DNA of 33,519 bases from Microcaldota archaeon (GTDB lineage: Archaea; Micrarchaeota; Micrarchaeia; Micrarchaeales; CABMGC01), in contig JAJZKU010000010.1 of NCBI GenBank assembly GCA_021850705.1, positions 1-33,519 on the forward strand, read 5' to 3'. The notes below the pieces were generated by a model. That model saw nothing but the letters and a program-made list of their open reading frames with translations, was not told where the DNA came from and searched no databases. Positions 1-33,519 of the stretch are shown piece by piece. Each line of letters opens with the position of its first letter. Within the stretch, counting starts at the first letter, position 1. Both the position numbers and the translations under genes were made by a program.

Positions 1-850
1 CCGACTGCATATTTATTGGATTGGAGAAGTAAAGGTATGTCGTTACGGGATTTGCATAATTTCCGCTCTGCTTTGCAGCAGCTACCTTCTGCGGATTCTG
101 CGTAAAGTCCTTTATCTTGTTAAGGGCACTTGCAAGAGAGGCAGGATCCCTTGTCATCCTTGCACCGTTTGCATCAGCCATATACTCCCTCCTTCTTGAT
201 ATGGCAAGTCTGAGGAGCATTGCGACCAATGGGGCGAGCAGTGCCAATACCAACTCTACAATCAGTACAAGTCCGCCATTGCTCCTGTTCCCGCCTATTC
301 CACCGAAGAAGAATGAGTACCTGAAGAAAGCCGCAATTATGCCTATGACGCCTCCAAAGACAATGGCAAGCATCATGAACTGTATGTCGTTGTTGTATAT
401 GTGGGATATCTCATGCGAGAGGACACCCTCGAGCTCCTGCCTGTTCATCATTGAGAGAAGTCCGGTTGTCACAGCTATGGAAGCGTTGTTCTTGTTTCTC
501 CCAGTTGCAAATGCATTAGGATCCTTGGTATCTATTACGTATATCTTGGGCATCTTTATCTGCCCGGCAGCAGCAAGCCCTCCTACTATTTCATATAGTA
601 CAGGATAATCTTTCTGGCTTGCAGGTTTAGCCCTTGATAATTTAAGCACTGTGCTTGCCCCGTAAAAGTATGAGAAGAGCGCATATGCAGCTATTATTAT
701 GCCGCCTATTATCAATCCGAACAGACCTCCGCCAAGCAGCCACACTACCAAGTATATTATCGCGAAGAAGAGTAGAGAGAAGAGCATCATCAGTATTATT
801 GACTTCAGCCTGTTTCTCGCTATTTCGTCAAAGAAGCTCGCCACTCTCAT
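1..850 (-). CDS. htpX: HtpX-like M48 family membrane metalloprotease (3' end truncated by window edge)
   Basis: Reverse-strand translation from ATG at 850 gives MRVASFFDEIARNRLKS..., two hydrophobic segments, then GVLSHEISHIYNND (HExxH) and SRRREYMADANGARMT; runs off the left edge. A GTG at 844 is an alternative start (GGTG-N6). Confidence 0.9.
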   Translation of the reverse strand, partial: MRVASFFDEIARNRLKSIILMMLFSLLFFAIIYLVVWLLGGGLFGLIIGGIIIAAYALFSYFYGASTVLKLSRAKPASQKDYPVLYEIVGGLAAAGQIKMPKIYVIDTKDPNAFATGRNKNNASIAVTTGLLSMMNRQELEGVLSHEISHIYNNDIQFMMLAIVFGGVIGIIAAFFRYSFFFGGIGGNRSNGGLVLIVELVLALLAPLVAMLLRLAISRRREYMADANGARMTRDPASLASALNKIKDFTQNPQKVAAAKQSGNYANPVTTYLYFSNPINMQS

Positions 851-861
851 CACCAGTTAAA

Positions 862-1521
862 CTACTTGCCGCCTGCTTTCTTCCCAGCCTTTGGCTGATT
901 CTGTGAAGGCTGCTGTCCTCCCTGCTGAGACTGTGCAGCAGGCTGCTGCGGAGCCTGTGAATTGAGGTCGCTGAAGTCTACCTTGACTACAGCCTTTTCC
1001 TCATCAGGTGCCTGGAAGAAGTCAGCCTTCTTGAAGTTAAACGTAGACGCAATCCATACGTTAGGCACGGTCTGCGTTGCATTGTTGTAATCAAGAACAT
1101 AATCGTTATAAGAGGTCCTTACAAAGGCTATCCTGTCCTCTGTAGCTGCGAGCTCCTGCTGCAGCTGCTGGAAGTTCTGCGATGCCTTAAGGTCCGGATA
1201 GTTCTCAGCCACTGCGAATATCGACTTCAGGGCCTGGCTTAGCTGGTTGTTTGCAGCAGCTTTGTCCTGGACCGAACCGGTAACAAGAGATGCCCTTATC
1301 TTTGTAACGTCTGTAAGTACTCCGCGCTCATACTTGGCATAGCCCTTTACGGAATCTATCAGATTAGGTATCAGGTCATACCTTCTCTTAAGCTGCACAT
1401 CTATCTGCGCCCACGCATCCTGTACCCTGTTCCTCTTCACTACAAGGCCGTTGTACATCGCCCCTATGGCTATAAGGACCAAAAGAACAACTATGCCTCC
1501 TATTATTTCAAGCAATACCAT
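862..1521 (-). CDS. lemA: LemA family protein
   Basis: N-terminal TM then NGLVVKRNRVQDAWAQIDVQLKRRYDLIPNLIDSVKGYAKYE, typical of LemA; directly upstream of htpX as in many LemA-HtpX operons. Confidence 0.92.
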   Translation of the reverse strand: MVLLEIIGGIVVLLVLIAIGAMYNGLVVKRNRVQDAWAQIDVQLKRRYDLIPNLIDSVKGYAKYERGVLTDVTKIRASLVTGSVQDKAAANNQLSQALKSIFAVAENYPDLKASQNFQQLQQELAATEDRIAFVRTSYNDYVLDYNNATQTVPNVWIASTFNFKKADFFQAPDEEKAVVKVDFSDLNSQAPQQPAAQSQQGGQQPSQNQPKAGKKAGGK

Positions 1522-1615
1522 GATCTCACAGCAGGAAGCGTTTCCGACCGATTTTTTTAAATAAGCTTCCGATACAATTATGAATAATAAGTATATATAC
1601 TTATCTTCACGTTAC

Positions 1616-1687
1616 GCCTCCGTAGCTCAGTGGTAGAGCGTCTGCATGGTAAGCAGAAGGTCGCGAGTCCAATTCTCGCCGGTGGCT
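1616..1687 (+). tRNA. tRNA-Thr (anticodon GGT)
   Basis: Cloverleaf read by eye: acceptor GCCTCCG/CGGTGGC (with 4U-69U mismatch), D-arm GCTC..GAGC, anticodon arm TCTGC-ATGGTAA-GCAGA, T-arm GCGAG-TCCAATT-CTCGC. Confidence 0.9.
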
Positions 1688-1826
1688 TACAGCGGATGAC
1701 GAAATGCAGAGAAAGGTAATATGCTTTACGGGGCAGAGTGCAGTTGGGAAGAGCACTATTGCAAAATAGCTCTGCAATAATATGGAATTACTGATTCAGG
1801 CAAATATTCTGATAAATAGGGATTAA

Positions 1827-2336
1827 ATGGAAGAGATGATAGATATAGTGGATGAGAACAACAGGGTTATTGGTGAAGCTCCAAGAAAAGGCATACATAA
1901 GACGGACAAGATGCACCGTGCAGTGCATATATTCCTATTTGACAAATCCGGAAGGATGTGGCTCGAGCTAAGGTCCGCAGATACCGATACCTTTCCGCTG
2001 CATTACAACTCAGCAGCCGCAGGTCATGTCAGCAAGGGCGAATCAACGTTAAATGCTGCTATCCGTGAAGTGGACGAGGAGCTAGGCGTTCCGGTAAAGC
2101 TCAAAATGCTGTATACGCAAACGCCTTCAGAAGCTACTGCAAACGAGTTCATAACGCTATATGTAGCAATGACTGACAAAGAGCCTAGAAAGCATGAAAT
2201 GACAGAAAAGCTGGAGAGATTCACAATTCCCGAGGTAGACAAGATGATAAGCAGCGGAGTAAAGGTCGCCCCATCATTCCTGACTCTATACAAATGGTGG
2301 AAGGAGAACGGAATGGTAAAAGGAGAGGAGCAGTAA
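1827..2336 (+). CDS. NUDIX hydrolase, isopentenyl-diphosphate delta-isomerase-like
   Basis: DENNRVIGEAPRKGIHKTDKMHRAVHIFLFD...SAAAGHVSKGESTLNAAIREVDEELGV: NUDIX box and IDI-like N-terminus. Confidence 0.8.
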   Translation: MEEMIDIVDENNRVIGEAPRKGIHKTDKMHRAVHIFLFDKSGRMWLELRSADTDTFPLHYNSAAAGHVSKGESTLNAAIREVDEELGVPVKLKMLYTQTPSEATANEFITLYVAMTDKEPRKHEMTEKLERFTIPEVDKMISSGVKVAPSFLTLYKWWKENGMVKGEEQ

Positions 2337-2373
2337 CAAATCCAAAAGAACAGCAGCTCCTCTGCGTTAAGGT

Positions 2374-2631
2374 TTACTCCTTGTACCCTTCATACACTTC
2401 AGAGCGGGAGTGCTCCTTGTCATACGTGTAGACGTGCTCGCTCTCTTCTCCATGTGTTTTTGCATGGCTTCCGTCGCAGAACGGCTTGTTCTTTGACAAT
2501 CCGCATGCACAGATGTGCACTTCGTACTTGAGCAGCTTCTCATCGTTTGTAAGGTTCTTAAAACCTGCAAGATCCCCAAGCTTCACAGCATAGGGATGGT
2601 CTCTCTCATGAACAATTATTCTCTTTCCCAT
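2374..2631 (-). CDS. CDGSH iron-sulfur domain protein
   Basis: VHICACGLSKNKPFCDGSHAKTH matches the CxCxx(S/T)xxxPxCDGSH signature. Start chosen at ATG (MGKRIIVHERD), preceded by GTG-N5. Confidence 0.88.
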   Translation of the reverse strand: MGKRIIVHERDHPYAVKLGDLAGFKNLTNDEKLLKYEVHICACGLSKNKPFCDGSHAKTHGEESEHVYTYDKEHSRSEVYEGYKE

Positions 2632-2709
2632 ATTACCACAAGAATATATGTCTGCCAAAATTAATAAGCAATCTGTCTGCTGCTTGCAGATTACTGCATA
2701 TTGTAAAAT

Positions 2710-4674
2710 TTACCATACTCCTATATACTTCCTCGTTTGCTGAATACCATCCTTCGGAGGGAAGGCCTTGTCAAAGGCAGGGTTGTTCTGAGAAGGTATT
2801 ATCGCCCTGTACTTAGCCGGCGAGTGCGGATCAACTACGATATACATCGTGGTCAATTCCTTGCTATAAACAGATCTCCACACCTGTGCATACGAGATGA
2901 AGAACCTTTGGCTCTGATCGAAGCCGTCAACCACAACATTCCCTGCAGGATCTTTGCCAAGCCTTCGCATCAAAGCATCATATGCGATGTTAACCCCTCC
3001 AAGGTCCGCAAGGTTCTCTCCCATGGTCAGCTTGCCGTTTATGAAGACTCCAGGAAGAATCTCTTTTGAAGAGTACTCCTTTTCCACAAGGTCTGCAAGC
3101 TCATTGAACTTCTTCTCATCATCTGTTGTCCACCAGTCATTAAGATTTCCATCTGCGTCATGCGACCTTCCATTATTGTCGAAGCCATGCGTGATCTCAT
3201 GCCCTATCACTGTTCCTATGCCTCCATAATTGACTGCATAATCAATATTCTTGTCGAAGAACGGTGGCTGCAGTATGCCTGCAGGGAAGACCACTCTGTT
3301 GTCAGAAGGGGAGTTGTAAGCGTTTACATCCTGGGGGTTCATCTGCCACTCCTCTTTGTCAACCGGGAGTCCTACACGCCTGGTATACCTCAAAGTCTCA
3401 AATACTGATGTACGTATGACATTGCCTACATAATCATCAGGGTCTGTCACAAGCCCTTTATAATCGCGGAATCTATCGGGATAGCCGACCATTACCTTCA
3501 TCTTGCTAAGTTTCTCTATCGCCTTAGCCTTTGTCTCATCTCCCATCCATGTAAGAGCCTGTATCCTCTCCTTGAGAACTTCTATAAGGTCCGAAACCAG
3601 CTCCTCTGTCTTCCTCTTGGCTTCCTCATCAAAGTGCTCCTTTACATATATGCTTCCGAGAGCTTCTCCTACGCACGCATTCACCATCCTTATAGCACGC
3701 TTCCATCTGACGCGCTGCTCCTTCTGGCCAAGGAGCTTCCTCCCGAACATGTCAAAATGCTCTTCATCAGCCTGCTTGTGCAGCATTGAAGCATACTCGT
3801 TTATCACATTCCAGTAAAGGTAAATCTTTATCCTATCCAGACTTTCATTAATCATCATAGAATTTATGAAGTCAAGGAAGTCAGGTTGCCTGACTATTAT
3901 GTAAGGAACATCAGGAACCTCAAATCTCTTCATATCCTCTCTAAGCATCAGATTTCCATATCTCTTCTCAAGCTCATCGGTCTTAATCTGATTATAGTTC
4001 TTTATATCGTTGATTACATCTTCGCTCGCCCAGCTTGCCTTTGCAATCTTGGTCTCTATATCAAGAACTGTATCTGCCCACTCTTTGGCTTTGCTCTCCT
4101 CCATGCCATATAATATGAACATCTTCTTCATGTGTTCTAGGTAGTATCTGCGTATCTCTGCCATATCTTCCTTAAGGTAATAATCCCTGTCAGGCAGAGA
4201 CAAGCCTCCTTGATTTATGTAAAAGGCATATACCGAAGACTTTTTGTCATCAGGCGCCACGAAGAATCCGAAGAAAGGATAAATGCCAAGCATATTTAGT
4301 TCAGGAATCGAACGTGCAAGTTCCTCCTTTGAATTTATGCTACTGGCCAATTTCCATGCATTCTCAATAGGCTTGAATTTCAGTTCCTCTATCCTTTCTG
4401 TATTCATGGCAGATGAATAAATATCTCCGACAAGCTTTGCATAAAATCCTGCATCACTCTTCCCAGATGCGCATCTCTCTGCTATCTCATGCAGGTAATC
4501 CAGATTAAGCTCACTCAACTCCCTGAACGCACCTATGGAAGGGAGATCAGGGGGCAGAGGATGCGTGTCTATCCATTTTCCAGCCGCAAACCTGTAGAAA
4601 TCCTCTCTCGGATCTACGGATTTATCCATATACTCTAGAGAAAATCCTATGTTCCTGTTTGTACTATCGCTCAT
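2710..4674 (-). CDS. pepO: M13 family (neprilysin/PepO-like) zinc metallopeptidase
   Basis: VNAYNSPSDNRVVFPAGILQPPFFD, VIGHEITHGFDNNGR (HExxH), GENLADLGGVNIAYDAL: all M13 hallmarks. Confidence 0.95.
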   Translation of the reverse strand: MSDSTNRNIGFSLEYMDKSVDPREDFYRFAAGKWIDTHPLPPDLPSIGAFRELSELNLDYLHEIAERCASGKSDAGFYAKLVGDIYSSAMNTERIEELKFKPIENAWKLASSINSKEELARSIPELNMLGIYPFFGFFVAPDDKKSSVYAFYINQGGLSLPDRDYYLKEDMAEIRRYYLEHMKKMFILYGMEESKAKEWADTVLDIETKIAKASWASEDVINDIKNYNQIKTDELEKRYGNLMLREDMKRFEVPDVPYIIVRQPDFLDFINSMMINESLDRIKIYLYWNVINEYASMLHKQADEEHFDMFGRKLLGQKEQRVRWKRAIRMVNACVGEALGSIYVKEHFDEEAKRKTEELVSDLIEVLKERIQALTWMGDETKAKAIEKLSKMKVMVGYPDRFRDYKGLVTDPDDYVGNVIRTSVFETLRYTRRVGLPVDKEEWQMNPQDVNAYNSPSDNRVVFPAGILQPPFFDKNIDYAVNYGGIGTVIGHEITHGFDNNGRSHDADGNLNDWWTTDDEKKFNELADLVEKEYSSKEILPGVFINGKLTMGENLADLGGVNIAYDALMRRLGKDPAGNVVVDGFDQSQRFFISYAQVWRSVYSKELTTMYIVVDPHSPAKYRAIIPSQNNPAFDKAFPPKDGIQQTRKYIGVW

Positions 4675-4769
4675 TATATCAAGAGATAACTGGATGCTTA
4701 AAAATTATAATTGCATGCACCCAGAGTCTTTAGTCTTGTAGAAGGATATGCTACGCAATCTTGATAATA

Positions 4770-4840
4770 AGCCAGGAAAGGGAGTTGAACCCCTCTACTC
4801 CGCTCTGCAGGCGGACGCATAGCCGATCTGCCATCCTGGC
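4770..4840 (-). tRNA. tRNA-Cys (anticodon GCA)
   Basis: Reverse strand GCCAGGA...TCCGC-CTGCAGA-GCGGA...AGGGG-TTCAACT-CCCTT-TCCTGGC-T folds as a cloverleaf. Confidence 0.92.
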
Positions 4841-4932
4841 AACAGTAGCACAAGGCTAAACTGTAAGAACCACATATTATAAAGGTACATTGCTTAATAA
4901 ATTTGTCCTGCCAAGGGCAAAGGGTGTTTGAT

Positions 4933-6057
4933 ATGGCAATAGCATTCGAAACGATACCTAAAGAGCTTGTCTCGGAGTCATCCGTTTATGACTACAAGAC
5001 GCCTCTTGTGAAGTTGATAGAGAAGATAAACGAGGAAGGAGCGGTTGTTGTAACAAGGAATAAGCGCTACTATGGGATAGTGGACAGGAAGGCACTAGGG
5101 AAGAAAAGAAACCTTACTGTGTCCGAAACGCTTCCTGTAGGGAAGCTTGCCATTAAGACTGCTGTTGTAAATGCAGGTTCAAGCATAAGCAGCGTTATAA
5201 AGGAGTTCAATTCCTCTTCCATAAATGCACTCCCTTACATGGAGAACAATAAGGTAAAAGGTATGCTGAAGAGGAACGGCATACTCAAGGCAATGCTCTC
5301 ACTTCACATGCTATCGGACAAGACCGTATCAGAAGCAATGAGCTTCCCAATACTTGTAATAGAGCAGGATGAGGATGTAAGAAGGGCAAAGGAGCTCATG
5401 GAGCAGTACAAGGTAAAGAAGCTGCCAGTTGCCTCTGCAAAAGGGGAGATATACGGAGTGCTTAGGTACAGTGACATAATTAGATTTGGAATGAAAGAGG
5501 CAAGCAGGAGTTCCAAGAGCAACAAAGGTACAGTATCGATGAGCGGGACAAAGGCAAGTGATATAGCAACCCATGATTTCAGGACTGTAGACTCTGACTC
5601 AAATCTGGAAGGGGCAGTCAGGGATTTCATCAACAACAAGAGCAGTACGATCATAGCTACAAGGAAGGGCAAGCCAGTAGGCATACTGACAATAAGCAAC
5701 ATATTCGAGCTTGCATCAAAGGAGATAAGCACAACCGATTATGACATAGTGCTCTCAGGCCTTGATGAGTACACAAAGGAGTACGAAAGCGATCTGCTAA
5801 ACGAGCTTAACAAAATGGCAGAGAAGATAGACAGGTTCAGCGGCATAAAGGTCAGCTATATACACCTTAATATAAAGAGGATAAAGTCCAGGAGCTACCA
5901 GCTGAAGGCAATGGTCGGCCTTACAAACAAGGGAGTGACAACCATACACGTTGAGGACTTCAACCTGTATAGCACCATGCAGAAGCTAGAAAAGATAATG
6001 TACGACAAGATTAAAAATCAGAAGGAGCTCATAATAACAAACAGGGAGAGAGATTGA
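4933..6057 (+). CDS. CBS-domain protein (four CBS-like repeats)
   Basis: Repeated CBS-type segments (VSEAMSFPILVIEQDEDVRRAKELMEQYKVKKLPVASAKGEIYGVLRYSDIIRFG; ASDIATHDFRTVDSDSNLEGAVRDFINNKSSTIIATRKGKPVGILTISNIFEL). Start at MAIAFETIPKE, preceded by GGTG-N6. Confidence 0.85.
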   Translation: MAIAFETIPKELVSESSVYDYKTPLVKLIEKINEEGAVVVTRNKRYYGIVDRKALGKKRNLTVSETLPVGKLAIKTAVVNAGSSISSVIKEFNSSSINALPYMENNKVKGMLKRNGILKAMLSLHMLSDKTVSEAMSFPILVIEQDEDVRRAKELMEQYKVKKLPVASAKGEIYGVLRYSDIIRFGMKEASRSSKSNKGTVSMSGTKASDIATHDFRTVDSDSNLEGAVRDFINNKSSTIIATRKGKPVGILTISNIFELASKEISTTDYDIVLSGLDEYTKEYESDLLNELNKMAEKIDRFSGIKVSYIHLNIKRIKSRSYQLKAMVGLTNKGVTTIHVEDFNLYSTMQKLEKIMYDKIKNQKELIITNRERD

Positions 6058-6068
6058 CTGGTGGGAGA

Positions 6069-6539
6069 ATGCGATCAAGAAGCAGGAAGGGCCAATCGAG
6101 CTTTGAGCTTCTACTTACGCTCTCCTTCGGACTTGCAATACTCCTTCCTGTAGTAGTAATCGCATTCATACAGGTTTCAAATGCAAATACCTCTTTCGGC
6201 AGTGCGGAGTCGCAGCAGGCAGCATCAAATCTTGCAAGCGTAGCTTCGATAGTTGGGAATGAAGGGCCTCCTGCAAGAGCCATAACCAGCATAAATGTTC
6301 CTCCAGGCGTAAGCAACATATACATAGGAAATACTACAAACGGTGTAGGGAACCTGGTCATATTCGTAGTTGACTCGGCTGCAGGCCCGAGCTACATAAC
6401 CGAATACGTGCCTGTATCGGTAAGCGGAAACCTGCAGGGAATAACGACTCCTGGAACATATCTTATAAACGTAACTGCAGTCGCATCCTGTCCAAGCGAC
6501 CCTGTTGTAAGATGCGTTTACATGCAGGCAGTAACCTAA
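6069..6539 (+). CDS. Class III signal peptide-containing protein (archaeal type IV pilin-like)
   Basis: MRSRSRKGQSSFELLLTLSFGLAILLPVVVIAF: basic n-region, KGQ/SSFE cleavage-like site followed by a hydrophobic helix. Start preceded by GGTG-N5. Confidence 0.8.
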   Translation: MRSRSRKGQSSFELLLTLSFGLAILLPVVVIAFIQVSNANTSFGSAESQQAASNLASVASIVGNEGPPARAITSINVPPGVSNIYIGNTTNGVGNLVIFVVDSAAGPSYITEYVPVSVSGNLQGITTPGTYLINVTAVASCPSDPVVRCVYMQAVT

Positions 6540-6580
6540 CTCTTTTTTAGTCTTTCCTTATTGATACTAATCTATCCTAT

Positions 6581-6665
6581 GCAGGGATAGCAAAGCTTGG
6601 CCAAATGCGGCAGGTTCAGGGCCTGCTCCCGTAGGGGTTCGAGAGTTCAAATCTCTCTCCCTGCA
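6581..6665 (+). tRNA. tRNA-Leu (anticodon CAG), class II long variable arm
   Basis: Acceptor GCAGGGA/TCCCTGC, anticodon arm GCAGG-TTCAGGG-CCTGC, variable arm TCCCGTAGGGGTTC, T-arm GAGAG-TTCAAAT-CTCTC. Confidence 0.93.
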
Positions 6666-6748
6666 TACTAATATCAGAATAAGACAGAGTATCGGCAAGC
6701 ATTATAAATATGATTGTGCAATCATATATTGTGTCAATAGGTGCAGGT

Positions 6749-7243
6749 ATGATAAACGCAATACGCCTGGTACTCGGCTCTAAAACTTACCTGTTTGCTT
6801 TTCTAGTAATCGCAATATTATCATTTCTCGGTTATTCGTTTCTCATTTCAAGCTCTTCGTTAAATCTCCTTCAGCCCAAAATAATACTTGGCCTAAATGC
6901 TTTCTCCCTTACAGTATCTGTTCTAGTAAGCGTGCTTCTCGGATTCTCTCTTGCTGCCAATGCCTATGCATTTTCAAACAATACCTCGATGAGTGGCAAG
7001 ACAGGGTTCGGTGCAATACTTGCCGCACTGCTGCCCAGTAGCCTATGCTGCACATCGGTCATACCTGCAATACTGGCTGCGTTTGGCGCATCTACATCCA
7101 CAATAATAGGAACGGCAGGCGCTATTCAGGGACCGTTTGCAACCTATGAGCCACTCTTTATTATATCCTCGATAATACTTCTTGCCTTCAGTGTCTTTCT
7201 CGTGACAAGAAATATTGAGAAATGTTGTAAGGTGAAAAAATGA
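6749..7243 (+). CDS. Small multi-TM protein, MerT-like/mercury-cluster membrane protein
   Basis: Four predicted hydrophobic segments and a paired-Cys motif in LLPSSLCCTSVIPAILAAFGAS. Start assigned to MINAIRLV because AGGTG lies exactly 5 nt upstream. First gene of a run ending in merA. Confidence 0.65.
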   Translation: MINAIRLVLGSKTYLFAFLVIAILSFLGYSFLISSSSLNLLQPKIILGLNAFSLTVSVLVSVLLGFSLAANAYAFSNNTSMSGKTGFGAILAALLPSSLCCTSVIPAILAAFGASTSTIIGTAGAIQGPFATYEPLFIISSIILLAFSVFLVTRNIEKCCKVKK

Positions 7244-7797
7244 AAAAAAGCTTGATGATAGGTGCGGTAGTCAGTATTGTGGTAATCGCAGCTGTGCTGT
7301 TGTTTATTCAGTCAAATCAGAATATCAGGAGTGAAAATACCAAAAACATCACTATAGGGTCTAAAGCTCCGGATTATAATTTTCTTCTGGATAACGGTTC
7401 ATATGCAAATCTATCAAAATACAAAGGGCATACTACGCTCTTATGGTTTGTAGCTACATGGTGTTCTACCTGCGCCCAGGGGAATCAGGTTGTAAATCAG
7501 AACTATCAATTCTTCAAGAGCCGTGGAATCAAGATAGTGGAACTGGAAATGTACAATGACCTCGGTTACCAGGGTCCTGCTATAGCCAACTTTGTAAGCT
7601 CTTATGCACCAAACGCTTACTCCAACAATACAGTAATACCTGCTCTTGCAGGATATAATATGACTGCAAGTTACGACCCTAAGGGCTATCTTGACATATA
7701 CTATCTTATCTCTTCAAATGGCACTGTGTTATACATAAACGGGTCTCCTTCATATACTCTGGGCCAGTTGGAAGGGGCAATAAACAGCTCTTTATAG
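7240..7797 (+). CDS. Membrane-anchored TlpA/thioredoxin-like protein
   Basis: N-terminal TM, GSKAPDYNFLLDNGSYANLSKYKGHTTLLWFVATWCSTCAQGNQV (CxxC). AGGTG-N5-ATG start. Confidence 0.85.
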   Translation: MKKSLMIGAVVSIVVIAAVLLFIQSNQNIRSENTKNITIGSKAPDYNFLLDNGSYANLSKYKGHTTLLWFVATWCSTCAQGNQVVNQNYQFFKSRGIKIVELEMYNDLGYQGPAIANFVSSYAPNAYSNNTVIPALAGYNMTASYDPKGYLDIYYLISSNGTVLYINGSPSYTLGQLEGAINSSL

Positions 7798-7806
7798 CGT
7801 GATCAT

Positions 7807-8139
7807 ATGGACAAATTGGAGTTTAAGGTATTTTTCTATGCGATAGGAGATTACAGCAGATTCAGCATACTGGAGGCACTTGAAAAGAAGGACCTTAATG
7901 TAAGCGAGATTGTCGAGATTACTGGCATTGAGCAGAGCAACGCCTCCCATCATCTGCACTGCCTGCTTAATTGTGGTTTCGTTAAGGTCAGAAAGGAGGG
8001 AAAGGAGCGCATATACGCAATAAATACAGAAGTAAAGCAGACGGTAAGGAGCATAATAAAGCACATAAACTATTACAAAACGCAGATAATATCATGTGAT
8101 ATTGCAAACAAGGAGTACATTTCAAAGGTGGTTAGATAG
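7807..8139 (+). CDS. ArsR-family winged-helix transcriptional regulator
   Basis: YSRFSILEALEKKDLNVSEIVEITGIEQSNASHHLHCLLNCGFVKVRKEGKERIYAI. Confidence 0.88.
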   Translation: MDKLEFKVFFYAIGDYSRFSILEALEKKDLNVSEIVEITGIEQSNASHHLHCLLNCGFVKVRKEGKERIYAINTEVKQTVRSIIKHINYYKTQIISCDIANKEYISKVVR

Positions 8140-9551
8140 AGGAGTTTGAATATGCGATATTTGGACAGGGTTCTGCAGCATTTGCGGCAGCCATAAAAGC
8201 AAACGAGCTTGGAATCAAGACGGTAATGATAGGCCATGGTGCAACTGAAGGTGCAGTACTGGGAGGAACATGCATAAATGTCGGGTGTGTACCAAGCAAG
8301 AGGCTGATAACAGTAAGTACGTTCTTAGAGGAACTAAGAAAAAGAAGATATTCGGGACTGCGATACGAGATTGGAAAGATTGAATACGGGAAGATAGTCG
8401 CAGAGAAGGACAAACTGGTAGATGAGTTAAGAGGCCAGAAGTATACAGATGTACTGGGTGCGCTTGAGAACATAACCTTCATGGACAAATTAGGCAGATT
8501 CGAAGATGCGAATACTATTATTGCAGGGAAAAAAGAGGTGCATTCGAAAAATACACTTATAGCGACAGGTGCAAGAGCATCTGTCCCGAAGATCAAGGGG
8601 ATAGAAAAGGCAAGATACCTTACAAATGAAGAAGCTTTGTCAATGAAAGAGCTTCCGGAATCATTGATAGTAGTAGGCGGGAGGGCGCTGGGCCTTGAAT
8701 TCACACAGCTATTTGCAAGGCTCGGTGTCAGAGTCACATTGCTCCAGAGAAGCAACAGGATAATACCAAACTGGGAGCCTGAGATAGGAAACTATATGAC
8801 AGAGTATATGGATGAGGATGGGATCAAGATAGTTACCAGTGCAGAATTAGTCAGTATAGATTCGGGAAAAAGGTCAACGAGCATAACTGCGAGAGTCAAT
8901 GGAAAGGAGCAGGTCTTCGAAGCGCAGGAGATACTCTTTGCAACCGGAAGGACGGCAAACATAGAAGAACTTAACCTTAATTCCGCAGGCGTGAAGCTGA
9001 ATGAGAGGAACTTCATAAAAGTTGACAAAGGGCTAAAGACCACCGCAGGGAACATATATGCTGCAGGGGATGTTACTGGAGAGCCGATGCTCGAGACGCT
9101 TGCTGCAAAAGAGGGCAATATTGCAACATCAAACATCTTTGAGAAGGCAAATAAGACCATAAACCTGAATGAGGTGCCGAGTGCGATATTCACATACCCT
9201 GAAGCTGCAATGGTAGGCATGACTGAAGAGCAGGTTATAAAAAACAAAATAAGGTGCAGCTGCAGCCCTCTAGAGTTGCGATTCGTAGCAAAGTCAGCGA
9301 TAATAGGAGATACCAGGGGTCTGGTAAAGATAGTGATAGACCATAAGACAAAGAAGATATTGGGAGTGCACATACTTGCCCCACATGCGGCAGAGCTGAT
9401 ACACGAAGGGGCGCTTGCGGTCAAATTCGGCCTTACTATAGATGACCTAATAGACACTGTGCACGTATTCCCAACGCTGAGCGAGAGCCTGAAGCTTGCG
9501 GCAATGGCTTTCTACCAGGACATCTCCAAGCTCAGTTGCTGTACAGTATAA
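8136..9551 (+). CDS. merA: Mercuric reductase MerA (proposed ATA start overlapping the arsR stop)
   Basis: GGTCINVGCVPSKRLI redox centre, ATGARASVPKIKG, AAGDVTGEPMLETLAAKEG and C-terminal SKLSCCTV Cys pair. The reading frame encodes EFEYAIFGQGSAAFAAAIKANELGIKTVMI upstream of the first ATG (8226), so the FAD-binding GxGxxA lies upstream of any ATG/GTG/TTG. Confidence 0.85.
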   Translation: MEEFEYAIFGQGSAAFAAAIKANELGIKTVMIGHGATEGAVLGGTCINVGCVPSKRLITVSTFLEELRKRRYSGLRYEIGKIEYGKIVAEKDKLVDELRGQKYTDVLGALENITFMDKLGRFEDANTIIAGKKEVHSKNTLIATGARASVPKIKGIEKARYLTNEEALSMKELPESLIVVGGRALGLEFTQLFARLGVRVTLLQRSNRIIPNWEPEIGNYMTEYMDEDGIKIVTSAELVSIDSGKRSTSITARVNGKEQVFEAQEILFATGRTANIEELNLNSAGVKLNERNFIKVDKGLKTTAGNIYAAGDVTGEPMLETLAAKEGNIATSNIFEKANKTINLNEVPSAIFTYPEAAMVGMTEEQVIKNKIRCSCSPLELRFVAKSAIIGDTRGLVKIVIDHKTKKILGVHILAPHAAELIHEGALAVKFGLTIDDLIDTVHVFPTLSESLKLAAMAFYQDISKLSCCTV

Positions 9552-9667
9552 CTTTCCATGCGCATTCCTGAACACAGATCTCATATAAAAAATCGTATAA
9601 CTGCCACAGTTCCACTAAAACCCAGCATATAATAAATCTGTCCGGCATATAGGATAAAGGTGAGTCT

Positions 9668-9961
9668 ATGAATAAGACAACAGCGATAGGAATATCTGTA
9701 TTGGCAATAACCATGCTGTTCAGCATGGTATCTGCACAAGGAACACTGCAGTCTCCAGGATACAACCAGGCAAACGAAGCAGGAACATGCCATGGCGTGT
9801 TCGGCTCGTATTTTGGAACTGTAATCGGAGGTCTAGGTTCTTTAATAAACTCTCTTGAACCTGCAACAGGAAATTTGGGTACAGGAACATCCAACAGCAA
9901 CCCGTTTTATTGTTCCTACACCGGTGAGACATTAACGTCTCCTTGGCATCCCGTATCATAA
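9668..9961 (+). CDS. Small secreted protein, unknown function
   Basis: MNKTTAIGISVLAITMLFSMVSAQG signal peptide, AGGTG-N5-ATG start, followed by a terminator-like hairpin. Confidence 0.6.
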   Translation: MNKTTAIGISVLAITMLFSMVSAQGTLQSPGYNQANEAGTCHGVFGSYFGTVIGGLGSLINSLEPATGNLGTGTSNSNPFYCSYTGETLTSPWHPVS

Positions 9962-9973
9962 ACGAGTTTTTTT

Positions 9974-9996
9974 GAGGTAAGGGCTCTCCTTACCTC
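9974..9996 (+). terminator. Perfect 8-bp hairpin after the small secreted ORF
   Basis: GAGGTAAG-GGCTCTC-CTTACCTC, preceded by TTTTTTT and followed by a T-rich tract (TATCTTTATTT). Confidence 0.55.
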
Positions 9997-10197
9997 TATC
10001 TTTATTTAATGTATTTGGTCTACTACAGTCTGCGTGTTAATCATTGCAGATGCGCTTAGAGAAAGGCCAACGCATGGCCAACAGCAAAAATCACACACTG
10101 CTATTTTTCCATGCTCTCTGTTAAATGACGAAAAGGACTCAGGTTTCTACAATAGCTATATAAATGAAAAGCAGCAAAATAAAACCAGGTGCCAATC

Positions 10198-10551
10198 GTG
10201 TTAGTAGGAGTCAAACGTATCTACGATAAGGCAAGCATAACTGATGGGAAGAGAGTCTTCGTTGACAGGCTATGGCCACGAGGAGTCAAGAAGAGTACTG
10301 CAAATGTGGATGTGTGGATGAAGGATATAGCCCCGAGCAATGAGCTTCGATTGTGGTTCGACCATGACCCTAAGAAATGGGAATCCTTCAAGGCAAAATA
10401 TATGAAGGAGCTGGAGGAGAACAAGCGCTCAGAGGACATATTGGCGATGGTTGAGAAGAGCGACGTAACGCTGCTCTATGCTGCAAAGGACACTGAGCAC
10501 AATAACGCGGTGGTCCTAAGCGAGTTCATAAAATCCAGAGCCAAGGGCTGA
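10198..10551 (+). CDS. DUF488 family protein
   Basis: VKRIYDKASITDGKRVFVDRLWPRGVKKSTANVDVWMKDIAPSNELRLWFDHDPKKWESFKAKY. GTG start at 10198 has AGGTG-N6 (10189 GTG is the alternative). Confidence 0.88.
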   Translation: MLVGVKRIYDKASITDGKRVFVDRLWPRGVKKSTANVDVWMKDIAPSNELRLWFDHDPKKWESFKAKYMKELEENKRSEDILAMVEKSDVTLLYAAKDTEHNNAVVLSEFIKSRAKG

Positions 10552-10619
10552 AGCTGAACATAAGACATACTAATGCTGGGTATAAAAAGATTCAGATCAA
10601 GTAACGGATAAAGGAAGGA

Positions 10620-11183
10620 TCAGAATTCAAGCTTCCTTACTTCAAGTTTTGCCATCCTTGTTATGTTCTTCACCGCATCCCTTGCCCCGGATTGCAGTGA
10701 GTTGTCCATAACTCCCTTTATTATCTCATCCTTGTTCTTGCCTGATATGTATTCCTTGCAGTATTCCTGCAGCTTCTTCCTTATCTGGCTTTTCTTAGGA
10801 GTTGCAAGTTTGGAAAAGGATACTGCGATAAGCTTTACGACTACCGGTTTGCCCTCCTTGTCGGCAAACTTGTCCACGGTGTATATGACACTTGAATGCC
10901 TCCTTACGAGGGAGTGCGTGTAGCTGAACATCTGTTCCATGAACTCCAGCTCTGTGTGTGCAGCATTATTCTTGGCGTCAGTGACTCTCAGTCCTACTGA
11001 AAGGAAGGAGTGTTCAGGCTTGTGCGTAAGCCATGACATGTTCACTTCTATTATCCTGCCGAGTGCTTTTTCCTCTTCGTCTGCAGGTATTTCCCCTATG
11101 GATGCCTCGCCAAATACCTTCGGTGAGTAGACCTCAAACCACTTCTTCATCTTCCATTTCTCTGCGCTCTTCTGTGCCATCAT
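10620..11183 (-). CDS. rps3ae: 30S ribosomal protein eS1 (S3Ae)
   Basis: KKWFEVYSPKVFGEASIGEIPADEEEKALGRIIEV and RRHSSVIYTVDKFADKEGKPVVVKLIAVSFSKLATPKKSQIRKKLQEY. Confidence 0.92.
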   Translation of the reverse strand: MMAQKSAEKWKMKKWFEVYSPKVFGEASIGEIPADEEEKALGRIIEVNMSWLTHKPEHSFLSVGLRVTDAKNNAAHTELEFMEQMFSYTHSLVRRHSSVIYTVDKFADKEGKPVVVKLIAVSFSKLATPKKSQIRKKLQEYCKEYISGKNKDEIIKGVMDNSLQSGARDAVKNITRMAKLEVRKLEF

Positions 11184-11647
11184 CAGCTACCTTTTACAAT
11201 CAATGCTGCCTTCTCAGGGTCGTACTTCCAGTCTTCAGGAATAGCGCCGGTCATCTTATAGTACTTTGTCATGCGCCATATCTTGGATTCAACCCTTCTT
11301 AAACTTGTAGTGTTATGCTTATCATTCTTGTTCTTTGCAAGATGCCTTCTTATCTTTACAGCCCTCTTGAGGAGATCCATAAAGTCCTGCGGGTACTCTC
11401 CGCCTACCTTCTCCTCTTCAAGAACTATGCGGAGCCTCTTACCGAAATAATGCTTGATGTAAGGTATGTTGTGTTCGTCTCGCAGCTTCTGACCTATCGC
11501 AGCATGGTGCATACCCTGCTTCGCATACTCTGCTATGAGCTTCGCTGCCTCTTCCTTTGAAGGTGCCCCTTCCGGTATTACCACTTGCTCAGCAACAGGC
11601 TTTCGTGACTTTGCCTTTCCATGCTTTCCAGTGTGCATTCTTGCCAT
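11183..11647 (-). CDS. rps15: 30S ribosomal protein uS15
   Basis: MARMHTGKHGKAKSRKPV...DLLKRAVKIRRHLAKNKNDKHNTTSLRRVESKIWRMTKYYKMTGAIPEDWKYDPEKA, archaeal S15. Confidence 0.93.
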   Translation of the reverse strand: MARMHTGKHGKAKSRKPVAEQVVIPEGAPSKEEAAKLIAEYAKQGMHHAAIGQKLRDEHNIPYIKHYFGKRLRIVLEEEKVGGEYPQDFMDLLKRAVKIRRHLAKNKNDKHNTTSLRRVESKIWRMTKYYKMTGAIPEDWKYDPEKAALIVKGS

Positions 11648-11791
11648 TAAAAACACTTAGAACTGACCAAAGCTAAGCTTTGGCACTTTGTATAATTCCT
11701 CGCTAACGTTTATAAGTATTACTATAAGTCTGCAATCCTGTATAGAAACGGCAGCAATATAATTATTTACTCAAATCATTATAGGAAAATC

Positions 11792-14167
11792 ATGATAAAA
11801 TTCGATGATGTAAAGGTATGGTCCATATCCGGAGAGCTTGAGATTACAAAATCATGGAGAGATTCGGAGCGGTACGCTTTTGACGAAAAATCAAGCAAGC
11901 CTGTATACTCTCTGGATACCCCTCCGCCATACATAAATTCCCCCATACACATAGGCCACGCCGCTACTTATTGTCTCATGGACATGTTTGTGAGATACAG
12001 AAGGATGAAGGGCTATCAGGTACTCTTCCCACTTGGCCTTGACAGGAACGGTCTCCCTGTTGAGATAGCTGCAGAGAAGAAGTATAACATATCTGCATTC
12101 AAAGTAGGCAGGGAGAAGTTCATAGACGCATGCGAAAAGCTTCTACAAGAGACATCGCTGACCACAATAGACAGCTTCGAGAAGCTTGGAATATCCTTCA
12201 CCTCTTATAAAACAGGAAGCCATATCGGAGCCGTGTATCTTACAGATTCTCCTGAATACAGGGCGCTCACGCAATCTACATTTATAGAGCTCTATAAGAA
12301 GGGTCTTGTATACGAGGATAACAGGGTTAGCAACTGGGATCCAAAGCTGCAGACAACAGTTGCAGACAATGAAATCGACTACATGGATATAAATTCCACA
12401 TTCAATCATGTGCAGTGGACCGTGAAAGAGACTGGGGAGAAGATAGTGGTAGCGACGACAAGACCTGAGCTTATAGCAACATGCAAGATGGTGATATACA
12501 ATCCTGATGACGAGCGCTACAAGCATCTGGACGGTAAAACCGCAATAACCCCTATATTCAACAAGGAGGTTAAGATAGCCGCGCATCCCTTCGCACAGGT
12601 TGAGAAGGGGACAGGACTAGTGATGATGTGCTCTGCAGGAGACCTTACTGACATAAGGTTCTTCAGGGAGATGAATCTCGAGGTAGTCATAGCCATAGGG
12701 AAGGACGGCACGATGAATGAGAATGCAGGCTTCCTAAAGGGGCTTAAGGTAAAGGATGCCAGGGCAAAGATGATAGAGACACTTAAAGAGAATGGCCTTC
12801 TTTTAAAGCAGGAGAGCATAACACACAGAACCCCGGTATCAGAACGTTCAAAGGCTGAGATAGAGTTCATAGCCATGCCTGAATTCTATCTGAAGCAGGT
12901 CGAGTTCAAAGAGCACATACTGAAGATGCAAAAGCACATAACGTTCTATCCTGAGGAAGCGAGGAAGACACTTGAAGCTTGGATAGACCAGGTATCGATA
13001 GACTGGCCAATATCGAGGAGGAGATTCTACTCAACAGAGATCCCACTGTGGTATTCGGGGGAGATGGTCGTATTGCCAAAACAAGGGAGGTATTACAGGC
13101 CTTGGAAGGAAAGCCCTCCTGATGATGCAGACGTATTCAAAAATGGAAAGAAGATAGGCACAGTATCGGATTTCAAGGACGCAGAATGGAAGGGCGAGGA
13201 ACGGGTATTTGACACCTGGTTCGACTCATCCATATCAAATCTGCTGATAACAAAGTACGGTTCAAATCCAGAGTTATTCAGGAAGGCATATCCGGTATCG
13301 CTAAGGCCGCAGGGCAAGGAGATAATACGAACATGGCTGTACTACACGCTTCTCAGAGGCTATCTTGAAACGGGGAAAGCAAGCTTCAAAGATGTATGGA
13401 TCCATCAGCACATAGTGGATGAGAAGGGGGAGAAGATGTCAAAATCACTGGGCAATGTGGTAGACCCCCAGGAGATACTGCGTGAGTTTGGGGCAGAATC
13501 ATTCAGGCTATGGGTGGCGAGCGAGGGAGATCTATCGAAACAGGACATATCATGCACAAAGGACAAGATACGTGGGGAGATCAAGACAATAAACAAGATC
13601 TTTAACGTGGCAAGATTCATACTTCAGTTCAAAAAGTCAGATGAGCCTGCAGAACTTACCAAGCTGGACCAGTTATTCATAGACTATATAGAGGATATTA
13701 CTGCATATGCAGATAGGGAGTATGAGAGATATGACTTCTTCCGCCCGGCTCTCGGGCTGAAGCAGTTCCTGTGGGAAGAGTTTGCATCGCATTATCTTGA
13801 GATGGTCAAGAACAGGGCATACAATACTGACAACAGGTTCACCGAGCAGGAAAAGAACTCTGCAATATTCTCTCTTTACTATATATTTGAGAGATTTATA
13901 GCTCTTGAATATCCGATAATACCACAGGTATGCACTGTTATAGGCGAGAGGTATGGAATTGATTTGCAAAACGCAAGCTTTCCAAAGGCAGGGAAGGTAA
14001 GCTCTGACATATCAATAATACCCTTGATAAAGGAGTTTAACTCGATTGTATGGAAAGCAAAGAAGGAGAAAGGAATAGCGCTAAACGCAAAGATAGACGG
14101 CATAAAGATTCCTGAGGAACTGGCAGAGTTCTCAAAAGACCTGAAAGCATGCCATAATCTAGTATAG
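11792..14167 (+). CDS. valS: Valyl-tRNA synthetase, archaeal type
   Basis: TPPPYINSPIHIGHA (HIGH), VVATTRPELIATCKMVIYNPDDERYK editing-domain motif, DWPISRRRFYSTEIPLWY, GEKMSKSLGNVVDP (KMSKS). Confidence 0.85.
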   Translation: MIKFDDVKVWSISGELEITKSWRDSERYAFDEKSSKPVYSLDTPPPYINSPIHIGHAATYCLMDMFVRYRRMKGYQVLFPLGLDRNGLPVEIAAEKKYNISAFKVGREKFIDACEKLLQETSLTTIDSFEKLGISFTSYKTGSHIGAVYLTDSPEYRALTQSTFIELYKKGLVYEDNRVSNWDPKLQTTVADNEIDYMDINSTFNHVQWTVKETGEKIVVATTRPELIATCKMVIYNPDDERYKHLDGKTAITPIFNKEVKIAAHPFAQVEKGTGLVMMCSAGDLTDIRFFREMNLEVVIAIGKDGTMNENAGFLKGLKVKDARAKMIETLKENGLLLKQESITHRTPVSERSKAEIEFIAMPEFYLKQVEFKEHILKMQKHITFYPEEARKTLEAWIDQVSIDWPISRRRFYSTEIPLWYSGEMVVLPKQGRYYRPWKESPPDDADVFKNGKKIGTVSDFKDAEWKGEERVFDTWFDSSISNLLITKYGSNPELFRKAYPVSLRPQGKEIIRTWLYYTLLRGYLETGKASFKDVWIHQHIVDEKGEKMSKSLGNVVDPQEILREFGAESFRLWVASEGDLSKQDISCTKDKIRGEIKTINKIFNVARFILQFKKSDEPAELTKLDQLFIDYIEDITAYADREYERYDFFRPALGLKQFLWEEFASHYLEMVKNRAYNTDNRFTEQEKNSAIFSLYYIFERFIALEYPIIPQVCTVIGERYGIDLQNASFPKAGKVSSDISIIPLIKEFNSIVWKAKKEKGIALNAKIDGIKIPEELAEFSKDLKACHNLV

Positions 14168-14200
14168 ATGGAAGATAACATCAGAATTTGCAATTAATTT

Positions 14201-14614
14201 TCAGTCCTCCCGAAGAGTATGCTTTATCTTATCTGTAAGCTCTTTCAGCTCCCTTACCTCTTCCTGCTCCTTTTCAGAGAGTGTCCTGTCTCCTGACTCT
14301 ATATGCTTCTCTATGGCTTCAACGAGCTCGAGCCACTCTTCAGACTCCTCCTTTATGAACTCTATTACCTCCTTGTTCTCAGAGAAAAGATCAAGCAGCT
14401 TAAGTATATTCTGATTATCTACTCTTTCTTCTCCTACAGCTAATCTGTTCTTTATATGCTCCCTAAGCTCGCGTACCGTACTGTCGTCTACGATCTCATT
14501 CCTCTTAACAAGTCCCTTAAGTCCCTCTACCATCCTTGTCATAGAGTCTGTAAGTATGTTGAATAACCTGCTAAGCGAGATCTTTGAAAGTTCTTCTCTC
14601 ATCAAAACCATCAA
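14201..14614 (-). CDS. Conserved-looking hydrophilic helical protein, unknown function
   Basis: 137-aa ORF of highly charged helix-forming sequence; no recognised domain. Confidence 0.55.
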   Translation of the reverse strand: MMVLMREELSKISLSRLFNILTDSMTRMVEGLKGLVKRNEIVDDSTVRELREHIKNRLAVGEERVDNQNILKLLDLFSENKEVIEFIKEESEEWLELVEAIEKHIESGDRTLSEKEQEEVRELKELTDKIKHTLRED

Positions 14615-14761
14615 TATGAAATACAGATATAAGATAAATATAACTTATTCCTAATATTTTGACAGGGTTACCTGCGGTAACTATATACTCCATAAAGCTT
14701 TTAAAGTTGCAAAAAAGACAAAAACATAAGCGATATCAGATGGAAGGCAGAGAAGGAGATT

Positions 14762-14810
14762 ACAGATAAAATGTGCACGGAGTGTGCAGAAAACCAGAAC
14801 CTTTATCTGT
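14762..14810 (-). other. Nested inverted repeat around the stop codon/3' end of the two-wHTH regulator gene
   Basis: Reverse strand ACAGATAAA...TGCAC-ACTCC-GTGCA...TTTATCTGT: 9-bp outer arms (TAA stop in the left arm) plus inner 5-bp hairpin. Confidence 0.5.
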
Positions 14811-16215
14811 TTCCATTTATCATTTCCTTTAGTTTTTCAGGATTATAATTGTAATGAGAGACAAGTATCTCATACTGCCTTGTCTTTATCTTATCAGAAA
14901 ATCTGCTGTTAACAGAACCTACTATTATGTCCGTTACTACTATCTCATATATCCTGGCGCCTCCTGTATCTTTGATAAGTCGTTCTGCAATTGCCTCCGG
15001 GTTCTGATCTTTGAATACATGTGCCATCAGCAAGACTCCTTTCGGGGACATTATATCGCATGCGAACGAGTAGGTGTCAACCTGCAGGTCATTCTCTTTT
15101 ATGAGATCAAGCATAAATCTCTCTCTGCCCTTTAACCAGCTATCTATATTTATAATATTCAGTATGAACAGCGCATCAAACCTTGATGACAGGTTCCTCA
15201 TATTCACAGTAGCCCTCTTTATTATTCCCCTGTCGATAAGCCTGTGATAAGCGTAATTGGATCTTCCCCTTTCTGTATGAATCTCCCTGTCGATAGAGGC
15301 GAAGTCCGCAGCAGCATTCTTGTTCATTGCCATCAATACATTATATTCCACTTCTGTTATCTGGTCATGCTCTGGTCTCGGCTTCTCCCTTGTTCTCTTC
15401 CATACCTTCTCCTTCAATACCTCGAAGAACTCCTTTCTAAGCGGTATGAAACCCAATCCGCTGAAATACGCCGGAGACATTGTCCATTCAATATCATAAG
15501 AGGATAAAACCTCGCGTGTGAAGTCGTACAGTGCGCCTCTTGCATTGCTGTTAGATTCTGCAACAAGAAGAACTACTATGTCATATTCGCCTTTTGTTAT
15601 CATGGCTGCCTGAACATAAGGATACTTCTCAAGCTCCTCCTTCATCTGATTAAGCACAGGCTTTTTATTGAGGAACTTTCCAAAAGCGACATAATCTACA
15701 TATCCAAACTTCTCTATGTCTATCTCCAGCACATATTCCATATCATATCTTCTCTCAAGGTTTCTCAGATGATATGCCACAGTGGTCTCTTTTATCCCAG
15801 TTATCTTTACAAGCTCAGGTATCGTCTTCCTCGCATCCATACTTAACGCCCTGAGTATATCACGCTCATGCCTTTCCGTCTCCCTTTTCCTTATGCCTTC
15901 ATCTACTATTTTCGTCTCAGCTTCCTTCTGGGAATCCTGCAGAGCCGAAAGCCTCTCCCTGTTCTCTTTTTCCATCTCCTTTAGTTCTTTTGTACGTTCA
16001 TCCCTGTGCTCAGCAGGTATGAACATTCCATCATCTGTGAACCATCCCAGATACTTCGTAACCTTATCTGATCTGCCCTTCTCTTTGTTATACACGCTTG
16101 TAGCCTGGAAGAGCCTGTACCTTCCACGCAGCATCTTTGCCTCAACATAATGGCCATACTCCTTGCGTATGCGTTCAACGGCTCTTTCTATGTTCTCGGG
16201 CAGTTTCTTGGGCAG
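14803..16215 (-). CDS. Two-wHTH Lrp/AsnC-like transcriptional regulator (proposed CTG start)
   Basis: DILRALSMDARKTIPELVKITGIKETTVAYHLRNLERRYDM and EYNVLMAMNKNAAADFASIDREIHTERGRSNYAYHRLIDRGIIKRATV helix-turn-helix regions with RAM-like segments. The open frame continues upstream of the ATG at 16134 as LPKKLPENIERAVERIRKEYGHYVEAK. Confidence 0.75.
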   Translation of the reverse strand: MPKKLPENIERAVERIRKEYGHYVEAKMLRGRYRLFQATSVYNKEKGRSDKVTKYLGWFTDDGMFIPAEHRDERTKELKEMEKENRERLSALQDSQKEAETKIVDEGIRKRETERHERDILRALSMDARKTIPELVKITGIKETTVAYHLRNLERRYDMEYVLEIDIEKFGYVDYVAFGKFLNKKPVLNQMKEELEKYPYVQAAMITKGEYDIVVLLVAESNSNARGALYDFTREVLSSYDIEWTMSPAYFSGLGFIPLRKEFFEVLKEKVWKRTREKPRPEHDQITEVEYNVLMAMNKNAAADFASIDREIHTERGRSNYAYHRLIDRGIIKRATVNMRNLSSRFDALFILNIINIDSWLKGRERFMLDLIKENDLQVDTYSFACDIMSPKGVLLMAHVFKDQNPEAIAERLIKDTGGARIYEIVVTDIIVGSVNSRFSDKIKTRQYEILVSHYNYNPEKLKEMINGNR

Positions 16216-16404
16216 ATATCCACCACATAAGTAATGACAGCTTCAGATATTTAAAAGTAACGCTTTTATTGATTCTATACGTAATACTCAATTTTAGATG
16301 GGTAACTATATTTATAATAACATACTATTCATAGCGTAAAAGCATAAAATATGCATGTTAACGGTGCATATCCCTATTTATAGACGGGAATGAAGACTCT
16401 ATTC

Positions 16405-16412
16405 ATATATAA
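16405..16412 (+). promoter_or_regulatory. Archaeal TATA box for a candidate ncRNA
   Basis: TATATAAT centred about 26 nt upstream of the base of the stem-loop at 16434. Confidence 0.45.
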
Positions 16413-16433
16413 TAGGTAAGGCATAACTATTTC

Positions 16434-16520
16434 AGCTGGATGAGATGGATTAAGCCCGAAAGGGCCTTGTTCTTGTATCCCCAACCAACCCACCACTCCA
16501 TCTCATCTGCTTTCTTCTTA
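16434..16520 (+). ncRNA. Candidate structured small RNA or 5' leader upstream of the GGDEF gene
   Basis: Closing stem AGC(T)GGATGAGATGG (16434-16448)/CCATCTCATCTGCT (16498-16511), inner GCCC-GAAA-GGGC tetraloop (16454-16465), unpaired CCCCAACCAACCCACC, followed by T-rich TTTCTTCTT; no ORF. Confidence 0.55.
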
Positions 16521-16588
16521 AGCGGGCGACAAAGCTTAAGGAAATCACAGGATTACACTAAAAAAGATAAAGTAGAGGAATTGTTAAA

Positions 16589-17467
16589 ATGACAACGAAG
16601 AGACATGACCATGATAATGGCGAAAAGATTACGGAGCAGACACCAAGACCAACAAACATGCACGGAGCCCACGCTAGGCAACCGATGTCAGTGGAGCGCC
16701 ATACAATACAGTTCTTAAAGGATAAGAATGCAGATTTGGAAGCAAAAGTCAAGAAACTGGAAAATGATAAACACGAATTGATTAAGGCACTAGCAGTTGC
16801 ATCAAGGATATCCCTTGAAAATGACGAGCTCAAGAAGAAAAATGAGGCTCTGGAAAGATTCACACTTGACGGGCTAACTGGTCTGGGAAGAGTTGAGTTG
16901 TTCAACAATAAGGGTTTTCCCGAGGCGTTTGGCAATGCAATGAGGTACGATCTTAACCTTGCCATTATAATAATAGACCTTAATGACCTCAAGAAGACCA
17001 ATGATATTGATAGTTACGAGGCAGGTAACAGGCTGCTCCGCAAAACTGCAGAAGTAATAAAAGAGACGACAAGAGTCAACGATTCAAAGTACAAATTAGA
17101 AGCAGGGTACAGGTGGGGCGGAGACGAATTCATAATAATTGCAAACATACCTGATGGCAATTCAAAAGAAGTCGATTCAAGTGCAAAGAGTATACTGCGC
17201 AGGCTTGAAGATGCTCTGGTTGCAAACGGTGTTAACTGTTCAATAGGAGCATGCGTAATGGCTCCAAAAAGATCCATGCCTGTTGATGAGGACAAAGGTT
17301 CAAGGATAACCTATATGGAAAAGCCCACAGTTGAGCACGAGATTAAACTATCTCGCGGAGATGTAGGCATGATAAGGGACGCAATGTTTAAAAGCGCAGA
17401 GAAAGAGATGAAAAAGGACAAGTCCCACAAGAAAGGGAAGCATATTTCAACTCTGAAGCGCGAGTGA
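16589..17467 (+). CDS. GGDEF-domain protein (putative diguanylate cyclase) with N-terminal coiled coil
   Basis: LDGLTGLGRVELFNNKGF...LAIIIIDLNDLKKTNDIDSYEAGNRLLRKTAEVI...YRWGGDEFIIIANI...VNCSIGACV: complete GGDEF-domain landmarks. Confidence 0.88.
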   Translation: MTTKRHDHDNGEKITEQTPRPTNMHGAHARQPMSVERHTIQFLKDKNADLEAKVKKLENDKHELIKALAVASRISLENDELKKKNEALERFTLDGLTGLGRVELFNNKGFPEAFGNAMRYDLNLAIIIIDLNDLKKTNDIDSYEAGNRLLRKTAEVIKETTRVNDSKYKLEAGYRWGGDEFIIIANIPDGNSKEVDSSAKSILRRLEDALVANGVNCSIGACVMAPKRSMPVDEDKGSRITYMEKPTVEHEIKLSRGDVGMIRDAMFKSAEKEMKKDKSHKKGKHISTLKRE

Positions 17468-17471
17468 ACTG

Positions 17472-18014
17472 ATGTCAGTCTATTATACCGGTACCGGAGA
17501 CAAGGGAGAGACGAACACACTCTCTGATAAAAGGGTGTCAAAGGCAAGCGGTATAATAGAAGCCATAGGCTCTGTCGATGAGCTTAACAGTGCAATAGGG
17601 ATTGCATTATGCAAGGTAAACGACGACAGCCTGAAGAAAGGTCTTGAATCCATACAGAATACTCTCTTCATAATAGGTGCGAACCTCGCAAGTTTCTCAA
17701 ATCCTAATATAGAGAAGGCAAAGATCAATCCTGAATCGGTAAAGCTTCTTGAAGAAGGGATAGAGAGCATGTCAAAGGAGCTTCCTGAATTGAAGGAGTT
17801 TGTCCTTCCCGGAGGAAGCGATGCAGCCGCAAGCCTTCATCTCGCAAGGGCTATAGCAAGAAGGGCAGAGCGCGATATAGTAAGGGCTTCGGAAGAGCAT
17901 GAGATAGACGGAAATGCAAAGGCATACATAAACCGCCTTTCATCATATCTGTTCGTTGCAGCTCTCTATTCAAATTACAGATCAGGTACAGCGGAGAAGC
18001 ATCCGACATACTGA
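17472..18014 (+). CDS. PduO-type cob(I)alamin adenosyltransferase
   Basis: YYTGTGDKGETNTLSDKRVSKASGIIEAIGSVDELNSAIGIAL, FVLPGGSDAAASLHLARAIARRAERDIVRASE, AKAYINRLSSYLFVAALYSNY. Confidence 0.92.
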   Translation: MSVYYTGTGDKGETNTLSDKRVSKASGIIEAIGSVDELNSAIGIALCKVNDDSLKKGLESIQNTLFIIGANLASFSNPNIEKAKINPESVKLLEEGIESMSKELPELKEFVLPGGSDAAASLHLARAIARRAERDIVRASEEHEIDGNAKAYINRLSSYLFVAALYSNYRSGTAEKHPTY

Positions 18015-18033
18015 AGCAGAATGTGCAATGCGC

Positions 18034-18495
18034 TTATGCGCTGAAGTATTCCTTAAACTTGCTTGTAACACTAAGCTTCTTGCTCCTTCCGTAATTCTTT
18101 CTCTCAACAAATCCTTTCTCCGAGAGTTCCTTCACATATTCATATATGCCAGAGCCGAAGGATTTGACAAGCGTGCTCTGGAGCACACCGTTGTTCTTGC
18201 TGACATATGCGAGAACGCGCAGTGCACCCTTGCTTATGTCCGGAGCAGTGGCCATTGAACTGAGCTTCTTAGAATAAGGATCCCTAAGGCTGAACATATA
18301 TTTGCTGTCGATCTCAACTATCTCTATCGCGCTGTCCCTTGAGTTGTAGTCGCTCTGCAGCTCCTTTAGTATCTTGTTCATAATGCCAGGAGAGGCAATT
18401 CCTGTAATAGAGCAGAGCTCTTTGGAGCCAAGTGCACTGGACGACATAAAGAGTGCGGCTTCTACAAGCTTCTTATACTCGCTATCCTGCTCCAT
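18034..18495 (-). CDS. scpB: Segregation and condensation protein ScpB
   Basis: Paired wHTH protein EYKKLVEAALFMSSSALGSKELCSITGI...ALRVLAYVSKNNGVLQSTLVKSFGSGIYEYVKELSEKGFVERK; adjacent to scpA. Confidence 0.85.
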   Translation of the reverse strand: MEQDSEYKKLVEAALFMSSSALGSKELCSITGIASPGIMNKILKELQSDYNSRDSAIEIVEIDSKYMFSLRDPYSKKLSSMATAPDISKGALRVLAYVSKNNGVLQSTLVKSFGSGIYEYVKELSEKGFVERKNYGRSKKLSVTSKFKEYFSA

Positions 18496-18502
18496 CTGAC
18501 CA

Positions 18503-19201
18503 CTATACAATCCTTACAAATATCTCGTCGAAGAACCTGTCCTGCCTCAGCGCTATCCTATTCTCGCTTGCGAGATAGAGCATAGGTATAAACAGGTCAA
18601 GCATCACATTCCTCATGCTTTTGTCCTTTGCAAGAGCGCTGAAAAGAGCCACCTTTTCAGAATCAACATTCTCTTTTATATAATTGTAAACCTTTTCAGA
18701 GTCAGCCTTTATGTCTGTGCTTCCTACCTGGAAGGATATCGGAGGCCTTACAAAGCTAGATGCGATACCTCTCTGCTCCTTTATCTTCATCGCATCATCA
18801 AGTGCGCTTATCAGTTCTTCAAGGGAGACCCTTCTCTTAGGGGGAAGCCTGGATCTGAAACTCAACGGCTCGACAACTATACTCTCTATTCCACTGCTCC
18901 CGTAATACTGCTCTTCAGGTTCGGGATCAGGGGCAGTTATAACAAGCAAAGTGCTCTTCATCCTCAGCAATATCGATGCTGCAAGCATTATATTTGCAGG
19001 AACCTTGAGGTCAAGGCTCTTCATTCCCCTTACTGCATCCATGTAATTGTCAACTATCTGCACTATGTCAATTTCCCAGGGGTTGAGCTTGTTCTTATCC
19101 ACAAGTTCTATGATGAGCTCCTTCCACGTGGGCTCTTTAGAGACAAGCCCTACAACGTCTATTCCATGTGCTGCCTCTTCAGTGAGTTCCTGCATCGCCA
19201 T
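18503..19201 (-). CDS. scpA: Segregation and condensation protein ScpA
   Basis: IDVVGLVSKEPTWKELIIELVDKNKLNPWEIDIVQIVDNYMDAVRGMKSLDLKVPANIMLAASILLRMKS. Confidence 0.9.
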   Translation of the reverse strand: MAMQELTEEAAHGIDVVGLVSKEPTWKELIIELVDKNKLNPWEIDIVQIVDNYMDAVRGMKSLDLKVPANIMLAASILLRMKSTLLVITAPDPEPEEQYYGSSGIESIVVEPLSFRSRLPPKRRVSLEELISALDDAMKIKEQRGIASSFVRPPISFQVGSTDIKADSEKVYNYIKENVDSEKVALFSALAKDKSMRNVMLDLFIPMLYLASENRIALRQDRFFDEIFVRIV

Positions 19202-19251
19202 GCTTTTCTATCACAATTATAAAATAAATACCTTGCTGTTATTCACAAGCT

Positions 19252-19270
19252 ACCTTTTATATATATTTTT
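19252..19270 (+). promoter_or_regulatory. TATA-rich promoter of the aldehyde dehydrogenase gene (probably leaderless)
   Basis: CTTTTATATATATTTTTTA centred about 24-27 nt upstream of the ATG at 19284. Confidence 0.5.
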
Positions 19271-19283
19271 TACAAGAATCATA

Positions 19284-20909
19284 ATGGTTTCTATGGCAAC
19301 TTTCAAGAACGAATCTACTTTCAAGAGATATTCTGAGTCTGGAAGAGAGAGCGAGTTTGACAGGCTTTTTGATGAAGCGGTATCGGAAGTAAAGCAGAAG
19401 CATATGGGCAAGGGACATCCTTTATACATAAACGGAGAGGAGAAGTATGCTCGGGAAGAGATAAGCGAGTATTCTCCTATAGATGGCTTGTACATAGGCA
19501 AGTTCCAGAAAGCTACAAGGGAACAGACCGACATGGCAATAATGGCCGCAGCAGAAGCATTCAAGAGCTGGTCACAGACTGATTATAAAGAACGCGTAAA
19601 AATATTCAGAAAAGCAGCCGAACTCTTTTCAAAGCACAAATTCAGGGTAGCTGCAATACTGAGCATAGAGAACGGCAAGACAAGGTATGAGTCTATAGGC
19701 GAGGTTGACGAGGCCATAGACTTCCTGAATTACTACTCATTAGAGCTTGAAAAGAACAAAGGCTATGTAAGGAGGACAAAGCTCGATGAGAGCAAGGTTC
19801 ATGTAAAGGCAGCATTCCAGGGGGCTCCAGGAAAGGCTGAGAGAGTGACCATAGCGTTAAAGCCATACGGCGTATTCGGGGTCATCGCGCCTTTCAATTT
19901 CCCAATATCGATATCCGTAGGCATGTCTACAGGCGCACTTATAACCGGCAATACTGTTGTGTTCAAACCATCCTCTACAGACAACATGACCATGCTGACC
20001 GGCCTCGAGATATATCGCATATTCTCTGAAGCCGGGCTCCCGAAAGGAGTATTCAATTATATAACAGGACCAGGATCAGAGGTCGGTGACGAACTTGTGA
20101 TGAGCAGATACGTCAGCGGGATAGTATTTACCGGTTCAAAGAATACTGGCCTTTCAATGATAGCAAAGACATTGCAGGCGGGCATGCAGAAGGCATTCAT
20201 AGTGGAGATGGGAGGGAAGAATCCTGTCATAGTCTCAAAGAATGCGGATCTTGAAGCTGCAGCATCGGGCATCGTCAGCGCAGCATACGGGTACTGCGGA
20301 CAAAAATGCAGCGCCGCCTCAAGAGTGTACGTGCACGAGGCTGTAAAGGAGGAGCTCATCTCAAAGATACTAGACCAGATGCACTCACTGAAGATAGGCG
20401 ATCCGTTAAAGAAGGAGAACTACATAGGTCCTTTGATAAGCGCAAGCGCTCTCAAACGCTATAATCAGAGCGTCGAAGAGATAAGGAAGACCGGGAGAAT
20501 AATATACGGAGGCAAAGTTGTCAGCACACAAAGCGGCATATATGTTGAGCCTGTGCTTGCAGAAGCAGACCATTCAAATCCTCTATTTCACAAGGAGCTC
20601 TTTCTCCCATTCCTTCTTGTAGACACATACAAGAAGCTTGACGAGGCGATAGCAAAGGCAAACGATACTGAGTACGGACTTACTGCAGGAATGTACAGCA
20701 TGAAGAAGAGCGAGATACGTGAATATTCAAAGGCAATACAGTCAGGTGTCGTATACATAAACAGGGAGACAAGCGCCACAACCGGTGCAATAGTAGGGCT
20801 GCACACATTCGTAGGATGGAAGGGCAGCGGACTCACAGGGAAAGGCACGGGGAGCAAGTTCTACCTGCAGCAATTCACGAGAGAACAGAGCCTCTCCATA
20901 GTGGGCTGA
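19284..20909 (+). CDS. Aldehyde dehydrogenase, 1-pyrroline-5-carboxylate dehydrogenase-like
   Basis: VIAPFNFPISISVGMSTGALITGNTVVFKPSS, VFTGSKNTG, VEMGGKNPVIV, YGYCGQKCSAASRVYV (P5CDH-type active-site Cys context). Start at MVSMATFK rather than the upstream ORF start at 19047. Confidence 0.85.
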   Translation: MVSMATFKNESTFKRYSESGRESEFDRLFDEAVSEVKQKHMGKGHPLYINGEEKYAREEISEYSPIDGLYIGKFQKATREQTDMAIMAAAEAFKSWSQTDYKERVKIFRKAAELFSKHKFRVAAILSIENGKTRYESIGEVDEAIDFLNYYSLELEKNKGYVRRTKLDESKVHVKAAFQGAPGKAERVTIALKPYGVFGVIAPFNFPISISVGMSTGALITGNTVVFKPSSTDNMTMLTGLEIYRIFSEAGLPKGVFNYITGPGSEVGDELVMSRYVSGIVFTGSKNTGLSMIAKTLQAGMQKAFIVEMGGKNPVIVSKNADLEAAASGIVSAAYGYCGQKCSAASRVYVHEAVKEELISKILDQMHSLKIGDPLKKENYIGPLISASALKRYNQSVEEIRKTGRIIYGGKVVSTQSGIYVEPVLAEADHSNPLFHKELFLPFLLVDTYKKLDEAIAKANDTEYGLTAGMYSMKKSEIREYSKAIQSGVVYINRETSATTGAIVGLHTFVGWKGSGLTGKGTGSKFYLQQFTREQSLSIVG

Positions 20910-20913
20910 TCCT

Positions 20914-21336
20914 TTGGAGGAAGGCATTTACCTTAAGCTTCTTGGTATGTTCTCAGATAAGAAGTATAAACATGTACGTGCAAGGATAGGCAGGTTAAAC
21001 CTTGACATGGAGATAGCGGACAATTCATACAAGAGGGCAAAGGGTTTGATGTACAGAAAAACGATGCGAAAGGACAAGGGCATGCTGTTCATATTTGATT
21101 CTGAAAGGCAGTACTCTTTTTGGATGCTTAATATGCAATTCAGCATAGACCTGATATGGCTTGACAGGAACATGCGCATTGTTGACATAACAAGAGATGC
21201 AATGCCATCACATTCCATATTCAGTTCAAAGAGCTATTCTCCGCGTGTGCCTGCAATGTATGTGATAGAGACACGCAGCGGCTTTGCGTCCTCTTCAAAA
21301 TTAAAACTTGGTAATAAACTAAGGATTGATTTTTAA
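20914..21336 (+). CDS. DUF192 family protein
   Basis: DNSYKRAKGLMYRKTMRKDKGMLFIFDSERQYSFWMLNMQFSIDLIWLDRNMRIVDI. Confidence 0.88.
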   Translation: MEEGIYLKLLGMFSDKKYKHVRARIGRLNLDMEIADNSYKRAKGLMYRKTMRKDKGMLFIFDSERQYSFWMLNMQFSIDLIWLDRNMRIVDITRDAMPSHSIFSSKSYSPRVPAMYVIETRSGFASSSKLKLGNKLRIDF

Positions 21337-21397
21337 TGGACACCTTATAGATTATAAAGCAATAACAATATAGTTATAGGAAAAGTAAACGGGTATT

Positions 21398-22243
21398 ATG
21401 ATGATTAATGTTCCATCAGATGTTTCAAGAAGCGTCTCAGCTGTTAAAAGACGCATATCTGCGCTTGATAGGAAAGATTTCATCAACCATGAGTTATACC
21501 TTCCTTCTTCACATATTCTAAACAGCAAGGGCAAGTATCTGAGGCCTACACTTGTCCTTCTCTCAGCGCACTCCATAGGTGCAGATCCTAAAAGTTATAT
21601 CGACCTTGCAGCCGCCGCAGAGCTTCTCCATACATCGTCGCTCGTGCACGATGACATAATAGACGGCGATAGGACAAGAAGAGGTGTGCCTGCAGTGCAT
21701 GTCAAGTATGGTACAGAAGCCGCAATACTGGGCGGAGATGCCCTAATATCAAAGGCGATACAGCTCTCATCAGCATACGGCAAGAGAGTAATGGATTCGA
21801 TGGCAAATGCCGCACTTGAGATGTGTGCAGGTGAGCTTCTAGATTACTCTTTCTACAAGAACAGGAAGATACCTGATATAGACGAATATCTTGAAATAGC
21901 AAGGCTGAAGAGCGCTTCCCTAATAGGCGCATCATGTTCATCAGTACCTATACACAAGCAGGACAAGAGGGCGAAGGAGTTTTACTCTTTCGGCCTGAAT
22001 TTTGGGATTGCCTTCCAGATAAAGGATGACATATCGGACATAAATGACGAGAAAAGGTCAAAGCGCAACAAACCAAACCTAATAATATCAATATCTGAGC
22101 ATGAAGGTCTTTCAAACAAAGAAGCTGCTGATAAGGCAGGGATAATGATGGACAAATATATAGGAGAAGGCCTGGCAAGCATAAAGTCTAAAAAGACCCG
22201 TGATATGCTGTCTAAATATGCAGAGCTTCTCTACTCCTACTGA
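21398..22243 (+). CDS. Polyprenyl (geranylgeranyl/farnesyl-type) diphosphate synthase
   Basis: GKYLRPTLVLLSAHSIG, LVHDDIIDGDRTRRGVPAVH, QIKDDISDIND: both Asp-rich motifs. Confidence 0.92.
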   Translation: MMINVPSDVSRSVSAVKRRISALDRKDFINHELYLPSSHILNSKGKYLRPTLVLLSAHSIGADPKSYIDLAAAAELLHTSSLVHDDIIDGDRTRRGVPAVHVKYGTEAAILGGDALISKAIQLSSAYGKRVMDSMANAALEMCAGELLDYSFYKNRKIPDIDEYLEIARLKSASLIGASCSSVPIHKQDKRAKEFYSFGLNFGIAFQIKDDISDINDEKRSKRNKPNLIISISEHEGLSNKEAADKAGIMMDKYIGEGLASIKSKKTRDMLSKYAELLYSY

Positions 22244-22926
22244 CGCACTCCGTTTATTATGAATGCCACTCCTGGGAAAACCGTACTTATCCTGACATCA
22301 TTGAAACCGTTCTTCTCAAGAATAGATGCAGCATTATGCTTGTCATATGCTGCAACGCTGCTAGTCAGCCAATCATAGGCTTCCTTGTCCACAAGCCTGC
22401 CTATCAGGCGCATTATCTTGAAATAAAAAATGAATAGATGCTTGGAAGGGCCATCTGGAACTGCCATATCAAGAAGTATTATCCTTCCACCAGGCTTGAT
22501 AATCCGTTTTGCCTCTCCGGCAAATCTGTTAAAATCATCAAGATTCCTTAGCACAAAAGATGAGACCATCGTGTCGAATGAATCCTCTACGTATTGCAGA
22601 TTAAGTGCATCTCCTCTTGCAAACCTTATGCTGCTTATCTTTTTAGCAGCGGCTTTGTTCCTGCCCAGGCTCATCATCTCCTCGTTCATGTCAACCGCCT
22701 CTATCCGTATCTTCCTATCCTTCTTCATAGCACGAAGCGCTATTCCTATTGAGAGATCGCCTGTTCCCGCTCCTATGTCAATTATGTCTGTGCATCCTGG
22801 ATCGGAGAGCGCCTGTATCTCTACATGCCTTCTCCAGAGTTTGTCAGTTCCAAGGCTGAAGATATGATTCATCAGGTCGTAACGCCTGTATATCCTTGTA
22901 AAAAGATTATTTATTCTCTCAGACAT
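22237..22926 (-). CDS. UbiE/MenG-type SAM-dependent methyltransferase
   Basis: RYDLMNHIFSLGTDKLWRRHVEIQAL, DIIDIGAGTGDLSIGIA, VSSFVLRNLDDFNRFAGEAKRIIKPGGRIILLDMAVP. GGTG-N5-ATG start at 22926. Confidence 0.88.
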   Translation of the reverse strand: MSERINNLFTRIYRRYDLMNHIFSLGTDKLWRRHVEIQALSDPGCTDIIDIGAGTGDLSIGIALRAMKKDRKIRIEAVDMNEEMMSLGRNKAAAKKISSIRFARGDALNLQYVEDSFDTMVSSFVLRNLDDFNRFAGEAKRIIKPGGRIILLDMAVPDGPSKHLFIFYFKIMRLIGRLVDKEAYDWLTSSVAAYDKHNAASILEKNGFNDVRISTVFPGVAFIINGVRQ

Positions 22927-22942
22927 CAGCACACCAATTTTT

Positions 22943-23377
22943 TTATACGTCTGCAGTTACCTTTATGCTATACCTTCCTGCCTTCTTTGTGAATTTCATG
23001 CCATGCGGAGTGACTGCCTTTATGCTCAACAGCCTGCAGTCATCACCAGAATCCTTGTAATAAAGCCTTCCATGCAGGCTATGCCTCTTCTTTACCTCAA
23101 AGAGCCTGTCTACCCTGAACTCAAATGCATTCAGTCCCTTCTCATCAACTTCCTCAAGCACATGTTCCAGAGTGAACCAGGTCAGGTACTCAAGGCTGTC
23201 TGCGCTCTCGTTGACCATTATGCTCTTTACAGGCGCCCTCACGCCGCTTATCTTAGGCAGATCAAGCATGGCATTTAACATAGCCGCGCAAGCATTCTCT
23301 ATGCACTCTTCAATGCTTCTCCCATTGGCTATAAATGCTATATCGGCAGTATGATCAACGTATCTGAATCCTTTCAT
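22943..23377 (-). CDS. Archease
   Basis: MKGFRYVDHTADIAFIANGRSIEECIENACAAMLNAMLD...LEYLTWFTLEHVLEEVDEKGLNAFEF...VKAVTPHGMKF-type archease sequence. Confidence 0.92.
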   Translation of the reverse strand: MKGFRYVDHTADIAFIANGRSIEECIENACAAMLNAMLDLPKISGVRAPVKSIMVNESADSLEYLTWFTLEHVLEEVDEKGLNAFEFRVDRLFEVKKRHSLHGRLYYKDSGDDCRLLSIKAVTPHGMKFTKKAGRYSIKVTADV

Positions 23378-23505
23378 GAAAGAACCTGCAGTGATTAACA
23401 GACAGTATATAATATTTCCCTACATTTAAATACTGTCCTGTGAAGACAAGAGTAACTGCTGAAATATGATGAAGTCCATATCGGCTGAGGACAAATGGTG
23501 CTTAG

Positions 23506-25014
23506 ATGAGAAGGTCAGAGATACTGTCTACAGCAATAGTTATCCTAGCTCTACTGCTCTTCATGGCAGCTTATATGAACTCGGTTCAGCCTGGGATAAG
23601 CGACACCAATCCTTCAACATACGTAATAATACCTATCCTGATGCTTCCCATATTCTTCATATTTAAACTCAAGGAGAAGATACTTCCTGAAGTAAAGAGA
23701 AAAGATATAGCAATAGGTGTGCTTCTTTCCATAATCGGCATAATCGCTACTGCATACATGAAATATGCGCTCTCATTCGAATTCTCTGCTTTTGGAATCG
23801 GCTTTCTTATGCTCCCGGTATTCGTAGCTTCATTCTCAATACTTGCATACGGCATAAAAAACATGAAGAGATTTGTCTCAGTTATAATATATTCAATATT
23901 CACCTCCCCTATCGTTCTTCTACCTGTACTTCTGCAGAATCAGAATTTCACCGCAATAAACAGCACGATAGTATACTGGATAGAAAAACTGTTTATATCC
24001 GGACTAAAATTCTCCCCTCCGATAACCATAACGCTGAACAACGTGAGTATAGGCATTGGCCAGACCTGCGTAGGTCTTGGCGCAATACTCGGCCTTCTCT
24101 TCATGCTGATTCCATTGGCATACTTCTACAACGGTACAAACAAGGGCAAAATGAAGTGGGTAATATCAGGAATAGTGCTGCTGCTCATATTGAACATAGC
24201 CCGCATGTCAATAATAACTTCACTGTGGTTTGCCACAGGCCCTTCACAGACTCTTCTTACAATACATCTATTCATAGGAGTGCTCCTTTTCTATCTCACT
24301 CTTATAATAATGATACTTGCCGCGCGCAAGTTCGGCCTTGAAATCCCCCATTTCAATAATGCCAAAGGCAAAAAGATCAAGGAGTATTCATATGCTCTTG
24401 CAGCAGCAGTTGTAATTGGCATAATCTATTACGCTATATTCAGTTACGGGAATTCATACATGTCTCCAATGAACCTTACTATAAATCCAAGCTTCAACTT
24501 TACCCAAAATTACACTGTGCAATACTTCAACAACGCCATCAAGATGAAAAACTACACAAGCGAAATACTGATATATCAAAATAATACTGCGGTAACATTA
24601 TACCTGTATAACAAGACGACAACGGACAAGAACGTAACTCTTGTAATACTTACAAAGCCCTACGAGAACCCTATCCAGAATCTGCTGAATAATTCCACCT
24701 CTACGGAGTCATTCACCTTCATGAACAGTTCAGGATACATAACCAATTATTATCAGTTCTCTTCAAGCGGATCACAACTCTCCGTATTTGAAAGAAGCGA
24801 AGTATTCCAGATAAGCCAATACAATTACACTGAGATAAAAGAGTATGCCATAATTCCAAACGGATTATTCTCCAAGATAAACGTTCAAAACTGCTATCCG
24901 ACAGACTGGCACTCCTACCTCCTGAATCTATTCAATCCTGCCTTATACAATTCTACGGAGCAGGCTCAGATGAATAACAGATACTGCCTATATAATTCTC
25001 TGGTGTCACGATGA
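23506..25014 (+). CDS. Exosortase/archaeosortase-like membrane protein with C-terminal extracytoplasmic domain
   Basis: Multi-TM region with candidate triad C (GIGQTCVGLGAI), R (LNIARMSIITS) and H (LLTIHLFIGVLLFY); then about 190 aa with many NxS/T sequons. GGTG-N5-ATG start. Confidence 0.75.
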   Translation: MRRSEILSTAIVILALLLFMAAYMNSVQPGISDTNPSTYVIIPILMLPIFFIFKLKEKILPEVKRKDIAIGVLLSIIGIIATAYMKYALSFEFSAFGIGFLMLPVFVASFSILAYGIKNMKRFVSVIIYSIFTSPIVLLPVLLQNQNFTAINSTIVYWIEKLFISGLKFSPPITITLNNVSIGIGQTCVGLGAILGLLFMLIPLAYFYNGTNKGKMKWVISGIVLLLILNIARMSIITSLWFATGPSQTLLTIHLFIGVLLFYLTLIIMILAARKFGLEIPHFNNAKGKKIKEYSYALAAAVVIGIIYYAIFSYGNSYMSPMNLTINPSFNFTQNYTVQYFNNAIKMKNYTSEILIYQNNTAVTLYLYNKTTTDKNVTLVILTKPYENPIQNLLNNSTSTESFTFMNSSGYITNYYQFSSSGSQLSVFERSEVFQISQYNYTEIKEYAIIPNGLFSKINVQNCYPTDWHSYLLNLFNPALYNSTEQAQMNNRYCLYNSLVSR

Positions 25015-26003
25015 GGTTTGAGTATTCTGCAGGCGCATTCGTATACAGAAAAAGGGCTTCAGGCATAGAACTGCTTCTGCTGAAAAGAAAAGGATCTGAC
25101 GCATATGACCTTCCAAAAGGCCATATAGAGAAAGGAGAAAATGCAGTGCAGGCGGCGGTAAGGGAGATAAAGGAAGAAACCGGCCTCGATGCAATATTTC
25201 TGCCATTTTTTCAGACATCTACCCATTACATATTTACAAGGAAAAAAGTAAGAATATCAAAGAGCGTCAAGTTCTTTATATCGAGATCACAGGGCAACAA
25301 GGTAACCATCTCAAATGAGCATAAGGGTTACACCTGGTGTTATTTCGATAAAGCAGCAGCTCTGTTGAAGTATAAGGATTTGCTTGATGTACTCTCCCAG
25401 GTAAAGGATTACATTGAAAGATATGAAGCTATCCAGAAGCTCAATAGCGAATATGCACAGCTGCCAAAAACTACAAAGGTATGGGAGCTCTCCAAAAACT
25501 TTGTTCCTGGAGAGGGTCCATTAAATCCTGACATAATGCTGATAGGCCAGGCCCCCGGGGCAAATGAGGATATACAAAGAAGGCCATTCGTAGGAAGGAG
25601 CGGTCAGCTTCTCGACAAGCTTCTGAAAGAGACCAAGATAGGAAGGGAAAACGTCTATATAACAAGCGTTGTCCAGTTCTTCCCATTCAAGAACAGGGAA
25701 CCTTCAAAGGAAGAGATAGCTCTATGCAGACCTTTTATCGAGCGCCAGATGTCCATAATAAAACCTAAATGCGTTGTGCTTCTTGGAAGAATAGCGGCAA
25801 AGGCCATACTGGGTGAGGAATCAGTATCTGAAAACAGAGGCAGGATAATCAGGAAGAATGGCATAAAGCACCTGATAACACTGCATCCTTCTGCAGTTCT
25901 GAGATTCCCTAAAAACGAGCCTCTGCTAAAAGAAGATCTGAGAACAGCAGCAGAGGAATTGAAAAAGGATAAAAAGGGGAATGTCAATATTATAAAGGAT
26001 TAA
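25011..26003 (+). CDS. Fusion protein: NUDIX hydrolase (Ap4A hydrolase-like) + family-4-like uracil-DNA glycosylase
   Basis: N-terminus GHIEKGENAVQAAVREIKEETGL (NUDIX box); C-terminus PDIMLIGQAPGANEDIQRRPFVGRSGQLLDKLL and TLHPSAVLRFPKN (UDG motifs). Confidence 0.9.
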   Translation: MRFEYSAGAFVYRKRASGIELLLLKRKGSDAYDLPKGHIEKGENAVQAAVREIKEETGLDAIFLPFFQTSTHYIFTRKKVRISKSVKFFISRSQGNKVTISNEHKGYTWCYFDKAAALLKYKDLLDVLSQVKDYIERYEAIQKLNSEYAQLPKTTKVWELSKNFVPGEGPLNPDIMLIGQAPGANEDIQRRPFVGRSGQLLDKLLKETKIGRENVYITSVVQFFPFKNREPSKEEIALCRPFIERQMSIIKPKCVVLLGRIAAKAILGEESVSENRGRIIRKNGIKHLITLHPSAVLRFPKNEPLLKEDLRTAAEELKKDKKGNVNIIKD

Positions 26004-26078
26004 GGGCCCGTAGCTTAGCCTGGTCGGAGCGTTCGACTGATAATCGAAAGGTCATGAGTTCAAATCTCATCGGGCCCA
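26004..26078 (+). tRNA. tRNA-Ile (anticodon GAT)
   Basis: Acceptor GGGCCCG/CGGGCCC-A, anticodon arm TTCGA-CTGATAA-TCGAA, T-arm ATGAG-TTCAAAT-CTCAT. Confidence 0.93.
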
Positions 26079-26144
26079 TAAATCAAATGCTTCCAGTGTA
26101 ACTAGCAAGTAATTAAGGGCTTGGTTCATAGACAAATTCAGATG

Positions 26145-27122
26145 CTAGAATGTTTCCTGATAATTGGCCGGAGCAAAATGCCCGTTATTCACATAGTTTA
26201 CCTTGAACTGCCCTCCTCTGCCAATATCTGTAATTGTAGTATCAAGCTGGTATCCTCTCATAATCTCCATAAGAAATACTCCCATAGAGTTTTTTGATCC
26301 GTTAAGCGTATCATTCAAATCTGAAACTCCGCTTCCTGTAAGCTTTGGTGTGCAGGAGTTAAACTCTACGGTTCCAAAATCAGGCATACCTTTCAAGGTA
26401 TATCCTTTCCCATTTGACGCATCCCAAGGTTTTTCCACTATGCACTCTGCAGAGTTCACATCAGCCTTATAATGCACGCTTTCTGAGATGCTCTTCCCGG
26501 TACTCAGGTTGACAAAATTTATCTTCCACGAAGTGCTGCTGCCATTTTTGTTCATATTATCTATGCTTACCCTTACCTTATCTCCACTCTTCACGCTTAA
26601 TCCAGATACATACTTCAAAGGGTGAGGCAACATCTCTATCCAAACCTTGGCACCGTTCATACTTACTGCGATGCCTGCCTGTATCAGTCCTTCCGAAGGA
26701 CTGCCTCCTAATCCAGTCCATACATCTATATCCTTTTTATTGTAACTTATTACTGCAGGAACTTTGAAGACAGTAGAAACTCCACTAAATGCCCCTTTAT
26801 CTGTATCCACCACTTTATATCCAGCCCAGTTGCCACTAGTTACTAACTCATGGTTATACTTACTTAATGCATGCAGGCGGGTCTCCTGGTCACCAAGCCT
26901 TTCATGCGCTATTGCCTTATAGTCTTGAGGATTTGTCTTATCATGACTATATCGATTAACACCTATTGCAATAGCTGTTGTCATTGCAACGCCCAGAAAA
27001 AATCCTGCCCAAGCTGCCCTGTCTCCCAAGACCTTTTCCATATCTGCCTCTGCATTCCTATGGGCATCTTTAAGCTGGTCCATGCGTTTATGGTTCTTGA
27101 AATCTACCATTACTATACTCAT
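26145..27122 (-). CDS. Membrane-anchored G1 family (eqolisin-like) glutamic peptidase
   Basis: SGNWAGYKVV, DVWTGLGGSPSEGLIQAGIAVSMNGAKVWIEMLPHP, LSVKSGDKVRVSI, SAECIVEKPW, LKGMPDFGTVEFNSC align by eye to scytalidoglutamic peptidase, including the catalytic Gln and Glu positions. Confidence 0.82.
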   Translation of the reverse strand: MSIVMVDFKNHKRMDQLKDAHRNAEADMEKVLGDRAAWAGFFLGVAMTTAIAIGVNRYSHDKTNPQDYKAIAHERLGDQETRLHALSKYNHELVTSGNWAGYKVVDTDKGAFSGVSTVFKVPAVISYNKKDIDVWTGLGGSPSEGLIQAGIAVSMNGAKVWIEMLPHPLKYVSGLSVKSGDKVRVSIDNMNKNGSSTSWKINFVNLSTGKSISESVHYKADVNSAECIVEKPWDASNGKGYTLKGMPDFGTVEFNSCTPKLTGSGVSDLNDTLNGSKNSMGVFLMEIMRGYQLDTTITDIGRGGQFKVNYVNNGHFAPANYQETF

Positions 27123-27215
27123 AACTATTCCCTATAAACTAGATATATAAGAACAAATATCATATTTAAATGACGTCTATTAATCAGACGCAAGACGAAG
27201 CTAAAAGAAAGGGTT

Positions 27216-27704
27216 TTACACCGAATATCTGCTTAAGAGCACGCTTCTGCCCTTTATAAGCTCCATGAAGCTGTCTATGTTAAGTATTGTCCCTCCCCTG
27301 GTATGTATGCCAAGATTCTGAAGTATAAACACATCTTCGGTACTAAGACCATTTATCTTGAATACATTCCTTCCTATATGTCCTGCAGCGTCAAATATGC
27401 CTGCAATATAGCTTGCAGACTTGACATCTCTTTTGGTGAATATCTTTGGCGAGCTTTTTATAATGGACTTAAGCTGCTTTGCAATCTGCGAATGGTAGAA
27501 GCATACATGTATATAATTCTCCCCCTCCTCAACCAATATCTTCCTTGAATCTATCTTAAAATCCTTAAGGGCAATCTCAACAAAGCGCTCCTCAAGCTCA
27601 TGCATGCCTGTCTTTATCCCTATGGCGTTGTTCTCCTCCTTTGTCTTTGACATGAGCCCTGCCATATAATAGGCACTGGGCCCTAGCTTTATCTTCATAA
27701 CCAT
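27216..27704 (-). CDS. Free-standing LAGLIDADG-like protein, probably catalytically inactive
   Basis: Two repeats: YYMAGLMSKTKEENNAIGIKTG and SYIAGIFDAAGHIGRNVFKING. Confidence 0.7.
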   Translation of the reverse strand: MVMKIKLGPSAYYMAGLMSKTKEENNAIGIKTGMHELEERFVEIALKDFKIDSRKILVEEGENYIHVCFYHSQIAKQLKSIIKSSPKIFTKRDVKSASYIAGIFDAAGHIGRNVFKINGLSTEDVFILQNLGIHTRGGTILNIDSFMELIKGRSVLLSRYSV

Positions 27705-27767
27705 ATGTAGCAGTTGTTTTATTTAAGCATTCTGAAAAAGGAGCATTCCTGGTTAACCTTTGGTCTG

Positions 27768-30700
27768 CTAAGAATCATTCCTTGGCGGTTCCTGATTAGC
27801 GTTATTCTCCTTATTCTGTTCTTGTTGTCCCGTTTCAGGAGACTTTGTTACAGGATCAGCTGGTTGCGGTTCATGACTCTCTTCATGATGTTTTTCAGGT
27901 TTCTCTATATTCCTATCCGCATTTCCAGATACTGGACTGTCTATCAATACTGTCTCTGCACCTGTATTCCCAACCTCTCCATTATTGCCAGGTCTTCCAA
28001 TCTTGCCATGATGACGCAGCATAAGGAATATTATTACCCCAATAGCGGTTGCAGTAGCAACTACTAATGCTATGTACTCAATCGCGCTTGTTCCTGAAGA
28101 GGTTTCTGACTTCTGCACTGTATTTGTATTCACAGGCACGGTAGTCAAAACAGTTGAAGTCGGTGCAAGTATCGCTAATTTTTCTGTGACTCCGCATACT
28201 CTGGGCGAAACGCTTATTATGCATGCCTGGAGTGTGTAATTGCCATTTTTCAGTGTGTTTATGTTGAACGATGCGAGACCATCCCCTTCGGCCTGCAATA
28301 CGCCGTTGGCATATATTGCAACTGTGTACGAGGAATTTGTAGCATAAGCTGTAATGTATCTTGAAGTCCCTGCAAAGAAACTACTGCTGTTTAGGTCTAC
28401 AGTCACATTGTAATTCTGTGGCTGCACAGTGTTTGAGGCCGAAGCCTGACTGCTGTTATAGTATATTTGCAGTGTTACAGTATCTATTATTGGAAGGTAT
28501 GAGACATAACTCAGGTTAAGTGAATATCCGTTTCCTATAGAAACCGGAGTTCCCATATCCAAGGAATAACTTTCACCATTCACAGTCACATCTGCAGATT
28601 TTGGAGATATTGAATTAAGTGTTATCCCGAATAGTCTTCCATTAATCTTTACATTTTCTGAGTTGTCCTGCGTGATATTTAGAATCTGCCATCCCTGAAT
28701 CGAGGAAGTGTTATACGGCAATACTGTTGGCAATGATGATCCACCACCGCCTGCTCCTCCTCCACCGCCACCACCAGATCCCCCACCATTGTTGCTTGGA
28801 GGCGCAGTTGTTGTAGATATTGTAGATGCCGAAGTAGTTGTGCTACTAGAGGTTACAGTTGTAGTGGATGTTGAAGTGGTAGTTGCTGTCGTGAAGGTTA
28901 TGTTAAGTGGTTGCAACTGTACCGGAGATGGCAGATATGCATTTGCGAGCGCTACTGCATCCCAGAACCTGTACTCGTTTTCCCAGGCTATCCTTGAATC
29001 TCCTGCGTTTCCAGCATCAAGCTGCCTTCCCACTTCTACGTACTGCCATCCCTGGTCATTACTTGCGTTTCTCCATTCTACTCCTGAACGTGAGAGATCT
29101 GGTCTGTACTGTCCGTTTATCCACACCTTGAAATAACCGTTTGCGATTCCTGGTGTATTTAACACAGCTTCTACCTGTATCTCGTACCACTGGTTAAAGT
29201 TCAGGTATGGGGGATCCATATAAATCTCAGAATCGGTAAATGAACCATTTACAATCTCTGACTGTGCACCGTCTGCAAGCTGTATCCCGCTTACCAGAGA
29301 GGTATAATTTATGCTGATATAATTACCTGCGCTGGAAGTCAGGGTAAGGTGCGTTGCGTTTGTTACAGATGCTATCGTGTAATTCTTGCTTCCGTTGATG
29401 AGTATTCCCTTTCCATTCCAGCTGCCATCAGTGGGGAACTGATGCCCAGAGACCCAGTTTACAGAAGTGCCATCTATGCTCACATTCCCGCGGAAAGGAG
29501 TGAAATCATAGGAACTAATTATGAACGCTTCTCCTACGCAAGGCAATCCTGTCGATCCGCCACATGCATCCTTTATATAGTAAACTTTCCTCTGTCCATA
29601 CGGTCCCCCATGTGTTGGTGCCTGGAAATATACGTATCCTCTCAGGAACATTGTAGTGGGCCTGTTGTTCTGGAAGGAGTCTCCAAAGAAGTTGTTAATG
29701 TCATCTGTTCCAGATATATACTTGACATTGTTCTGGATGCCCAGATTCTGGCTAAGGGTGCACTCTGTCGAATTTGTACATGATGCGATTTTATGCGAGA
29801 GTCCGAGCCACCATTTATCTGCGATAAAGTATCCCGTATTTCCGCCTGCTGTATGATTCAATACCATCTGAATCGAATTTGCGACAGACACTATCGTTCT
29901 CCCTTGCTCATATATTGTGATATTCTGGTTTACCCAGCTGCCATTAGCAACAAACTTGCTTCCAGAAAGCCAGTACAACGTGCTTGCATTGTTTGTCACC
30001 ATCCCGTAATAACCTCCAAGATAAATGCCACTATTGCCCCAGTTAGGGTCGAACGGGTCACCGCTTACCAGAGTCATCTTAGTTCCGTTTATGTCTACTA
30101 TCCCCTGCCTGAAAGGATACCATATCATTGCCTCATGCGTCCCAAAGATAGGATTTGGAGTTATCGTATTGTCAAATGTGGTCTGCCCTCCGGATACAGT
30201 ATACAGATATCCTCCTGTAAAACAGCAGTTGGGTGTCTCATTCCATCCTGCAAAGTTAAGATTATTCGTAAAATTGTCAGACAGGAACGTGTATCCATAA
30301 TCAAATGTACCATTCCATACTGAATTGGCGCCAAAAGGGGAATGTACGCTGACCGAGACGTTATTTTCTGCAGTTCCAGGTGGTACAGTTACCTGCATAC
30401 TTGAATAATTTATAATATTGACTGTGGTTGCAGTAGTGCTTCCGAAATCGACAGATGTTCCGCTGAAGAACCCAGTTCCATTAACTTCTACTATACACCC
30501 TCCCTGCGCTATGCATGAGTCGGGAAAGACATTTGTTATCGATATTGTGCTCTTCGTGTACAGTGGTTTTATGTATATGCTGTTTATAGTCTCTGCGCCG
30601 CCACTGCTTCCGTCACGTACTATCACATTTACTTCAAGGGCATTGTTCCCTACCTGATAAGGTATCTGCCATGAAACAGTATTACTTGTATAAGAATTTG

Positions 30701-33074
30701 ACACCAGATAATTTCCGACTACACGGCCTGTAGTTATATTAGAGATAAGGAAATTATACGTATATGGAGAGGAGCCTCCTGTTATGCTGGCAGTGAAGCT
30801 GATTATGTTCCCAGTATCTTCTGTTACTGGAAATGCAGGGGATGAGGAGATGCTTGCCGCAGAGAGTGTAGGATTCACTGAAAAGGAAGATGAATAAGAC
30901 GAAATGACTCTGCCGCTTCCCGAAGTTAGTATTACATTCGCAACTTCAAGAGAGTTGGAGACGTCTGCATGTGTTGTAGGGAAGATATAGGTTACTGAGT
31001 TTGCAGTCTGTCCTGTTAATAGGTCGTTGTGTGTTATTACGGAAGGAGTTATGCTATTGGATATCAGTATATTGTAAGTGTATGGTCCAGTGCAGTTGTC
31101 CTCTGTCACTACAAAACTCTCATACTGCCCTATGTCTATTATTGTATTGGAAGGGTTTGTTATGAACACTGTGCATGATGGTGTCAGACGTGCACTACTA
31201 AAACTTACAGATGGCATAATGCTAAGAGGCGGCATATGCCTCGAATACATATAGTAGAATGAGGCATTTCCGACCATTGATGATAATATAGGATATGTCT
31301 CAGTCTGCTTGGGGAAACTCACACTTATCGGCATTGCATTGCTTCCATAACTGTACGTTATTAGTTGTCCGGCACCTCCATTCCCTCCTGCAGCCCATGC
31401 AGTTCCTGCCGAACCTCCCAGGGCACCTGATAAATCATAATTTCCTGCAGTATACCCTCCGCTACCGTACGCTATCAGCAGGGCGCCTCCTCCTGACCCA
31501 CCTGCTCCGGAACCAGCCTTGTACAATGAGGTTTCGTTTATGCTCCCTGCAATAATTCTATTCGCTTCTATGAACGTGCCAGTTGAAGTGCCATCGCCTC
31601 CACTGCCTCCATTTGCTCCACCACCACCACCTCCGCTTTGCAGATATGTCAAAGGAGCGTTGCCCCATTTAGCAACATTGGCAGCATCTACTACCGAAGG
31701 TGCAGCTGGTGTTGCGCCATTCTGTCCTGTTCCTGTTGATCCTAAACCTCCTCCTATCAACGTGTTTGCACCGTTGCCTCCTACGAGGGATAACAATACG
31801 TTGCCTCCGCCTGCTCCACCACTGCCTCCAAAAGAGTATGGGATTGCCCCACAGCTCCCACCATTATAACCTGCAGCACTGTTTCCATTGCAGGCTGATG
31901 AAGGTGTTAATCCACGTATCTGCCCCTCATTATCAATTGTACCTGTACACATTATCCTGTTAACTGCAAGTTCTGCTTTGGCAGAGGTCAGTGTAAGGTT
32001 ACTGCATGCGATATTGGAAATGCGGAGAGGACCATTGTAATAACCAGGCTGGAAGGATAAAAGCATATTGGATGTTTCACTTCCCATGCTGCTTCCATAA
32101 TTTATTGCAGTGTAGTTTATCTCCCCTGAATCGTTGAAACCTATGCTTATAGTGTGCGGTGCTTTAAGATCTGTAATGTTTGAACCGCTCTGCATGTGGG
32201 GAATTTGACCGTAATTATAAAGATATATATAAGGACTATACGTGTAAGTGCCAGAGATGGTTCCTATACCTGGAAAAGCTCCCAGACCGTTGCCGCTGCT
32301 TGTGTTTGAAAGACTCAGAGCTTCTGTCCAGGCATCAGTTGCCGAAGAGTATGCAGTTGCGTTAACAAGAACGGTTATTATGTTTCCAGGCGCAGTTACT
32401 CCTGCCACATTGTCAAATGTCCATCCCTGCACTCTCAGGCCATTATCAGAATACTCTATTCCTTTAGGCCCGTATCCTGCTCCTCCTTTATACCAGCTAT
32501 TTGAATATGAGAAGTTCCAGTACTGGTTGAATACACTGCTTCCGTCATCATACTCTCCGTAATCGCAGAGTATGGTATTGGAAGGATTTGGACATGAAAG
32601 TTGTGGTGCTTCTCCTGTGTCTATCTTATTAAGGAAATTTGTTGTCTTTGTTCCAAACCCTATCGCAATTGTATTTGTGGCTGTCGTATGTGCTGCGATG
32701 GAAGGGCCATACTTTATCCAGAAGATCACATTCTGGCTTGTATAAATGGTGTTAGCAGGCTGGTACCAATCAAGCTGATTGCCTTCCATCCATGAAGGAA
32801 CAACCGTTCCATTATTTGTATAGAAGAATTCGGTATTATTCAGGGAATTCGCTTCATACTGCTGGTATGCAAGCGCATTGAATGATATCATCACCTGCAG
32901 TCCGTTTACAGTTGCGCTTGACTGGGGATTGCTTATGCTGATATTTGCATAATGAACTACGCTTGCAGGTATGACAAATCCGGATGCCATCGTTATACTT
33001 GATACTAACACAACAAATGTCGATACAAGTAAAGAATAGCGGATTATGTTATTTACTTTTCCTAACATATGCAT
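27768..33074 (-). CDS. Giant cell-surface protein (DUF2341-like N-terminus, Gly-rich regions, IPT/TIG-like domain, Ser/Thr stalk, TM, hydrophilic C-tail)
   Basis: N-terminal signal/TM, SISNPQSSATVNGLQVMISFNALAYQQYEANSLNNTEFFYTNNGTVVPSWMEG, GGSGGAGGGN tracts, ISITNVFPDSCIAQGGCIVEVNGTGFFSGTSVDFGSTTAT, TTTSTSTTTVTSSSTTT linker, C-terminal TM IEYIALVVATATAIGVIIFLML. Confidence 0.85.
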   Translation of the reverse strand: MHMLGKVNNIIRYSLLVSTFVVLVSSITMASGFVIPASVVHYANISISNPQSSATVNGLQVMISFNALAYQQYEANSLNNTEFFYTNNGTVVPSWMEGNQLDWYQPANTIYTSQNVIFWIKYGPSIAAHTTATNTIAIGFGTKTTNFLNKIDTGEAPQLSCPNPSNTILCDYGEYDDGSSVFNQYWNFSYSNSWYKGGAGYGPKGIEYSDNGLRVQGWTFDNVAGVTAPGNIITVLVNATAYSSATDAWTEALSLSNTSSGNGLGAFPGIGTISGTYTYSPYIYLYNYGQIPHMQSGSNITDLKAPHTISIGFNDSGEINYTAINYGSSMGSETSNMLLSFQPGYYNGPLRISNIACSNLTLTSAKAELAVNRIMCTGTIDNEGQIRGLTPSSACNGNSAAGYNGGSCGAIPYSFGGSGGAGGGNVLLSLVGGNGANTLIGGGLGSTGTGQNGATPAAPSVVDAANVAKWGNAPLTYLQSGGGGGGANGGSGGDGTSTGTFIEANRIIAGSINETSLYKAGSGAGGSGGGALLIAYGSGGYTAGNYDLSGALGGSAGTAWAAGGNGGAGQLITYSYGSNAMPISVSFPKQTETYPILSSMVGNASFYYMYSRHMPPLSIMPSVSFSSARLTPSCTVFITNPSNTIIDIGQYESFVVTEDNCTGPYTYNILISNSITPSVITHNDLLTGQTANSVTYIFPTTHADVSNSLEVANVILTSGSGRVISSYSSSFSVNPTLSAASISSSPAFPVTEDTGNIISFTASITGGSSPYTYNFLISNITTGRVVGNYLVSNSYTSNTVSWQIPYQVGNNALEVNVIVRDGSSGGAETINSIYIKPLYTKSTISITNVFPDSCIAQGGCIVEVNGTGFFSGTSVDFGSTTATTVNIINYSSMQVTVPPGTAENNVSVSVHSPFGANSVWNGTFDYGYTFLSDNFTNNLNFAGWNETPNCCFTGGYLYTVSGGQTTFDNTITPNPIFGTHEAMIWYPFRQGIVDINGTKMTLVSGDPFDPNWGNSGIYLGGYYGMVTNNASTLYWLSGSKFVANGSWVNQNITIYEQGRTIVSVANSIQMVLNHTAGGNTGYFIADKWWLGLSHKIASCTNSTECTLSQNLGIQNNVKYISGTDDINNFFGDSFQNNRPTTMFLRGYVYFQAPTHGGPYGQRKVYYIKDACGGSTGLPCVGEAFIISSYDFTPFRGNVSIDGTSVNWVSGHQFPTDGSWNGKGILINGSKNYTIASVTNATHLTLTSSAGNYISINYTSLVSGIQLADGAQSEIVNGSFTDSEIYMDPPYLNFNQWYEIQVEAVLNTPGIANGYFKVWINGQYRPDLSRSGVEWRNASNDQGWQYVEVGRQLDAGNAGDSRIAWENEYRFWDAVALANAYLPSPVQLQPLNITFTTATTTSTSTTTVTSSSTTTSASTISTTTAPPSNNGGGSGGGGGGGAGGGGSSLPTVLPYNTSSIQGWQILNITQDNSENVKINGRLFGITLNSISPKSADVTVNGESYSLDMGTPVSIGNGYSLNLSYVSYLPIIDTVTLQIYYNSSQASASNTVQPQNYNVTVDLNSSSFFAGTSRYITAYATNSSYTVAIYANGVLQAEGDGLASFNINTLKNGNYTLQACIISVSPRVCGVTEKLAILAPTSTVLTTVPVNTNTVQKSETSSGTSAIEYIALVVATATAIGVIIFLMLRHHGKIGRPGNNGEVGNTGAETVLIDSPVSGNADRNIEKPEKHHEESHEPQPADPVTKSPETGQQEQNKENNANQEPPRNDS

Positions 33075-33267
33075 AATACCTTATAAAATATCAATAATTA
33101 TAATAACTGGCATTAAAAAGTCTGCTTTCAGTTACGTTTAAAAATCTGGACGCGTGGCTTACGCTATTCTAATCATCAAAACGAAGAAAAAGAAATGTGA
33201 AATGTAGCTTGAGCATGTTGAAGAATCGCGAACAGCTGTTTTACGCACACGAATATGGTATATATAT

Positions 33268-33519
33268 TGAGGTGATCTATCCGCAGGTTCCCCTACGGAT
33301 ACCTTGTTATGCCTTAGCCCCCCTCACAGAACCTTAATTCGAAAGCATCTAAAGATGCTGCCTCACTAAGGCCCTACTTGGATGACTTGGCAGGCGGTGT
33401 GTGCAAGGAGCGGGGACAAATTCACCGCTCGTTGGTGACAAGCGATTACTAGGGATTCCAACTTCATGAGGGCGAGTTTCAGCCCTCAATCCGGACCGGG
33501 ACTGGTTTTAGGGATTGGC
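33268..33519 (-). rRNA. 16S rRNA, 3' end (5' part outside window)
   Basis: Reverse strand: AGTAATCGCTTGTCACCAACGAGCGGTGAA, CACACACCGCC, TAACAAGGTATCCGTAGGGGAACCTGCGGATAGATCACCTCA. Confidence 0.96.

Follow-up and report, generated by a model that had tools for sequence, protein, structure and literature searches.

The window, i.e., the whole stretch of 33,519 nucleotides that was analysed, belongs to a MAG of 647 kb in 24 contigs that is 79% complete (G000) and most likely Micrarchaeota, as are nearly all MAGs among its close relatives. Four genes on its forward strand make up a small mer cluster: a MerT-like membrane protein with a weak match (6710–7243; PF02411, E = 6.6e-5, under the gathering score), a TlpA/ResA-like redoxin (7240–7797; PF08534 and PF00578), an arsR-family regulator of the HTH_5 type that is likely the mer regulator (7807–8139; NF033788, 74 bits against a cut-off of 55; PF01022), and merA (8136–9551, 471 codons, without an NmerA domain; PF07992 and PF02852). 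Read from 8136, MerA is full-length and scores 545.4 bits against TIGR02053 (cut-off 454.45), and this curated-model score predicts a mercury(II) reductase. Its translation contains both the redox pair CxxxxC (GTCINVGCVPSK) and the C-terminal vicinal cysteines (KLSCCTV).

From 8136 the merA frame reads ATA GAG GAG TTT GAA TAT GCG ATA TTT GGA CAG GGT TCT GCA GCA and, as the original prediction had it, contains no ATG, GTG, or TTG ahead of the FAD-binding motif GQGSAA (8163–8180). The first in-frame canonical codon is the ATG of codon 31 (8226–8228), the likely choice of a standard gene caller, and the only nearer ATG, at 8152, is not in the merA frame. Starting at 8226 would indeed delete the motif, as was also claimed. 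The positions proposed for AGGTG (8126–8130), the in-frame TAG (8133–8135), ATA (8136–8138), and the arsR stop TAG (8137–8139) are all correct. The in-frame TAG stands immediately 5′ of ATA and excludes an upstream start, and the putative start codon AUA overlaps the arsR stop as ATAG (8136–8139). A Shine-Dalgarno-like (SD) AGGTGG (8126–8131) lies inside the arsR tail, with a gap of 4 nt between the end of GGTGG and ATA. Since residue 5 of MerA aligns with position 2 of the TIGR02053 model, the merA start should be at, or no more than a few codons from, 8136.

Orthologous merA loci, the comparison of which had been suggested together with the prediction, were searched for in the genus, the family, the class, and a species-level genome collection, which gave 55 distinct sequences, 53 of them with a readable start. 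ATA occupies exactly the homologous codon in 23 of the 53 (this locus counted), although these 23 are mutually related, mostly come from MAGs, and do not represent 23 independent events. Several species thus have no ATG, GTG, or TTG at the homology-defined start, which supports the genuine AUA start that the original prediction listed among its options. One of the ATA orthologues (L079) belongs to G245, a single-contig genome of 929 kb. On the tree they span two families, with ATG at several places inside it. The arsR TAG is found at +1, giving the same shared stop-start bases ATAG, in 22 of the 23; the remaining locus, L052, keeps ATA, with an arsR TAA 3 nt earlier. In nearly all ATA orthologues the codon just 5′ of ATA is a stop (TAA, TGA, or TAG), and an upstream start is therefore impossible there. 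The exceptions are L074, which has an in-frame GTG further up, and L052, where the stop is three codons up.

Except for L052, orthologues that do not overlap arsR have a canonical start. The junction in L053 is TAATG, L071 and L072 have ATG upstream of the site and an arsR that ends earlier in TGA, and L004 has ATG, with no arsR detected beside merA. In L069 the codon itself is ATG, and with TGG in place of its TAG stop, arsR runs six more codons to a TAA at +19. The predicted cost of changing ATA to ATG inside ATAG is thus the loss of the arsR stop, and AUA would be retained at least partly because of it; that L052 keeps ATA suggests that the arsR stop may not be the only reason. A few orthologues have GTG or TTG codons inside the first beta strand, and starting from these, or from the upstream GTG of L074, would truncate or extend MerA, unlike in all others. 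A distant merA (L066, G063:C15) has no ATG, GTG, or TTG before the first beta strand, and its sequence (GGTGA, ATTT, and then ACG) suggests an ACG start.

Substitution patterns place the beginning of the coding sequence at the same point. In codons 2–30 of the merA frame (residues EEFEYAIFGQGSAAFAAAIK in this genome, before Met31), 29% of pairwise codon differences are non-synonymous; the figure is 92% and 95% when the two alternative frames are read, and 79% for the eight codons preceding ATA. Coding selection sets in immediately after ATA. In the 22 overlap loci the first A of ATA doubles as the wobble position of the final arsR codon, which is AAA in 12, GAA in 7, AGA in 2, and GCA in 1, so that A is present in 22 of 22; no simple probability is given for this invariance, since the sequences share descent. 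In these genes, A-ending codons account for 41–50% of use for the same amino acids, and the wobble positions nearby are variable. ATA also has an invariant T and an invariant second A in the overlap loci, which follows from the arsR stop TAG. The invariant first A is explained by a start codon and not by the arsR stop.

GGTGATT or a close variant (GGTGRTT) precedes ATA in 23 of 23 ATA orthologues. In G000, GGTGA stands mostly 4–5 nt before ATG, which is the commonest spacing for its ATG-led GGTGA genes, and the 4 nt at merA agree with the earlier remark that AGGTG sits at the spacing used by neighbours. The merA ATA is therefore a single-base neighbour of AUG with a properly spaced SD.

Other genes with a coding signal well upstream of any ATG, GTG, or TTG were sought by a coding-potential scan of stretches covering much of G000 and of 400 kb from each of two relatives. 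The G000 stretches yielded 21 candidates among 595 genes, with some noise, and homology backs pyrH (ACG), fen1 (ATA), rnhB (ATT/ATA), and topA (ATT). A PAC2 protein, sufD, and others are likely further cases. Several candidates, such as L097, L087 147–503, and many in G021 and G245, were not counted because they resemble weak calls, antisense shadows, or effects of contig ends. The same scan of 250 kb of E. coli K-12 gave 2 of 219 genes, namely infC, the AUU start of which is textbook knowledge, and the pseudogene yhdW.

For fen1, ATA follows GGTGAG and TAG/TGA in four species of the genus (G000:C20, L133 17556 on the − strand and L172; L184; L170; L163), and the G000 gene has no canonical codon in its first ~100 codons. 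Elsewhere in the family, two genomes have CTG at the homologous codon, and almost all the rest have TTG, GTG, or ATG. Among six species of the genus, five carry ACG at the pyrH start position (L086:3277, L196, L199, L197, L207, L195), two of these five also having an in-frame GTG or TTG a few codons upstream, and the sixth carries ATG (L206). In topA, four species of the genus have ATA and one has ATT, with a TTG three codons further in for two of these five, while rnhB reads GGTGAT CTT ATT ATT ATA in all five genes found in the genus. G021, from another genus, has ACG at the start position of uS4 (L256:3489) and aIF2-alpha (L250:12150, − strand); for uS4, others have ATG, GTG, or TTG there. 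The window itself likely holds a second non-canonical start, a CTG at 16215–16213 that opens a 470-codon gene with an Lrp/AsnC-like region (14803–16215, − strand), follows GGTGG by 4 nt, and lies 27 codons 5′ of the first ATG (16134).

Two further codons observed at such positions differ from AUG by two bases. The fen1 of G075 (L169) has GCG at the start position after GGTGAGTGA and no canonical codon for ~69 codons, and a Nop gene (L099) has GTA.

Codons after GGTGN were also counted in three genomes, only where no canonical start is near. At 4–5 nt, near-cognate and other codons stand at 13:7, compared with 9:63 at other spacings (Fisher p = 7.7e-6). ATC hits directly followed by ATG in the first SD-anchored table were artefacts and are excluded from this count. 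Near-cognate starts (AUA, AUU, ACG, and CUG) with a well-spaced GGTGN thus appear to serve a minor fraction of genes, some of them housekeeping genes. A relaxed start-codon rule in the lineage is accordingly a probable reading: a few per cent of genes, among them fen1, topA, pyrH, and, in one relative, uS4, would regularly start from AUA, AUU, ACG, CUG, and perhaps other codons, with a strong and well-spaced SD offsetting the weak codon.

The initiation machinery looks ordinary. aIF1 (SUI1) is present in 70 of 79 family genomes, by which its loss is rejected as the cause of near-cognate starts; SUI1 was not found in G000, which fits an incomplete MAG. An odd initiator tRNA is rejected too, as those of G000 and G245 have the archaeal hallmarks, A1-U72 and three G-C pairs. 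The agmatidine enzyme TiaS was found in 4 of 4 archaeal controls and in 0 of 79 family genomes, and G245 and G021 carry a tRNA-Ile with anticodon UAU (L222:10558–10634 and L248:9085–9161). These findings suggest that the lineage decodes AUA without agmatidine. Binding of elongator tRNAs to aIF2 is not expected, which counts against the view that AUA at initiation is read by tRNA-Ile(UAU) instead of the CAU initiator, for which the UAU tRNAs of the two relatives and the missing TiaS could speak. The same genomes, however, also start with ACG, CUG, AUU, UUG, and GUG, and a mismatching CAU initiator explains all of them, which leaves the tRNA-Ile(UAU) reading very improbable.

Taken together, it is highly probable that merA is translated from the AUA at 8136, as one case of wider near-cognate initiation in these Micrarchaeota. 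In the mechanism we propose, arsR and merA would share a polycistronic mRNA on which the SD in the arsR tail (AGGTGG in this genome, mostly GGTGATT in relatives) positions the ribosome, and the ordinary initiator Met-tRNA (anticodon CAU) would occupy the AUA that follows after 4 nt, despite a mismatch at the third position. The first MerA residue would accordingly be methionine. Because AUA shares two bases with the stop (AUAG), a ribosome finishing arsR would already be at the merA start; initiation is therefore probably by termination-reinitiation after arsR, and MerA output would be tied to ArsR translation. Such translational coupling is suggested by the ATAG overlap, and MerA output may also be tuned.

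The overlapping frames also invite another reading, an ArsR-MerA fusion in which ribosomes pass the junction by programmed frameshifting or by reading through the stop, merA being in the −1 frame with respect to arsR. This, too, has very little probability: almost every locus has an in-frame stop directly 5′ of ATA, the loci share no slippery heptamer (GTTAGATAG, GATTAAATAG, and GATTGAATAG), and in the orthologues with ATG arsR and merA are separate genes. A programmed −1 frameshift was rejected on the first two of these grounds. Still less credible is translation of a short protein from the in-frame ATG at 8226, even though Met31 is kept in most orthologues and gene callers would be expected to choose it. 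It would leave the GxGxxA FAD motif and codons 2–30 untranslated, although they evolve as coding sequence and match TIGR02053 from model position 2, and the ATG-bearing orthologues begin at codon 1. A sequencing or assembly error (or polymorphism) concealing a true ATG, or a single decayed allele, both among the options of the original prediction and conceivable for MAG data from a 79% complete genome, can be practically dismissed and are rejected here, as 22 further distinct orthologues, independently assembled and in one case from a single-contig genome, have the identical ATA, ATG at 8136 would abolish the arsR stop, and the merA frame is intact and under purifying selection.

Initiation of merA from AUA resembles several known systems in part. 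E. coli infC and pcnB, with their AUU starts, likewise have a near-cognate start in a well-defined gene, and infC was recovered by the same scan. In infC, AUU serves IF3 feedback on start codon choice. Here, in contrast, near-cognate starts concern a resistance gene together with several unrelated housekeeping genes, and the merA codon shares bases with the stop codon of the gene before it. The latter feature is shared with ATGA and TAATG termination-reinitiation overlaps, where stop and start also have bases in common and the SD lies in the upstream gene; the merA start, however, is AUA (AUAG), a form compatible with a TAG stop and with G as the first base of codon 2. Archaeal mer operons likewise have an ArsR-type regulator beside merA and a MerA without NmerA, but here the start codon is different, and a TlpA-like redoxin and a MerT-like gene lie upstream. 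Micrarchaeota MerA proteins have been counted before, with start codons unmentioned (PMC8261052). In Nanoarchaeum equitans and Ca. Korarchaeum, AUA is read by tRNA-Ile(UAU), tRNAs with this anticodon being recorded in only 2 of 167 archaeal genomes (PMC6000648). There the UAU tRNA is an elongation feature of two genomes, whereas in the present case TiaS is missing family-wide and AUA would also be a start codon.

The literature searched, in which few subscription journals are represented, yielded no report of AUA or other near-cognate start codons from archaea, Micrarchaeota included. Starts other than ATG, GTG, and TTG usually count as rare exceptions, which standard gene callers disallow. 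At merA, an AUA start would be fixed across a broad set of archaeal species, in a lineage that appears to use several near-cognates in core genes. It would offer a natural system for how archaeal initiation (aIF1, aIF2, initiator tRNA, and SD) sets codon stringency. N-termini in these genomes, as well as MerA surveys built on them, would need correction, and, if the relaxed rule is true, many public Micrarchaeota proteins are annotated with false N-termini.

Follow-up and report, generated by a model that had tools for sequence, protein, structure and literature searches.

The window (the whole 33,519-nucleotide stretch analysed here) carries at one end the 3′ 253 nucleotides of a 16S rRNA gene on the minus strand (33267–33519), which span the h41–h45 region and the 3′ end; the gene is incomplete, its 5′ part having been lost at the contig edge. 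The fragment matched the Rfam model RF01959 over model positions 1223–1478 (minus strand, 33519–33267) with a score of 221 bits and E = 1e-61, against a gathering cut-off of 50, and thus belongs to the archaeal small subunit rRNA. The source MAG comprises 647 kb in 24 contigs and is 78.7% complete; full-length 16S genes are present in the congeners G002, G004, and G005. Helix 44 (h44), including both strands of the decoding site, lies at 33309–33397 (minus strand) and is predicted to fold as a hairpin of −37.2 kcal/mol. The alignment to the Rfam consensus has no gaps across either decoding-site strand; therefore, the minus-strand assignment and E. coli numbering given in an earlier, sequence-only reading of this DNA are secure on both sides of the site. 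Elsewhere in the window, positions 23436–23490 match the C/D box small RNA sR14 with a borderline score (38.3 bits versus a cut-off of 38).

Direct reading of the minus strand gave U1404 (33392), G1405 (33391), C1406 (33390), C1407 (33389), A1408 (33388), and A1409 (33387) on the 5′ side of the decoding site, and U1491 (33316), A1492 (33315), A1493 (33314), G1494 (33313), G1495 (33312), C1496 (33311), and A1497 (33310) on the 3′ side, with the pairs U1404–A1497, G1405–C1496, C1406–G1495, C1407–G1494, and A1409–U1491. The Rfam alignment agreed with the direct reading on A1409, U1491, and the unaltered decoding adenines A1408, A1492, and A1493. The window and the standard archaeal h44 (RF01959 consensus) are alike in these 3 adenines, in C1407–G1494, and in the overall h44 fold. 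Three pairs differ: (i) the universal U1406·U1495 mismatch is replaced by a Watson–Crick C1406–G1495 pair, that is to say, the pair of the kinetoplastid mitochondrial type; (ii) the usual C1404–G1497 is replaced by U1404–A1497; and (iii) the archaeal consensus C1409–G1491 is replaced by A1409–U1491. In strand letters, the window has TGCC/GGCA as opposed to the standard CCCGTC/GTCGTAAC. The sequence-only reading had listed replacements (i) and (ii), which were borne out by direct reading; it had overlooked replacement (iii).

Comparison with other genomes indicates that C1406–G1495 in the window is real biology, neither a sequencing error nor a pseudogene. The window copy is a contig-end fragment within an incomplete MAG, which could point to an error of sequencing or assembly, or to decay of the rRNA copy. 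We consider such an artefact extremely improbable, since the same states occur in more than 100 assembled stretches and in 2 complete genomes, A_DKE (C–G) and ARM-1 (G–C), with one pattern match each, every change is paired, and the remainder of the helix folds normally. Among 253 loci, in which some genomes are present more than once through different collections and 113 entries were chosen for S/S, so that the figures are counts and not frequencies, the 1406–1495 pair was U·U, C–G, or G–C in every case, with no half-changed C·U or U–G intermediate, and A1408 was kept in all 253. The earlier argument that covariation speaks against error is thus upheld by the same pair in dozens of independent assemblies. 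A normal 16S copy elsewhere in the genome, which the same reading had named as the case against it, was looked for in the 24 contigs of the 78.7% complete MAG; the sole match was the window fragment itself. As to the congeners, G003 has U1404 and C1406 on its 5′ strand, and G002, G004, and G005 carry C1404–G1497 (loci L013, L015, and L017) together with C1406–G1495.

When 85,462 species genomes were scanned for a strong (S/S) pair at 1406/1495, 113 Watson–Crick stretches were returned (112 C–G and 1 G–C); this is a lower bound on the carriers because the scan pattern needs intact flanking motifs. Nearly all matches were Candidatus Micrarchaeota, and several titled Marsarchaeota or "bacterium" had an h44 of the same type. 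The others were 12 gut genomes of the Clostridia/Christensenellaceae type and single matches to a bacterium L049 (termed CPR-like from a small genome and a short h44 of bacterial type, and not from tree placement), the Dojkabacterium L086, the Diapherotrites L129, and the divergent Guaymas Micrarchaeota L124. One of the 12 gut records, contig L125, is titled Prevotella and has a Clostridia-type 16S with C1406–G1495; it is probably mislabelled or mis-binned.

In the order of Ca. Micrarchaeum, to which the window belongs, the pair was read in 66 genomes, 50 of which are C–G, 15 U·U, and 1 (ARM-1) G–C. Where both strands were read, the window's own family (f1) comprises 12 C–G and 15 U·U genomes, the family of A_DKE (f2) comprises 38 C–G genomes and 1 G–C genome, and the other families of the class are U·U in 53 of 53 genomes, all of which have A1409–U1491. 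These sequences indicate that the Watson–Crick pair is the rule across the order, with separate origins elsewhere, and not the peculiarity of a single genome, as it had at first been framed.

The origins outside the order serve as independent replicates. The C–G Clostridia form one clade (SH-aLRT 98), and C1406–G1495 and A1409–U1491 were gained on one stem; the other members of the clostridial order that were read have U·U in 30 of 30 cases, 26 of them with C1404–G1497 and C1409–G1491. The haplotype of L049 is the same as that of the window at these pairs. The one further member of its family examined has U1404–A1497 and A1409–U1491 but still U·U, a state that matches the order of changes in the archaea. 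The Dojkabacterium and a few members of the order depart from this pattern in combining C1406–G1495 with a strong 1409–1491 pair.

A 16S tree of 139 sequences was built from an nhmmer-based alignment with the decoding columns left out and the introns removed. On this tree, the 1406–1495 pair needs 6 changes: U·U to C–G 3 times in the order, in clades that contain 5, 31, and 49 rows, U·U to C–G once for the Guaymas/Diapherotrites pair, C–G to G–C once, and one apparent reversal. The Watson–Crick pair was thus probably gained at least 3 times within the order; given that some inner branches are weakly supported, the history may instead have involved one early gain, or fewer origins with more reversals. 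The tree puts U1404–A1497 at the stem of the order, where 1406–1495 is still U·U, and the 1404–1497 state changes about 14 times independently on the tree; the window's U–A pair is therefore best taken as old background. The sequence-only reading had regarded this pair as compensatory, which does not hold: U–A came before C–G, it flips about 14 times, and it offsets only about 0.8 of about 6 kcal/mol. The change that depends on the new 1406–1495 pair is, as judged from its distribution on the tree, A1405–U1496 (from G1405–C1496). It was gained 6 times, each time on a C–G branch; Watson–Crick branches make up 48% of the tree length, and the chance that all 6 gains would fall there is about 0.012. 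The haplotype of A_DKE is U1404–A1497/A1405–U1496/C1406–G1495, and ARM-1 has G1406–C1495.

Nearest-neighbour energies, which leave out the ribosome, were calculated relative to the standard stem. U–A at 1404 costs +0.8 kcal/mol, and C–G at 1406 together with C–G at 1404 gives −6.1 kcal/mol; the window stands at −5.3 kcal/mol and A_DKE at −3.3 kcal/mol. A1405–U1496 with U·U would cost +1.7 and +3.0 kcal/mol, and this combination was never observed. The gain of about 6 kcal/mol from C–G exceeds the 1–3 kcal/mol that the other changes give back, so the overall stability of the stem is not conserved.

We think it fairly probable that the window encodes part of a functional 16S rRNA whose decoding helix was rebuilt along one archaeal lineage by coupled double substitutions, with stepwise compensation; drift plus compensation inside h44 is the likeliest cause. 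The succession that we infer from the tree would be as follows. Pairs around the internal loop of A1408, A1492, and A1493 would have weakened, A1409–U1491 being class-wide, and U1404–A1497 would then have arisen on the stem of the order. Conversion of the soft U1406·U1495 mismatch into a Watson–Crick pair, probably at least 3 times in the order, would thereby have become tolerable or favoured, and the new pair would in turn have permitted G1405–C1496 to change into A1405–U1496, 6 times and only on that pair. A rigid 1406–1495 pair may brace the A-site loop on its upper side, such that A1492 and A1493 still flip out while their neighbours drift. Several observations stand against compensation. 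Every class outgroup read has U·U alongside A1409–U1491, so a weak lower pair is not enough to force the change; the Dojkabacterium and a few members of the order have C–G at 1406–1495 next to a strong 1409–1491 pair; and the stem does not keep its overall stability. The dynamics of A1492 and A1493 in the loop may be affected as well. In a known excited state of the decoding site, G1494 pairs with U1406 (PMC12314911), and C1406–G1495 is therefore predicted to alter that exchange.

Two ribosomal partners of the decoding site were compared. The sequence-only reading had suggested looking for covarying changes in protein uS12. The uS12 decoding loop reads KQPHSGLIK in most Micrarchaeota compared, including G000 (C6:69625–69954), with the variants PNSG in ARM-1 and PSSG in G040 and G317; in solved ribosomes, the top archaeal uS12 chains read PNSA or PNSG, and the clostridial and Dojkabacterial C–G carriers retain PNSA. 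PHSG or a close variant is present in U·U, C–G, and G–C archaeal genomes alike, none of the loop states follows 1406–1495, and a uS12 change was therefore rejected as an explanation. Likewise, the loop of 23S helix 69 (H69) is GUAACUCUGAC (A1916C) in U·U and C–G genomes alike wherever it could be read and does not track the 1406–1495 state. This loop replaces the usual GUAACUAUGAC in those Micrarchaeota, and in the Diapherotrites genome, in which it was readable (L284–L285, L289–L291, L293–L294, and L296–L298). A second, standard-type H69 in a congener MAG (G004:C13:415–439) is probably contamination from another archaeon.

The 1406–1495 U·U pair was described in 2011 as conserved in the three domains and in organelles, except for the mitochondria of kinetoplastids (Leishmania and Trypanosoma), which have 1406C–1495G (PMC3101183). 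These mitochondria share C1406–G1495 with the window, and that of Trypanosoma also has A1409–U1491 (PMC3101183). By contrast, the kinetoplastid case concerns organelle ribosomes and the Micrarchaeota case cellular archaea, order-wide, with the further variants G–C, A1405–U1496, and U1404–A1497. Since the class outgroups are U·U, convergence is the natural reading of the resemblance between the two sets of sequences. The second counterpart is an engineered one: recombinant bacteria with 1406C–1495G, the pair of the window, are viable, and drug tests showed them to be susceptible to neomycin and paromomycin, with high-level resistance to gentamicin and tobramycin (PMC3101183). They are laboratory constructs without the natural neighbouring changes seen in Micrarchaeota. 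In a paromomycin study that cites Hobbie et al. (PMC3140962), U1406C/U1495G is reported to have had hardly any effect on the MIC. The altered drug response put forward in the sequence-only reading thus holds for the isolated pair in engineered bacteria (PMC3101183); in Micrarchaeota, by analogy, insensitivity to gentamicin and tobramycin, not to neomycin and paromomycin, is expected as a by-product.

Other causes can be weighed against drift plus compensation. Neutral drift alone would mean that slightly harmful h44 changes become fixed in small host-dependent populations and that C1406–G1495 is tolerated without compensating for anything. In its favour, the assemblies of the prokaryotic carriers are all small (about 0.4–1.3 Mb). 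The separate switching between states, including G–C in ARM-1, also fits drift, as does the viability of the engineered C–G bacteria (PMC3101183). We nevertheless find drift alone unlikely, because the change is always coupled and double with no intermediate among the 253 loci, A1405–U1496 is confined to the C–G background, and the change is rare in the scan of 85,462 genomes, although many of these are small. Stiffening of h44 by the Watson–Crick pair for hot acid habitats would fit a gain of about 6 kcal/mol by nearest-neighbour rules. The same lineages, however, weaken 1404–1497 and 1405–1496, the carriers include Clostridia from rumen and rectum (according to record titles), and U·U relatives occur within the same family, which together make thermal or acid adaptation quite improbable.

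Just as little probability attaches to selection of C1406–G1495 as resistance to an inhibitor in the habitat that resembles 4,6-linked aminoglycosides. G1405, at which methylation confers classical resistance, is mostly kept, the G–C pair of ARM-1 is left unexplained, and there is no known ecological reason for long exposure across such different habitats. The high gentamicin and tobramycin resistance of the recombinants would favour such selection, and their susceptibility to neomycin and paromomycin (PMC3101183) speaks against it, as does the near absence of an MIC effect in PMC3140962. By analogy with the recombinants, resistance probably came along as a by-product, and it explains the change poorly as a cause.

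On drift plus compensation, a broader proposal can be made, which we hold tentatively and with somewhat less than even confidence: the Watson–Crick 1406–1495 pair would re-balance a weakened A-site loop, a path that archaea, Clostridia, a CPR-like bacterium, and kinetoplastid mitochondria would each have taken on their own, and U1406·U1495 would be no universal cellular requirement. If this is true, these ribosomes would have measurably different A1492/A1493 dynamics and fidelity and a natural insensitivity to 4,6-linked aminoglycosides. A whole archaeal order and several bacteria break the U·U rule stated in PMC3101183, probably more than once, and with natural replicates that have before-and-after relatives, what keeps the U·U mismatch in place can now be tested directly. 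In the literature searched, from which subscription journals were largely absent, so that priority is not proven, natural C1406–G1495 was found only in PMC3101183, and nothing archaeal or on DPANN was found on this site. What is new, as far as the sequences go, is that a pair known from an organelle is now order-wide and recurrent in cellular ribosomes, with dependent neighbouring changes.

Many Micrarchaeota 16S genes contain insertions of about 500, 700, or 840 bases, presumably rRNA introns (L022, L024–L031, L075, L084, L104, L114, L146, and others), whose sites recur at model positions of about 1045–1052, 866, and 1322 in the nhmmer-based alignment; one 841-base insertion sits directly before h44. 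Compared with window positions 33309–33400, the universal primer 1492R has 2 mismatches in its last six 3′ bases, and the universal primer 1406F has a mismatch at its last base; PCR surveys may therefore under-count these lineages.
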